Assembly (NCBI GenBank): GCA_029941135.1
Contig: JAPYRI010000007.1
Location: 1-58,791, forward strand
Direction of reading: 5' to 3'
Origin: Alphaproteobacteria bacterium
Lineage (GTDB): Bacteria; Pseudomonadota; Alphaproteobacteria; JAPYRI01
DNA: 58,791 bases
Part shown: positions 1 through 58,791 of the stretch, piece by piece
Numbering within the stretch: the stretch's first letter is position 1
Layout of the letters: every line of letters begins with the position of its first letter
Position numbers and translations under genes: made by a program
The notes under the pieces: model-generated
Database searches by the model: none
What the model saw: the letters and a program-made list of their open reading frames with translations, nothing else
What the model was told of the DNA's origin: nothing

Positions 1-26
1 ACCGAATCGTCTATTCGGCTTGCCAT

Positions 27-46
27 TTTACACCGACCGGTGTAAA
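27..46. promoter_or_regulatory. Candidate TetR operator: perfect inverted repeat TTTACACCG-AC-CGGTGTAAA
   Basis: 9-bp arms with a 2-bp spacer, 8 bp upstream of the TetR ATG at 55. Confidence 0.75.
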
Positions 47-54
47 GGCTGGGT

Positions 55-636
55 ATGACCCGGCCACGAGAATTCGACACAGAGATCGTCACCGACCGCG
101 CCTTGGATTTGTTTTCGCGCGCGGGCTTTGCGGGTGTGTCGCTTGCCGACCTGGAAACCGTGACCGGGGTTGGACGCAAGGGGCTCTACAACACGTTCGG
201 CAGCAAGCGCGGTTTGTTCATCGAAGCTCTCAAACGATATGAAGAGCGCGCCCTGCAAATGATTATTGTGCCCTTGGAAACCGAGGGCGCGGGACGCGCT
301 GAGATCGTCCGCGTGTTTGGATTTGTCGCCTCTCCAGATGGGCAGCTAAAAGGCAATCGCGGTTGCCTCTTCTGTCTGACGGCAAAAAGCGAAGTGGCGC
401 GATTCGAGGATGTCGGCGCGCGCGTGTCTGACTATTTCGGGAAACTCCGGCATGGCTTTCTGTGCGCCCTGCAAGGTGCGCGGAAAGCCGGCGACCTCGC
501 CCCCCAAAAAGATCCTGAAGTTCTGGCTGATTTTTTGATCGGCACCGTGATGGGCTTGTCGGCAATGGCGCGCGCCCACCGGCCCGCAGCCCAAGTAAAA
601 CACTATGTTGAAACCGCATTGGCCGCGCTCAATTGA
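55..636 (+). CDS. TetR/AcrR family transcriptional regulator
   Basis: N-terminal HTH (ALDLFSRAGFAGVSLADLETVTGVGRKGLYNTFGSKRGLF); 193 aa. Confidence 0.93.
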   Translation: MTRPREFDTEIVTDRALDLFSRAGFAGVSLADLETVTGVGRKGLYNTFGSKRGLFIEALKRYEERALQMIIVPLETEGAGRAEIVRVFGFVASPDGQLKGNRGCLFCLTAKSEVARFEDVGARVSDYFGKLRHGFLCALQGARKAGDLAPQKDPEVLADFLIGTVMGLSAMARAHRPAAQVKHYVETALAALN

Positions 637-674
637 GCCACCCAAACTCGACCACACCAGCGGGGAGAAAATTT

Positions 675-1439
675 GTGAAATATATCGACATTCAAGAGGC
701 CATTGGCGCTAAGGGTTTACGCCTAATTTTGGTGCAGGGCATGCCCAGCCCCTGGGGCGTTGCCGCCAAGGCCATGATGGAGCACAAGGGCCTGGACTAT
801 ATCGTGGCGCCCCAAGTACCGGGCGGGGAAAATGCGGAAATTCTGGCTTGGTCGGGCACGAACAGCGGCCCGGTCGTCGCCTGGGATGGCGACCTGCCGA
901 TCAACCGGTGGGACGATATTCTGCTGCTGCTCGAACGTTTGAACCCTGACAAACCATTGGTACCCGAGGCCGCAGATCAACGCGCACAGGTATTTGGACT
1001 GTCCCACGAGATTTGCGGGGAATTGGGTCTCGGGTGGAACCGGCGGCTCGACATGTTCCGCCCGGCGATGGAAATGGCGGAGACGCCTGAAGCCATGGAA
1101 AACATGTCCAAAAAGTGGCGTTACAATGCGCATGACGTTGCCCTCGCCAACCAACGAACAGTCGCGACCTTATAAATGCTGGCGGATGTTCTGAAGGCTC
1201 AGAGTGAGCGCGGCAGCGCCTATTTCGTCGGCGAAGCGGTCAGTGCCGTCGACTTCTATTGGACCGCGTTTAGTAATCTGGTCAACATCATGTCTGATGA
1301 TGTCTGTCCGCTCGATCCGGCAGTCCGCCCCATATTCGAGAACACCAGTGCGGAAGTAGCTGATGCCGTCGATCCAATTTTGCTCGAACACCGGGACCGC
1401 ATCATGCAAGCCCATTTCGTCGTACCCATGGAGCTGTAA
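675..1439 (+). pseudogene. Glutathione S-transferase-like gene interrupted by in-frame TAA (1173-1175); paralogue of 50222..50986
   Basis: Same frame on both sides of the TAA; ungapped alignment to the intact paralogue (LRLVIVQGMPSPWG...YFVG); GTG start at 675 after GGGGAGAA. Confidence 0.8.
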
Positions 1440-1475
1440 GCGGCTCAGTCGCAAAGAAAAGGAAATAACCAAACA

Positions 1476-2156
1476 ATGATTGATCTCTATACCGACGCCA
1501 CGCCGAACGGCTGGAAGGTTTCCATCATGCTCGAAGAGATTGGGATGCCGTACACAACTCACCATGTCGACATCATGAGCGGGGCACAGAAGGAAGAATG
1601 GTTCGTCAAGCTATGCCCGAACGGCCGCATCCCGGTGATTGTCGACCGCGATAATGATGACCTGGCGATCTTTGAAACCGGCGCCATCATGCTCTATTTG
1701 GCGAAAAAGTCCGGTCAGCTAATGCCGTTGGACGACAAGGGCGAGTCGTGGGTTATTCAATGGTTGATGTTTCAGATGGCCGGTATCGGACCGATGATGG
1801 GACAGTCGAACGTATTCTATCGCTACTTCCCGGAAAAAATTCCGGCGGCGATCGACCGTTATCACAACGAATGCCGCCGCCTTTATGAAGTGCTCGATCG
1901 GCAGCTGGAAGGTCGTGATTACCTGTGTGACGACTATTCGCTCGCCGACATCGCCAACTGGTGCTGGGTACGGATCTATTTCTGGGGCGGCACCAACATC
2001 GATGGCCTCGACAACCTCAAAGCGTGGATGGATCGGCTGGAAGCGCGGCCGGCCTGCCAGCGCGGTATTGCGGTGCCGCACGTTGTCGACTTTGCGCAGA
2101 TGGAGGCGGATCTCGAAAAAGACGACAGCGGCATCCGGTCACTCGTGACGAAATAG
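1476..2156 (+). CDS. Glutathione S-transferase family protein
   Basis: Thioredoxin-fold N-terminus ([45 protein letters not shown]) and GST C-terminal domain. Confidence 0.92.
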
Positions 2157-2204
2157 CTGCGGTTGCGTGCGCTTGCGCCAACTAAAATTTGGGAGGGCAT
2201 GTAG

Positions 2205-3083
2205 ATGATTGAGACTCGCGAACACCTGAAGCGCAAAGTCGATGCGCTCGGCAAGCAGATGGCTTACGTGGAGATGGGAGAAGGCAATCCGATCGTCTTT
2301 TTGCATGGCAATCCGACGTCGTCCTATCTATGGCGCAACATCATGCCACAAGTGCAAGATCTCGGGCGCTGCATCGCGCCCGATCTGATCGGTATGGGAG
2401 ATTCCGACAAGCTCGACCAGTCCGGCCCCGACAGCTACACATTTCAGGAGCACCGCCGTTACTTGGATGCGGTGCTCGAAGCTCTGGGGGTGACGGATAA
2501 CGTCACCCTGGTCATCCACGACTGGGGCTCCGCGCTCGGCTTCGATTGGGCCAACCGCCACCGCAGCGCAGTTAAAGGCATCTGCTACATGGAAGCCCTC
2601 GTGCGGCCATTGGTGTGGGAAGACATCGTGGCGGACTCGCGGGAAACGTTTCGGCAGTTTCGTTCGCCCGCTGGTGACGAGATGGTGCTCAAGAACAACA
2701 TCTTTGTCGATGCGGTGTTGCCCGGATTTGTCATGCGCGGCCTTGAAGAGGCCGAATTGGAAGTCTATCGAAGGCCGTATCTTGAGGCCGGTGAAAACCG
2801 CCGGCCCATGCTCACGTGGCCACGGCAAATTCCCATCGCCGGCGAACCGGCCGACACAGTTGAAGTTGTGCAAGCTTATGCGGATTGGCTCAGCACTGAT
2901 CCGTCGGTGCCGAAGCTGTTTGTGAACGCGGATCCCGGTGCCCTAACCGCAGGCGCCGCCCGGGATTTTTGCCGGACCTGGCCGAACCAAAACGAAGTGA
3001 CGGTTAAAGGCACGCATTTTATCCAAGAGGATTCACCAGATGAAATTGGTGCCGCTTTGCGAGCTTGGCTGACCAGGGACTGA
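2205..3083 (+). CDS. Haloalkane dehalogenase (HLD-II-like), copy 1
   Basis: HGNPTSSYLWRN, VIHDWGSALGFDWA nucleophile motif, GTHFIQEDSPDEIG catalytic His region. Confidence 0.9.
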   Translation: MIETREHLKRKVDALGKQMAYVEMGEGNPIVFLHGNPTSSYLWRNIMPQVQDLGRCIAPDLIGMGDSDKLDQSGPDSYTFQEHRRYLDAVLEALGVTDNVTLVIHDWGSALGFDWANRHRSAVKGICYMEALVRPLVWEDIVADSRETFRQFRSPAGDEMVLKNNIFVDAVLPGFVMRGLEEAELEVYRRPYLEAGENRRPMLTWPRQIPIAGEPADTVEVVQAYADWLSTDPSVPKLFVNADPGALTAGAARDFCRTWPNQNEVTVKGTHFIQEDSPDEIGAALRAWLTRD

Positions 3084-3126
3084 ACGGCACTTTCAACTGC
3101 GACCCAAAGTTTGAGAGGAACTTTCG

Positions 3127-4005
3127 ATGATTGAAGCGCGTGAACACCCCAAACAAAAGATCGAGGCGCTTGGTAAGCAGATGACTTATGTGGAAATGGG
3201 GGAAGGTGATCCGATCGTCTTTCTGCATGGCAACCCGACATCGTCCTATCTGTGGCGCAACGTCATGCCGCATGTGCAAGATCTCGGGCGCTGCATCGCG
3301 CCAGATCTCATCGGCATGGGGGATTCGGACAAACTGGATAATCCTGGCCCCGACAGCTACTCCTTTGTGGAGCACCGCCGCTATCTGGACGCGGCGCTCG
3401 ACGCGCTAGGGGTGACGGATAACGTCACCTTGGTGCTGCATGACTGGGGCTCTGCGCTCGGTTTTGATTGGGCCAATCGCAACCGGGGCGCTGTCAAAGG
3501 TATCTGCTACATGGAAGCCCTCGTGCGACGTCCGCAATGGGATGACGATGTGCCGGTCGATTGGCTGGAGACGGTTCAGCAATTTCGCTCATCCGCCGGA
3601 GATGACATGGTTCTCGAAAAAAATATGTTCGTTGAAGGCTTATTTCCCAACTCTGTTATGCGCCCCCTCGGAGATGCCGAGATGGATGTCTACCGGAGAC
3701 CATTTCGGAACGCTGGTGAAGATCGCCGGCCCACGCTCAGTTGGATTCGGCAGGTCCCGCTCGATGGCGAACCGGCTGAGCTTGCGGAGATTATGAATTC
3801 CTATGCAGCGTGGTTGAGCACTGACGCGTCGATGCCGAAGCTGTATGTGAAAGTGGATCCCGGCGCCATCATGGCGGGTCGATCTCGGGAGTTTTGCCGC
3901 GCTTGGCCGAACCAGACCGAGGTCACAGTAAAGGGCCTCCACTTTGTGCAGGAGGATTCACCCCATGAGATCGGCGCCGCATTGCGGGCCTGGATGACGA
4001 GATAA
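3127..4005 (+). CDS. Haloalkane dehalogenase (HLD-II-like), copy 2
   Basis: Same motifs and same length (292 aa) as 2205..3083; tandem paralogue. Confidence 0.9.
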   Translation: MIEAREHPKQKIEALGKQMTYVEMGEGDPIVFLHGNPTSSYLWRNVMPHVQDLGRCIAPDLIGMGDSDKLDNPGPDSYSFVEHRRYLDAALDALGVTDNVTLVLHDWGSALGFDWANRNRGAVKGICYMEALVRRPQWDDDVPVDWLETVQQFRSSAGDDMVLEKNMFVEGLFPNSVMRPLGDAEMDVYRRPFRNAGEDRRPTLSWIRQVPLDGEPAELAEIMNSYAAWLSTDASMPKLYVKVDPGAIMAGRSREFCRAWPNQTEVTVKGLHFVQEDSPHEIGAALRAWMTR

Positions 4006-4041
4006 GGACAATCGGATAGACCACAGCAAGGAGAGCTAGCC

Positions 4042-4950
4042 ATGGCAACACTCACGACGCTTCCCGCGACCGCGAACACAACCGAGATTTTATCCGTCGT
4101 TGAGCAGGACGGCGCCGTGATCCTGAAAGACTTGATCAGTCCGGCTCTTGTCGATCAGATGTTGAGCGAAACTCTGCCGTACATCGAAGCCACACGGAAC
4201 GGCGAGAACGAATTGAACGGGCTGCAGACAACGCGCACCGGCGCCCTGGTTGCGCGCTCACCAGCCTGCCGCGAGATTGTGATCAACCCGTCCGTGACCC
4301 AGGCGGCGACCGCCTTTCTCACCCCGTATTGCTCCCGCATTCAACTCCATGTGACGCAGATCATCCGCATTCGGCCGGGCGAGACCAAGCAATACATTCA
4401 CCGCGACCGGTGGGCGTGGGGAACCAATCTGAAAGGCGTTGAGCCGCTATTAAATACCCTATGGGCGATCACTGATTTTACCGCTGACAATGGCGCTACC
4501 CAGGTTGTCCCTGGCAGCGTGAGCTGGCCGGATGACCGGGTGGCGGACACGAATGAAATCGCCCGCGCGGTAATGACCAAAGGATCGGTGCTTTTGTATA
4601 CCGGCACGGTCTTCCATGGTGCCGGAAATAATGCCTCTGCCGATGACCGTATTGCCCTGAACATTGACTACGCATTGGGCTGGTTACGCCAAGAAGAAAA
4701 TCAGTACCTGTCGTGTCCGCCCGAGGTGGCGAAAACCTTGTCTCCGGAGTTGCAAGATTTGCTCGGCTATACCTTGGGGGGATACGCTCTCGGCTACTAC
4801 ACGCCGCCCTTGCCGGCCGCCGGTGAAGGACCGGATTGTGTGGGCCCCGAGTACGCCGTGGGTCGCGAAGTAGAAGGCGACGGCATCGGCAATGATGAAT
4901 TACTTGCCGATATCATGGCGCAAACCAACAACGCGGGGTTCAGTGCCTAA
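4042..4950 (+). CDS. Phytanoyl-CoA dioxygenase (PhyH) family Fe(II)/2OG oxygenase
   Basis: HRDRWAWG (HxD), distal FHGAGNN, DDRIALNIDY; RBS AAGGAGA. Confidence 0.85.
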   Translation: MATLTTLPATANTTEILSVVEQDGAVILKDLISPALVDQMLSETLPYIEATRNGENELNGLQTTRTGALVARSPACREIVINPSVTQAATAFLTPYCSRIQLHVTQIIRIRPGETKQYIHRDRWAWGTNLKGVEPLLNTLWAITDFTADNGATQVVPGSVSWPDDRVADTNEIARAVMTKGSVLLYTGTVFHGAGNNASADDRIALNIDYALGWLRQEENQYLSCPPEVAKTLSPELQDLLGYTLGGYALGYYTPPLPAAGEGPDCVGPEYAVGREVEGDGIGNDELLADIMAQTNNAGFSA

Positions 4951-5044
4951 TTGGTGATTTTGAAGTACAGGGCCCAGCCGCTCAGCTATACTTGAACTCT
5001 GCCGCTGGCATCGTCAGCCTGGATAACCTGTGGGAGGGGAGATC

Positions 5045-6835
5045 GTGGGGGTTAATTTTTTGCGGTTGGTCCGGAATATCGGACTTGTTGGCGTTTTGAC
5101 GACGACGATGGCGAGTACCGGGTTTGCCGCCGCCGTCACCGATGCGCGCTTGCTGAATGCGGGGTCGGACGCTGAAGCCGGCAATTGGTTGACCCACCAC
5201 CGCACTTACGACGCCCATCGTTACTCGCCACTGGATCGTATCAATGCCGGCAACGTGTCCGGGTTAAAGCTCGCCTACGCCGTGCCTCTGGGCGGGTGGG
5301 AGCCCTCCGAACTGGGGGTGCCTGCCCTGCAAGCAACGCCCTTGGTCAATGGCGGCTTTCTCTATGTAACCGATGGCTGGGGCTCGATTTATAAAATTGA
5401 CGGCCGGTCCGGAGACCGGGGCCGGGTGGTGTGGAAAGCTGATTTCGACATGGATCATGAGGGACTGCGTCTACCGGTCAACCGGGGTGTGGCGGTGTGG
5501 AATAACCTTGTGTTCTCCAACCTCAACGACGGCCGAGTTGTGGCGGTCGATGAGGCGACCGGCGAGATTGCCTGGGAAAAGCAGGTTGCGACCGGCCCTG
5601 GCGAAGGTTTCACCGGCGCGCCGTTGATCGCCGACGGCAAACTAATTGTCGGTCAGGCGTTTGGGGATTGGGCAACGCGGGGCTTTATCGCGGCCCTCAA
5701 TCCGACAACCGGCGAAGAGTTGTGGCGCTTCTACACCATCCCCGCGCCGGGTGAGCCGGGCAGTGAAACCTGGCGCTGCGCTGAGGGTGGTAACCCCGAT
5801 TGCTGGAAAGTAGGCGGTGCCGGTGCCTGGGGCACGGGATCTTATGATGCGTCAAATAAGCTGTTAATCATGGGCACGGGCAATCCGGTCCCCATGTACG
5901 ATCCTGAATCACGCCCCGGTGACAATCTTTATTCCAACAGCACCGTCGCGCTCGACATAGAAACCGGCAAACTGGTTTGGCACTTTCAGTACACCCCCGG
6001 CGATTACTTGGACTTCGACGAAATCGGAGTGAACCTCCTGATTGACCGGGAAATTGAAGGTGGTTCGCGTAAGGTTGTCGCGCATTTTGGCCGCAATGGT
6101 TTTTTCTACAGGCTCGACCGCACCAACGGCTCGTTCATCGGCGCCAAGCAATATGTCGATAAGCTAGACTGGACCGAAGGCATCGATCCCAAAACCGGCA
6201 TCCCGTTAGGCTATAACCCTAAAGGCGGCCTTCAGGAATATGTGGCCGGCAAAGCCCCCCGGCGTGAAGGTGCCGACCGGATCACCAACTGCCCCCATTT
6301 GCAAGGTGGGGTCAATTTCTGGCCGACCGCTTATCACCCGAAATTGAAGCTCGCTTATGGCGCCTCGATTGAAGCGTGTTCTGATGTGGTTGTTCGCGGC
6401 AAAGCTCAAATCGCCGACGACTATCGCGAGTTTCGTGGCGAAGGCGAATTGTGGGCAGGGGCGGGTTTTGAGGCGGTTGGCGTACCGACGGGTTCCTTGT
6501 CGGCGATAGATGTCGCCACCGGCGTGGTGGTCAAAAAAGTAGCGCTCAAGTACCCGAACTATTCCGGCGTGGTGGTTACCGAAGGCAACCTCTTGTTTAG
6601 CGGCCAGATTGATGGCGACTTTGCCGCCTACGATGCCAAATCGTTGGAGGAGTTATGGCGCATTAACTTAGGCGTCGAATTTCAGGCGGCACCCATCACA
6701 TTCGCCGTCGGCGGCACGCAGTACGTGGCCATACTGGGCGGCGGCGGCGGCAATAGCCCGGGCACGGTCTATTTCGGCCTTTCGGATTTGGCGGGCATGG
6801 AACACGCGTACATGCTCTGGGTGTTCGCCCTTTAA
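5045..6835 (+). CDS. PQQ-dependent (methanol/alcohol) dehydrogenase family, exported
   Basis: Signal-peptide-like N-terminus, propeller repeats, GTGNPVPMYDPESRPGDNLY, YTPGDYLDFDE; GTG start after GGGAGGGGAG. Confidence 0.88.
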   Translation: MGVNFLRLVRNIGLVGVLTTTMASTGFAAAVTDARLLNAGSDAEAGNWLTHHRTYDAHRYSPLDRINAGNVSGLKLAYAVPLGGWEPSELGVPALQATPLVNGGFLYVTDGWGSIYKIDGRSGDRGRVVWKADFDMDHEGLRLPVNRGVAVWNNLVFSNLNDGRVVAVDEATGEIAWEKQVATGPGEGFTGAPLIADGKLIVGQAFGDWATRGFIAALNPTTGEELWRFYTIPAPGEPGSETWRCAEGGNPDCWKVGGAGAWGTGSYDASNKLLIMGTGNPVPMYDPESRPGDNLYSNSTVALDIETGKLVWHFQYTPGDYLDFDEIGVNLLIDREIEGGSRKVVAHFGRNGFFYRLDRTNGSFIGAKQYVDKLDWTEGIDPKTGIPLGYNPKGGLQEYVAGKAPRREGADRITNCPHLQGGVNFWPTAYHPKLKLAYGASIEACSDVVVRGKAQIADDYREFRGEGELWAGAGFEAVGVPTGSLSAIDVATGVVVKKVALKYPNYSGVVVTEGNLLFSGQIDGDFAAYDAKSLEELWRINLGVEFQAAPITFAVGGTQYVAILGGGGGNSPGTVYFGLSDLAGMEHAYMLWVFAL

Positions 6836-6906
6836 GGACAATCCGCTTGCGGCTTTCTGGCGCTTTATTTTCAGACGATAGTTAGACCCGCGGGGAGGCG
6901 GCTTAT

Positions 6907-8086
6907 ATGTTCAAAAATTCAGGCAAAACTCATCCGCAGCCGATTATGTGGGGCGGTCCGGGCTCGGCCTATTCGGGTAAAGTTCGCGCTTACTTAAACA
7001 AAAGGCGCGTCGAGTATCAGGAAATATTTCCGGGCCAGTAGCGTTTCAAGGATGAGATCGTTCCGGCGATCGGGCATTTTGTGGTACCGGTGATGGAGCT
7101 CGAAGACGGCACGCTTATTCAAGATAGCACGGACATCATCCCCCATTACGAAGACGCACACCCGGACGATCCGCTGATACCTCAAACCCCGGTTCTTAAG
7201 GCGCTCGATTTGTTGCTCGGCTATTTTGGCTCAGAATCGTTCTTCACCCCCGCGATGCATTACCGGTGGAATTACTTCGACCAACACGCGGCTTTATGGA
7301 GGCTACATCCGGTCACTTTATGTCGGATGCCCGCGACATGGAGGCGCAGCGCGGGGAAGTGGCGCCGCTGATAACGTATTTCAGTGGCTTTTTGCCCGAC
7401 CTAGGCGTTAGGCCCGAAGCCTTAGCCACCATTGAGGAGTCCCATGAGGCCTACTTAGAGCTGCTGGACGCAAATTTGTTTCAGCACCCGTATCACCTGG
7501 GGGGCGGCCGGCATTGGCCGATTTTGGCGCGATGACGATGTTGTTCGCCCACATTAGCCGTGATCCCTATTCGTCGGAAATTATGAAACGCATCTCGCCG
7601 CATGTATTCCGCTGGACCGAGCGCATGAACAATCGAAATATTGTTGATGCTGAATTTCCGGATGTGGCGCCAGCGTATCCCCCAGACGACACGCCGCCCG
7701 ACACTTTGCTGCCGGTTTTGGCACACCTGTTCAGCGACTGCGCGCCCGAAACCATTGCAACCATTGATGTCTTCAACCGGTGGCTTGATGCGCACCCGGA
7801 TCTGCCTCCAGGCACCCAAATCCAAGCGGATCCAGAAGCCCTGCCAGGTGCACATCCGCGCTTGGGCGAGATTGAATTCGTCCAACGGGGGACCTCTTTC
7901 CGGCGTCAAGGATTTGCGAGCGCTGTTTATCACTTTCAACGCTTGATGGATGTGATCAACAGCCTCGACGCGGGCGACCGCACCAAGTTCGACGCACTGA
8001 TCAGTTCCGTGGGCGGCGAAGCGCTGTTGTCGGCTCACTTCGCCCGCCGGATCAAATTTGAATTCTACAAATACCTGCTGGCTTAA
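6907..8086 (+). pseudogene. GST-like protein gene with one in-frame TAG (7039-7041) and at least two frameshifts
   Basis: Homologous pieces in three successive frames (6907 and 7081 frame 1; 7266 frame 0; 7514 frame 2): MWGGPGSAYSGKVRAYLNKRRVEYQE / GFMEATSGHFMSDARDME / MADFGAMTMLFAHISRDPY. Confidence 0.8.
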
Positions 8087-8488
8087 CTAGTCATCGCCCA
8101 AAGTGGCCTCGGCGGGTTTGTCCCGAAAGCATGACGCCAAAAACAAAGTAATCGCCAGCAACACAACTGCTGGTACGGCTTTGTTGATGGGGTCGTGCAT
8201 TACGTGATTGACGGTTGCACCGGCCATCAAAATGGCGAGGCCTAAAGCGGCCATCAAGCGCAACGGATATCCGACCATTGGCGCCGCCATCGTAAGCCAC
8301 AAGCCGATGGCGCCAGACACTTCGCACGTACCGACGAAATACATGAACCAAATGGGCAGGCCGAAGCCTTCGAACACCGTGACCATCTCCGGCGCACCCA
8401 TGAGCTTAAAAGACCCGGCCCCAAGAAACGCGAGCGTCGCCAGCCCGGTAGCGGCCAAGGTGCCCCATTTTTTCAGATTGCTATTCAT
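8087..8488 (-). CDS. DoxX-like family integral membrane protein
   Basis: Four hydrophobic segments, AGSFKLMGAPEMVTVFEGFGLP; start at 8488 after GGGGGATTTGAC. Confidence 0.8.
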   Translation of the reverse strand: MNSNLKKWGTLAATGLATLAFLGAGSFKLMGAPEMVTVFEGFGLPIWFMYFVGTCEVSGAIGLWLTMAAPMVGYPLRLMAALGLAILMAGATVNHVMHDPINKAVPAVVLLAITLFLASCFRDKPAEATLGDD

Positions 8489-8554
8489 GTCAAATCCCCC
8501 TGTGTTATCTCCCGCTAAGATCATAGACATAAAGCGGATGGTGTCCAAGGCGGC

Positions 8555-9676
8555 ATGCCTCTAGATTGTATGAAGGCGATCAAAATCGAGTTGAACCATG
8601 CGGCACAATTCATGACTAACTTTCTCCGCGCCCTCGCAACGGCAAGCTTTATTATCACTGCGGCAATGGGCAGTGCGTACGCTGCTGATCGGGACACGCT
8701 GTATCAATATTCGACGATCGATGGCCTGCTCGCCGGTCTCTATGATGGCGAGATGACGGTGGGCGAGATTGCCGCGCATGGTGATTTTGGGCTTGGCACC
8801 TTTAATGACCTTGATGGCGAAATGATTGTCATTGATGGCATCGTCTATCAAGCGCGTGGCGGGGGCACGACCCAAACAGCCCCGGCGCAAACGCTTGTGC
8901 CCTTTGTGTCGGTGACGTTTTTTGACGCGAACAAAACCGCGCCCCTGCCTTCTGGCTTTAACTTGGCCGCACTGGAAGCGTACCTCGATCAGCTTGCCCC
9001 CAACCAAAACGTTTATCAGGCCATCCGCGTGGACGGTGTTTTCAAACACCTAAAGTTGCGCACCCCGCCCAAGCAATCGAAGCCCTATGCGCCGCTTGCG
9101 CAAGTGATTGCGCAGCAGGATGTGTTTGAGCTCAAAGACGTTGCCGGCACACTCGTCGGCATTCGCACGCCCCAGTATTTGGCCAGCTTGAACGTGGCTG
9201 GCTACCATTTTCATTTTATCACTGCCGATCGCGCAACCGGCGGCCATGTGTTTGAGATTACTGCTGACAGTGGCACGATCAGGATTGACCGCACGGCACA
9301 GTTCAAAGTCACCTTGCCAGAGACGCAGAAATTCGCCGCCCTCGATCTCAATCAATCCCGCCATGAAGACATGAAGCGGGTCGAGCAAGTGCGGTCTCAA
9401 CCCAGTCAATTGAAAGCGATGCCAACTTCCGACGTGATGAATCCAGTGGTCGCCTCGCCCGCGCTACCGCTTGTTGCGCCGGTCGTAGCACCCCCTCCGG
9501 TACTCACTCTTGCGGCCCCAAATATTGATACGACAAACGATACGAAAAAAAGCAAGGCGCCGTGGGCGTTCCTGTTCGAGTGTAAGGATGAAGCGCTCCC
9601 CGACCACATGCGTATGAGGAACCAGCGCCACAAAGCCGCCCGCCGCCCGGCCAACAAAAGCAGCCGTTGCCCGTGA
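8555..9676 (+). CDS. budA: Alpha-acetolactate decarboxylase family, exported, with C-terminal low-complexity extension
   Basis: LYQYSTIDGLLAGLYDGEMTVGEI, GDFGLGTFNDLDGEM, GYHFHFITADRATGGHVFE (HxH...H metal site); likely start near 8573-8612. Confidence 0.85.
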   Translation: MPLDCMKAIKIELNHAAQFMTNFLRALATASFIITAAMGSAYAADRDTLYQYSTIDGLLAGLYDGEMTVGEIAAHGDFGLGTFNDLDGEMIVIDGIVYQARGGGTTQTAPAQTLVPFVSVTFFDANKTAPLPSGFNLAALEAYLDQLAPNQNVYQAIRVDGVFKHLKLRTPPKQSKPYAPLAQVIAQQDVFELKDVAGTLVGIRTPQYLASLNVAGYHFHFITADRATGGHVFEITADSGTIRIDRTAQFKVTLPETQKFAALDLNQSRHEDMKRVEQVRSQPSQLKAMPTSDVMNPVVASPALPLVAPVVAPPPVLTLAAPNIDTTNDTKKSKAPWAFLFECKDEALPDHMRMRNQRHKAARRPANKSSRCP

Positions 9677-9710
9677 GCGGGAAAAATTCGTTGCTGGTGG
9701 TCGCGTCCGG

Positions 9711-10004
9711 CTAAATGCCCATGTAATCGAAAAAGCGGATGCTCGGCTCCCCGTCCAACATTGCGCCGAGTGTATCCATATCGCCGCGCTCGCCGCGCCA
9801 GGCAAGGTAGGTTTCGTATTTTTGCCGGGTTTCCCACTGTTCAACAATCATGATGCTATTCGGATCGTCCTGGTTATTGACCAGGTGAATGGATTGGCAG
9901 CCATCGTACTCACGGGTGTCCGGCAACCTGCCCTTGAACCAATCCCGCACTTGATCAAAACAGCCTTCCTTCGTGCGCACTTCGAGTATGACCTGACAAG
10001 CCAT
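9711..10004 (-). CDS. Antibiotic biosynthesis monooxygenase (ABM)-domain small protein
   Basis: VILEVRTKEGCFDQVRDWFKGRLPDTREYDGCQ...VEQWETRQKYETYLAWR; start 10004 with GGGGAG RBS. Confidence 0.85.
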   Translation of the reverse strand: MACQVILEVRTKEGCFDQVRDWFKGRLPDTREYDGCQSIHLVNNQDDPNSIMIVEQWETRQKYETYLAWRGERGDMDTLGAMLDGEPSIRFFDYMGI

Positions 10005-10131
10005 GGTTAACTCCCCTATTCTGGTGTTTGTCGTGAGGCAATCTCTCGCCATCTAAGCGCCGATCATAGGCGAGGCGGGGGCATTGACACAAATGTTATG
10101 CAGCCGGGCAAACAATTGGGAGGGTCATATT

Positions 10132-10557
10132 ATGGAGACGACGAATATTCTAACCGGGAGTTGCCTCTGCGGCGCGGTGGCGTTCATGTTCGAAACCCCT
10201 TCCATCGGCGCCGGGCACTGCCATTGCACCATGTGCCAGCGCGCCCATGGGGCGGGGTTCGTGACGTGGATCGCGGTGCGCGAAGATGGCTTTAAAATCA
10301 CTAAAGGCGACGACGTCATTGTCCATTTCCGCAGCTCGGATCACTTGACCCGCAGCTTTTGCGGCCGCTGCGGCAGCTCCATGCTGTGCAACGAAGACAG
10401 CCACGACAATGTGATTGACATCACCCTGGCTAACATCCATGGCGAGATCGATAAACCGCCCACCGGGCATTTCTTTTATGACTGCCGCGCCCCGTGGACC
10501 CAGGTGAACGATGACTTGCGCAAGTTCGGCGGTGAAACCGGAATGGAGAAATTGTAG
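10132..10557 (+). CDS. GFA (glutathione-dependent formaldehyde-activating) family protein
   Basis: GSCLCGAVAF, CHCTMCQRAHGA, FCGRCGSSM Zn motifs; RBS GGGAGG. Confidence 0.9.
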   Translation: METTNILTGSCLCGAVAFMFETPSIGAGHCHCTMCQRAHGAGFVTWIAVREDGFKITKGDDVIVHFRSSDHLTRSFCGRCGSSMLCNEDSHDNVIDITLANIHGEIDKPPTGHFFYDCRAPWTQVNDDLRKFGGETGMEKL

Positions 10558-10584
10558 GGGTGGGTGTGAGTAGAGCCCGCCGCG

Positions 10585-10700
10585 TCAAACGCCGAAGGAG
10601 TCGAAAAACCGGATGCTCAGCTCGCCCTCTGTTAAGTCGGCAAACTCCTTCATAATGCCTTGTGCGCCCCGCTGTAATTCTGGTCCCGTCGCTGGGAACT
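10585..10700 (-). pseudogene. 3' remnant of a second ABM-domain gene
   Basis: Minus-strand reading RGAQGIMKEFADLTEGELSIRFFDSFGV* matches the C-terminus RGERGDMDTLGAMLDGEPSIRFFDYMGI* of the gene at 9711; no complete ORF. Confidence 0.65.
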
Positions 10701-10712
10701 TTCGCCGTGCGA

Positions 10713-11915
10713 TCAACCGTCGTATTTGCCGACGATGGAGATGCTGGCGACGTTCCGGTGGGGGGCGCCGCCGAGGTTATGGGTGAGGCCAATGCGCGGA
10801 TTGTCCAACTGGCGCTTGTCGGCGCGGCCCTGAAGCTGGGTGTACATCTCGTACAGCATCCTGAGGCCTGACGCGCCAATCGGGTGCCCGAAGCACTTTA
10901 GGCCGCCGTCGATCTGACATGGGATTTGACCGTCCGCATTATAGAAGCCGTCGAGCACGTCTTTCCAGGCTTCGCCTTCTTCCGACAGATAGAGGTCTTC
11001 CATGGTGACCAATTCGGTGATCGAGAAGCAGTCGTGGCACTCGAACATGCTGATCTCGTCGCGTGGGTTATCGATGCCGGCTTCTTTGTAGGCGCGCGCG
11101 GCAGCTTTGCGTGTGGTCATGAAATAACTGCCGTCCCATGAATTGTGGCTTTGCTCGGTGCCGTTTGACACCGCCAACTGCAACGATTTCACGCTCACCA
11201 GGTCTTTTTTACCCATGCTCTTGGCGATCTCGGGCGTGGTCACGATGGCGCAGGCCGAGCCGTCCGACACGCCGCAACAGTCAAAAAGCCCGATGGGGTC
11301 GGCGATCATCGGGGCGTTCAACACCTTTTCCATGTTGATCTCTTTTTGCAGGTGCGCCTTGGGGTTCTTGGCGCCGTTAGCGTGGCTTTTGACCGAGATC
11401 TGCGCCATGGCGTTCTTGACGTCTTTCGCCCGGATGCCATGCTTTTCTTGATAGGCACTGGCGAGCAATGCAAAATTGCCAGGGGCCGACGAGTTGGCCC
11501 AGAACATGTTGTTCAAGGTCCCCCGTCCACGCTGGGGCAGCCCGCCGTAGCCGGTGTCTTTTAATTTTTCGACCCCGGCGGCAAGGGCGATGTCGGCGGC
11601 GCCGGACGCGACCGCATAGACGGCCCCGCGGAAGGCTTCGGTCCCACTCGCGCAATAGTTCTCAACGCGGGTGACCGGGATGTAATCAAGGCCCAGGGCT
11701 TCGGCCAGCGGCACCCCTGATTTGCCCACGTGGACTTCTTCGATGGCGGTTGCAAACCAGGCGGCGTCGATCTGATCGCGCTCGATGCCCGCGTCGGCGA
11801 TGGCTTCCTGAAAGCCTTCAACAATGAGGTCGTCCGCGTTCTTGTCCCAGCGTTCGCCAAATTTAGAGCAGCCCATGCCCAAAATCGCGACTTTATCTTT
11901 AATGCCCGATGCCAT
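10713..11915 (-). CDS. Acetyl-CoA acetyltransferase/SCP-x-like thiolase
   Basis: VTRVENYCASGTEAFRGA, GGLKCFGHPIGASGLRM, LTHNLGGAPHRNVASISIVG; start 11915 with GGAGAACAAC. Confidence 0.92.
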   Translation of the reverse strand: MASGIKDKVAILGMGCSKFGERWDKNADDLIVEGFQEAIADAGIERDQIDAAWFATAIEEVHVGKSGVPLAEALGLDYIPVTRVENYCASGTEAFRGAVYAVASGAADIALAAGVEKLKDTGYGGLPQRGRGTLNNMFWANSSAPGNFALLASAYQEKHGIRAKDVKNAMAQISVKSHANGAKNPKAHLQKEINMEKVLNAPMIADPIGLFDCCGVSDGSACAIVTTPEIAKSMGKKDLVSVKSLQLAVSNGTEQSHNSWDGSYFMTTRKAAARAYKEAGIDNPRDEISMFECHDCFSITELVTMEDLYLSEEGEAWKDVLDGFYNADGQIPCQIDGGLKCFGHPIGASGLRMLYEMYTQLQGRADKRQLDNPRIGLTHNLGGAPHRNVASISIVGKYDG

Positions 11916-12012
11916 GTCGTTGTTCTCCTTGCTCGCCCCCGCAGTGCAAACCGTGCCCAAGGGACTTATACCATAAATCGTCTTTTTTCCAATGAGACGC
12001 CTGTAATAAAGG

Positions 12013-13467
12013 TTACGCCGCTTTGTGTTCGGGCGCCGCTTTCCAAAAATACTTGGTAAATCCGCGCTGATCGTCGTGTTCTTTGACCCGAAACACCATG
12101 CGCATGGTCATGCCGACGCTGAGCGTGCCCTGATCGACGTCGGTCATGTCGGCCAGCAGCCGCCCGCCCTCGGCGAAGGTCACAATGCCAAAGTGCGACG
12201 GCGGGTCCATGCTGTAGGTGAGGTTGTCGGCGGTCCAATTCATGATCGTCGCCTTGGTGTCGGCGAACGGATGGTCTTCTTGGGTGTGGAACTCCCGGCA
12301 ATTGGGGTTCACGCACACGTTCGATTTGGGGTACTGAACCGTGCCGCATTTGGAGCACTCGCCGCCCAAGAACGCGGTGATCATGTCCTTGTTGCGGTAA
12401 AGCGACGTAAGGGCGGTTTGCCTATCCAGTTCGCCGCGCAAGCCATGCTCCTTGGTGACCAGTTTATTGAAGGCTAAAAACTTATTGTAATTGGTCTCCT
12501 CCCGCCGGCGCGCGAGGTGACCTTTAACGCCTTCACGCGGGCTGAGTTTTGCCAAGGCGTCGGTCGTGCGGAACACCAGCGCGTCCACGCCCTGACCCCA
12601 GCCGACGACCAATATGGTCTCGCCGGGTTTCGCTTCCTGCAGCAGGTCAACCAGCATCACCAGTGCGTGCGCTGTGCCGCTTTCGCCCATCTCGGCATGC
12701 AGATTACCGCGCACGGCTTCGACCTTGATGCCGGCCATTTTGGCGATGCGCTTCGGCACCGGGCCCATCACGCTCGGCATGACGAAGTGATCGATCTGTT
12801 CTGGGGTTACGTCGACTTCTTTGAACAGGCCTTCAAGCGCACGTGGCACGATCTTGAAATACCCCTCGTCGCGGATCCAGCGTTCTTCCCAGTTGTAGTC
12901 GAACTCTTCGTTGGCGCCCCGGTAGTGGTCGACGAAATCGACCGCCAGTTGATGGCTGCCGACAAATTCGGCAATCACATTTTCGCTACCCAAAAGTAAA
13001 GCGGCGGCGCCATCGCCGAATAGTAATTCATGCGTGCTGCCGGATTTGGTCCGGCGCTTGTCGGCGGCAACGAACAGCGAACTGCCGCCTTCGAGGCTCG
13101 CCGTCTTCAAAGCCGAAATCAGCCCCGAGGTGCCCGAGCGCTGGGTGGATGACACATCACCGGTCACCACGTCTTCCGAGAGGTTTAAGGCGGTCGCCAA
13201 AATGCCCGCGTTCTGGCGGTCTTCAAACGGCATGGAGGTGCTGGCGAAGGCGAGGGTTTTGAGGTCGTCGGGCACGGTGCCACCCAGGCAGTCCCGCGCC
13301 GCCTCGACCGCCATTGTAAGGCTGTCCTCGTCCCAATTGCACATGGAGCGCTCGCCCTTGGCGAGGCCCTTGAGGCCTGCGTTGAACCACGCGTTGGCTT
13401 CCACTGCTGCTGCGCGGTTGAGCCGCAGACGCGGCACATATGCCCCGTACACCACGATGCCTGACAT
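12013..13467 (-). CDS. HMG-CoA synthase/KAS III-like domain fused to DUF35 (Zn-ribbon + OB-fold) domain
   Basis: IVVYGAYVPRLRL...DEDSLTMAVEAARD thiolase-like fold; CSKCGTVQYPKSNVCVNPNC Zn ribbon followed by OB-fold. Confidence 0.85.
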   Translation of the reverse strand: MSGIVVYGAYVPRLRLNRAAAVEANAWFNAGLKGLAKGERSMCNWDEDSLTMAVEAARDCLGGTVPDDLKTLAFASTSMPFEDRQNAGILATALNLSEDVVTGDVSSTQRSGTSGLISALKTASLEGGSSLFVAADKRRTKSGSTHELLFGDGAAALLLGSENVIAEFVGSHQLAVDFVDHYRGANEEFDYNWEERWIRDEGYFKIVPRALEGLFKEVDVTPEQIDHFVMPSVMGPVPKRIAKMAGIKVEAVRGNLHAEMGESGTAHALVMLVDLLQEAKPGETILVVGWGQGVDALVFRTTDALAKLSPREGVKGHLARRREETNYNKFLAFNKLVTKEHGLRGELDRQTALTSLYRNKDMITAFLGGECSKCGTVQYPKSNVCVNPNCREFHTQEDHPFADTKATIMNWTADNLTYSMDPPSHFGIVTFAEGGRLLADMTDVDQGTLSVGMTMRMVFRVKEHDDQRGFTKYFWKAAPEHKAA

Positions 13468-13610
13468 GAATTTCCCCTTATCTCTGCTTAGGTTGGATTT
13501 CAGTCATATTTGCACATCACGCGCGCTGACAAAAGCGCTGGATCACACCTAGGGGTGCCGTGTTACTTTGGCGCGTTTAGGAGAGCTGAATTTTGGGGAG
13601 AATTTGCTGC

Positions 13611-14840
13611 GTGAGCTCGATTGTCTATACAGAACCATCTGAAATCATTGAGCAAATTGCGGATGGTAGCGTTTTGATCCTGCCCGGCGGCTGCACCGAG
13701 CCGACCGCCTTTTATGCGGCACTCAGTGCCGGCATCGGCAGGTTTTCGGATTTGAAGCTGTTTTCGGGCCTTCAGTTTGGCCCCTACAGCTTTCTCGATC
13801 GTGGCCTTGGCACCCATTTCTCCTACACCACCTGGCACGTGAACGGCAAAGCGCGAAAGCTCGCCCGCGACGGACTCATCTCCTATCTGCCAGTGCGCTT
13901 TTCGGAAGTGGGCAACGCCTTTCCCCATCAGGATGTTCTGGTCATCCAAACCGGCCCGCCAAACAACGGCAAGGTTAATTTGGGGGTGTCGGTCAGCATG
14001 AACTTGGAACTGCTGAAGGACGCCAAGTGCGTCATTGCCGAGGTGACCGATCAGATGCCCGTGACCTGCGGCGAGTCGGTGATTTCCACCGATCAGATCG
14101 ATTATTTCATCCATGGCAACACGGACTTGTCCGAGGTGGCGCGACCGGAGCCCGGCGCGCTCGAAGTGGAGATCGCCAAACGAGTTTTGACCCTCATCCC
14201 CGAGGGCGCATGCGTGCAATTGGGCATCGGCGGCGTGCCGGAATCGCTCATCGCCATGCTCGCCGGGCGCAAAGACATTCGCCTTCATACCGGCATGGTG
14301 ACCGACGGCTTCATCCCGTTTCTGGAGCAATCCGATCATCAAGTCACCATCGCCGAGGTGTTTGGCACCCGGCAGATTTTTGACTACGTCAATAACAACC
14401 CGCAAATTGAGCTGCGCGCCGCCAGCTACACCCACAGCCCAACCGTTATCGGCGCCAACCCCAAATTCACCTCGATCAATTCCGCCTTGGAGATTGATCT
14501 GATGGGGCAGGTGAATGCGGAAGCGGTCAACGGTAAGCCGGTCGCTGGCATCGGCGGCAGTTTGGATTTCTTTGAGGGTGCGGCGCGCTCAGATGGCGGC
14601 CGCGCAGTGATTGCACTCGCGTCTACCGCAGGCGGCGGCAAGCATTCCCGCATCGTCACCCAGTTGGCAGCGGGCGCACCCGTGACCATCCCGCGCTACA
14701 TGGTGCACACGGTGGTGACCGAACACGGCATCGCCGAGCTGCGCGGCAAAAGTTTGCACGACCGGGCGATCGCACTCGCCCATGTGGCCGACCCCAAATT
14801 CCGCGATGACTTGATGGAAGCCGCCAACCAGGTGCCTTAG
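13611..14840 (+). CDS. Acetyl-CoA hydrolase/4-hydroxybutyrate CoA-transferase family
   Basis: LQLGIGGVPESLI, VVTEHGIAELRGKSLHDRA; GTG start at 13611 after GGGGAGAA. Confidence 0.9.
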   Translation: MSSIVYTEPSEIIEQIADGSVLILPGGCTEPTAFYAALSAGIGRFSDLKLFSGLQFGPYSFLDRGLGTHFSYTTWHVNGKARKLARDGLISYLPVRFSEVGNAFPHQDVLVIQTGPPNNGKVNLGVSVSMNLELLKDAKCVIAEVTDQMPVTCGESVISTDQIDYFIHGNTDLSEVARPEPGALEVEIAKRVLTLIPEGACVQLGIGGVPESLIAMLAGRKDIRLHTGMVTDGFIPFLEQSDHQVTIAEVFGTRQIFDYVNNNPQIELRAASYTHSPTVIGANPKFTSINSALEIDLMGQVNAEAVNGKPVAGIGGSLDFFEGAARSDGGRAVIALASTAGGGKHSRIVTQLAAGAPVTIPRYMVHTVVTEHGIAELRGKSLHDRAIALAHVADPKFRDDLMEAANQVP

Positions 14841-14841
14841 G

Positions 14842-16263
14842 TCACGACACCTCCGGCCATTTGTCGGCCCAGGGTTGGGCGGTCTCAAGCTGGGCGGCCA
14901 GGCGATAGAGCGTTGATTCTTCACCGAAACGGCCGATCAACTGCACCCCCACCGGCAGGCCGTCGTCGGTCTGGTGGAGCGGTAGTGACATTGCCGGCTG
15001 GCCGGTCACATTGCATAGGGACGTAAAGTAGGCGGAGGCTTCCATGCGCTGCCGTGCGCGTTGAGGCTCACTTTTGTCGTGGTCGAAAAAGCCCAAGGGA
15101 GGAGGGGCGGTGTTCATGGTGGGGGTCAGCCACACATCGTAATCGTCAAAGAATGGCGCCACTGTGCGCGCGAACCGTTGCAGATTTTGGAGGGCCATGG
15201 CGAGATCGCTGCCCCTCAGCCTTTTGTCGGTTTTGGTCATAATCCAGGTGTGCTTTTCGAACTGATCCGGAGTCGCGGTGCGGCCGGTGCGCGCCTCCCA
15301 GTCGCGCAGAGTCCAAGCGCCAAACGACGCCCACAAGGTGCCAAACAAGGGAGTGAGCGAGCTGCCATCCACCTTGGGCAGGTCTTCAACAACCGTGTGA
15401 CCGAGGCTTTCACACAGTTTGGCGGCGTTTTGGACCGCGTTTACGCAATCTGCTTCCGCCTCGTAGCCATGAATGGAGCGCGCGCTGAAAGCGATTTTGA
15501 GTTTGCCCGGATCGGCACTAACCTCGGCTAAAAAAGGCCGTGCGGGCGGCGCGGTCACATAGGGCGCACCTGTGTCCGGACCTGAGGTAGCGTCCAAAAG
15601 GGCCGCGCTGTCGCGCACGGTCCTCGTGACCACGTGTTCCGCCACCAGCCCGCCAATCAAGTCACCGTAGTCGGGGCCGAGCGGGTTACGTCCACGGGTC
15701 GGTTTCATGCCGACCAAACCACACCAGGATGCGGGACCGCGTATGGAGCCACCGCCGTCGTTTGCATGCGCGGCTGAGACCATGCCGCTTGCCACTGCGG
15801 CGGCCGAACCGCCCGAAGAGCCTCCCGGGGTGTGATCTGTGTTCCACGGATTGTGAGTGGGGCCAAACAATTCAGGCTCGGTAGTGGGTTTCAAGCCGAA
15901 CTCCGGGGTGTTGGTTTTGCCGACGACCACCAACCCCGCGCGTTTATAACGGGCAACCAATTCGCTGTCGTGGGGGGAGATGTAATCTTTCAAGAAGCGC
16001 GAGCCCTCGGTCATCGGCGCGCCCGCGTACTCGGCGAGCAGATCTTTGAGCAAAAAAGGCACGCCTTTTAGGGGCCCGTCGGGCAGGGGGCCCTTTGCGA
16101 CCTCGCGCGCAGTTTCAAACATCGGGGTCACGACTGCGTTCAAACGCGGATTAAGCGCTTCGATTTTGGCGATGGCAGCATCGACCAGTGCCAACGGTGA
16201 CACTTCGCCCGACCGTACCCGTTCGGCTTGCGCAAGCGCATCCAAGCGCATCAAATCCGTCAT
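14842..16263 (-). CDS. Amidase signature family (AtzF/GatA-like)
   Basis: [75 protein letters not shown]. Confidence 0.95.
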
Positions 16264-16274
16264 GGGAGAACCCC

Positions 16275-16883
16275 TCAAGCGGCGACGGTGATACTGGCGA
16301 GCATTTTGAACGCTTCATCCAGCGAGACCACGTCCGCGTATTTGGCCTCAAGGTCATAAAGATTGGCCTCATGAGCCGGGGGGTCCCGGTCAGCGACGCA
16401 ATCTTTGACGACCACTGTCCTGAAGTTGCACGACAGGCTATCGACCCCGGATGCGCGCACACAGCCACTGGTGGTGAAGCCGGTCACAAACACCGTATCG
16501 ACGCCTGCTTTCAGCATCTGCTCCTTAAGCCCGGTCTCAAAAAACGCACTCGGGGCAAACTTGGTGACGATAACCTCATTCGCGCGGGGTGCAATGCGAC
16601 TGTCGATTTGGACCAACTTGTTGCCGTCCTCAAGCATGTTCAGCATCGGTGCTTTTTCGCGGAACATATGACCGTCTTCGGGTTTTGAATAGGCGACGGT
16701 GGTAAAGTAAACTGGGAATCCGCGCGCCCGAAACGTTTCCAGAAGCTGCCCGATGTTGGCCACTTCGGTGGTGAAATTGCCCCCCATCACACAAGTGGGG
16801 TCAGTAAAGGCGTTGGATGCATCAACGATCAGCAAGGCTGGGCGTTTGCCGACGCCGGTTGCATTGGTGTTCAATCTAGCCAT
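16275..16883 (-). CDS. Isochorismatase/N-carbamoylsarcosine amidase family hydrolase
   Basis: ALLIVDASNAFTDP, VTGFTTSGCVRASGVDSLSCNFRTVVVKDCVADRDP. Confidence 0.9.
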   Translation of the reverse strand: MARLNTNATGVGKRPALLIVDASNAFTDPTCVMGGNFTTEVANIGQLLETFRARGFPVYFTTVAYSKPEDGHMFREKAPMLNMLEDGNKLVQIDSRIAPRANEVIVTKFAPSAFFETGLKEQMLKAGVDTVFVTGFTTSGCVRASGVDSLSCNFRTVVVKDCVADRDPPAHEANLYDLEAKYADVVSLDEAFKMLASITVAA

Positions 16884-16911
16884 TCTTTGCTCCCTCTGAT
16901 GGTGCCGGCCG

Positions 16912-17538
16912 TCAAGCGACCGTCACGCCATATATCCACGGGCGTGCCAGGCGGTCCCGGGCCTGAAACGCCGCAATTGCGTTGCCATGTTGTAGGGTTT
17001 TGCCGATCTCGTCCAGCCCGGCAAGTAAGGCGTCCCGATCACCGGCTGCGATTTCGAACGGGATCGTGTCGCCTTTAGGTGACGTGATTATGTTGGTTTC
17101 TAAGTCGATGGTGAAAGACGTATCGCCTGCAGCCTGCTCGGCAGCGTGGGCGAGATCGTTGACCCGATTTTCGGGCAAACTGATCGCCAGCAGGCCATTT
17201 TTGGTGCAATTATTTGCAAATATGTCCCCGAACCCGGGCGCGATCATACAGCGAAAGCCCATGCCCGAGAGCGCCCAAACCGCCATCTCGCGCGAACTGC
17301 CACAGCCGAAGTTACGCCCGGCGATGAGGATTTGCGCGTCTCTGAAACCTGGGCGGTTGAGTTCAAACTCAGGGTTTTCCTCGCCGTCAGCTAAGAACCG
17401 CCAGGGCGCGAAGGCAAAGTAGCCCAATTTCGCGCGCGGTTGTGACATCAAATTATCGATCGAGATAATCACGTCCGTATCGACGTTTTGACGCATCAAG
17501 GGTGCGGCGGTGGCGGTCAGTTGGGTAAACTTTTCCAT
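16912..17538 (-). CDS. LeuD-like small subunit of an alkylmalate dehydratase/isomerase
   Basis: NVDTDVIIS...LIAGRNFGCGSSREMAVWALSGMGFRCMIAPGFGDIFANNC; substrate loop differs from canonical LeuD. Confidence 0.88.
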   Translation of the reverse strand: MEKFTQLTATAAPLMRQNVDTDVIISIDNLMSQPRAKLGYFAFAPWRFLADGEENPEFELNRPGFRDAQILIAGRNFGCGSSREMAVWALSGMGFRCMIAPGFGDIFANNCTKNGLLAISLPENRVNDLAHAAEQAAGDTSFTIDLETNIITSPKGDTIPFEIAAGDRDALLAGLDEIGKTLQHGNAIAAFQARDRLARPWIYGVTVA

Positions 17539-17541
17539 GTC

Positions 17542-18951
17542 TCAGCTCGCCAACTTGCGCACGTCGGTGATGCAGCCCGCGACGGCCGCTGCCGCCGCCA
17601 TGGCCGGGTTGGCCAGGTGCGTGCGCGCCTCCGGTCCCTGACGGCCGACGAAGTTACGGTTGGATGTGGACACACAACGCGCGCCCGGCTCGACCCGCTC
17701 ACCATTGGCGGCCACGCACATGGAGCACCCTGGCTCTCGCCAGTGGAAGCCCGCTTCTGTGAAAACTTTGTCGAGACCTTCGGCCTCGGCGGCCTTTTTG
17801 ACGGGAGCGGATCCCGGCACCACCCAGGCAGTGACGCGGTTCGCCACTTTGCGGCCTTTGACAATCTCAGCGGCTAAACGCAAGTCTGATAGCCGGCCAT
17901 TGGTGCACGAGCCGATAAACACTCGGTCTATCGGCACCCCTTCCAATGCTTGTCCTGGCGCAAGGCCGATGTAGTCCAAGGCCGCTTTGATATTTTGGCG
18001 TTCGCTGACGTCTTTTGCCTGCGCGGGGTCAGGGAGATTGCCGCTGATCCCGGTGATTTGTCCGGGGCTGGTGCCCCAGGTGACTTGCGGCTCAATGTCA
18101 GCAACATTCACCGATAATTCTTTGTCGAATCGGGCGTCGGGGTCGGTCGGCAAGGCCCGCCAGTGGGCCAGCGCTTGATCCCATTGGCCGCCCTTGGGCG
18201 CAAACGGCTTATCGGCAAGATAACCGAATGTGACATCGTCGGGCGCAATGATGCCTGCGCGCGCGCCCAATTCGATTGACATGTTGCACAATGTCGCACG
18301 GGCATCGACCCCCAGCGCTTGAATGATCGGGCCGGCATATTCGATGGCATAGCCGCTGCCCGCATCGACGCCAAATTTGCCGATGGTGTAAAGGATCAAG
18401 TCCTTGGCGACCACGTGCGCACTCAAGCTACCGTTATAGCGAATGCGCATTTGGCGCGGTTTGGTTTGCACCAAGGTTTGGGTCGCGAGCACATGCGCAA
18501 CTTCGCTCGACCCGATGCCCCAGGCGAGGGCGCCCAGCGCCCCGTGGGTGGACGTATGGCTGTCACCGCACACGAGCACAGTACCGGGGAGGGTGAGGCC
18601 TTGTTCGGGCCCAACCACATGCACGATCCCTTGCGCCGCGTCGTTTAAATCAAAAAGTTTAATCCCCCATTTGGCGCACCCTTCGCGCAGGCCACGCACA
18701 TACCTGCCACTACGTCCGCCGGTGTCGTCATCGCGCCCGGGTTCGCTCGATACGGCGTGGTCGGGGGTGGCGAACGCGAGCTCCGGCGAGTGCACCGTGT
18801 AGCCCTTATCGTTCACTTCTTCCAAGGCCATGGTGCCGGATAAGTCGTGCAATAAGTGCCGGTCCACGTGCAACAAGGATTGGTCTTGGCCCAAGTCCGC
18901 AACCACGTGCAGATCCCAGATTTTATCGACGAGGGTATGGTCGCCGGTCAT
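17542..18951 (-). CDS. LeuC-like large subunit (aconitase family)
   Basis: LLHVDRHLLHDLSG, VCGDSHTSTHGALGALAWGIGSSEVAHVLATQTL, FIGSCTNGRLSDLRLAAEIVKG, EPGCSMCVAANGE. Confidence 0.92.
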   Translation of the reverse strand: MTGDHTLVDKIWDLHVVADLGQDQSLLHVDRHLLHDLSGTMALEEVNDKGYTVHSPELAFATPDHAVSSEPGRDDDTGGRSGRYVRGLREGCAKWGIKLFDLNDAAQGIVHVVGPEQGLTLPGTVLVCGDSHTSTHGALGALAWGIGSSEVAHVLATQTLVQTKPRQMRIRYNGSLSAHVVAKDLILYTIGKFGVDAGSGYAIEYAGPIIQALGVDARATLCNMSIELGARAGIIAPDDVTFGYLADKPFAPKGGQWDQALAHWRALPTDPDARFDKELSVNVADIEPQVTWGTSPGQITGISGNLPDPAQAKDVSERQNIKAALDYIGLAPGQALEGVPIDRVFIGSCTNGRLSDLRLAAEIVKGRKVANRVTAWVVPGSAPVKKAAEAEGLDKVFTEAGFHWREPGCSMCVAANGERVEPGARCVSTSNRNFVGRQGPEARTHLANPAMAAAAAVAGCITDVRKLAS

Positions 18952-18974
18952 AGGGTTTGCTGCCTTTGTGCTGT

Positions 18975-19853
18975 TTATTCCCGTTGGCCGAATTTGCGCT
19001 CAAACTCCCACACATCCTCAAACCCCATCAGGGTATGCAATTCGGTGATGTTTGTTTGCGGCAGATCAAGTCCGATGACGCTGCCATGGTCTTTGAGGTA
19101 GGTGAAGGCCTCGCTCACTGCTGCCGAGGCGGCGCAAAATCCAACCCCCGGATAGATGGCAATATTATATCCGAACTGCTTGAGTTGCTCGGCCGAGACG
19201 TCTGGAGTACGGCCCCCGCCCGGCACCATGTTGGCGAGCAGCGGCGCGTCCAGGGAAGTGCCGATCTTTTCCATTTCTTCGATGGTTTCAGGCGATTCCA
19301 CAAACAAGATATCGGCGCCGGCATTGGCGTAGGCTTCGGCCCGGCGCAGGGCTTCATCCAACCCGTGTTCGGTGCGGGCATCAGTGCGGGCGATGATCAA
19401 GGTCTCGTCGCTCAATCGGCTGTCGATGGCAACTTTGATCTTCATCACCATGTCTTCCATGGGAATGACCCGTCGCCCTAATGTATGCCCGCACTTTTTG
19501 GGCACTTCCTGATCTTCCAGTTGGATGGCGGCGGCGCCGGCGGCCTCATAGCCGCGCACGGTAGTGCGCACATTCAAGAGCCCCCCGTAGCCGGTGTCCG
19601 CGTCGGCGATCACCGGGGTTTTGGTGTCCCCGGCAACGCATTTCACCCCTTCGACCATGTCATTGTAGGTGGCGATGCCCGCGTCAGGCACGCCGAGGCG
19701 CGAGGCCACTGTGCCATAACCAGTCATATAAAGGGCGTGGAAACCCATTTGGTCGGCGATCTTTGCCGACAGCCCATCGTATACGCCGGGCGCCACAATG
19801 AAGGTGCCGCTTTGGATCAGTTGCTTCAGCGACGGGTTATTGTCGGTCGTCAT
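18975..19853 (-). CDS. Isocitrate lyase/PEP mutase superfamily lyase (2,3-dimethylmalate lyase/methylisocitrate lyase-like)
   Basis: APGVYDGLSAKIADQMGF, DADTGYGG, QLEDQEVPKKCGHTLGRRVI. Confidence 0.9.
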   Translation of the reverse strand: MTTDNNPSLKQLIQSGTFIVAPGVYDGLSAKIADQMGFHALYMTGYGTVASRLGVPDAGIATYNDMVEGVKCVAGDTKTPVIADADTGYGGLLNVRTTVRGYEAAGAAAIQLEDQEVPKKCGHTLGRRVIPMEDMVMKIKVAIDSRLSDETLIIARTDARTEHGLDEALRRAEAYANAGADILFVESPETIEEMEKIGTSLDAPLLANMVPGGGRTPDVSAEQLKQFGYNIAIYPGVGFCAASAAVSEAFTYLKDHGSVIGLDLPQTNITELHTLMGFEDVWEFERKFGQRE

Positions 19854-19875
19854 AGGTCTTGCCTCTCAATCGGAA

Positions 19876-21759
19876 TTATTCGGCGGCGCGGGCCGTACCA
19901 CGGACATCAAACCGGGGGGATTCCGGCGGCTCGAATCCGGTCTCGACCAGGCACCGAGCCTTTAGCTCAGCGATTGTCCCGCCCTTGTCGAATATTTGTA
20001 TGTCACTGCGCTCGGCTGTCAATTTTATCCGCAAAGCCTCAGTCTCTGCGGTATCTGCATACAATTCTTCAGTTAAAACAACACCATAACGCTCAGCGCC
20101 TGCGGCGGTAACCAATCCACGTCGCACATCCAGGGCGACCAGGTCGGCGTCACGGGTAAACGGATCGCCCCAGCCGCCACCGCCCCAGGTGATGAAATAG
20201 AGGATATCGCCTACGTCCACCTTGATGCGGTCGCATTTGGACCTGAGGTGCTCGACCGTCCCATCCCGGCGCTCCAATACTTTACTGCTGCGCCCGCCGG
20301 GCAGACCACCGTTAACCCCCCAAGGGTAGGTGAGCCAGCGGTCATCGTGAATGGAGATTTCGCCCGGCTCCAGAAACCGGTAACCGATTTTGAGCGCATT
20401 ACCGCCGCGATAAAAGCCAGGTCCACCGGTGTCGGCTACGGTTTCGTAAACGTCGATCTGCAGGGGGAAATAGCTCTCTAAAAATTCGTTGGGCACATTG
20501 GTAAACGTCGGCCACAGGGAGTGACCGTCGGGTCCGTCGCCGATCGGTTTTGCTGGGATGCCGCCAAAGCTGATTTGGTAGAGCTGGAACCATTCGCCGC
20601 GTTTGTCATAGCCCGAGTAGAAAAAATGCGGGCTGTCCGACATACCGGCCGCGCAGAGAAACTCGGGCTTGCTTTGTCCGAGTAATCCATTCAACAGATC
20701 CATGACCCGCCCCAGCGCATGCGTGCGGCAGGACAGTGCCGCCGGGTGCCGGGGCTTTAAGAAACTACCCTCACGGATGCGCACGTCGACCAAATCGTAA
20801 AAACCGTCATTGAACAGAATTTGCGGATCGAACACCATGATCATGAACACGCCGACGAACATTTTGAACATCTCTTCGTTCAAATAAAAGTTCACCGAGC
20901 TTTGGGATTGGGGGTCGGTTTCGCCGAAATCAAAAATGACCCTGTCGCCTTCGCGCCACATGTGGCATGCAAGTTTATAGGGACCCATGCCAATGCCGTC
21001 GTCGCAGATAAAATCCTCGAAGTAGACTTTCTTCTCCGGGATGTTCTGAATGATCAATTGGCGCATGGCGCGTTTGTTGCGCTCGAGGAGTTCCTCCAGC
21101 GCCGAGTGATAGACGTCTTCGCCAAAGCGTTCAGCCATTTCAAGGATACGCTTTTGGCCGATGCGATTGGCCGCGACAATCCCAGTTAGATCGCTGCGGT
21201 TCCAATGGGGCAGGCGGCAATTGCGCAAAATCAGTTCCATAATGTCGGATTGGAACTCGCCCTTGCGGTAGAGTTTCACCGGCGGAATGATCAGACCTTC
21301 TTCGTAGATTTGGCCCGCGTCCGTGGGCAGACTGCCCGGGGTTTTACCGCCAACATCGCTCATGTGACCGAACATGGCCGACCAACTGATGATCCGGCCG
21401 CCTTTATATAACGGCATCAGCACCAGCCAGTCATTCAAGTGACTGACGGCGCCATTGCAGGCATAGGGGTCGGACATGAGGAACACGTCGCCATCCTCGA
21501 TGGTGCCCTCGTAGGCGCTGAGAAATCCGTGAATGAACGAGCCCAGTTGCCCAACCACCATCTTGCCGTCCCGGTTGGCGATGATCGGGAACTCATCGTG
21601 CTGCTCGCGGATGCCCGGAGACATGGCGGTGCGAAACAATACAGCGTCCATCTCGAATCGCGCGTTCCGCAAGCCGTTCTCAATCAGATCCAATGTGATC
21701 GGATCGACGTCAACGATATCGAAGGGGGTCGTGTTGGCTTCAATGATATTGGCTGGCAT
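19876..21759 (-). CDS. hyuB: Hydantoinase B/oxoprolinase family subunit
   Basis: DPITLDLIENGLRNARFEMDAVLFRTAMSPGIREQHDEFP, DPYACNGAVSHLNDW, GGLPGGRSS, TWGGGGWGDPFTRD. Confidence 0.93.
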   Translation of the reverse strand: MPANIIEANTTPFDIVDVDPITLDLIENGLRNARFEMDAVLFRTAMSPGIREQHDEFPIIANRDGKMVVGQLGSFIHGFLSAYEGTIEDGDVFLMSDPYACNGAVSHLNDWLVLMPLYKGGRIISWSAMFGHMSDVGGKTPGSLPTDAGQIYEEGLIIPPVKLYRKGEFQSDIMELILRNCRLPHWNRSDLTGIVAANRIGQKRILEMAERFGEDVYHSALEELLERNKRAMRQLIIQNIPEKKVYFEDFICDDGIGMGPYKLACHMWREGDRVIFDFGETDPQSQSSVNFYLNEEMFKMFVGVFMIMVFDPQILFNDGFYDLVDVRIREGSFLKPRHPAALSCRTHALGRVMDLLNGLLGQSKPEFLCAAGMSDSPHFFYSGYDKRGEWFQLYQISFGGIPAKPIGDGPDGHSLWPTFTNVPNEFLESYFPLQIDVYETVADTGGPGFYRGGNALKIGYRFLEPGEISIHDDRWLTYPWGVNGGLPGGRSSKVLERRDGTVEHLRSKCDRIKVDVGDILYFITWGGGGWGDPFTRDADLVALDVRRGLVTAAGAERYGVVLTEELYADTAETEALRIKLTAERSDIQIFDKGGTIAELKARCLVETGFEPPESPRFDVRGTARAAE

Positions 21760-21770
21760 GAACCCTCTCC

Positions 21771-23831
21771 CTAATTCATCTGTACTGGGCTAATGAGAAT
21801 ATTGCCCAACCGGTCCACTTCGCCGGCATGTTCAGGCAAAATAAGGGTCGTTGAGTCCATCTCGGTTACGATGGCGGGGCCGGCCACCATGTTACCGTCC
21901 AGCAGTTTTCCCCGGTCGTAAATGATCGCCATGTAGTCGGCTCCGTCGGCATGGATCTCTTGTTCGCCAATGCGCGCGGCTGCCGGGTCTTCATCGCCCG
22001 CGCCGATGGTCTCCGCATCAACAATGGGCGCTTTGCCCTGGACGATGGCGCGCAAGTTGACCAACTCCTTGGCAACCTCCAAGTTAAAGGTGAACAGTTT
22101 CTCGTGCACTTGGTCAAACTTTTCGGCAACCCCCTCCAGACCGTGGGCGCGAAATTCATCCAAATCGACATTTACTGTCAAGGTAAGCCCTTGCCCATTG
22201 TAGCGCACGTCGATCTCAAATTTGGTGGTCTGATCCTTCCGCGGCACGTCTTCCGCATCCAGGGTTTGCGCGGCCGTGTCGGCCAGTTCTTCCAAGATCG
22301 CCATCACTCCCGCTGAACGGGTGTCGTCGAAGCGCCTGATGTAAGTGCGTGACGCCTCATCACGCAGGCGTGTGGTGGCATCTCCATAAGCGCACAGGAC
22401 ACCGGGCCCAGGCGGGATAATCACCGGCCAGGCGTTGGTCAATCGCCCAAGCGCGTTTGCGTGCATGGGTCCCGCACCGCCAAAGGCTATCAGCGAAAAG
22501 TCGCGCGGGTCATGGCCTTGTTCGACCGACACCAGCCGCAACGCCCCGAACATATTTTCGTTCACAATGTCGATAATGCCGGACGCCGCCTTTTTGAGCG
22601 GCAGTCCCATGGCATCGGCAATCTTCTGAACGGCGGCTTCGGCTTTGGCCCGATCCATCTGCATTTCGCCGCCGAGACGAGTGGTTTGCGGAAAATAACC
22701 GAGCACTAAATTGGCGTCGGTGACAGTCGGCTCTTCGCCGCCGGTTCCATAGGCAGCCGGGCCGGGATTAGCGCCCGCACTTTGAGGGCCGACCCGCAAT
22801 GCGCCGGTGAGTTCCGGGACGTGGGCGATGGAACCGCCGCCCGCGCCTACGGTGCGCACATCAACCGATGACGCGCGCACGGTGACGTCGCCCACGGTGG
22901 TTTCCCGCCGGGTTTGGGCCGCCCCATTTTGTGCCAGCGCCACGTCGGTCGAGGTGCCACCCATGTCAAAGGTGAGCAAGTTGTCATAGCCGGCCTGCTG
23001 GGCAATCCACAGGGCTCCCGAAACGCCGCCCGCCGGGCCGCTCATCAGCATATTTACCGGGTAGGCCTCGGCCGCATCCACCGACGCCAGTCCGCCGTCC
23101 GAGCGCAACACATGCAGGCTCACGTCCGCCATACGGTTGCTCAGTTCGCTGTGCAAGTTGCGCAAGTAGTTCGACACCACCGGGCGTACATAGGAATTGG
23201 CGACAGTGGTAATTGTGCGTTCGTACTCCTGCATCTCCGGGATCACTTCGGACGAAATTGACACCGGAATGTGGGGAATTTCCTCAGTGGCGATATCGCG
23301 TACCCGGCGCTCGTGCGCGCCATTCGCATAGGCATTTATGAGCGAAATCGTCAGCGCTTCTATCCCTTGGTCGGCCAGTCGCCGCAAGTCCTCGCGTAGA
23401 CTGGTCTCCGACAATGGCTCAACCGTATCGCCCCGGGCGCTCATGCGTTCATTCACTTCGATGGTATCCGTGAGCGCCGCCATCGGATCGCTCTTGTTGT
23501 AGATGACCCAACCACCCAAGCCGCCCGGCACCAATGAGCGTGCGATTTGGAGGACTTGTTTGTAACCGCGGGTGACCGCAAGACCGACGCGCGCGCCATT
23601 ACCGGTGAGCATGGCGTTGGTGGCAACCGTGGTGCCATGCATCACGTGGCTGATTGATTGCGGGCTTACACCGGCGGTTTGGCACACTTTGTCGATACCG
23701 GCCAAAACTCCGAGTGAAGAATCTTCTGGTGTCGACGGCACTTTCGCCGTATAAGTCGCGCCCTTAGCTTCGTCGATCAGTAGTAAGTCGGTGAAGGTCC
23801 CCCCCACATCGACTCCAAGACGGTAAGACAT
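21771..23831 (-). CDS. hyuA: Hydantoinase A/oxoprolinase family subunit
   Basis: RLGVDVGGTFTDLLLID, HGTTVATNAML, TFDMGGTSTDVAL, IAFGGAGPMHANAL. Confidence 0.94.
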   Translation of the reverse strand: MSYRLGVDVGGTFTDLLLIDEAKGATYTAKVPSTPEDSSLGVLAGIDKVCQTAGVSPQSISHVMHGTTVATNAMLTGNGARVGLAVTRGYKQVLQIARSLVPGGLGGWVIYNKSDPMAALTDTIEVNERMSARGDTVEPLSETSLREDLRRLADQGIEALTISLINAYANGAHERRVRDIATEEIPHIPVSISSEVIPEMQEYERTITTVANSYVRPVVSNYLRNLHSELSNRMADVSLHVLRSDGGLASVDAAEAYPVNMLMSGPAGGVSGALWIAQQAGYDNLLTFDMGGTSTDVALAQNGAAQTRRETTVGDVTVRASSVDVRTVGAGGGSIAHVPELTGALRVGPQSAGANPGPAAYGTGGEEPTVTDANLVLGYFPQTTRLGGEMQMDRAKAEAAVQKIADAMGLPLKKAASGIIDIVNENMFGALRLVSVEQGHDPRDFSLIAFGGAGPMHANALGRLTNAWPVIIPPGPGVLCAYGDATTRLRDEASRTYIRRFDDTRSAGVMAILEELADTAAQTLDAEDVPRKDQTTKFEIDVRYNGQGLTLTVNVDLDEFRAHGLEGVAEKFDQVHEKLFTFNLEVAKELVNLRAIVQGKAPIVDAETIGAGDEDPAAARIGEQEIHADGADYMAIIYDRGKLLDGNMVAGPAIVTEMDSTTLILPEHAGEVDRLGNILISPVQMN

Positions 23832-23936
23832 GCTCTCCCCTTGCCTTATCTATTCCAGGCCCGGAGGGTAGCTGTCTTAAGCCGCCGAAGCGAACTCAAT
23901 TTTTAGCGAGCACCGTATATTGCTTCAGTTCGACGC

Positions 23937-24521
23937 CTATTTAGGCGTCGACACCATGCCTTCCGGCATCAAGCTCATCAGCCAGTCATTGAATTTCTGC
24001 ATGGCTGTGCGGTTATCAACTTCGACGATGACTTCTTCGACCGGCAATGGGTGGGCTTCCCACCATTCGGCGAGTTTTTGATTACCCAACGTCCGCTCGT
24101 TCGGCGTTAAAGTCGCAATCAATTCTCCCAAATCGGTATTTGAGCGGGTTGCGCCGTTTTCAACGGCGGCACTCCAGAGGACAAAGGCCATCGCCTTATC
24201 TTGCTCAACCCCGTCGCCTGTCGCATACAATCGGCCCAATTGATATTGCGCTTTGCCGAAGTTTTGCTTGGACGCCTCCATAAACCAATGGGCGGCTTGC
24301 GACGCGCTTTTTTCGGTCCCCTCACCTAATAGGCTCATCATCGCGATGCGCGTCTGAATGTCCGGATCACCGGCCTCTGCTTGGGGCAACCAGTGCTTCA
24401 ATGCCTCCGTGTAATCTCCGGCTTCGTAGGAGTCATATCCGGGCGTTCCCAGGCGGGCTTGTGCGTGGACCACTGTTGCCGTCATTACAAACAGTGCAAG
24501 CGTAAAAATCAAAATTCTCAT
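23937..24521 (-). CDS. Exported Sel1-repeat protein
   Basis: Signal peptide (MRILIFTLALFVMTATVVHAQA); A-x-x-G-x(4)-A repeats. Confidence 0.82.
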   Translation of the reverse strand: MRILIFTLALFVMTATVVHAQARLGTPGYDSYEAGDYTEALKHWLPQAEAGDPDIQTRIAMMSLLGEGTEKSASQAAHWFMEASKQNFGKAQYQLGRLYATGDGVEQDKAMAFVLWSAAVENGATRSNTDLGELIATLTPNERTLGNQKLAEWWEAHPLPVEEVIVEVDNRTAMQKFNDWLMSLMPEGMVSTPK

Positions 24522-24621
24522 GGCGTTTCCCTCGTCATCTTAAATCTGCAGCTGCTAAATTAGCGTGGTGGAACAAAGATCGCAAGCGGGTGAGCCGCTT
24601 CCGGTATTTCGCTGCCGGTGA

Positions 24622-25590
24622 TCACAGGGTGGCCATATAGTCGGCGATCATTTTGCGTTCGCGTGCGCCAGGCAAAACTCCTTTGCCGCCGCCAACATTG
24701 TCGCGCATATGTTCAGGATTGCCGGTGCCCGGGATGACACAGGTAACCACTGGGTGGCTTACGATATATTTGAGAAATATTTGTGCCCAACTTTCGCACT
24801 CGAAATCTTCCGCCCAGTCCGGAAGTGGCCGCTGCCGAATTTGCCTGAAAACGTGTCCGCCCTCAAACGGCCGGTTCACAATCACCGCCGTGCCATGGGC
24901 GGCGGCGGCTGGAAACAATCTCTGCTCCGCTTCCCGCACGGTCGCCGAGTAGGCGATTTGTATGAAGTCGAGCGCTTCAGTTTCAATCAGCGTTACCACG
25001 TCATCTAAGGCCTGTGTGGCATAGTGGGTCACCCCTAAATAGCGAATGACGCCGTCCACTTTCCAGCCGCGCAAGGTGTCCAGATGGGCGCGCCAATCGA
25101 GCAGGTTATGCACTTGCATCAAATCGATTTGCGCGCGGCACAAGCGCTCTTCCGAGCGCTTCATTTGACGTACACCATCTTCGCGCCCGCGGGTCCACAC
25201 TTTGGTTGCGACAAATGGTGGTGGTTTGGGTTGGCGATCAACCAAGAGCCCGCCCACCACCTGCTCGGCACGGCCATACATGGGCGAACTGTCGATCACC
25301 CGGCCCCCGTCGGCAAAAAGGACGTCGACAACTTGGCCGAGGCGTTGATGATCGGCGGGGTCGTTGCCCACATCGAACGCCTGCCAGGTACCGAGACCGA
25401 TGACCGGGATGAATTCATTTGAAGACGGAATACTGCGGGTGTGCATGAAAGAACTACCTTCAATTATTTCCGCCTCATCGGATCGTACGGCTGCCGGCAT
25501 TAAGACCGCTGACACGGCGGCTGTGGCCCCGCCCGCGGCCAGGCGCAAGAATGATTTTCGCGAAAGACCGGGTTTAGTTTGTTTCGTCAT
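24622..25590 (-). CDS. Aldo/keto reductase with Tat-type signal
   Basis: SRKSFLRLAAGGATAAVSAV leader; VIGLGTWQAFD, DSSPMYGRAEQVVG, LDFIQIAYS. Confidence 0.85.
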   Translation of the reverse strand: MTKQTKPGLSRKSFLRLAAGGATAAVSAVLMPAAVRSDEAEIIEGSSFMHTRSIPSSNEFIPVIGLGTWQAFDVGNDPADHQRLGQVVDVLFADGGRVIDSSPMYGRAEQVVGGLLVDRQPKPPPFVATKVWTRGREDGVRQMKRSEERLCRAQIDLMQVHNLLDWRAHLDTLRGWKVDGVIRYLGVTHYATQALDDVVTLIETEALDFIQIAYSATVREAEQRLFPAAAAHGTAVIVNRPFEGGHVFRQIRQRPLPDWAEDFECESWAQIFLKYIVSHPVVTCVIPGTGNPEHMRDNVGGGKGVLPGARERKMIADYMATL

Positions 25591-26215
25591 ACCGGGAGAC
25601 TAGTTTTGATAGGGTAGTGGCGGCGTCGCCGGTTTCGGATTTCAGGCCGCGGCTCACCCCCTCTCGATCCTCAGGGGCTTGATTCTGACTGGCCTTCCAC
25701 TTTCCTTCGATGCCAGCTATTGGCATTTCGAGACCGACGATCCCTTTCATTTTCCAGGTAATAAAATCATCGGGCGCATCTTCAATGCCCCAAGGCTCGG
25801 GGCGACCAAATTCCTGTTGTGTCACCAAAGTATCTAGATGGGCGCGCAGCCATGCGTCATTCTCAATGATATTTAAGCAGCCGTGGGCATGTACCGCTAT
25901 GTAGTTCCAGGTGGGAACGACCTTGCCGTGCACTTTCTTTGACGGATACCATGATGGTGTGATGTAGCTGTCGGGGCCTTGAAAAATTACCAAGACCTCA
26001 TTTGTAGATTTATCTTGTGACCACAGTGGGTTAGCGCGTGCCACGTGGCCGCGCAGCATACCTAAATCGCCCGAGTCGTCGTGCAAGACAAAAGGGATAT
26101 GATTGCCAGTCAATCCGTCTAGACCGTTGGTAACAAGAGTTGCCAGGGGGTGTGCTCTCATTAATTGATGGAGCACATCCAACCGGTCTTCGCGGAAATG
26201 TGTTGGCCGATACAT
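25574..26215 (-). CDS. FMN-binding negative transcriptional regulator (PaiB family)
   Basis: MYRPTHFREDRLDVLHQLMRAHPLATLVTNG, LRGHVARANPLW, SYITPSWYPSK, VPTWNYIAVHAHG. Confidence 0.92.
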   Translation of the reverse strand: MYRPTHFREDRLDVLHQLMRAHPLATLVTNGLDGLTGNHIPFVLHDDSGDLGMLRGHVARANPLWSQDKSTNEVLVIFQGPDSYITPSWYPSKKVHGKVVPTWNYIAVHAHGCLNIIENDAWLRAHLDTLVTQQEFGRPEPWGIEDAPDDFITWKMKGIVGLEMPIAGIEGKWKASQNQAPEDREGVSRGLKSETGDAATTLSKLVSRYDETN

Positions 26216-26310
26216 ACGAGTTTCCGCCTGCACAATAAGTGTGGGGCGAACCACACGGATTCATCCCCTTATCATAGCATATTTGGCCGCAATTCGCTGG
26301 TAAGCCTTGG

Positions 26311-27609
26311 TTAGGCGGCCTTTTTCGTCCGCCGCCTGGGACGTTGGTGGTTTTGAGAGCGCTGCGGGCGCTGCGCTTTCCGGTGGTTGAAGCCGCCTTG
26401 GCGTTTTTTGCTTTGGGCGGACTTCCTACCCTGAGACGGTTTTTTGCTGTTCCCGGGATCGGCGACCAATTCGGCTAAATGGTAAGGATGATCGTCCATC
26501 ACCGGCACCACCTGGCGGATGGTTTTCTCGATATCTCGCAGGTAACCGCGCTCATCCGGCTCACACATGGATATGGCAATACCGCCCGCGCCCGCCCGAG
26601 CCGTGCGGCCAATGCGGTGTACGTAGCTTTCGGGCTCGTTCGGCAGGTCAAAGTTAATCACGTGGGTGACGCCTTCGACGTCTATGCCGCGGGCCGCAAT
26701 GTCGGTCGCGACCAAGGCCCGAATGCGCCCGCTCTTAAAATCCTTCAGCGCCCGTTGCCGTGCGTTCTGGGATTTATTGCCGTGGATCGCGTCGGCTTTA
26801 ATGCCTTTTTGGTAGAGATGCCGGGTGACCCGGTCGGCTCCGTGTTTGGTGCGGGTAAAAATCAGCACGCGCTGGATAGCTTTATCTTCGAGCATTTCCG
26901 TAAGTAGTGAGCGCTTTTTATCCTTGGGCAGGAACAACACTTTTTGCTCAATCTTCTCGACCGTGGTTGCCTCAGGGTTCACTTCCACCCGAATTGGGTC
27001 GGTCAGCAGGCCGCTCGCCAAGCCTAGAACAGTTTTCGGCATGGTGGCCGAAAACATCACCGTTTGCCTTTGCTCGGGGATCAGCGCCGCCACTTTCTTG
27101 ACGTCGTGAATAAAGCCCATGTCGAGCATGCGGTCGGCCTCATCGAGGATGAACACCTCTACCTTGTCGAGTTTCACATGGCCCTGGTTCATGAGATCCA
27201 GCAGCCGTCCGGGAGTCGCAACCAAAATATGCGCGCCCCGCTGCATGGCCTTAATCTGTGGCCGGATGGACATGCCACCGTACACAACCACTGTATAAAG
27301 GCGTAAGTGGCGGCCATAGGTTTTGAGGCTGTCGCCAATTTGGCCGGCCAATTCGCGGGTGGGTGCCAAAATCAATGCTTGGGGCCGTTTGTGTTGCGGT
27401 TTGCCCGGTTTGTCGGCCAGGCGATGCAGAAGTGGTAACGCGAAAGCTGCGGTTTTGCCGGTGCCGGTTTGGGCGACGCCCAGCAGGTCACGGCCTTCCA
27501 ATAGGGGAGGAATGGCCTTGGCTTGAATAGGAGTGGGGGTGTCGTAACCTTCATTGTGTATCGCGCGAAGGAGGGGTTGGACCAGTTTAAGGTCCGTAAA
27601 ATCAGTCAT
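26311..27609 (-). CDS. rhlE: DEAD-box ATP-dependent RNA helicase (RhlE-like)
   Basis: [52 protein letters not shown]; basic C-terminal tail. Confidence 0.93.
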
Positions 27610-27939
27610 GTATTCTATTTCTTTCTCAATCAAAAAAAGTCGTATCCCGGCGCACCATCAAGGGTACGCCAAGGGCGCATGCACTATGCAAGCATTTCCA
27701 ACGCGGCCTGCATTTGGCAGGAACCGGTCTAACGAAACGCCCTAAATGTCGGAAAGAAAGGTGGCCTGCCGTGTCTACATACGGTGGGCATACGATCTAA
27801 ATTCAATGATCGGGGAGTGTCGCTGCGGCACCTTAGAACGGTTTCAAGCCAAAAAGTCAAGCCGACTCACGCATTCGCGATTTTCGCGCGGATTAAACTT
27901 CGGCTACACTCTTCGACCTTCGACTGGGGAAAAGAGCAA

Positions 27940-28168
27940 ATGACCGAGAATTTAAAATTTGAGGCGCCGGGTCCGGGCTCGTGGAAAACCGAGCCCGTTC
28001 ACTGCGGCTGACCCTTTGCCACCTTCTGCCAAGATGATTTTTCCGTGGCCATCGGGAATGGGATGGCGCGTGGCTTTGAGCGCTGTGGCGGCACCGTCGA
28101 AATTATCGAATTTAAGCCGGTGAACCATGTCGTGTACATGAGCGTGAAGCCTGTGGGCGCGCCGCCTA
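27940..28168 (+). pseudogene. 5' fragment of a PEP-synthase/PEP-utilising-enzyme-like gene with in-frame TGA (28009-28011)
   Basis: MTENLKFEAPGPGSWKTEPVH...*PFATFCQ...VNHVVYMSVKPVGAPP resembles the N-terminus FEAPGPGSWELDATHFPRPVTRF...; homology ends abruptly. Confidence 0.6.
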
Positions 28169-29302
28169 ATTGCCAGCAGGTAATTCGCTTCGTGAGTGAT
28201 CATCCTCCCTATTCCTGGGTCGCCGGGGCTCAAGCGTTTGCCGATCTCGATTTGCTCCAATGCGGCCTCGAAATCTCTGCTTAGTGCCAAGGTCTGAGAG
28301 TGAAGGAGTCGTATTTGTGTGTCGCTTGGATTTAGCCGCACGGCTTCTGCAGTTTTCTTCAACCCGAGCTCAACATTTTGACGGTAGGCGTGGGCTACGC
28401 CCAGAATTCCGTGGGCGAACGGAAACGAGCGATCTATCGACAATGCCTTGGTGGCGTGTTCAGCAGCTTTGTCGAGGGCCTCGGCGGGGCCGAGGCCTAG
28501 TGCCTTACCATCAAGTCGGGCGAAATTAGAAAAAGCAAGACCGGCAAGAATGGCATGCGCCTGGGTAAACTGAGGGTCCAATTCAACAGCTTTTTCGGCC
28601 AGTGCATACCCTTCTTTGAGGCTGTCAGCGAATGTTTCGTTGCCGAGCGACAGAGCGCGTAGAACGCAGTCCCAGGCGGTCATATTCTCGGTCGGCTTAC
28701 TATGAATCCGGCGGGTGTCGGCGTTGTCGATCTCGGGCGCGAGGGCGCCGACGATAGTCGATGTAATCTCGTCCTGAAGCTCAAACATATCGGACAAATC
28801 CCGATCGTATCGGTCAGCCCACACGTGACGGCCCTCCGCATCAATCAACTGTCCGGTAATGCGGATTTTGTCACCGGACTTTCGAACGCTGCCTTCCAGG
28901 ATGTAGCCCGCGCCGAGCTCCTTTGCAAATTCTCGCAGATCCAACGACTTGCCCTTGTAGGCAAAGGTTGAGTTGCGGGCGATTACCGGGAAGATTCGGA
29001 ACGATTGCAGGCTGGTGAGAATATCTTCGGTGATGCCGTCAGCGAAATAGTCCTGGTCCGGTCTTCGCTCATATTGTCAACGGCAGCACCGCGATCGCCG
29101 GGCGACCGCCAAAACCGGGCACCGGCTGGGACACGTCGACCGTCGGCACTTGGCCGTGCGAAAGAACATCTTTGGTAACGCGGGCGGTCCCTTTGAGCGC
29201 CCCACGCATGGCGGCGCCGACAATGCTCAGCACCACGACGCCTGCGGCAATCGCGCTCATGACAGTTTCGTTCGCTTGCAGCCAAGCGAGAATTTCAGAC
29301 AA
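28168..29302 (-). pseudogene. TPR/TolB-like membrane protein (adenylate-cyclase-associated type) with two frameshifts and a 3' truncation
   Basis: PAIAVLPLT / NMSEDRT / DYFADGITEDILTSLQSFRIFPVIARNSTFAYKGKSLDLREFAKELGAGYILEGSVRKSG lie in three frames; C-terminus ends in unrelated sequence near 28168. Confidence 0.75.
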
Positions 29303-29342
29303 CGGATGTATCCCCCGGCACAGGTCAGATTACCTGATGGCT

Positions 29343-29891
29343 TCAAGCCTTATAGGGTTTGGCCATCACGCTTTGGAGGCTCAGACCGCCTATATCTTTG
29401 GCGTCAATGGTCGCATGATAGCGCACGGTGATGCGCAAGAAGGCAAAGCGCCAGCGGTCGGCTTCGCGCCGCATGCGATGCTGATACGTGCCGATCAGTA
29501 TCTTGTCATTGGCAGCGATCTCAAAGAAATACGCGAGCGTTTCGGCCTCATCACCCTTTAAGTCAATCTGCATGTTGGTGCTGATGTGTCCGGTCGCAAA
29601 CAGGTTGGCGGTTACATCGTCGGCGCCCTCGATGGCCGGTTTGTAGAGCTCGCGGAGGATATTTTCGCGTCCGCGATAGGCCCGGTCGGCGCCGTCGAAT
29701 AAATAGTTGAGGCCCGCGATATCGACCACCGCGTCTTCGCAGAATACGTCGCCCAGCGCCTCCCAATCTGCTGTGTCGAGCCGAATACAATAGTCGCGCC
29801 AGGTATGGCGCACGGCTTCCAAATCTTCCAACCGCTGCAAGCGTGCGAGCACGTCGTCCAAGTCCACGTTGCCGATTTCTACTTTATCCAT
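29343..29891 (-). CDS. SnoaL/NTF2-like family protein
   Basis: LEDLEAVRHTWRDYCIRLDTADWEALGDVFCEDAVVDI; about 182 aa. Confidence 0.85.
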   Translation of the reverse strand: MDKVEIGNVDLDDVLARLQRLEDLEAVRHTWRDYCIRLDTADWEALGDVFCEDAVVDIAGLNYLFDGADRAYRGRENILRELYKPAIEGADDVTANLFATGHISTNMQIDLKGDEAETLAYFFEIAANDKILIGTYQHRMRREADRWRFAFLRITVRYHATIDAKDIGGLSLQSVMAKPYKA

Positions 29892-29926
29892 GCTGTTTCC
29901 TCCCCAGGGGCCATGCCATATAGGTT

Positions 29927-31165
29927 TTACTTGCCCAATATGATGATCGACGCTACCGCCTCTTCAATGCCATAGAGCCCGCCGCCATTTTCGGCAATGG
30001 CATGCCGCGCGCCGTCAACCTGCCTTGCGCCGCTCTCGCCGCGCAGTTGCGCGGTCAGTTCGTAAATTTGGCCAAGACCCGTTGCGCCGATCGGGTGGCC
30101 TTTGGATTCAAGGCCGCCTGACGGGTTGATCGGGATGCGTCCGCCAATGGTGGTGTCACCGCGTTCGGCCGCCGGTCCTGCGTCGCCAAACTCGAAGAAG
30201 CCCAAGTTTTCTGACTGAATGATTTCACCCATGGCGGTCGCGTCATGCACCTCGGCCACGTCCATGTCTTTCGGCCCTAAGCCCGCACGTTCGTAGGCGC
30301 GCTTGCTGGCCAAAGTCGTCGTGTGCTGCGCCAGGTCATCCGACGACCGGTTGGAGCCGGTTTGAATGACGCTGGCTTTCACTTCTATTGCCCGGCTGCG
30401 GTCCAGCCCCAAACGCTTCAATCCGCTTTCGGTACACAGCACCGTCGCCGCGCCACCATCGCTAATGGGCGCACACATCGGCAAAGTCAGCGGGTAAGTG
30501 ATTGGCGGCGCGGTCATTATATCGTCAATCGAATACGCCATGCGATATTGGGATTTTTCGTTGTGCACCGAGTGCGTATGATTTTTGGCCGACACGGCGG
30601 CGATCTGACGTTGCGTCGTGCCAAATTTGTTCATGTGAAAACGGCAAAACGCGGCGTAAATATCCATAAACAGGCTGTAGGGCTTATTGGACGTGGTGCC
30701 CTCGGGCACCTCGACGCCTTCGCCCATGCGCACCAGGTTTTCTTTGCTGGCCTCAGCTTTCGACACGTCCCAGGCGCCGTCAAAGACGCTGAACATGCGC
30801 TCCCGGTCCGCGCTGAACATTTTCTCAGCACCCACGGCCAGAGCAAGATCGCCTTCTTCAGCCCGCAAAAACTGCGTCGCCAAATTAAAGGCTGAGGAGC
30901 CACTGGCGCAGGCATTCTCCACATTCATCATGGGAATGCGTTCAAAACCCATGTCCCGCAAGGCAATCTCGCCGGGAATCATGTTTTGCCCTTCCATATG
31001 GCCTTGGGTCGCATTGGAAAAGAAGGCCGATTGAATATCCTCTTGCAAGACACCGGCGTCCGAGAGGGCCTCGGTGACCGCCTCGTTGGTCAACGACTTG
31101 ACACTGCACTCTGCCATTTTGCCCATGTTGGTCATGCCGACACCGACCACGTAAATCTTTTCCAT
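29927..31165 (-). CDS. Thiolase family protein (SCP-x-like acetyl-CoA acyltransferase)
   Basis: IYVVGVGMTNMG, NVENACASGSSAFNLA, GGLESKGHPIGATGLGQIYELTAQLRG, ENGGGLYGIEEAVASIIIL. Confidence 0.92.
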   Translation of the reverse strand: MEKIYVVGVGMTNMGKMAECSVKSLTNEAVTEALSDAGVLQEDIQSAFFSNATQGHMEGQNMIPGEIALRDMGFERIPMMNVENACASGSSAFNLATQFLRAEEGDLALAVGAEKMFSADRERMFSVFDGAWDVSKAEASKENLVRMGEGVEVPEGTTSNKPYSLFMDIYAAFCRFHMNKFGTTQRQIAAVSAKNHTHSVHNEKSQYRMAYSIDDIMTAPPITYPLTLPMCAPISDGGAATVLCTESGLKRLGLDRSRAIEVKASVIQTGSNRSSDDLAQHTTTLASKRAYERAGLGPKDMDVAEVHDATAMGEIIQSENLGFFEFGDAGPAAERGDTTIGGRIPINPSGGLESKGHPIGATGLGQIYELTAQLRGESGARQVDGARHAIAENGGGLYGIEEAVASIIILGK

Positions 31166-31230
31166 TGTCATTCTCCGTCTGGCTCCGTCAGTCTCAGCCC
31201 AGGGGGCAGAGGTTCAGAATTCGTTTGGAA

Positions 31231-31554
31231 TCAATGCCGGTATTCTAAACGATCTTCCGGCGGGATGTCGCGGACACCGACAACAAAGGTGGCGATCTCG
31301 TCTTTACCGTAACTGAGGTGGACGCGATCTGTAGAGGCGGGGCGTTTTAGGAGGAATAGGCCCGGGCGTCGTTCGGTCGCCGGGCGGATGGGTCGTGGGG
31401 TGAAGCCGCCACCGCAGTTGGGGCAAACGTTACGCAAGTGCGTGTCCACACACTCGGCGTAAAAGGTGCATTCGTAAGTGCAGATGCGCGCGTCCAATGC
31501 GTTTGGCGGCAAATCTTTGTCGCAGTATTCGCAGTTGGGCCTCAGCTCAAGCAC
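31231..31554 (-). CDS. DUF1272 family zinc-binding protein
   Basis: MLELRPNCEYCDKDLPPNALDARICTYECTFYAECVDTHLRNVCPNCGGG. Confidence 0.9.
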   Translation of the reverse strand: MLELRPNCEYCDKDLPPNALDARICTYECTFYAECVDTHLRNVCPNCGGGFTPRPIRPATERRPGLFLLKRPASTDRVHLSYGKDEIATFVVGVRDIPPEDRLEYRH

Positions 31555-31565
31555 TTGCGCCTCGT

Positions 31566-32126
31566 CTATTCCGCCGCAGACTTGTGAATAGGACAGGTGC
31601 CGCCAATCTCTAAGCCGAGCGCATGGATAAAGCGCCCGTAGCCGACGAAAGTTATGATCCGCCAGCCCAAGTCAATGATTTCAGCTTCACTGAAATGTGC
31701 CCGCAGTTTGTCGAACAGGTTTTCCGACGCCGACTTGTGGTCGCCCGCCAAAACGTCCGCATAGTGGATGGCGGCTTTTTCGCGCGGGGTGAGTACCGTG
31801 CTGGCTTCGTAATCTGCGATTTCGCTAATCAGGTCTTCGGTCACACCTTGTTGCTCTGCCAGAGCAAACCGGGCGCTTAGTCATAGGTTGCAATCGTTCC
31901 GTTGCGCGACCCGTAAGCGCGCCAGTTCGGTTAATCGCATGTCGACCGAACCCCGGGTTTCGGTCACCAGGGGAAAATAAAACTCGATAAATTTACGGAA
32001 GGTATCGGGCGCGTGCGCGAACACCTGTACGAACCCAGACCCGCCGAGTTCCTTGTCGTACGCCCGCATGATCTCGGTCAGATCTTCGGGCATGTCTTCG
32101 ATGGGGACATTGCTCACACGTGCCAT
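31566..32126 (-). CDS. Carboxymuconolactone decarboxylase/AhpD-like protein with in-frame TGA at 31881-31883 (candidate selenocysteine, CxxU)
   Basis: Both halves share one frame: ...LARLRVAQRNDCNL[TGA]LSARFALAEQQGVTEDLISEIADYE...; no other lesion; 81 + U + 104 aa. Confidence 0.75.
31851..31867 (-). promoter_or_regulatory. Candidate bacterial SECIS hairpin: UUGCUCU-GGC-AGAGCAA
   Basis: Perfect 7-bp stem with triloop GGC; loop begins 20 nt after the TGA on the coding strand. Confidence 0.55.
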
Positions 32127-32290
32127 GGCATTCGTCCTTTGCTGAGCGGATTTTTAAACTCTGCCGAATTCTCGTCCTCTATGGAGGGCTGGTCAAGCGG
32201 CAATGGAAGTGAGATTAGTGCTAGATCACGGATGGGTTGCCGGACCATGATGAGGGCAAGCGCATTATTACAGCAAGGGAGCAAGACACC

Positions 32291-33097
32291 ATGACCAAAG
32301 TAAAGTTTGAGAAGCAGGGCCGTTTGGCAACGATCACCCTCAACCGTCCCAAAGTGATGAATGCCATCGACAAAGACCTGCATCTGGCGCTTTGCGATAT
32401 TTGGCAGGAGTTCAGCGACGATGACGGTCTTGACGTGGCGATCCTCACCGGTGCAGGCGACGCATTTTGTGCCGGGATGGATCTGAAAACCCATGTGCCC
32501 GAATACATCGGCGCCGGGCCCCAGAAAATTCTTGACTGGGCCAAGCTGGGGTTAGGCGGTTTGACCCGTGGTTTTCATCATCTCGAAAAGCCGGTCATTG
32601 CCGCGGTCAATGGTTGGGCGTTGGCCGGTGGTTTCGAACTGTCCTTGTCGGCAGACATTCGCATCGCTTCCGAGCGAGCGAAGTTTGGCGCCTTCGAGGC
32701 GCGGCGCGGTTTTCACGACGCCGATGGCGGGGTTGCCCGCATGGTCAATTTCTGCGGTGTGGCGGTCGCCATGGAGATGCTGCTTACGGCAGAGCCGATT
32801 GACGCCGAGCGTGCCCTGCAGCTCAATATGATTTCGAAAGTAGTGCCCCACGACACGCTGATGGAAGAAGCCGAACGTACGGCGCACTTCATATTGCGCA
32901 ACGATCAAGCCGCCGTGCGCTCAGCCAAACGCACGGTGCTCGACATGATCGGGCGGTCCTTGGACGATCAGCTCTACCGGGAGTGCATCGCCGGCTATAC
33001 TTTGATGGCCGACAACCCGACGGTTCCCGGTCTCTTGGGGGCGTTCTACGACAAGACCGACAAGGGCCGCGCCGGTGTGAATGCGACGCCTCTCTAA
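32291..33097 (+). CDS. Enoyl-CoA hydratase/isomerase family
   Basis: LATITLNRPKVMNAIDKDL, VAILTGAGDAFCAGMDLK, KPVIAAVNGWALAGGFELSLSADIRIASERAKFG. Confidence 0.93.
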   Translation: MTKVKFEKQGRLATITLNRPKVMNAIDKDLHLALCDIWQEFSDDDGLDVAILTGAGDAFCAGMDLKTHVPEYIGAGPQKILDWAKLGLGGLTRGFHHLEKPVIAAVNGWALAGGFELSLSADIRIASERAKFGAFEARRGFHDADGGVARMVNFCGVAVAMEMLLTAEPIDAERALQLNMISKVVPHDTLMEEAERTAHFILRNDQAAVRSAKRTVLDMIGRSLDDQLYRECIAGYTLMADNPTVPGLLGAFYDKTDKGRAGVNATPL

Positions 33098-33150
33098 CAG
33101 TGGGTTAGGTCGAATAGGTCAAGGGCAAACAATGCGCCCAAAGACCCGTG

Positions 33151-34068
33151 TCACGACGATGGCGAGTCTATGGCTGTTGCCGGCAAGGTTTTGGGCCGGA
33201 GTATACCCAGCGCAAACAGTGCACCCAAAGACACGATCCCCATGCCCGACCAGGCGAGTGTGGTCGGGATTTCACCCAAGGTCGGCACTGCTAATAGGGC
33301 GGCGAGTACAGGGACCATGGCGACGAACACGGAAGTCTGGTTGGCGCCCAAATGACGCACCGCGAGCAGCATGAAATACATGCCGACAAAACTTGGCATC
33401 AGGCCCTGATAAAAAGCCTGCAGCAGGATCTCATTCATTGGGGCTGTGGCAATATTACTGGGCAGGAAAAAGAACCAGATGGGCAGGTAAATGATTGCGT
33501 TTACCACCGTAACCCCGCACAACATTTGTCCGGCGGTGATGTTCCAGGCTTTGGTTGCGACCAAATAAAGCGCGAGGAATGTGGTGGCGGCCAAGAAAAA
33601 TAAATCGCCGATCCAAGTGTCGCCAACCGTGCCCGAGAGCAATGAACTCGAACCCACTAGTGCTCCGCCAATGGCAATGGCGACGAGGCCCAACGCTTGT
33701 GTGCGAAAAATACGCTCGCGCACCCACAGCCAGGCGACAACCACAGTGAACGCGGGCAGGGCCCCGTTCATGAACACGCCGCCGTGAGCCGCCGGGGCAT
33801 AGGCAAAACCAGAGTATGACAACAGGGCGTAAGGAAAACCCGAACTGATGGCCAAGACGGCGGTAATCTTAAGGGTAAGACCTTCCCAGGCGCGGTTCCA
33901 GATTACCCACGGCAGAACCAACGTGCCCGCGATGCCATAGCGCATGGCCGCCAGATCGAAGGCGTTTAAACTGTTGGTGACCCCATAACGCGTAACCACA
34001 ATCCAGCCGGTCCACACCAGCGTAACGCCGAGGGCACCCGCAAGGCCGATCAATGTGGTGCGCTTCAT
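33151..34068 (-). CDS. EamA/DMT family transporter
   Basis: Ten hydrophobic segments, EamA-like repeats. Confidence 0.85.
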   Translation of the reverse strand: MKRTTLIGLAGALGVTLVWTGWIVVTRYGVTNSLNAFDLAAMRYGIAGTLVLPWVIWNRAWEGLTLKITAVLAISSGFPYALLSYSGFAYAPAAHGGVFMNGALPAFTVVVAWLWVRERIFRTQALGLVAIAIGGALVGSSSLLSGTVGDTWIGDLFFLAATTFLALYLVATKAWNITAGQMLCGVTVVNAIIYLPIWFFFLPSNIATAPMNEILLQAFYQGLMPSFVGMYFMLLAVRHLGANQTSVFVAMVPVLAALLAVPTLGEIPTTLAWSGMGIVSLGALFALGILRPKTLPATAIDSPSS

Positions 34069-34253
34069 GCGTCAGGATGCCTTCGGCGAGATCATTCACT
34101 CAGAGGTAGTATTGTGTTGCTACTCAGTGTGACACTCGCCTTCCATAAACAACCCAAGGACTGCTGTACAGCGCAATTCGTTTCGGACCCGAAAATACCT
34201 TGATCGGTTTGGTTTGTGTGAGTTTAGGGCGTTTTCCGAAACGCGAAATTCTC

Positions 34254-34471
34254 ATGACTAGAACCATGCCCATGACCGGCGGTAGTGGAGGCATTGGCCG
34301 TGTGACAGCCGTTTTGGCTGGGCAAAGGGGCTGGAATGTGGGGGTAAACTAAAGGTCAAATCGGGAGCCGCCGAGCAAACGGCGCGAGACGTTGCTGTGG
34401 CGGGCGGGAGGTAAAAACCGCCTATTAATCAGCAACGCTGTTCAGACGCCGAAGATTTGCTAGCATTCGCC
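34254..34471 (+). pseudogene. N-terminal remnant of a short-chain dehydrogenase/reductase
   Basis: MTGGSGGIGRVTAVLAGQRGWNVGVN* then, shifted frame, SGAAEQTARDVAVAGG; stop TAA at 34350-34352. Confidence 0.65.
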
Positions 34472-34513
34472 AAGGCAAATCGCATCAAGAGGGTTTCTGG
34501 GGAGGAAACGGCG

Positions 34514-35257
34514 ATGATCATTTTATATGGCCATATTCCGGCATGGGGACTACCGGACATGAGCCCATATGTGACCAAGATAGACTGTTACATGCGCATG
34601 GTTGATCTAGATCATGAACTGGTCCCGCAGCCGGGAGGTGATCTCACCAAAACGCCGAAAGGCAAATTGCCGGTCATTGATGACGACGGCACGATTGTCG
34701 CGGACTCGAGTTTTATCCTCGAATATCTAAAGGAAAAATACGGCGATCCCCTGGACGGGCACTTAAGTGATCAAGAACGCGCCATCGCGTTCTCATTCTG
34801 GCGCATGATGGATGAGAGTTTTTACTGGTATTTGATCCAGATGCGCTATCGCCGGGATGAGGACTTTGCCCTTTACGACCCATTCTGGTCTATCTTTTTC
34901 TCGTCCGTACCACCTGAGGAGCGGGCCGAACCAGTGCGCGCCTTTCGCGAAAATATTTTGAATGAATTTTTCTATTCCGGCCGGGGCCGTCATTCGACTG
35001 AGGACGTAGAACACATGGCGTTCCGCGAATACGACGCAGTGGCGATGCAATTGGGCGACAAACCCTTTATGATGGGCGATACGCCCACCAGTGTTGACGC
35101 ATCGTTTTACTCATTCCTATTGCATGCCATGCGGGTGCCGTTTGAGAGCCCGATCAAGGACTACGGTAATTCAATCCCAACCCTAGTCGACTATTTGGAT
35201 CGCATTTATAACCGTTACTATCCTGAACTGGCTGAGGAGAAATCGAATGTCGTCTGA
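34514..35257 (+). CDS. GST-fold protein (metaxin/FAXC-like)
   Basis: DMSPYVTKIDCYMRMVDLDHELV, GKLPVIDDDGTIVADSSFILEYL; ATG 34514 after GGGGAGGAAACG. Confidence 0.82.
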   Translation: MIILYGHIPAWGLPDMSPYVTKIDCYMRMVDLDHELVPQPGGDLTKTPKGKLPVIDDDGTIVADSSFILEYLKEKYGDPLDGHLSDQERAIAFSFWRMMDESFYWYLIQMRYRRDEDFALYDPFWSIFFSSVPPEERAEPVRAFRENILNEFFYSGRGRHSTEDVEHMAFREYDAVAMQLGDKPFMMGDTPTSVDASFYSFLLHAMRVPFESPIKDYGNSIPTLVDYLDRIYNRYYPELAEEKSNVV

Positions 35258-36038
35258 AGGACAACTCGCGGGCCGCCCCGCATTGATAAGCGGGGCTGCG
35301 TCGGGTTTGGGTCGGGCCACCGCCGAGCGCTTTGCCCGCGAGGGCGCGCTGGTGATGGTCGCCGACATTGACGTTGAAGGCGGTGAGGCGGTGGTGGCCG
35401 GCATCAAGGAAGAGGGCGGTATCGCCGTGTTTCGCCGCACCGATGTGACCGACCGCGCCGACGTGCGCCAGATGGTCGCAGATGCGGCATCTGAGTTTGG
35501 CGGCCTGTCCGTGCTGGTCAACAATGCTATGTCCAACCCCAGTGACACTTACACGGAAGATGAGCGCTGGGACACCATGCTGGAAAGCGGTCTCGCGGCC
35601 TACTGGGCGGCGGGGGTCGCGGCAGCCCCCCATTTGGCCAAATCAGGCCACGGCGCCGTCGTCCAAATTGCATCCATTGCCGGTGCGCGCATGGGTATCT
35701 CGTTCGCGAGCGAAGCCTATAGTTCGGCGAAGGCCGGCACCGTTGGCTTGACCCGCAGTTTTTGCAAACGCTTCGGCCCCGAAGGCATTCGGGTCAATTG
35801 CATCGCCCCGGGGGTGATCGAAACTCCGCGCTGGCGGGCGCCCGGCTTGCCCGAACCCGACTTCGGCATTCGCTATCGTAAAATGACTCCGTTGGGCCGT
35901 TACGGCCTACCGTATGAAGTCGCAGCGCTCGCCCTATTTCTGAGTTCCGATGAAGGCAGTTATGTGAACGGTCAAGATATCGCCATCGACGGCGGTTTTA
36001 CCAACGCCGCCCTTTTTGAAACCGCGGATCTGTCTTAG
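35247..36038 (+). CDS. Short-chain dehydrogenase/reductase
   Basis: ALISGAASGLGRATAERFAREGA, VLVNNAMS, YSSAKAGTVGLTRSFCKRFGPEGIRVNCIAPG. Confidence 0.94.
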   Translation: MSSEGQLAGRPALISGAASGLGRATAERFAREGALVMVADIDVEGGEAVVAGIKEEGGIAVFRRTDVTDRADVRQMVADAASEFGGLSVLVNNAMSNPSDTYTEDERWDTMLESGLAAYWAAGVAAAPHLAKSGHGAVVQIASIAGARMGISFASEAYSSAKAGTVGLTRSFCKRFGPEGIRVNCIAPGVIETPRWRAPGLPEPDFGIRYRKMTPLGRYGLPYEVAALALFLSSDEGSYVNGQDIAIDGGFTNAALFETADLS

Positions 36039-36092
36039 GGGCAGGTTCCAGCATTTTTCTCATTTATTCAATCACACTCTAGGAGAACCTCA

Positions 36093-37760
36093 ATGGCGAA
36101 GATTTCCGGCGCGACCTTGATGGCGCGGGCGCTCAAACAACAAGGCGTCGACTATATGTTTGGTGTGGTTGGTTTTCCTGTGGTGCCGATCGCCTATGCA
36201 GCCGAGGCCGAGGGCATTACCTACGTCGGCATGCGGAACGAGCAATCCGCCAGTTATGCGGCGCAGGCCGCGGGGTATTTAACCGGCCGCCCGCAGGCGT
36301 GTTTGGTGGTGTCGGGCCCCGGGGTCGTCCACGGCCTGGCGGGTCTCGCCAACGCCCAGTCCAACTGCTGGCCGATGATTTTAATCGGCGGCGCGTCACC
36401 CACTGACAACAACGGCCGCGGCGCCTTTCAGGAAGAGCGCCAGGTGTTGTTGGCATCACCTTTGTGTAAGTACGCGCACGGCGTTGAACGCGTTGAACGC
36501 ATTCCGTTTTATGTGGAGCAGGCGGTGCGCAGGGCACTTTATGGCCGTCCTGGCGCCACTTATTTAGACATGCCCGACGAAGTAATCACCGGCGAAATAG
36601 AAGACGACGAGGTGGAGCCTGCGCCGACAGTGGCCGAACCGCCACGCGGCCTGGCCCAGCCGGACAGTATTGAGGCGGCCCTGGACGCGCTTGAATCCGC
36701 CGAGCGGCCGTTGGTCATCGTCGGTAAAGGCATGTCATGGTCGCGCGCCGAGGACGAGGTGCGCCAGTTTATCGAGCGCACGCAAGTACCGTTTTTGGCG
36801 ACCCCCATGGGCAAGGGCGTGGTTTCCGACGACCATCCCTTGTCGGTTGGCGCCGCTCGGTCGCTCGCGTTGGCCGAGGCTGACGTAATTTTCCTCATGG
36901 GCGCGCGCCTCAATTGGATTTTGCACTTTGGCTTGCCGCCGCGGTTTTCGAAAGACGTGCGCGTGATTCAACTCGACCTGAGCCCTGAGGAGATGAGCAA
37001 TAACGTGCAGACTGAAGTTGCACTGGTGGGGGATGGCAAAGCGGTAACCGGACAGCTCAATGACGCGCTGGAGAAACGCCAGTGGTTCTGCCCGTCGGAC
37101 ACCCCGTGGCGGGCGGCAATTGCCGAAAAGATCGAAGCAAATCTGGCCGCAGTGGCGCCGATGATCGCCGATAACAGCACGCCCATGAACTATTTCCGTG
37201 CCTACGACGACATCGTGCCGCGCTTGCCGAAGAACGCGATCATTATCGGTGAAGGCGCCAACACCATGGACATCGGACGCACGCAAATGCCTAATTTCGG
37301 CGCCCGCGAGCGCTTGGACTCGGGCTCCTACGGCACCATGGGGGTCGGATTGGGCTTTGCCATCGCGGCGGCCACGGTTCACCCGGACCGGCCGGTCGTT
37401 GTTGTTCAGGGCGATAGTGCGTTTGGTTTTTCCGGTATGGAGGTCGAGACCGCCGCCAGAAAGGGCATGCCCTTAAAAATTATTATCCTCAACAACGGTG
37501 GCATTGCAGGCGGCTATGAAGGCGACGGGGCGTTACCCCCGCATGCGCTCATGCACGGAGCGCGCTACGAAAAAATTGCTGAAGCTTTTGGCGGCACCGG
37601 CTTCTATGTGGAAGATCCGGCCGACCTGGGGCCAACCCTCGACAAAGCCATGGCGGCCGACGGATTGGTAATCGTCAATGTGAAAATCTCTGCTACCGCC
37701 GGTAAAAAGCCGCAGAAGTACACCTGGCTTGATTCCGGGCAATCGACATCTATGAATTAG
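36093..37760 (+). CDS. ThDP-dependent 2-hydroxyacyl-CoA lyase/oxalyl-CoA decarboxylase-like
   Basis: GVDYMFGVVGFPVVPIAYAAEAEGI, GEGANTMDIGRT, GTMGVGLGFAIAAA, GDSAFGFSGMEVETAARKGMPLKIIILNN. Confidence 0.9.
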   Translation: MAKISGATLMARALKQQGVDYMFGVVGFPVVPIAYAAEAEGITYVGMRNEQSASYAAQAAGYLTGRPQACLVVSGPGVVHGLAGLANAQSNCWPMILIGGASPTDNNGRGAFQEERQVLLASPLCKYAHGVERVERIPFYVEQAVRRALYGRPGATYLDMPDEVITGEIEDDEVEPAPTVAEPPRGLAQPDSIEAALDALESAERPLVIVGKGMSWSRAEDEVRQFIERTQVPFLATPMGKGVVSDDHPLSVGAARSLALAEADVIFLMGARLNWILHFGLPPRFSKDVRVIQLDLSPEEMSNNVQTEVALVGDGKAVTGQLNDALEKRQWFCPSDTPWRAAIAEKIEANLAAVAPMIADNSTPMNYFRAYDDIVPRLPKNAIIIGEGANTMDIGRTQMPNFGARERLDSGSYGTMGVGLGFAIAAATVHPDRPVVVVQGDSAFGFSGMEVETAARKGMPLKIIILNNGGIAGGYEGDGALPPHALMHGARYEKIAEAFGGTGFYVEDPADLGPTLDKAMAADGLVIVNVKISATAGKKPQKYTWLDSGQSTSMN

Positions 37761-37804
37761 CCAAATGGTTCCCATAGGCTGGGGGATGCTCTACAACCGC
37801 GCGC

Positions 37805-38719
37805 ATGCCATCTTCCCAATCTGACCGCCAGCATAGTCTGCGCGGTATCCTCTTCATGTGCGCGGCAACGATCATCCTGTTCCCGCTGATGAATGCGGCG
37901 GTCAAATATCTGGGCGGCGAAGGCTATCCGATCGTGCAGATCGTGTTTTTCCGCTCGCTCATCCATTTTTTGTGGATGGTTGCCCTGTTTTTGCCGACGC
38001 AAGGCTGGCGCATCTTTGTGACCAACCGGCCTGCCCTCCAATTGGGACGCTCGGTACTGCAGCTGATCGCGCTGACCACATACGTCATCGGGGTCATGCA
38101 CATCCCACTTACCACGGCGGCGGGGGTTGGGTTTACCGCACCTTTATTGGTTGTCGTTTTGTCGGTTCCCCTGCTTGGAGAAAAGGTTGGTCCGCGCCGC
38201 TGGGCCGCAGTGTTCGTTGGTTTTATCGGCGCGCTGGTGATCATTCGGCCGGGCACTGAGGTATTTCAGCCAGCCAATTTCTTCATCCTGGCGGCGGCGT
38301 TTAGTTATGCCCTCTATCAGATTTTAACCCGCCGGGTGTCTGAGCATGACGACTACCGGGTGACCGGTGTCTACACCATTTTTGCGTCCCTCGCGATATC
38401 TACGATTTTGGTTGGCTTCGATTGGAAAACGCCCGACAGCGGTCTGGATTGGCTGATTTTACTGACCCTGGGCATCGTCGGCGGCGGCGGTCACTTTTTC
38501 ATGATCCGCGCCTATCAATACGGCGAGGCGTCGGTATTGGGGCCGCTCGACTACGGTCAATTGCTCGGCGCGACCCTACTTGGCTACTTAATTTTCGCCG
38601 AATTTCCCGACCTTTGGACTTGGGTAGGTGCCGGGATCATCATCGCGAGTGGCCTCTACATCGCCCGCCGCGAGTCCATCAAGCGGCACGAAGCAATCAA
38701 GTCACTGCCGGCTGAATAA
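37805..38719 (+). CDS. EamA/DMT family transporter
   Basis: Ten hydrophobic segments; typical EamA C-terminal repeat. Confidence 0.88.
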   Translation: MPSSQSDRQHSLRGILFMCAATIILFPLMNAAVKYLGGEGYPIVQIVFFRSLIHFLWMVALFLPTQGWRIFVTNRPALQLGRSVLQLIALTTYVIGVMHIPLTTAAGVGFTAPLLVVVLSVPLLGEKVGPRRWAAVFVGFIGALVIIRPGTEVFQPANFFILAAAFSYALYQILTRRVSEHDDYRVTGVYTIFASLAISTILVGFDWKTPDSGLDWLILLTLGIVGGGGHFFMIRAYQYGEASVLGPLDYGQLLGATLLGYLIFAEFPDLWTWVGAGIIIASGLYIARRESIKRHEAIKSLPAE

Positions 38720-39533
38720 CCCCGGTCATTTGATCGACGATCTTCTGGTAGTCGCTCGCATCCGAATAGTCTTGAGTGTGCACAAAATGGGTTGCGCCCG
38801 CGTCCCTATAGGCCGTGGCCATTTCTATCGCTTGGGCTGGGTTTTCCAAAGGTAGGGTTTTCATGACCACAGTTTCCAAAGGTGGCCGGCCCAAGTCTGT
38901 AGCTTGTTGAGTGCTGCTTTCTACCAACGGCTTCAGTTCTTCGGGCAATATTCCGACCGGAATCCAGCCATCTCCCACCCTCAATGCACGGGGGATCGCG
39001 ATGTGTGGCGCGCCGCCAATCAGAAACGGCGGGCGTTTCGGACGGGGTTTCAGGATTAGTTCCTGGCCGTTTTCGACCACGCTCTCGTTATCGAAAGCGC
39101 GGTGCAGAAATTCGAGAGTCTCGTCGGTGATTTTACCGCGCTTCGATCGATCGACGCCGAGCGCGGTAAACTCCTCGGCCATCCAGCCCGGCCCAATCCC
39201 CATCATCATGCGCTCGTTCGATAGCACTTGAATGGTGGCAAGCCATTTGGCAGTCAGCAGTTTAGGGCGATAGGGGATGATCAGCACTCCGGTGCCGAGG
39301 CTGATGCGCTGGGTCACGCCAGCCAGATACGTGAGCACACTTAGGGGATCGAGGATCGCGCCCATGTCGCCACTGAGCCCAAACTCGTTGTTCCAGCCCG
39401 GCGGCGGAAAGCCAATGTGATCGTTGAGCCAGATCGAGTTGAGGGTCGAGCGGTCGGCGATCTGCGCACACGCGGAAAGGTTTTCAGGCGTGGCGTGTGG
39501 TCCCCAATTGCGGATGTTGATGCCGAGTTTCAT
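38697..39533 (-). CDS. LLM class F420/FMN-dependent oxidoreductase
   Basis: KLGINIRNWGPHATPENLSACAQIAD, SIWLNDHIGFP, RISLGTGVLIIPYRPK, GIGPGWMAEEF. Confidence 0.9.
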   Translation of the reverse strand: MKLGINIRNWGPHATPENLSACAQIADRSTLNSIWLNDHIGFPPPGWNNEFGLSGDMGAILDPLSVLTYLAGVTQRISLGTGVLIIPYRPKLLTAKWLATIQVLSNERMMMGIGPGWMAEEFTALGVDRSKRGKITDETLEFLHRAFDNESVVENGQELILKPRPKRPPFLIGGAPHIAIPRALRVGDGWIPVGILPEELKPLVESSTQQATDLGRPPLETVVMKTLPLENPAQAIEMATAYRDAGATHFVHTQDYSDASDYQKIVDQMTGVIQPAVT

Positions 39534-39636
39534 GGTGGTGCTCCCGCCTCTCGTTTGTTCGACCCTGGTTTATTGTGGTCCACTGGAACCACAGGTACAT
39601 TCGCCATTAGTTTAACATATTTTGGGGAAGGAATTC

Positions 39637-40311
39637 ATGACCACAATCCTAGTGACCGGCGCGGACCGGGGCATTGGTGCGGCGCTCGTGCGTGGATATT
39701 CCGCCCGTGGCGATGCCGTCATTGCCGCCTGTTTGGGTGAGGGTGCCGATCTTAAAGCCGAAGACATTCATGTGGAAGCAGGCGTGGACGTCACCAACAT
39801 GGCATCGCTTGAGGGTTTGCGCGACCGACTGGGCGATACCCGGCTCGACATGGTGATCAATAATGCCGGCGCGTTTCATCCGGATAAGTGGCCTGATTTT
39901 GATACCGACGCCATGCTGCGGCTCTATGACATCAACGCGCTCGGCCCCATGCGCGTGGTATCGGCGCTCGAACCCTTAATGGGTGAAGGCGGCAAAATCG
40001 GCATCATCACCAGCCGGGTGGGGTCGCTTACCGACAACAGTTCGGGCGGCATGTACGGCTATCGGATGTCGAAAGCCGCCGGCAATGTGCTCGGTATCAA
40101 CCTCTATCACGAACTGCGCCCGCGGGGGATCGCCGTGATGCTATTGCATCCGGGACGGGTGGCGACCGAAATGACAGAGGACCTCGGGTCACTTGGCGAC
40201 TTCATTACACCCGAGCAAAGTGCGGCGGGGCTGATCGCGCGCATGGATAGCTTGGGACCTGATACGCCGCCCGAGTTCCGCCATATCAACGGCACACTGC
40301 TACCTTGGTAA
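39637..40311 (+). CDS. Short-chain dehydrogenase/reductase
   Basis: TILVTGADRGIGAALVRGYSARGD, DMVINNAGAF, YRMSKAAGN. Confidence 0.92.
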   Translation: MTTILVTGADRGIGAALVRGYSARGDAVIAACLGEGADLKAEDIHVEAGVDVTNMASLEGLRDRLGDTRLDMVINNAGAFHPDKWPDFDTDAMLRLYDINALGPMRVVSALEPLMGEGGKIGIITSRVGSLTDNSSGGMYGYRMSKAAGNVLGINLYHELRPRGIAVMLLHPGRVATEMTEDLGSLGDFITPEQSAAGLIARMDSLGPDTPPEFRHINGTLLPW

Positions 40312-40336
40312 TCAGATTTAAATGGGGAGACAATCA

Positions 40337-41056
40337 ATGATGACGGTGTTTGGTCTGGCCAAGACCTGGGATTTCCCCGACGCAAGCCCTTATGTGTGCA
40401 AGCTTGTCATGTGGTTGCGGCTGGCGGGTATCGACTATGACCTTCAATATGTGCCGTGGCCCGACATGATTGAGAAAGCGCCGCGCAAAAGTGTCCCGTG
40501 GATCGAAGACACCGACGGTGAAGTTATTCACGATACCACCCGCATCATTGACCGCTTGACCGAAAAGTATGCGGTGCAAATAGACGCGCATTTGTCGGAT
40601 CAGGGACGCGCTCAAATGCGCGCCTGGCAGCGGTTGTTGGAAGATCATTATTACTGGGCGTCGCTCGTGCACATGCGCTGGATCGATGACAACAATTGGC
40701 CGGCCTACAAAGAAGAGCTGGCAGCGGACTTGGAGCCCTCACCCGAAGTAGACGCTTTCTTTCAGGAAATTCGCGACTATCTGATGGGCGAGTTCAACGG
40801 TCACGCGGTCGGCAAAATGAGCACCGATGAAGTGCTCAAAGTCGCTGCTGAGGACTTGGACGCATTGTCGGACGGCCTTGGGGGTCAGCCCTATTTGATG
40901 GGCGACCGGCCAACTTCGGTGGATGCCATGCTGTACGCGTGTTTGCTCCAGACCTACGTCACCCGGTGCACGTCACCGACAGTGGACCACGCACGCACAA
41001 AAACCAATTTGGAAGCTTATTTCAACCGCCTCCACGCCGAATTCTGGACCGGGTAA
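40337..41056 (+). CDS. GST-fold protein (metaxin/FAXC-like), paralogue of 34514..35257
   Basis: DASPYVCKLVMWLRLAGIDYDLQYV, KSVPWIEDTDGEVIHDTTRIIDRL, PYLMGDRPTSVDAMLY. Confidence 0.82.
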   Translation: MMTVFGLAKTWDFPDASPYVCKLVMWLRLAGIDYDLQYVPWPDMIEKAPRKSVPWIEDTDGEVIHDTTRIIDRLTEKYAVQIDAHLSDQGRAQMRAWQRLLEDHYYWASLVHMRWIDDNNWPAYKEELAADLEPSPEVDAFFQEIRDYLMGEFNGHAVGKMSTDEVLKVAAEDLDALSDGLGGQPYLMGDRPTSVDAMLYACLLQTYVTRCTSPTVDHARTKTNLEAYFNRLHAEFWTG

Positions 41057-41065
41057 AGCCGGCGG

Positions 41066-41476
41066 TTAACCCACGACCACTCCCGAAACGACTTGCCACA
41101 CCAGCAGACAGCCGGTCAATATGCTGGTGGCTGCCGTGGTGATGGTTCCCAAAACGCGCGGATTGTTGGTGCTAGGTTCAATGAAGCCCATGCCGAAAAT
41201 GTGGGCTACACGCGCGGCAATAAACACAGCCGCCAAACCCAGGAGCACCAACGGGTTCATGGCACTCAATTCGAGCAGGGCGAGAGAGACAATGAAGATC
41301 GCCGCATTTTCGGCCAAGTTGCCGTGGGTGCGCACCCGCATCTCAACTTCAAGCACATCGCCGGTGCCAATGGCCACTTGATGTTTGCCCCGTCCGAGGC
41401 CGGTCCAAACCATCAGGGCGCTTTGCATAATGATAAGAATGCCGCCGGTAAAACCGGCGATAACCGGAAAGATCAT
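41066..41476 (-). CDS. MAPEG family membrane protein
   Basis: LGRGKHQVAIGTGDVLEVEMRVRTHGNLAENAAIFIVSLALLE. Confidence 0.85.
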   Translation of the reverse strand: MIFPVIAGFTGGILIIMQSALMVWTGLGRGKHQVAIGTGDVLEVEMRVRTHGNLAENAAIFIVSLALLELSAMNPLVLLGLAAVFIAARVAHIFGMGFIEPSTNNPRVLGTITTAATSILTGCLLVWQVVSGVVVG

Positions 41477-41511
41477 ATTTTGTCTCCTACAATGACAAGC
41501 TTGTCCTTCGT

Positions 41512-42369
41512 TCAGTTTGCCTCGATTGGATAGCGCCGTTCAAGAATGGCCTGAACAGCCCGCACCAACTGTATCTTACCGACCGCGCCGACAATACTCG
41601 GATCAATGTGGGAGAAGCCGTCGATTAGGAATAGCTCGGTTTTCGGCACTGCATCCGCCAAATCCATGCTTTCTGTATACGGAATCATGGTGTCTTCGCG
41701 GCCATGGATGAGAACAAGCCGTCCTGTCAATCTGTCGAGTTCACGATTTTTGAGTGACAGCTCGTTCATGCGATTTTTGACAGATCCCGGCAGCGCGCAG
41801 ATCAACTGTTCCAAGCGGTTCGCCTCGGTGTTTACGAACAGATCATAGGGGGGTGCCGCCTTTGGGCTCATACGGGCTCTCAAGTCTTCCGTCGGCGCTG
41901 AGGGCTGGTCCAGTTTTCGCTCGGCCAATTTTGTCAGGGCCCCTCGATCACTCGGAACAGTAAGCCGGTCAATATTGCTTTTGAGAAATAGCCATTTGGC
42001 GGCGGGGTGTGGGTGCGCGATTTGCCACGTCTGTTCACAGTGTGCCCGAAAGTGTCCGGTGTTGATAAAGGTGACCACCGCCTTGGTGTCGTAATAGCCG
42101 CCGATCCCAATGACGCAATCGATCCGGCCTTCTAGGCGCGGGGGTCGAGGGTCGCAAGCACTGTCGGGCCCACAGCGTACGATATGGCCAGCAGCGCGGT
42201 TCGGGTTTGCCCACTGGCGGGATACTGGGTGGATAGGTAAGAGGCAGAACTTGCGATTATTTGCGCTTCTTCCGGCCCGACCTGCATGAGCCTTGAGCCT
42301 GGCATATCTGGGACCAGCACGCGAAAGCGCGCGCGTGCGTTCGCTTGGCGCTTCGGAAGATTTGATCAT
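41512..42369 (-). pseudogene. Alpha/beta hydrolase, frameshifted at a C5 run near 42130 and lacking an intact N-terminus
   Basis: RVLVPDMPGSRLMQVGPEEAQ...GPTVLATLDPR in one frame, LEGRIDCVIGIGGYYDTKAVVTF...LVLIHGREDTMIPY...GFSHID in another. Confidence 0.7.
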
Positions 42370-43550
42370 GAAGGTGTCTCGGTCACTGGTGCCATTCCGT
42401 CCGTCACACCCGTTTTGGGCAGCATGCGAACCGCCAACGCGGACGCGACTGCGGTGCCGGCTGCGACCGTAAGCGCAGTGTTATATCCACCGCTTTGATC
42501 AAACAGGTAGCCCGCGAACCAGGGCGCCAAAAACCCGGCAAAGCCCCACGAAATGCACACGCGCCCATAGATGCGTCCGGCTGACAGAATGCCAAAGTAA
42601 TGGACGACGGCGGTAGGGTAGGCGACCACCAGCGCGCCGTAACTGAAACCGATCATGGCCAGGCACCCGAGTACGTAATTGACCGACCCTCCTTGGGCGA
42701 GCAGGAGTAGCACCACGGCCGTCAACAGGGGAAGGGCGGACAAAAGTGTGCGCACCGAGAACCGATCCGCAAGCCAGCCCGCCAACAATCCGCCGAGCAT
42801 GTATCCGCTTGCGTTTACGGCGGGTCCGGCAAACGCCGCGTCACCTCCGGCGGCCGCGACAATGCCGGCGCTATGGCCGATGGCCATGACCCCGGCAGCC
42901 GCGCCTGCACCGTACCCCAGCCACAAAACGGCTTCGGTGCCGTTGGCGCCTTTAACGGGTTTCATTTCTTCTGATCGCGGTTCCGGGGTGAAAGTCGCGC
43001 CCGAATATCGCAGCAACGTGGCGACCAAAATCCCGGTGGCGATAAATGTAACCGCCAGCCAATTCATGGCGGCGCTAATGCCACCCACATCGAGGGCGGC
43101 ACTCATCAAAGGCGGGGACAAACCCATACCGGCCGCGTACGAAGCGGCGGTGATGCCGATGGCAAATCCTTTACGGCCGGGCAACGCTTGGGCCGCCACT
43201 TGGATGGTAAAGCCATACCCGATGCCGTTTGCACCGCCAAACAGCAACCCGTAACCGATCCACAGCGGCAGTACTGACGTTCCCCAACCGCTGAGCACGA
43301 TGCCGACCGCCGACACCAGACAAACAGTGGCGGTAAAGATCGGCGGGGACACCCTTTGGTACACCCGGTGACCAATGAATAGGCCCACTGTTGCCGCAAT
43401 CATCGACACCGACAAAATTGAACTCACCTCAGCGCGAAACGCGCCTAACATTTCTTCCCAGGGTGCGAGAAAAATGGGAAAGACGAATACCGACCCGAGC
43501 ATGGCCATGAGGATCATGCAAGCGATCAAAGTTATGGTGCTGCGGTTCAT
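42366..43550 (-). CDS. MFS transporter
   Basis: About 12 hydrophobic segments; FGGANGIGYGFTIQVAAQALPGRKGFAIGITAASYAAGMG. Confidence 0.88.
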   Translation of the reverse strand: MNRSTITLIACMILMAMLGSVFVFPIFLAPWEEMLGAFRAEVSSILSVSMIAATVGLFIGHRVYQRVSPPIFTATVCLVSAVGIVLSGWGTSVLPLWIGYGLLFGGANGIGYGFTIQVAAQALPGRKGFAIGITAASYAAGMGLSPPLMSAALDVGGISAAMNWLAVTFIATGILVATLLRYSGATFTPEPRSEEMKPVKGANGTEAVLWLGYGAGAAAGVMAIGHSAGIVAAAGGDAAFAGPAVNASGYMLGGLLAGWLADRFSVRTLLSALPLLTAVVLLLLAQGGSVNYVLGCLAMIGFSYGALVVAYPTAVVHYFGILSAGRIYGRVCISWGFAGFLAPWFAGYLFDQSGGYNTALTVAAGTAVASALAVRMLPKTGVTDGMAPVTETPS

Positions 43551-43783
43551 GAATTTAAGTGCTTCGTTTCAAATGCTGATACGGGGTGGGTGCCGACGAA
43601 ACCCGTCAGCAGAAAAGCGCCGCTCGCGTTGATCGCGACTAAATACACCGTTGTCATTGTGGTAATCACGCTGTGTCCCTAAAATTTTCCTCACCCTGAC
43701 CGGGAGACTACGGGAAAACCGGTCGCGCGTTAAGCGCCGGTCGGATAAGTTGCGGAATAGCATTTAGCCGTGGAGGAAATCTC

Positions 43784-44413
43784 GTGACCGACGCAAACAT
43801 CCCAAATTGGCGCCTGCAGGGCGAAATCGCGCTCAACTGTAATTGCAAAGTGTTCTGCCCGTGCGTTGTGTCATTGGGCGAGCATCCGCCCACGGAGGGA
43901 CGTTGCTTTGCTTGGGCCGGTATTCATCTGGACAAGGGCAACTGGGGCGATCTTGCGCTTGACGGTCTGAATGTGGCCCTGTTGCTCGACATTCCGGGCC
44001 GTATGGCCGATGGCGGTTGGAGCGCGGCCGCATACATCGACGATCGGGCCTCGCCCAAGCAAGCCGAGGGATTGGAGAAGATATTGTCGGGTGCCGCGGG
44101 GGGACATACCGGTCTCTTTAGCCTGCTGGTGTCTGATTTTCTCGGCGTAAAGCGAGTGCCGATCACCTACGAGGTTGATGGTAAGGTGAGGCGGATTCAA
44201 ATCCCCAAAATTCTCGATGGCACCATCGAGCCGATAAAGGGCGTGAACAGCGATGAAGACGTGGTGATCAGGAACACACGGTATTGGATGTCGCCTGACG
44301 TCACTGTTGCCCAAGCGGGTAAATCGAAGTTCAAAGATTTCGGCCGGGTGTGGAACTTAACCGGGCGCTCAGCCGAATTGGCCGCCATCGACTGGAGCGG
44401 CCCCGGGCGCTAA
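43784..44413 (+). CDS. DUF1326 family protein
   Basis: WRLQGEIALNCNCKVFCPCVVSLGEHPPTEGRC. Confidence 0.88.
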   Translation: MTDANIPNWRLQGEIALNCNCKVFCPCVVSLGEHPPTEGRCFAWAGIHLDKGNWGDLALDGLNVALLLDIPGRMADGGWSAAAYIDDRASPKQAEGLEKILSGAAGGHTGLFSLLVSDFLGVKRVPITYEVDGKVRRIQIPKILDGTIEPIKGVNSDEDVVIRNTRYWMSPDVTVAQAGKSKFKDFGRVWNLTGRSAELAAIDWSGPGR

Positions 44414-44452
44414 TATCGCATCTTCGGCATCCAATGAGTTGAGGGAACGAGA

Positions 44453-45268
44453 ATGGCATTTGCCAATGACGGTGGTGTCGAACTGTGGTTTGACATCAAG
44501 GGTGAAGGCGAACCCATCGTGCTCACCGGCGGCTTCGGCCTGCTGCACGATCAATGGGACCGGGTCACCGACATATTGGCCCGCGACTTAAAAGTCATCA
44601 ATTGGAACTATAGGGGCGCGGGCCGCTCTGACCGGGGGTGGCCCGGTGGCTTTTCGCTCGACCGGTGGGTTGACGATCTGGAGCTCATTCTCGATCATGC
44701 GGGCATCGGCAAGGCGCATTTCTGGGGCACCTCGACTGGCTCCTTTCTGACCACCCGCTATGCCGCGCACCACCCCGCCCGGATTAAGTCCGTTGTTACC
44801 TATCCGTTGTTCAAAGCCAACGTGGCCTTCCGGACAGCGTTTACCGGTTTTCTTTTTGTTGCGGAAAACTTCGGCTATGAGGCGCTGGCAAAATTGACTC
44901 AGTGGATCGGTTGCGCCGAACATAACGTCTTCGGTGGCATGTCCAACGAGATGGCGAAGTTCGAAGCCGAATCCTTCGCGCGTAATTTCTCAATTGAGAG
45001 TTTGGCCAAAACCATGGAGATATTTGGACACTGTGATCTCACCTCCGATGTGGCGAAATTGACCATGCCGACTTTATTGTTGATGGGGAACTCCGGGCAA
45101 TTGGCGGCCAAGTCACCGGGAACATCAGAGCTTGTGGAGATCTTCAAATCCCAATGCGCCCATGCCGAGGTGGCGCTGATAGAAAGCGGGGGCGGCACGT
45201 ACTGCATGCTTGAAGAGCCCGAGGAAACAGCCGCCGTGGTGGTCGACTGGGTCAAAAATCATACCTAA
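44453..45268 (+). CDS. Alpha/beta hydrolase
   Basis: INWNYRGAGRSD, FWGTSTGSFLTTRYAAHHPARIKSVV. Confidence 0.88.
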   Translation: MAFANDGGVELWFDIKGEGEPIVLTGGFGLLHDQWDRVTDILARDLKVINWNYRGAGRSDRGWPGGFSLDRWVDDLELILDHAGIGKAHFWGTSTGSFLTTRYAAHHPARIKSVVTYPLFKANVAFRTAFTGFLFVAENFGYEALAKLTQWIGCAEHNVFGGMSNEMAKFEAESFARNFSIESLAKTMEIFGHCDLTSDVAKLTMPTLLLMGNSGQLAAKSPGTSELVEIFKSQCAHAEVALIESGGGTYCMLEEPEETAAVVVDWVKNHT

Positions 45269-45304
45269 ACGAACACTGAATTATGGAATGAGGGGAGGGT
45301 CAAA

Positions 45305-46051
45305 GTGACGAAACGTATCAAGGTCATCGTGCCAGTGCCCATGGACGCGGCAGGGGTCGCCAATCGAATTGCGCAACTGCCGCCGTCCCTCATCCGCGCG
45401 GGGTTCGAACCAGAATTTGTTGCGGTTTCTTGGGGTGCTGCTCTGGGTGATAGTCACCACGATATGCTGCTCATGGACTGGACCGTGTTTCAAGCTGGGA
45501 TAAAAGCGGAAGAAGAAGGGTTCGACGCCGTGTGTATCGATACCGTGAGCGATTCCGGTCTCTTTGCCCTGCGCTCGCGTCTGTCGATCCCGGTGCTGGG
45601 GCCGGGTCAGGTGTCGTTCCACACTGCCATGACACTGGGCAAGAAATTTTCGATTATCACCATGTGGGACGAATGGTTCCCGCTGTACCAAAAAACCATC
45701 ACCGAATACGGCTTGTCGCATCGAGTCGCGTCGATCCGGTCGATCAAAACCCGGCCCGACTTGGAAGACCTTCTGGAAGGCAAAGAAGATGTCATCTTCG
45801 AGAAGCTCAAAACCGAGGCCATGCGGGCGATAGATGAAGATGGCGCGGATGTAATCGTGCTCGGCTCCACGACCATGCACCAGTCCGCCGAATATCTGGC
45901 CGAGAACCTGCCAGTGCCGGTGATCAACCCGGGTCTTATCTGTTACAAAATGTGCGAGGTGTTGTTGGAACTCGGCCTTTCCCACTCGAAGCTGGCGTTT
46001 CCAGCACCGGAGGTGCCCAAGGACGACGAAGTGCTGGCGAACAACAACTGA
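45305..46051 (+). CDS. Asp/Glu/hydantoin racemase superfamily protein
   Basis: IKVIVPVPMDA, AVCIDTVSDSGLFALRSRLSIPVLGPGQ, VIVLGSTTMHQSAEYLAENLPVPVINPG. Confidence 0.82.
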   Translation: MTKRIKVIVPVPMDAAGVANRIAQLPPSLIRAGFEPEFVAVSWGAALGDSHHDMLLMDWTVFQAGIKAEEEGFDAVCIDTVSDSGLFALRSRLSIPVLGPGQVSFHTAMTLGKKFSIITMWDEWFPLYQKTITEYGLSHRVASIRSIKTRPDLEDLLEGKEDVIFEKLKTEAMRAIDEDGADVIVLGSTTMHQSAEYLAENLPVPVINPGLICYKMCEVLLELGLSHSKLAFPAPEVPKDDEVLANNN

Positions 46052-46073
46052 AGTAGAGCGGGAGGACAATGGC

Positions 46074-46475
46074 ATGAGCGAGACGTACCCCTACGAGTAC
46101 TACGTGGATATCGTGACCAAGCGGTATTTTGATGGCGTCGACAATAAGCGGCTCGACCAGATTCTCGACTGTTTCCACGCGGACGCGGTTTTGAAGGAAA
46201 TGACGTCGGACACCACGCACGCGGGCCGTGATACCGGCATCAAAGGCATGTTCGAGCGCCTGATCGTCGACAATGACCGGGTTTGGCATGGCAACTTTGT
46301 GCACACGGTGGACGTCGAGGGGGAAGCGATTTGCTCGCAGTTTTCGGTCGAAGTTGAGGCCACCGCCCTGCGGCTGGGGACACTGCGCTACGAGAACTGC
46401 AATCGCTTCTATCTGAAGGATGGCAAGTTTACCGAAGTGTTTGTCTATATGTCCGGCCAGAATTTGCTCACCTAG
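46074..46475 (+). CDS. SnoaL-like protein, tandem copy 1
   Basis: YFDGVDNKRLDQILDCFHADAVLKEMTSDTTHAGRDTGIKGMFERL; resembles next ORF. Confidence 0.78.
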   Translation: MSETYPYEYYVDIVTKRYFDGVDNKRLDQILDCFHADAVLKEMTSDTTHAGRDTGIKGMFERLIVDNDRVWHGNFVHTVDVEGEAICSQFSVEVEATALRLGTLRYENCNRFYLKDGKFTEVFVYMSGQNLLT

Positions 46476-46504
46476 CCAGAATCTGTTCACACAGGAGGTC
46501 GACC

Positions 46505-46903
46505 ATGCAGTACGAATCAAAACTCGACCGCGAACAATTGATTGATCTCGCCACCAAATCTTATTTTGGCAATGTGGATGACAAGAATCTGGACGCAGTG
46601 CTGACTTGCTTCCACGACGAGGCCCTGTTCACCATCCAAACCGATCGCACGACTCATTCCGGATCGGGTGAAATCCGCTGCATGTTTCAAGACTTTTTCG
46701 ATGACTACGAAAAAATCATCCACAAGAATTTCGTCTGCACAGCGGATGAGGAAAATGGCCGCATCTGTGCCGTTTTCGATGTTGAGGTCACCGACCTTGA
46801 AGGTAATGTGACTCGCATGCGGAACACCAATTTCTGGCGCGTGCGCGGCGATAAATTTCAAGAGGTCTATGTTTACATGAGCGGCGCCAACGTCCTCAAG
46901 TGA
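46505..46903 (+). CDS. SnoaL-like protein, tandem copy 2
   Basis: [45 protein letters not shown]...[21 protein letters not shown]. Confidence 0.78.
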
Positions 46904-46910
46904 CCGCGGG

Positions 46911-47498
46911 ATGAAGCTGCCATTTGCCACGGTTGATGTCTTCACGGCGGAGCGTTTTGGCGGCAATCCGCTCGCCGTGGTACTGGATGGGCGCGACTTA
47001 AGCGCCGCTCAAATGCAGCATATTGCGGCCGATTTCAACTACTCCGAGACCACGTTCGTGCTGCCGCCCCAAGACCCCACCCACACCGCTCGCGTGCGTA
47101 TCTTCACGCCCCGCGCTGAAGTGCCCTTTGCTGGGCATCCGAACGTGGGCACAGCTTTCGTGCTCGCGCAACTGGGGCAGGTTTTTGGGTGCCCGATTGG
47201 TGATCAGCTCCAGTTTGGAGAACAGGCGGGTTTGGTCGAAGTTGAGCTTTTGACAGACCAAGACCAGGTTGTCGGCGCGCGTCTGCGCTCGCTCGCGCCG
47301 TCGGTATTGATCGGTACGTCCAACTTTTTTGAACTCGCGGTTGCCATCGCCATCGGCCTGTTCGGTTTCACATCCGGCGCGGCGCTAGCGACGGTAGTCG
47401 GCGTGCTGGTTGAAGTGCCGGTCATGTTGTCAGTGGTGAAGATGGTGAATAACTCCAAAGACTGGTACGACCGTAAGCCCGCAATCGCTTCGGGCTAA
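46911..47498 (+). CDS. Chimeric ORF: PhzF-like N-terminal half joined in frame to the C-terminal helices of an ACR3-type arsenite transporter
   Basis: [20 protein letters not shown]...[13 protein letters not shown] (PhzF) then [53 protein letters not shown] (ACR3 C-terminus). Confidence 0.75.
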
Positions 47499-47899
47499 TT
47501 GCTGTCCCCGACAATCACTTCGTCAACCCGCTCGTCGTAGAAACAAAAGTAGCCTTTGATCGACAGCATCTCGTCGTAAGGTTCTTCATAGGACCAGGCG
47601 GCGTCCTCGGCCACCCGGTCGCCCACGGTGAACGCCCAATAGGATGCCGTGCCCTTGAACGGACAATAAGTATCGGTCGCGCTGGTGGTCAGCCCCACAT
47701 TGCGCACGTCGGTGCGGGGAAAGTAATAGCGCGGCGGGCAGTTTGATTCTGTGAGTTCTAGCGCTCGCTTTGTATCAGCAACCGTCTCACCGTTAATGAT
47801 CACACGAATGCGCTGGGGGACGGGCTCTAGGGTAAGAGTATGTGCCTTCTGTTTGACGTATCCCGGACCTGAATTACTTCCGTTTTGTGTGACGCTCAT
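47495..47899 (-). CDS. DUF427 domain protein
   Basis: [23 protein letters not shown]...PRTDV...[18 protein letters not shown]...AAWSYEEP. Confidence 0.9.
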
Positions 47900-48064
47900 G
47901 AGCCTTTCCTTCCGAGTTCATTCCGTCCATTTTCCTCACTTATCGTAACCCGAATTGACAGATTCCCAAAATTTTCCGGGTTAGAGCTGCGTAGGAAAGT
48001 GGCAGTCAAGTGCCCCCGCGGTCACGGCTCGCAGTTTGATTTTACCTCCACGGGTAGCGTTTTT

Positions 48065-48175
48065 GCCTACTTCGGCCAGGGCATTTGCCGGTGGGCGATT
48101 GAGGGTTATCACTGCAACGCCGCCGGACAGAATTTCAATATCGATACAGTCGTACTTTTTTTCAGGTTTCATCAC
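48065..48175 (-). pseudogene. 5' remnant of an enoyl-CoA hydratase gene
   Basis: KKYDCIDIEILSGGVAVITLNRPPANALAEV then loss of family similarity. Confidence 0.6.
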
Positions 48176-48297
48176 ACCATCCTATAGAGCTATTGCCCCG
48201 GATCAATCCGGTTCGACATCAACGCATATCCCATATGCCGCCGTTGCATGGGATCATCTGTTAGACTTTGCGCCGGATGACATAGGAGCGTTTAGGA

Positions 48298-48969
48298 ATG
48301 GACAACTTTCAGCAGATTTTTGACCGCGCCGCCGCGTTTCATGGGGGCACGAAAGTGCTCGAAGATTTATTGCCGAAACCACTCTCACCCAAAAAGTTGA
48401 AAGCGATCCCCAATGATCGCTGGCTCGCCCACATGGCCAAATGTGTGTTCCGGGCGGGCTTTTCATGGAAGGTGATCGACAATAAGTGGGCCAATTTCGA
48501 GACTGCTTTTGACGGTTTTGACGCCCACAAAAATGCCATGAAATCAGACGATGATCTGTCCGAACTGCTCAAGGACAAAGGCATCGTGCGCAACTGGGAG
48601 AAAATTAAATCCGTGCGCCGCAACGCCGTGTTCTTGGTTGATGTCGCCAAACAGCACGGCAGCGCGGGCGCATTTTTTGCCCAGTGGCCGGCGGACAATA
48701 TGGTTGGCCTGTGGGAGGTACTGAAGAAACACGGCAGCCGCCTGGGCGGGACTTCCGGGTCTTATTTTCTGCGCGGCATGGGGGTGGACACGTTTATTTT
48801 TTCGGGTGATGTGGTGAAAGCGCTCGTTACTCAAGGCATTATCGATAAGGCGCCCACATCCAAAACCGCACAGCGGGCTGTGCAGTCGGCGTTTAATGAA
48901 TGGCAAGTTGAAAGCGGTCGGTCTTTGTCCGAGATCAGTCGCACGTTATCCTGCAGCGTTGGGCCCTAA
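48298..48969 (+). CDS. DNA-3-methyladenine glycosylase I-like (HhH-GPD) protein
   Basis: LAHMAKCVFRAGFSWKVIDNKWANFETAFDGFD, GSYFLRGMGVDTFIFSGDVVKAL. Confidence 0.75.
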   Translation: MDNFQQIFDRAAAFHGGTKVLEDLLPKPLSPKKLKAIPNDRWLAHMAKCVFRAGFSWKVIDNKWANFETAFDGFDAHKNAMKSDDDLSELLKDKGIVRNWEKIKSVRRNAVFLVDVAKQHGSAGAFFAQWPADNMVGLWEVLKKHGSRLGGTSGSYFLRGMGVDTFIFSGDVVKALVTQGIIDKAPTSKTAQRAVQSAFNEWQVESGRSLSEISRTLSCSVGP

Positions 48970-48989
48970 ACGACCGGCATTGTCTCCGC

Positions 48990-50036
48990 CTATCTGATGA
49001 AGTCTGCGGACGGATGAACCCGGGGCTGCCGTCGCACCAGATCCAGATACATGGACAAGGACCGGTCCTTTTCGGTCAATGCCCCTTGCGCAAAATGAAT
49101 GCCGTCCAGCACCGGAATGTCTTGATCGACAAAGGCAAATTCAAGCGCCATGGACTCATCGGCAAATGTGCTCGCGGCTTCGAGGGCCGTGGGCGAGCCA
49201 TCGCCCTTGTGGGTTACAACGACGAAATAGGTCATGGTCTGACTTGCGCCGATGACGCCAAACGGGGCCAGATAGCCGTACCACTTGCCGTCCAATGTGC
49301 CCTGCTGAAAGTAAAGTGAGACTGAGTCGATCCCGAAGGTAAATTTCATCTCCTTGCCATGCCAATGGGTGCCGTCCAGATCAAAGCGGAAGCCATGATC
49401 GGTCCAGCGAAAATCCTGGAGCGGGTCCGGGTCGGGATGCGTCCAGTCGAGGCCGTGCACGGAGCGGTAATGGTGGTAGTCCGGGGTATTGCAGCACAAC
49501 ACATAAGGATCGGCGGGAAACACCCCGTATTCCTTAACGATGATGTGCAGTTCGTCATCCGGATAAGTGAAGTCCGGTAGTTGCCATTTAGGAGTTTCTC
49601 CATTGTAGGCCCATAGGAGGCCATAGCGCTCAACCACTGTGAAGCTAAACAGGCAAGCGGCGGGGGGTGGATTGGCGCCGATGCCGGTTTTGACGCAATG
49701 TCCACCGGGCGCATACTCGAAACCGTGGAAGGCGCACCGGATGTTGTCGCCGGCGACCGACCCCTTCGACAAATCCGCACCTAAGTGGGGGCAATAGGAG
49801 CTTTGGACGTGCGCAGTGCCGCTCTGATCCCGGTAAATCACTACGCGTCCGTCCAAAAACGGTTTGCCCAATATTTCACCTATCTTGAGCTCGTCCGACA
49901 TGCAGACCGGAAACCAGGCTTCTGTGAACAATCCGTCATCACCTTCGCTCGGCATCGGCTTCACATGTCGTCGCAAGCGGCGTTGGGCGGCTGGGTTCGT
50001 TGAGGATTTATGGCTTGTCGAGGTGTCCTGTGGCAT
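48990..50036 (-). CDS. Rieske [2Fe-2S] aromatic-ring-hydroxylating oxygenase alpha subunit
   Basis: YCPHLGADLSKGSVAGDNIRCAFHGF (CxH...CxxH) and NTPDYHHYRSVH (D-x2-H-x4-H). Confidence 0.93.
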   Translation of the reverse strand: MPQDTSTSHKSSTNPAAQRRLRRHVKPMPSEGDDGLFTEAWFPVCMSDELKIGEILGKPFLDGRVVIYRDQSGTAHVQSSYCPHLGADLSKGSVAGDNIRCAFHGFEYAPGGHCVKTGIGANPPPAACLFSFTVVERYGLLWAYNGETPKWQLPDFTYPDDELHIIVKEYGVFPADPYVLCCNTPDYHHYRSVHGLDWTHPDPDPLQDFRWTDHGFRFDLDGTHWHGKEMKFTFGIDSVSLYFQQGTLDGKWYGYLAPFGVIGASQTMTYFVVVTHKGDGSPTALEAASTFADESMALEFAFVDQDIPVLDGIHFAQGALTEKDRSLSMYLDLVRRQPRVHPSADFIR

Positions 50037-50221
50037 AACCGCACATTCCCATTTTTCGGATACAGCTCTTCAGCGACGCTCATTATGACGTGATATTGCA
50101 CTTAGTGCGAGGCATCGACGTGGGAATACGTAAGTCCACTGCTGAACCTTTCTTTTGCCTGAGATCGGTGCAAGACTGCGCGCCCTAAATTTTGTGATTA
50201 CGTTATGAGGGAGAGATCTGA

Positions 50222-50986
50222 ATGGATTATGTGTCGCTCGAAGAAGTGATTGAGGCCGATGGCCTGCGATTGGTCATCGTACAGGGCATGCCAAGCCCAT
50301 GGGGCCAGGCCGCCAAAACCATGTTTGAGATGAAGGGCGTGTCTTACAAAGTAGCGCCGCAAATCCCCGGCGATCCTAACGAGAAATTGGTCGCGTGGTC
50401 AGGCCAAGGCAGCGGCCCGGTGGTGGCATGGAACGACGAGCGGCCGCTTTCCAATTGGCTCGATATTCTATTCCTCGCCGACCGGGTTGCACCCGAGCCA
50501 CGCCTCATCCCGGAAGATGCGGCTGAGCGCGCATTGATGCTCGGCTTGGCCCACGAGATCTGCGGCGAGGGTGGTATCGGCTGGTCCCGCCGCTTGATGC
50601 TGTTTCGCCCAGCCATGGAAATGGACCCGTTGCCCCCGGGGATGCAGTTAATGGCCGAACGCTATCGTTATGATTTCGACGAAGCTGACCGGGCCGAAGA
50701 ACGCACGGCCGGCATCTTGAGTGCGCTCACTAAACAACTGGCGAGCCAAAAATCGAAGGGCAGCGATTACTTCGTCGGCGACTCTGTGTCGGCGCTCGAT
50801 GTTTATTTTGTCGCCTTCATGAACCTCGTCAAACCTTACGGCGACGACATCGTGCCCATCCCGGCGGATTACCGCCCAGGGTTCGAGGGCATTGGGCCGT
50901 TCATTGAGGCCGCGCTGGACGACAGCCTTATTGCCCACCGGGATTTCATCTTCGATAAGTACTTTCGCTCGCCCATGGAATACTAA
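50222..50986 (+). CDS. Glutathione S-transferase-like protein (intact paralogue of 675..1439)
   Basis: LRLVIVQGMPSPWGQAAKTMFEMKGVSYKVAPQ...SDYFVGDSVSALDVYFVAF. Confidence 0.88.
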   Translation: MDYVSLEEVIEADGLRLVIVQGMPSPWGQAAKTMFEMKGVSYKVAPQIPGDPNEKLVAWSGQGSGPVVAWNDERPLSNWLDILFLADRVAPEPRLIPEDAAERALMLGLAHEICGEGGIGWSRRLMLFRPAMEMDPLPPGMQLMAERYRYDFDEADRAEERTAGILSALTKQLASQKSKGSDYFVGDSVSALDVYFVAFMNLVKPYGDDIVPIPADYRPGFEGIGPFIEAALDDSLIAHRDFIFDKYFRSPMEY

Positions 50987-51027
50987 GGGCGGGGGCTTAG
51001 GCCGTCCCTTCAATAAGCCCGCGTTTT

Positions 51028-51537
51028 TTGGTGAAAGTGTCGGTGTTTGAAGCCACAGATCAAAATGGCGTCTCAGTTTCTTCACAAAGTATTTTGGGTA
51101 AGCCCGCGCTTTGTATGTTCTATCGGGGCAATTGGTGCCCGCTTTGTATGGCCCAGGTGAAAGAGATCGCCGGTCGCTATCGCGAACTGTCGGATTTAGG
51201 GGTTCAAGTGATCTTGGTCAGCCCCCAGCCCCACAAAAACACCGCCAGTCTGGCGGCCAAGTTCGACGTGCCGTTCACCTTCCTCACCGACAGCGGCAAT
51301 AAGGTGGGTGATGTTCTTGATATCGCCATGGCCAATGGTTTGCCGGCCGGTATGGAAGTATTGGGATACGATTCTGACACGGTATTGCCGACCGTCATTG
51401 CGACCGATGCCAACGGCAAAATCCTGTTCGCCGACCAGACCGATAGTTATCGGGTACGGCCCGAATCCGATATCTTTATCAGTATCTTCGCGGGCGAAAA
51501 TGTTGTGGAGAGCAGTCGGGTGCTCAAAACCGTCTAG
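51028..51537 (+). CDS. AhpC/TSA-type peroxiredoxin-like protein (short N-terminus)
   Basis: LGKPALCMFYRGNWCPLCMAQVKEIAGRYREL; start codon uncertain (TTG/GTG). Confidence 0.82.
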   Translation: MVKVSVFEATDQNGVSVSSQSILGKPALCMFYRGNWCPLCMAQVKEIAGRYRELSDLGVQVILVSPQPHKNTASLAAKFDVPFTFLTDSGNKVGDVLDIAMANGLPAGMEVLGYDSDTVLPTVIATDANGKILFADQTDSYRVRPESDIFISIFAGENVVESSRVLKTV

Positions 51538-51543
51538 AGAGAC

Positions 51544-52956
51544 CTACGCAGATACCACCCCGGCATGGGCGAGTGCTTTCTCGCGCGCAGCGTCCATGTC
51601 GTAGCTGCGGTTCATCATCACCCGCTGCGCAAACAGACCACCCCCCGCTTGCAGCGACACCACTTGCTGCCAGCCGCCGTAGGCATCCGCCGACAAGTCG
51701 CGAATGAGGTTGTAGACCCGCATGCGGACCTCGATGTCCACATCGTCTTTGGTGTGCAAATATTTACGCAAGTAACCACCGACTTCATTACTGCGCAGGT
51801 CGGCCTCCTCAGGCAAAGTCATCACTAGGCCACCTGCCAGGTCGTGAAGGTTTTTTACCATCAGGTGGTAGTTGTTGGCGTAATAGTATTTGGCGACGTT
51901 CACTGCCAGCACGTTGGGGTGAACCATGCCGGATGGTGTCGTTTCCAAGTTGGTGCAGGCGTGTTCCATGCCCATGCGAATGGTCTCCGCATAGCATATG
52001 AGCTCAGCGATGGTGCTCAGCGCCGCCGGGTTTCTACCCTTGCCTTGCTGTTCGGTCACCAATTGGGCGAGGCCGACCATCACTTGCGAGATCTCCATGG
52101 CCTCGATCAAGCCCGCGGTCCGCTCCCACAGGCCGAGCGACAGGGCGAATGCCATCGAAAGCTCATACTCGCCAGCCAAAAACACCCTATCCCATGGCAC
52201 AAACACGTCGTCGAACACGATAAAGCTTTCGGGCATGCTGAAGCGCGCGCTCGCCGGATAGTCAAATTCGTTTAATTCAGCCGGCGCGAAGTTGCGGTTG
52301 ATCATCTTCACCCCAGGGGTGTTGGCGGGCACTGAAAACGACACAGCGTAGTCGGCTTCGTCCGCGTTCATGGTTTTGGTCGGCATTACGACCAGCTCAT
52401 GCACAATCGCCGCACCGGTAATGTGTAACTTAGCACCGCGCACGACAATCCCCTTATCGTTGCGCTCGACGATGCGCAGATATAAATCCGGATCATCCTG
52501 CTGATGAGCTTTGCGGCTGCGGTCACCCTTGGCATCGGTGATCAACTCGGCCGCGCGGAGATCATTGTCACGGGCGTGTTTGTAAATGCGCTGGATGTTG
52601 TCCGCATACATGGGTTTAACCGCGCGAAGTTGGTCCTCGATCCCCAGCAGGGCCATAAACACGCCGCTGGTGCCGCTGATGATGCTGGCGTGCTTGTACA
52701 GTTCAACCCGCGCCATCAGGTCGTCCGAAGAACGGGGGATTTGGAAAATTCGGTTGGCTTGAGTGCCTTCCTCGGTCGTATAGGTCAGCACGTCGCGGGC
52801 ATCCGCATCGTCATAGTTATAATCGGCTGCGGCGACATCCAAAGGAATTTTGAATTTGGGGTGGGTGGTCACGTCTTCGATCCGCTCACCCCCCCAGAAC
52901 ACCTCGCGGCCGTCCTTGAGGCTCTCAAAGTATTGCTGTTTTGATTTCAATCCCAT
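51544..52956 (-). CDS. 4-hydroxyphenylacetate 3-monooxygenase family (HpaB/PvcC-like) flavin oxygenase
   Basis: YFESLKDGREVFWGGERIEDVTTHP, FDDVFVPWDRVFLAGE, HDLAGGLVMTLP. Confidence 0.9.
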   Translation of the reverse strand: MGLKSKQQYFESLKDGREVFWGGERIEDVTTHPKFKIPLDVAAADYNYDDADARDVLTYTTEEGTQANRIFQIPRSSDDLMARVELYKHASIISGTSGVFMALLGIEDQLRAVKPMYADNIQRIYKHARDNDLRAAELITDAKGDRSRKAHQQDDPDLYLRIVERNDKGIVVRGAKLHITGAAIVHELVVMPTKTMNADEADYAVSFSVPANTPGVKMINRNFAPAELNEFDYPASARFSMPESFIVFDDVFVPWDRVFLAGEYELSMAFALSLGLWERTAGLIEAMEISQVMVGLAQLVTEQQGKGRNPAALSTIAELICYAETIRMGMEHACTNLETTPSGMVHPNVLAVNVAKYYYANNYHLMVKNLHDLAGGLVMTLPEEADLRSNEVGGYLRKYLHTKDDVDIEVRMRVYNLIRDLSADAYGGWQQVVSLQAGGGLFAQRVMMNRSYDMDAAREKALAHAGVVSA

Positions 52957-53082
52957 ACCTTCACTCCCCGCAGACCCACAAACTCTCAATGCTCTACATT
53001 TGAGAATTTGACCGAAGGCGTCGCATTTGCAAAGGTTTTTCGTCATTCAACCGAAGCTCCGGGGCCTCATCAGGGAAAATTA

Positions 53083-54225
53083 ATGGATTTCGACCTGTCC
53101 GAGGAACAGCAACTCCTCAAGGATCAAGCGCGCAAATTTTTGGCGGATCAATGCCCGCCGGCCGAGGTGCGCCGAGTGTTCGAGGGGGAGGAGAGCTTTC
53201 ACCCGGACGTGTGGCGTGGCATTGCCGAATTGGGCTGGCTCGGTACAGCGGTGCCCGAGGAATACGGTGGGGTTGGCGCGGGATATATGGAGCTTTGCGT
53301 GCTGGCCGAGGAGCTCGGCCGCGCGCTCGCACCCGTGCCGTTTTCAAGCACGGCTTACTTAGCCGCCGAAGCGATATCGCTGTCAGGCAGCGAAGAGCAA
53401 CAGCGAAAGTATCTACCGAGGTTTGCGATGGGTGAATTAATCGGCACGCTGGCTTTGGCGGAGGGGCCGGGGATGGTGACCGCTGCGTCCCTGGAAACCC
53501 GCTATGCTGACGGAAAACTCAGCGGCCACAAACTCCCGGTGCCCGATGGCGACGTGGCCAATATCGCCATTGTTGCCGCCTGCGACCAGGGCGTGCCGGG
53601 GGAGAGAATTTCCCTGTTTATTGTGTCTTTGGTGGCCAACGGTGTTGACCGGCAAACGATCGAGACCTTGGATCCGGGGCGCGGCCATGCGCGCATCGAT
53701 CTAGACAACGCTGCCGCCGAACCCTTGGGGCGGCCGGGCGAGGGGTTGGAAATAATCGACCGAGTGTTTGACCGGGCCGCCGTGATGTTTGCTTTTGAGC
53801 AATTGGGCGGGGCACAACGGGCGCTTGAAATGGCGCGCGATTATGCGTTGGAGCGATTTGCCTTTGGCCGGCCAGTGGGCTCTTTTCAGGCGATCAAACA
53901 CAAACTGGCGGACATGTACGTGGCGACAGAGCTCGCCCGCTCCAATTGCTATTATGGGGCCTGGGCGTTGTCGGTGGATGCCTCTGAATTGCCGGTTGCC
54001 GCTGCGACAGCGCGCCTCAGCGCGATCAAAGCCAATCACCTGTGCACTAAAGAAAACATTCAGATCCATGGTGGCATGGGTTTTACGTGGGAATTCGACT
54101 GCCACCTATATTATCGGCGGGCAAAATTGCTCGCGCTCACGCTCGGCGGCGAACCCGAATGGCAGGATCGCCTGATCGATCGTTTGCGGCGCCAACGACC
54201 TAATGCTGAGCAAGCCGCTCAGTAA
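53083..54225 (+). CDS. Acyl-CoA dehydrogenase
   Basis: MDFDLSEEQQLLKDQARKFLADQCP, YALERFAFGRPVGSFQAIKHKLADM, IQIHGGMGFTWEFDCHLYYRRAK. Confidence 0.93.
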   Translation: MDFDLSEEQQLLKDQARKFLADQCPPAEVRRVFEGEESFHPDVWRGIAELGWLGTAVPEEYGGVGAGYMELCVLAEELGRALAPVPFSSTAYLAAEAISLSGSEEQQRKYLPRFAMGELIGTLALAEGPGMVTAASLETRYADGKLSGHKLPVPDGDVANIAIVAACDQGVPGERISLFIVSLVANGVDRQTIETLDPGRGHARIDLDNAAAEPLGRPGEGLEIIDRVFDRAAVMFAFEQLGGAQRALEMARDYALERFAFGRPVGSFQAIKHKLADMYVATELARSNCYYGAWALSVDASELPVAAATARLSAIKANHLCTKENIQIHGGMGFTWEFDCHLYYRRAKLLALTLGGEPEWQDRLIDRLRRQRPNAEQAAQ

Positions 54226-54253
54226 AAAGATGAAATTTTGAGGACCTCACGAA

Positions 54254-55483
54254 ATGAATTTTGACGACACACTTGAGGAAGCCGAATTTCGCAGCCGAGC
54301 GCGCAAGTGGCTCGACGAGAACGTGCCATCCGATTGGCGCGGGCGCACGACAACTCCCGCTGATATCGTGGAATTTATCCGTGAATGGCAAGCGCGCAAG
54401 GCCGATGGCGGCTGGGCATGTATCGGCTGGCCCAAGACCTATGATGGCCAGGGCGCAACCCCTATGGAGGAAGCCATTTGGGGGCAAGAAGAAGGCGAGC
54501 TTGCGACGGTTTCTTCGTTTCCAATTATGATCGGGGTCGGTATGGCCGGCCCCATGTTGATGGTCCACGGGTCAGACGCCCAAAAGAAAAAGTACCTGCC
54601 GCCCATGCTGCGGGCCGAAAAGATCTGGTGCCAATTGTTCAGTGAACCCGGGTGCGGCTCCGATCTGGCGGCAGCGAGAACTCGCGCCGTGCGGGATGGC
54701 GACGGCTGGATCGTGACCGGCCAAAAAGTATGGACGTCGTTCGCGCACTTTGCCGATCAAGCCATTCTATTGGCGCGCACAGATCCCACTGTTCCCAAAC
54801 ACAAAGGTTTGTCGTTTTTTATCGTCGACATGAAGGCGCCAGGGGTTGAGGTGCGGCCAATCCGGCAGATGTCGGGCGATGCTGAATTTAATGAGGTGTA
54901 TCTGACCGACGTGCGCATACCGGACGAAGATCGCGTCGGTGATGTCGGCGCGGGTTGGCGTGTTGCAATGACGGTTTTAATGCATGAACGATCCGGCGTG
55001 GCCGGTGCCGATCCGTTCGGCTTTGACAATCTGCTGGAGCAGATGGAGAATTTGCCAATGGGGGCCACACCGGCGATTGAAAATGAAGCGGTGCGCGCCC
55101 GTTTGGCAGACTTTTATGTGCGCATTTCGGGGCTGGAAAAGACAAATTTGCGCACCCTGTCGGCCCTCTCCCGGGGCGAACAACCTGGCTCCGAGGCATC
55201 GATCGGCAAACTGGTGTTGGCCGAGCAATTGGTCGAGCAGACTTCCTTGGCGCTTGACGTTCAGGGAATGGCCGGGATTATGACCGACGAGTCCTTAGCA
55301 CCCGCAGGCGGGGTTCACCAGCAAGGCTATTTACGCGATCTGTGTATGCGCATCGCCGGGGGTACGGACGAAATTCTGCGCAATACAATTGCCGAGCGCG
55401 TACTCGGTTTGCCGCCCGACTTACGGATCGATAAGAAAGTGGCGTTTGAAGAATTGCCGGTATCTGGCACTGTCCGAGATTGA
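54254..55483 (+). CDS. Acyl-CoA dehydrogenase
   Basis: QLFSEPGCGSDLAAARTRAVRDGDGWIVTGQKVWTS, MRIAGGTDEILRNTIAERVLGLP. Confidence 0.94.
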   Translation: MNFDDTLEEAEFRSRARKWLDENVPSDWRGRTTTPADIVEFIREWQARKADGGWACIGWPKTYDGQGATPMEEAIWGQEEGELATVSSFPIMIGVGMAGPMLMVHGSDAQKKKYLPPMLRAEKIWCQLFSEPGCGSDLAAARTRAVRDGDGWIVTGQKVWTSFAHFADQAILLARTDPTVPKHKGLSFFIVDMKAPGVEVRPIRQMSGDAEFNEVYLTDVRIPDEDRVGDVGAGWRVAMTVLMHERSGVAGADPFGFDNLLEQMENLPMGATPAIENEAVRARLADFYVRISGLEKTNLRTLSALSRGEQPGSEASIGKLVLAEQLVEQTSLALDVQGMAGIMTDESLAPAGGVHQQGYLRDLCMRIAGGTDEILRNTIAERVLGLPPDLRIDKKVAFEELPVSGTVRD

Positions 55484-55621
55484 GGCTGGCCTGGCGGCGC
55501 GAGCAGAAACTTGGTCCTAAAGGGACTTACAATGAGAAGGCGGTTTATGCGGCCTTTGCTGCGTTTACCTTGGTCTCGCTTGTGCTAAACTTCTAATGAA
55601 TACGGCGGAGAGGCAGGCATA

Positions 55622-56125
55622 ATGAGCGATTACCAGACCAATTTCGGCTCCCTGAACCACTTTCAAAAGGGTGGCGTCCAGGCGATAGCCGACGATCCCA
55701 AGAATTATGCATTTTCGAACATTTTTGAGGTTGCGTCACATGCCGCACCCTTTGAGCGCATCGCGGTGGCCCAAAATTTTGAATATGTGGTCGAGGTCAG
55801 CCGGGCTGAGGGGCGCTCTCCGTGGTATAGCGCCGATCACGATGAAATGGTTATTTGCATGGACGGCGTCGTCGAAATCAATTTGGTGCAGCCCGATGCA
55901 GCAATCGTGGCAGCGGGCACTCAGGGTGCGGTTCAGTTGAAGACGCAACCCAGCGGCCGCAAAATGGGACGTATTGTGTTGGGTCGGGGTCACATGGCAT
56001 TGCTGCCCAAGAGTGCGGCCTATGGTTTTCAAGCTGAGAAACCCAGCGTCTTGATGATTCAAACCCTTAAGGGTGCGGCCACAGTCGAAAAGTGGGCCGA
56101 CATCTGCCAAACAACCTCATCCTGA
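55622..56125 (+). CDS. Hydroquinone 1,2-dioxygenase small subunit-like (PnpC/HapC family)
   Basis: Cupin-like, 167 aa, directly upstream of and overlapping the reading region of a PnpD/HapD-like large subunit. Confidence 0.72.
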   Translation: MSDYQTNFGSLNHFQKGGVQAIADDPKNYAFSNIFEVASHAAPFERIAVAQNFEYVVEVSRAEGRSPWYSADHDEMVICMDGVVEINLVQPDAAIVAAGTQGAVQLKTQPSGRKMGRIVLGRGHMALLPKSAAYGFQAEKPSVLMIQTLKGAATVEKWADICQTTSS

Positions 56126-56136
56126 AAGTATTCACA

Positions 56137-57153
56137 ATGCCAAAAACAAATATACAGCCGGAAAAACCAGCGCCCGCCGCGCCGGCAATCTCGTCCTTTG
56201 GTCCTGACAATGTCACCGGATACCGCTCTTTTCAGGCAGGCGGATTTGAGTTTTCGCGCGACGAATATTTTGCCCATATCGTCTGGCCCAAAGGGACGCA
56301 TGTTGTCCCGATTGATCAGTTTTTGCGATCGATGATTCGCGCCATAGCGTGGAATTTCTTTTATGGCACGATCAATTTCGATGCGGTTTTCGGTACGGTC
56401 AATCACTATGGCACCGTCGATATGTTTGCCGGTCGCTTCAATGATGCCTATGTGAATGGGGGTCTAGATTATTCTGAAGTGTTCGATTCCGACGCGTTGA
56501 TGACAATATTCAAGGATGTGGCCGCTGACTGGACAAACGAAGGTTTTGATCCTTTTGCCGCGCCTCAAGAAACCGGTACCGCGTGGGGCCGCAAGCGGGA
56601 TGAAAATCCAACCGCCTTGGGGCGGCAAAGGATTACTGCTCGGCGCATGATTGGCCTTCCTGGAGATGCCGAATTGCGCACTGACGACAATGGCTACCCG
56701 GTTAATCGCATGTTCAAGGATGTCGTGCAGGACGCGCCTTTGGTCGAGGCCAAACCTGGCTTCGAGGGTGAAGTTCAGGCCTTCAACTTGTTCGCGTATC
56801 TATCGCGCTCGGATGTAACCTGGAACCCGTCCGTATGTTCGGTTGTGGGCGACAGCTTGTTTTGCCCGACCAGTGAGGAATATATTCTGCCAATTGAGCA
56901 CGGCAACGACCGAGTTGAATGGTTTATTCAGCTGTCCGACGAAATTATATGGGACGTCAAAGACCGTGATAGTGGTCATCCCCGTGCCCGGGTCACCATG
57001 CGCGCTGGTGACGTGGCAGCGATGCCGGCCGATATTCGTCACCAGGGCTTTGCTCCTAAACGTTCCATGCTATTGGTGTGGGAAAATGCCTCCAGCGAAA
57101 TCCCCAAATTAATTGCGGCGGGTAAGGCCCGGGTCACAGCGGTCGATTTTTAG
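56137..57153 (+). CDS. Hydroquinone 1,2-dioxygenase large subunit-like (PnpD/HapD family)
   Basis: H-G-N-D-R-V-E (56899-56919) plus His 41 residues after the Glu (ADIRHQGF) fit the H-x-N-x3-E...H iron site; about 338 aa. Confidence 0.78.
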   Translation: MPKTNIQPEKPAPAAPAISSFGPDNVTGYRSFQAGGFEFSRDEYFAHIVWPKGTHVVPIDQFLRSMIRAIAWNFFYGTINFDAVFGTVNHYGTVDMFAGRFNDAYVNGGLDYSEVFDSDALMTIFKDVAADWTNEGFDPFAAPQETGTAWGRKRDENPTALGRQRITARRMIGLPGDAELRTDDNGYPVNRMFKDVVQDAPLVEAKPGFEGEVQAFNLFAYLSRSDVTWNPSVCSVVGDSLFCPTSEEYILPIEHGNDRVEWFIQLSDEIIWDVKDRDSGHPRARVTMRAGDVAAMPADIRHQGFAPKRSMLLVWENASSEIPKLIAAGKARVTAVDF

Positions 57154-57269
57154 GCTTTTCGAGCCCTGCCAATTACTTGGGTGCATCTCCAATATAAAAA
57201 TTCTACATCCCCCGAAGTAACGGAATATGCTAGCGTTTAACCACTTGTGACGGAATGTCAGGGAGGCCC

Positions 57270-58598
57270 ATGTCGGAAGTAGAGCTGGACGTGCCGGAAA
57301 CTCGTGCGGCGGCACTTGAGCGCTATCGAGAGGTACGTGCGACCACCGACCGATTGGCGATGGGCTTGTGCGCCGAAGATCAAGTCGTGCAGTCCATGGA
57401 CGATACCAGTCCCACCAAATGGCACCGCGCGCATGTCACTTGGTTTTTTGAGACCCTTATTCTGACTCCCCATGGCGCGAATTACACAGAATTTCATCCG
57501 GACTTTGCCTATCTGTTTAATTCCTATTACGAAGCGCTCGGGCCTCGCCATGCGCGACCTCATCGGGGATTATTGACTCGGCCCACGGTGGAACAGGTAG
57601 GAGAATATCGTCGTCACGTGGACCGGGCCATGGAAGCGATAATCGAAAACGCACCCGACAATCAGTGGTCCGAGTTTGCGCCCCTACTGGAGCTTGGCCT
57701 CAATCACGAACAGCAGCACCAGGAACTGATGCTGACCGATATCAAGCATGTGTTTTCATGCAATCCTCTTGCCCCCGCGTACATTGAAGCGGCAATCGGT
57801 AAGTCGCGCGGAGATTTGCCGCCTGTGGAATGGATTGAGTACGAAGGAGGTCTGGTCGAGGTCGGACACCAGGGTGGGGGGTTCGCCTATGACAATGAAA
57901 GTCCAAGACATAAATCTTATCTCGAACCCTATCGCCTCGCCTCCAGGTTGGTGACCAATGGTGAGTTCCTCGAGTTTCTCGCCGACGGCGGTTATCAGAA
58001 CCCGGCCTATTGGTTGTCCGATGGATGGGCAATCGTGGGCCGCGATGGCTGGCACTCGCCGCTGTATTGGCGTCGTGACGAAGGCCGTAATGACAATGGC
58101 GGCTGTGACCTTGGTGCTTGGTCCGAATTTACGCTGAGTGGGTTGAGGACACTGGACCCGGATGCACCGGTCAGTCATTTGAGTTTTTTCGAAGCTGATG
58201 CCTATGCCACCTGGGAGGGAAGGCGCTTGCCGACCGAAGCTGAATGGGAAATTGCTGCCGTCCAGGCGAATGTGGACACATCCAGGCCGCCGGCGAATTT
58301 TCAGGATAATCAAATCTTTCATCCGCAGTCAGCGCGTTTTTCGCCCGGTGGCGGACCGATTCAGATGTTCGGCGACGTATGGGAATGGACTCGCTCAGCC
58401 TACACGCCCTATCCAGGATTTCAGCCCCTTGACGGCGTCGTACGCGAATACAATGGCAAATTCATGAGCGGTCAGATGGTATTACGCGGCGGCTCCTGCG
58501 CTACACCCGCCAATCATATTCGCGCCACTTACCGAAACTTTTTTTACCCCCCCGACCGCTGGCAGTTCAGCGGTCTACGTTTAGCGGACGGACCATGA
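57270..58598 (+). CDS. egtB: Ergothioneine biosynthesis sulfoxide synthase EgtB
   Basis: KWHRAHVTWFFETLIL, NHEQQHQELMLTDIKH (HxxxH), FGE-type C-terminus (MFGDVWEWTRSAYTPYPGF, RGGSCATPANHIRATYRNFF). Confidence 0.94.
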   Translation: MSEVELDVPETRAAALERYREVRATTDRLAMGLCAEDQVVQSMDDTSPTKWHRAHVTWFFETLILTPHGANYTEFHPDFAYLFNSYYEALGPRHARPHRGLLTRPTVEQVGEYRRHVDRAMEAIIENAPDNQWSEFAPLLELGLNHEQQHQELMLTDIKHVFSCNPLAPAYIEAAIGKSRGDLPPVEWIEYEGGLVEVGHQGGGFAYDNESPRHKSYLEPYRLASRLVTNGEFLEFLADGGYQNPAYWLSDGWAIVGRDGWHSPLYWRRDEGRNDNGGCDLGAWSEFTLSGLRTLDPDAPVSHLSFFEADAYATWEGRRLPTEAEWEIAAVQANVDTSRPPANFQDNQIFHPQSARFSPGGGPIQMFGDVWEWTRSAYTPYPGFQPLDGVVREYNGKFMSGQMVLRGGSCATPANHIRATYRNFFYPPDRWQFSGLRLADGP

Positions 58599-58791
58599 CC
58601 AAACACCAAACGACTATTACCCGGCACGATCGGTTTGTTTTTCACGACCATCAGCCCAAAGTTGAGAATTTACGCGAAGCTGTCATCGCAGGACTGTCCA
58701 ATACGCCTAAGGCAATTCATTGCAAATTTTTTTACGACCAGCGGGGCGCGGAGCTGTTCGAGAAAATTTGTACACTCAACGAATACTATCC
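58595..58791 (+). CDS. egtD: L-histidine N-alpha-methyltransferase EgtD (5' part; truncated by window end)
   Basis: LREAVIAGLSNTPKAIHCKFFYDQRGAELFEKICTLNEYY; ATGA overlap with egtB. Confidence 0.9.
   Translation, partial: MTKHQTTITRHDRFVFHDHQPKVENLREAVIAGLSNTPKAIHCKFFYDQRGAELFEKICTLNEYY

Follow-up and report, generated by a model that had tools for sequence, protein, structure and literature searches.

A 2005 survey of the Sargasso Sea (PMC1088965) described AhpD-like selenoproteins with a CxxU motif (COG2128) and selenoproteins with a CMD domain. The GOS survey contains 299 sequences of AhpD-like 1 and 70 of AhpD-like 2 (PMC2398784), and AhpD-like/CMD selenoproteins are also found in a 2026 catalogue (PMC13188914). 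The locus described here adds one more CxxU AhpD-like/CMD selenoprotein to this kind, known since 2005. An earlier reading of the same DNA, called here the original prediction, had likewise mentioned such proteins from marine metagenomes.

The gene was found on the minus strand of a 58,791-nucleotide stretch of DNA (the window), from contig C7 of a 3.02-Mb assembly with 178 contigs and 95% completeness. Translation of positions 32126..31566 gives one frame of 187 codons, whose sole internal stop is a TGA at 31883..31881. Read through this TGA and ended by TAG, the frame (31566..32126) encodes a protein of 186 aa that matches the Pfam CMD domain PF02627 at 49.7 bits (gathering cut-off 23, E 3.6e-13). 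The TGA is codon 82 and occupies the second redox position of the CMD/AhpD domain, giving the motif C79-N-L-U82. The codon for Cys79, TGC, lies at 31890..31892, and this residue is invariant in alignment A1. A probable Shine-Dalgarno sequence, AAAGGA, stands at 32135..32140, upstream of the ATG at 32126. Standard ORF calling cuts the gene into pieces of 81 aa and 92 aa. The single frame, the split annotation and the replacement of the second redox Cys had all been stated in the original prediction, and translation, ORF calling and the homologues, which have TGA or Cys at that codon, agree with it.

In several respects the protein resembles the AhpD-like selenoprotein (COG2128/YciW, TIGR01926; PMC1088965, PMC2398784, PMC13188914). 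Both have the AhpD/CMD fold, a CxxU motif with Sec in second position and a SECIS element within the coding region, and in both cases Cys homologues are common. Compared by profile and motif, the protein is also like the CMD domain-containing selenoproteins of the same surveys (PF02627, CxxU). Unlike the TIGR01926 peroxidase-related enzyme, it scores 56.7 bits against a cut-off of 81.8, and it thus represents a diverged subfamily. Its best NCBIfam match by E-value (1.3e-20) is NF053654, the YciW-related (seleno)protein, and the Rokubacteria and C48 homologues described below match this model best as well. The 73.9 bits of the window protein fall far short of the equivalog cut-off of 310. Of the curated NCBI models for (seleno)proteins that were tested, none gives the protein a score above its cut-off. 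The low scores with TIGR01926 and NF053654 would explain why automatic annotation split the gene.

An AlphaFold model of the protein, with Sec modelled as Cys, is all-helical (pLDDT 78, pTM 0.75). Foldseek matches it with probability 1.00 to the AhpD-family structures 7xw1, 2gmy and 2prr, and the fold is of the AhpD helical type. The all-helical AhpD fold is shared with the Cys enzyme PA0269 (PMC3141380). The structure of another Cys enzyme, M. tuberculosis AhpD, is a weak fold match to the model (Foldseek rank 42); Glu67, Cys79 and Sec82 have the spacing of its Glu118, Cys130 and Cys133. Unlike both of these enzymes, the window protein has Sec in place of the second Cys. The debrominase Bmp8 (PDB 6ohi, 6ohj) is a profile match with a similar fold (TM 0.75), but it is 17-18% identical, and nothing in the window protein points to dehalogenase activity.

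In AhpD proper, the second Cys is followed at a distance of four residues by a His, which is part of a Glu-Cys-Cys-His proton relay. In M. tuberculosis AhpD this residue is His137, and its equivalent is invariant in the family set of PMC3141380. The window protein instead has Arg86 at this position. Arg86 is also present in the closest homologues, Cys orthologues included, and the change from His to Arg therefore does not follow Sec. At neutral pH selenocysteine is in its ionised form, and a proton relay could therefore be less needed, although the Cys orthologues show that this is not the full explanation. Since Arg86 replaces the relay His, the protein may not share the peroxidase activity of AhpD.

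Eleven relatives of the protein were found in one scan of genome contigs. Two of them, L033 (CGLU) and L034 (CHLU), are 62-65% identical to it and have TGA at the Sec82 codon, as do five Rokubacteria homologues (L035-L039, motif C-x-Y-U). The two other closest relatives, L031 and L032 (CRLC), have TGC at codon 82. Across the homologues, then, an in-frame UGA is aligned with a conserved redox Cys. Every genome with the TGA (G145-G151), together with that of the window, has a selB above cut-off; no selB above cut-off was found in G143 and G144, the genomes of the close Cys orthologues, and it is present in 4 of 7 genomes with more distant Cys homologues. By a hand calculation, the 12 selB-positive genomes out of 17 would include all of the 8 with the TGA with a probability of ~0.02, although the five Rokubacteria are not independent. 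In a 20-row tree with moderate support, the Cys pair branches next to the Sec lineages, and Sec and Cys have interchanged two or three times overall.

Further CMD genes occur in the same genome. It has 15 CMD matches, and in four of these, one being the AhpD-like gene of the window, a TGA lies in frame at CxxU. The other three are predicted selenoprotein genes at C48:8881-9420 (plus strand; CHFU, 39% identity to the window gene), C6:56665-57165 (minus strand; CHYU) and C141:175-420 (plus strand; CFYU). By name, the C141 motif CFYUT fits NF041238 (AhpD_rel_CFYUT), a known family that PMC13188914 lists.

A hairpin with the sequence UUGCUCU-GGC-AGAGCAA is found downstream of the UGA (31851..31867, minus strand). 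The bSECIS rule describes a loop of 3-9 nt with a G in its first two positions, located 16-37 nt after the UGA, and a stem of 4-16 bp. The hairpin lies within these ranges, with its GGC loop of 3 nt, an offset of 20 and a stem of 7 bp, exactly as originally described. On its own, the contiguous 17-nt hairpin has an energy of -6.6 kcal/mol, slightly weaker than the MFE of at most -7.5 kcal/mol in a recent model (PMC13188914). The full local fold, in which a lower stem is added to the core (31843..31876, minus strand), reaches -15.0 kcal/mol as a single-sequence fold.

Hairpins that pass a loose SECIS rule are common. With E<=-6.5, such a hairpin follows 10% of the codons of eight genes nearby, and 25% of synonymous recodings contain one. 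The Cys orthologue L032 would also pass, with a different hairpin, and the loose rule alone is therefore weak evidence. By comparison, 0.13% of synonymous recodings produce a hairpin of equal quality (stem of at least 7, loop of 3-5 starting with GG, E<=-6.5), and not one of 2649 neighbouring codons is followed by such a hairpin.

The hairpin also covaries among homologues. The C48 gene has the same arrangement as the window gene (7 bp, GGC, +20), and that of C6 has 8 bp and the loop GGUCG at +21. When the window gene, C48 and four Rokubacteria sequences are compared, the 7 core pairs form in 100% of cells, and 5 of the 7 pairs show compensatory changes with both sides altered. In shuffled controls, the observed values were attained 0 to 1 times in 500, and when the register is slid, pairing is 29-38%. 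With L033 and L034 included, pairing is 94.6%; the best fold of these two has a GGUC loop that lies closer to the UGA by one codon. In the Cys orthologues L031 and L032, the hairpin is not kept in the register of the window gene.

The codons after the TGA are under purifying selection as strong as that on the codons before it. In comparisons with four orthologues, pN after and before the TGA is 0.198/0.259, 0.229/0.300, 0.233/0.260 and 0.237/0.238, with synonymous sites close to saturation in both halves. The corresponding dN values are 0.285 vs 0.286 for L034 and 0.280 vs 0.319 for L033. Non-synonymous change is thus equal or lower after the TGA, which would not be expected if a nonsense mutation had truncated the gene.

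The genome has selA, selB, selC (tRNA-Sec) and selD, the set expected for a bacterial selenoprotein. In a profile search, selB was found on contig C29 with 420 bits (cut-off 242). It is adjoined by tRNA-Sec (68 bits), which ARAGORN reports as tRNA-SeC with the anticodon tca. A SelA-like ORF lies beside selB and overlaps it upstream. Divergent from this selA-selB-tRNA-Sec cluster is an ORF for an Ndh-SelD fusion with CxxC (G000:C29:341-2614, L023), a type described in PMC2398784. Both selA and selD were identified from ORF translations and not by profile search. With selA, selB, tRNA-Sec(UCA) and Ndh-SelD in the same genome, UGA is therefore decodable as Sec. TGA also ends neighbouring genes of the window. 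The SelW family has no match in the genome.

If the gene were decaying, the TGA could be a nonsense mutation that fell on the redox Cys codon by chance, and at least one further gene of the window (27952-29302, minus strand) does look frameshifted. This explanation is highly improbable in view of the same TGA in independent lineages, the purifying selection that continues past it, the covarying hairpin and the complete Sec machinery, and the conservation of the TGA in relatives refutes it for practical purposes. The original prediction had likewise preferred a selenoprotein to a nonsense mutation. The checks that it proposed, on the homologous codon, on selection after the TGA and on selA, selB, selD and tRNA-Sec(UCA) in the host, came out in its favour, and covariation supports its SECIS-like hairpin.

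Less probable still is an error of sequencing or assembly that turned TGC or TGT into TGA. The assembly is fragmented into its many contigs, but MAGs from other groups also have TGA at this codon, and the three further CMD paralogues of the genome have it at the homologous position; independent TGA codons in other genomes make a base-calling error unlikely. An equally small chance is left for a UGA that is a real stop between two separate proteins, as the two annotated ORFs would have it, or that encodes another residue (e.g. Trp in a recoded code). Against these possibilities, homologues with Cys at codon 82 form one chain, window genes that end in TGA show it to be a normal stop, and tRNA-Sec and selB are present in the genome. 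Phage and defence readings were rejected; PHROGs and PADLOC gave no matches.

The locus is thus almost certainly a single AhpD/CMD-fold redox selenoprotein, with Sec82 predicted from its sequence features to be inserted at the UGA via SelB and the hairpin. The hairpin, close behind the UGA on its 3' side, would recruit SelB with Sec-tRNA-Sec, and the recruited complex would insert selenocysteine at residue 82, an insertion that we infer here. The Cys79-x-x-Sec82 pair would sit at the N-terminus of the active-site helix. The analogy with AhpD suggests that the Sec82 selenolate attacks an oxidised substrate (candidates are peroxides, disulfides and similar electrophiles) and that Cys79 then resolves Sec82 as a selenenyl-sulfide. 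Because Arg86 replaces His137, in the Cys orthologues too, peroxidase or disulfide/selenenyl-sulfide reductase activity is presumed by this analogy.

More tentatively, and with considerable doubt, the protein and its homologues may form an unrecognised subfamily of AhpD-like selenoproteins. Such a subfamily would combine Sec in second position, Arg for the relay His, and switching between Sec and Cys together with selB, and in the genome of the window several of the selenoproteins would have the CMD fold. If so, it may not share the chemistry of AhpD peroxidases. For the genome studied here, two mis-annotated fragments become one predicted functional enzyme, and at least four CMD-fold selenoproteins are predicted in all. 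Since the subfamily scores below every curated model tested, its genes have probably been split or truncated in the annotation of other genomes too. The close pairs of Sec and Cys orthologues, with and without selB, form a natural set in which Sec and Cys can be compared in the same active site.

A few minor observations were made along the way. Four genomes of family f102 (G101, G219, G309 and G389), from the same class, have several CMD genes each, some with one in-frame TGA and some close together, and an expansion of CMD selenoproteins in this family is possible. The MAG that carries L034, a rare AhpD-like selenoprotein, bears the title Klebsiella pneumoniae, probably because a metagenome bin was mislabelled. 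No conservation of the gene neighbourhood was found: a DUF1272 gene, the immediate downstream neighbour of the AhpD-like gene, matches nothing in the regions that flank the homologues. A scan of viral contigs found no relative. The frameshifted gene mentioned above, of the TPR/cyclase-associated type, reads IAVLPL, then DQDYFADGITEDILTSLQ and ILEGSVRKSGDKIRITGQLIDAEG; it appears to be split near 29070-29090, either as a decayed gene or by a sequencing error.
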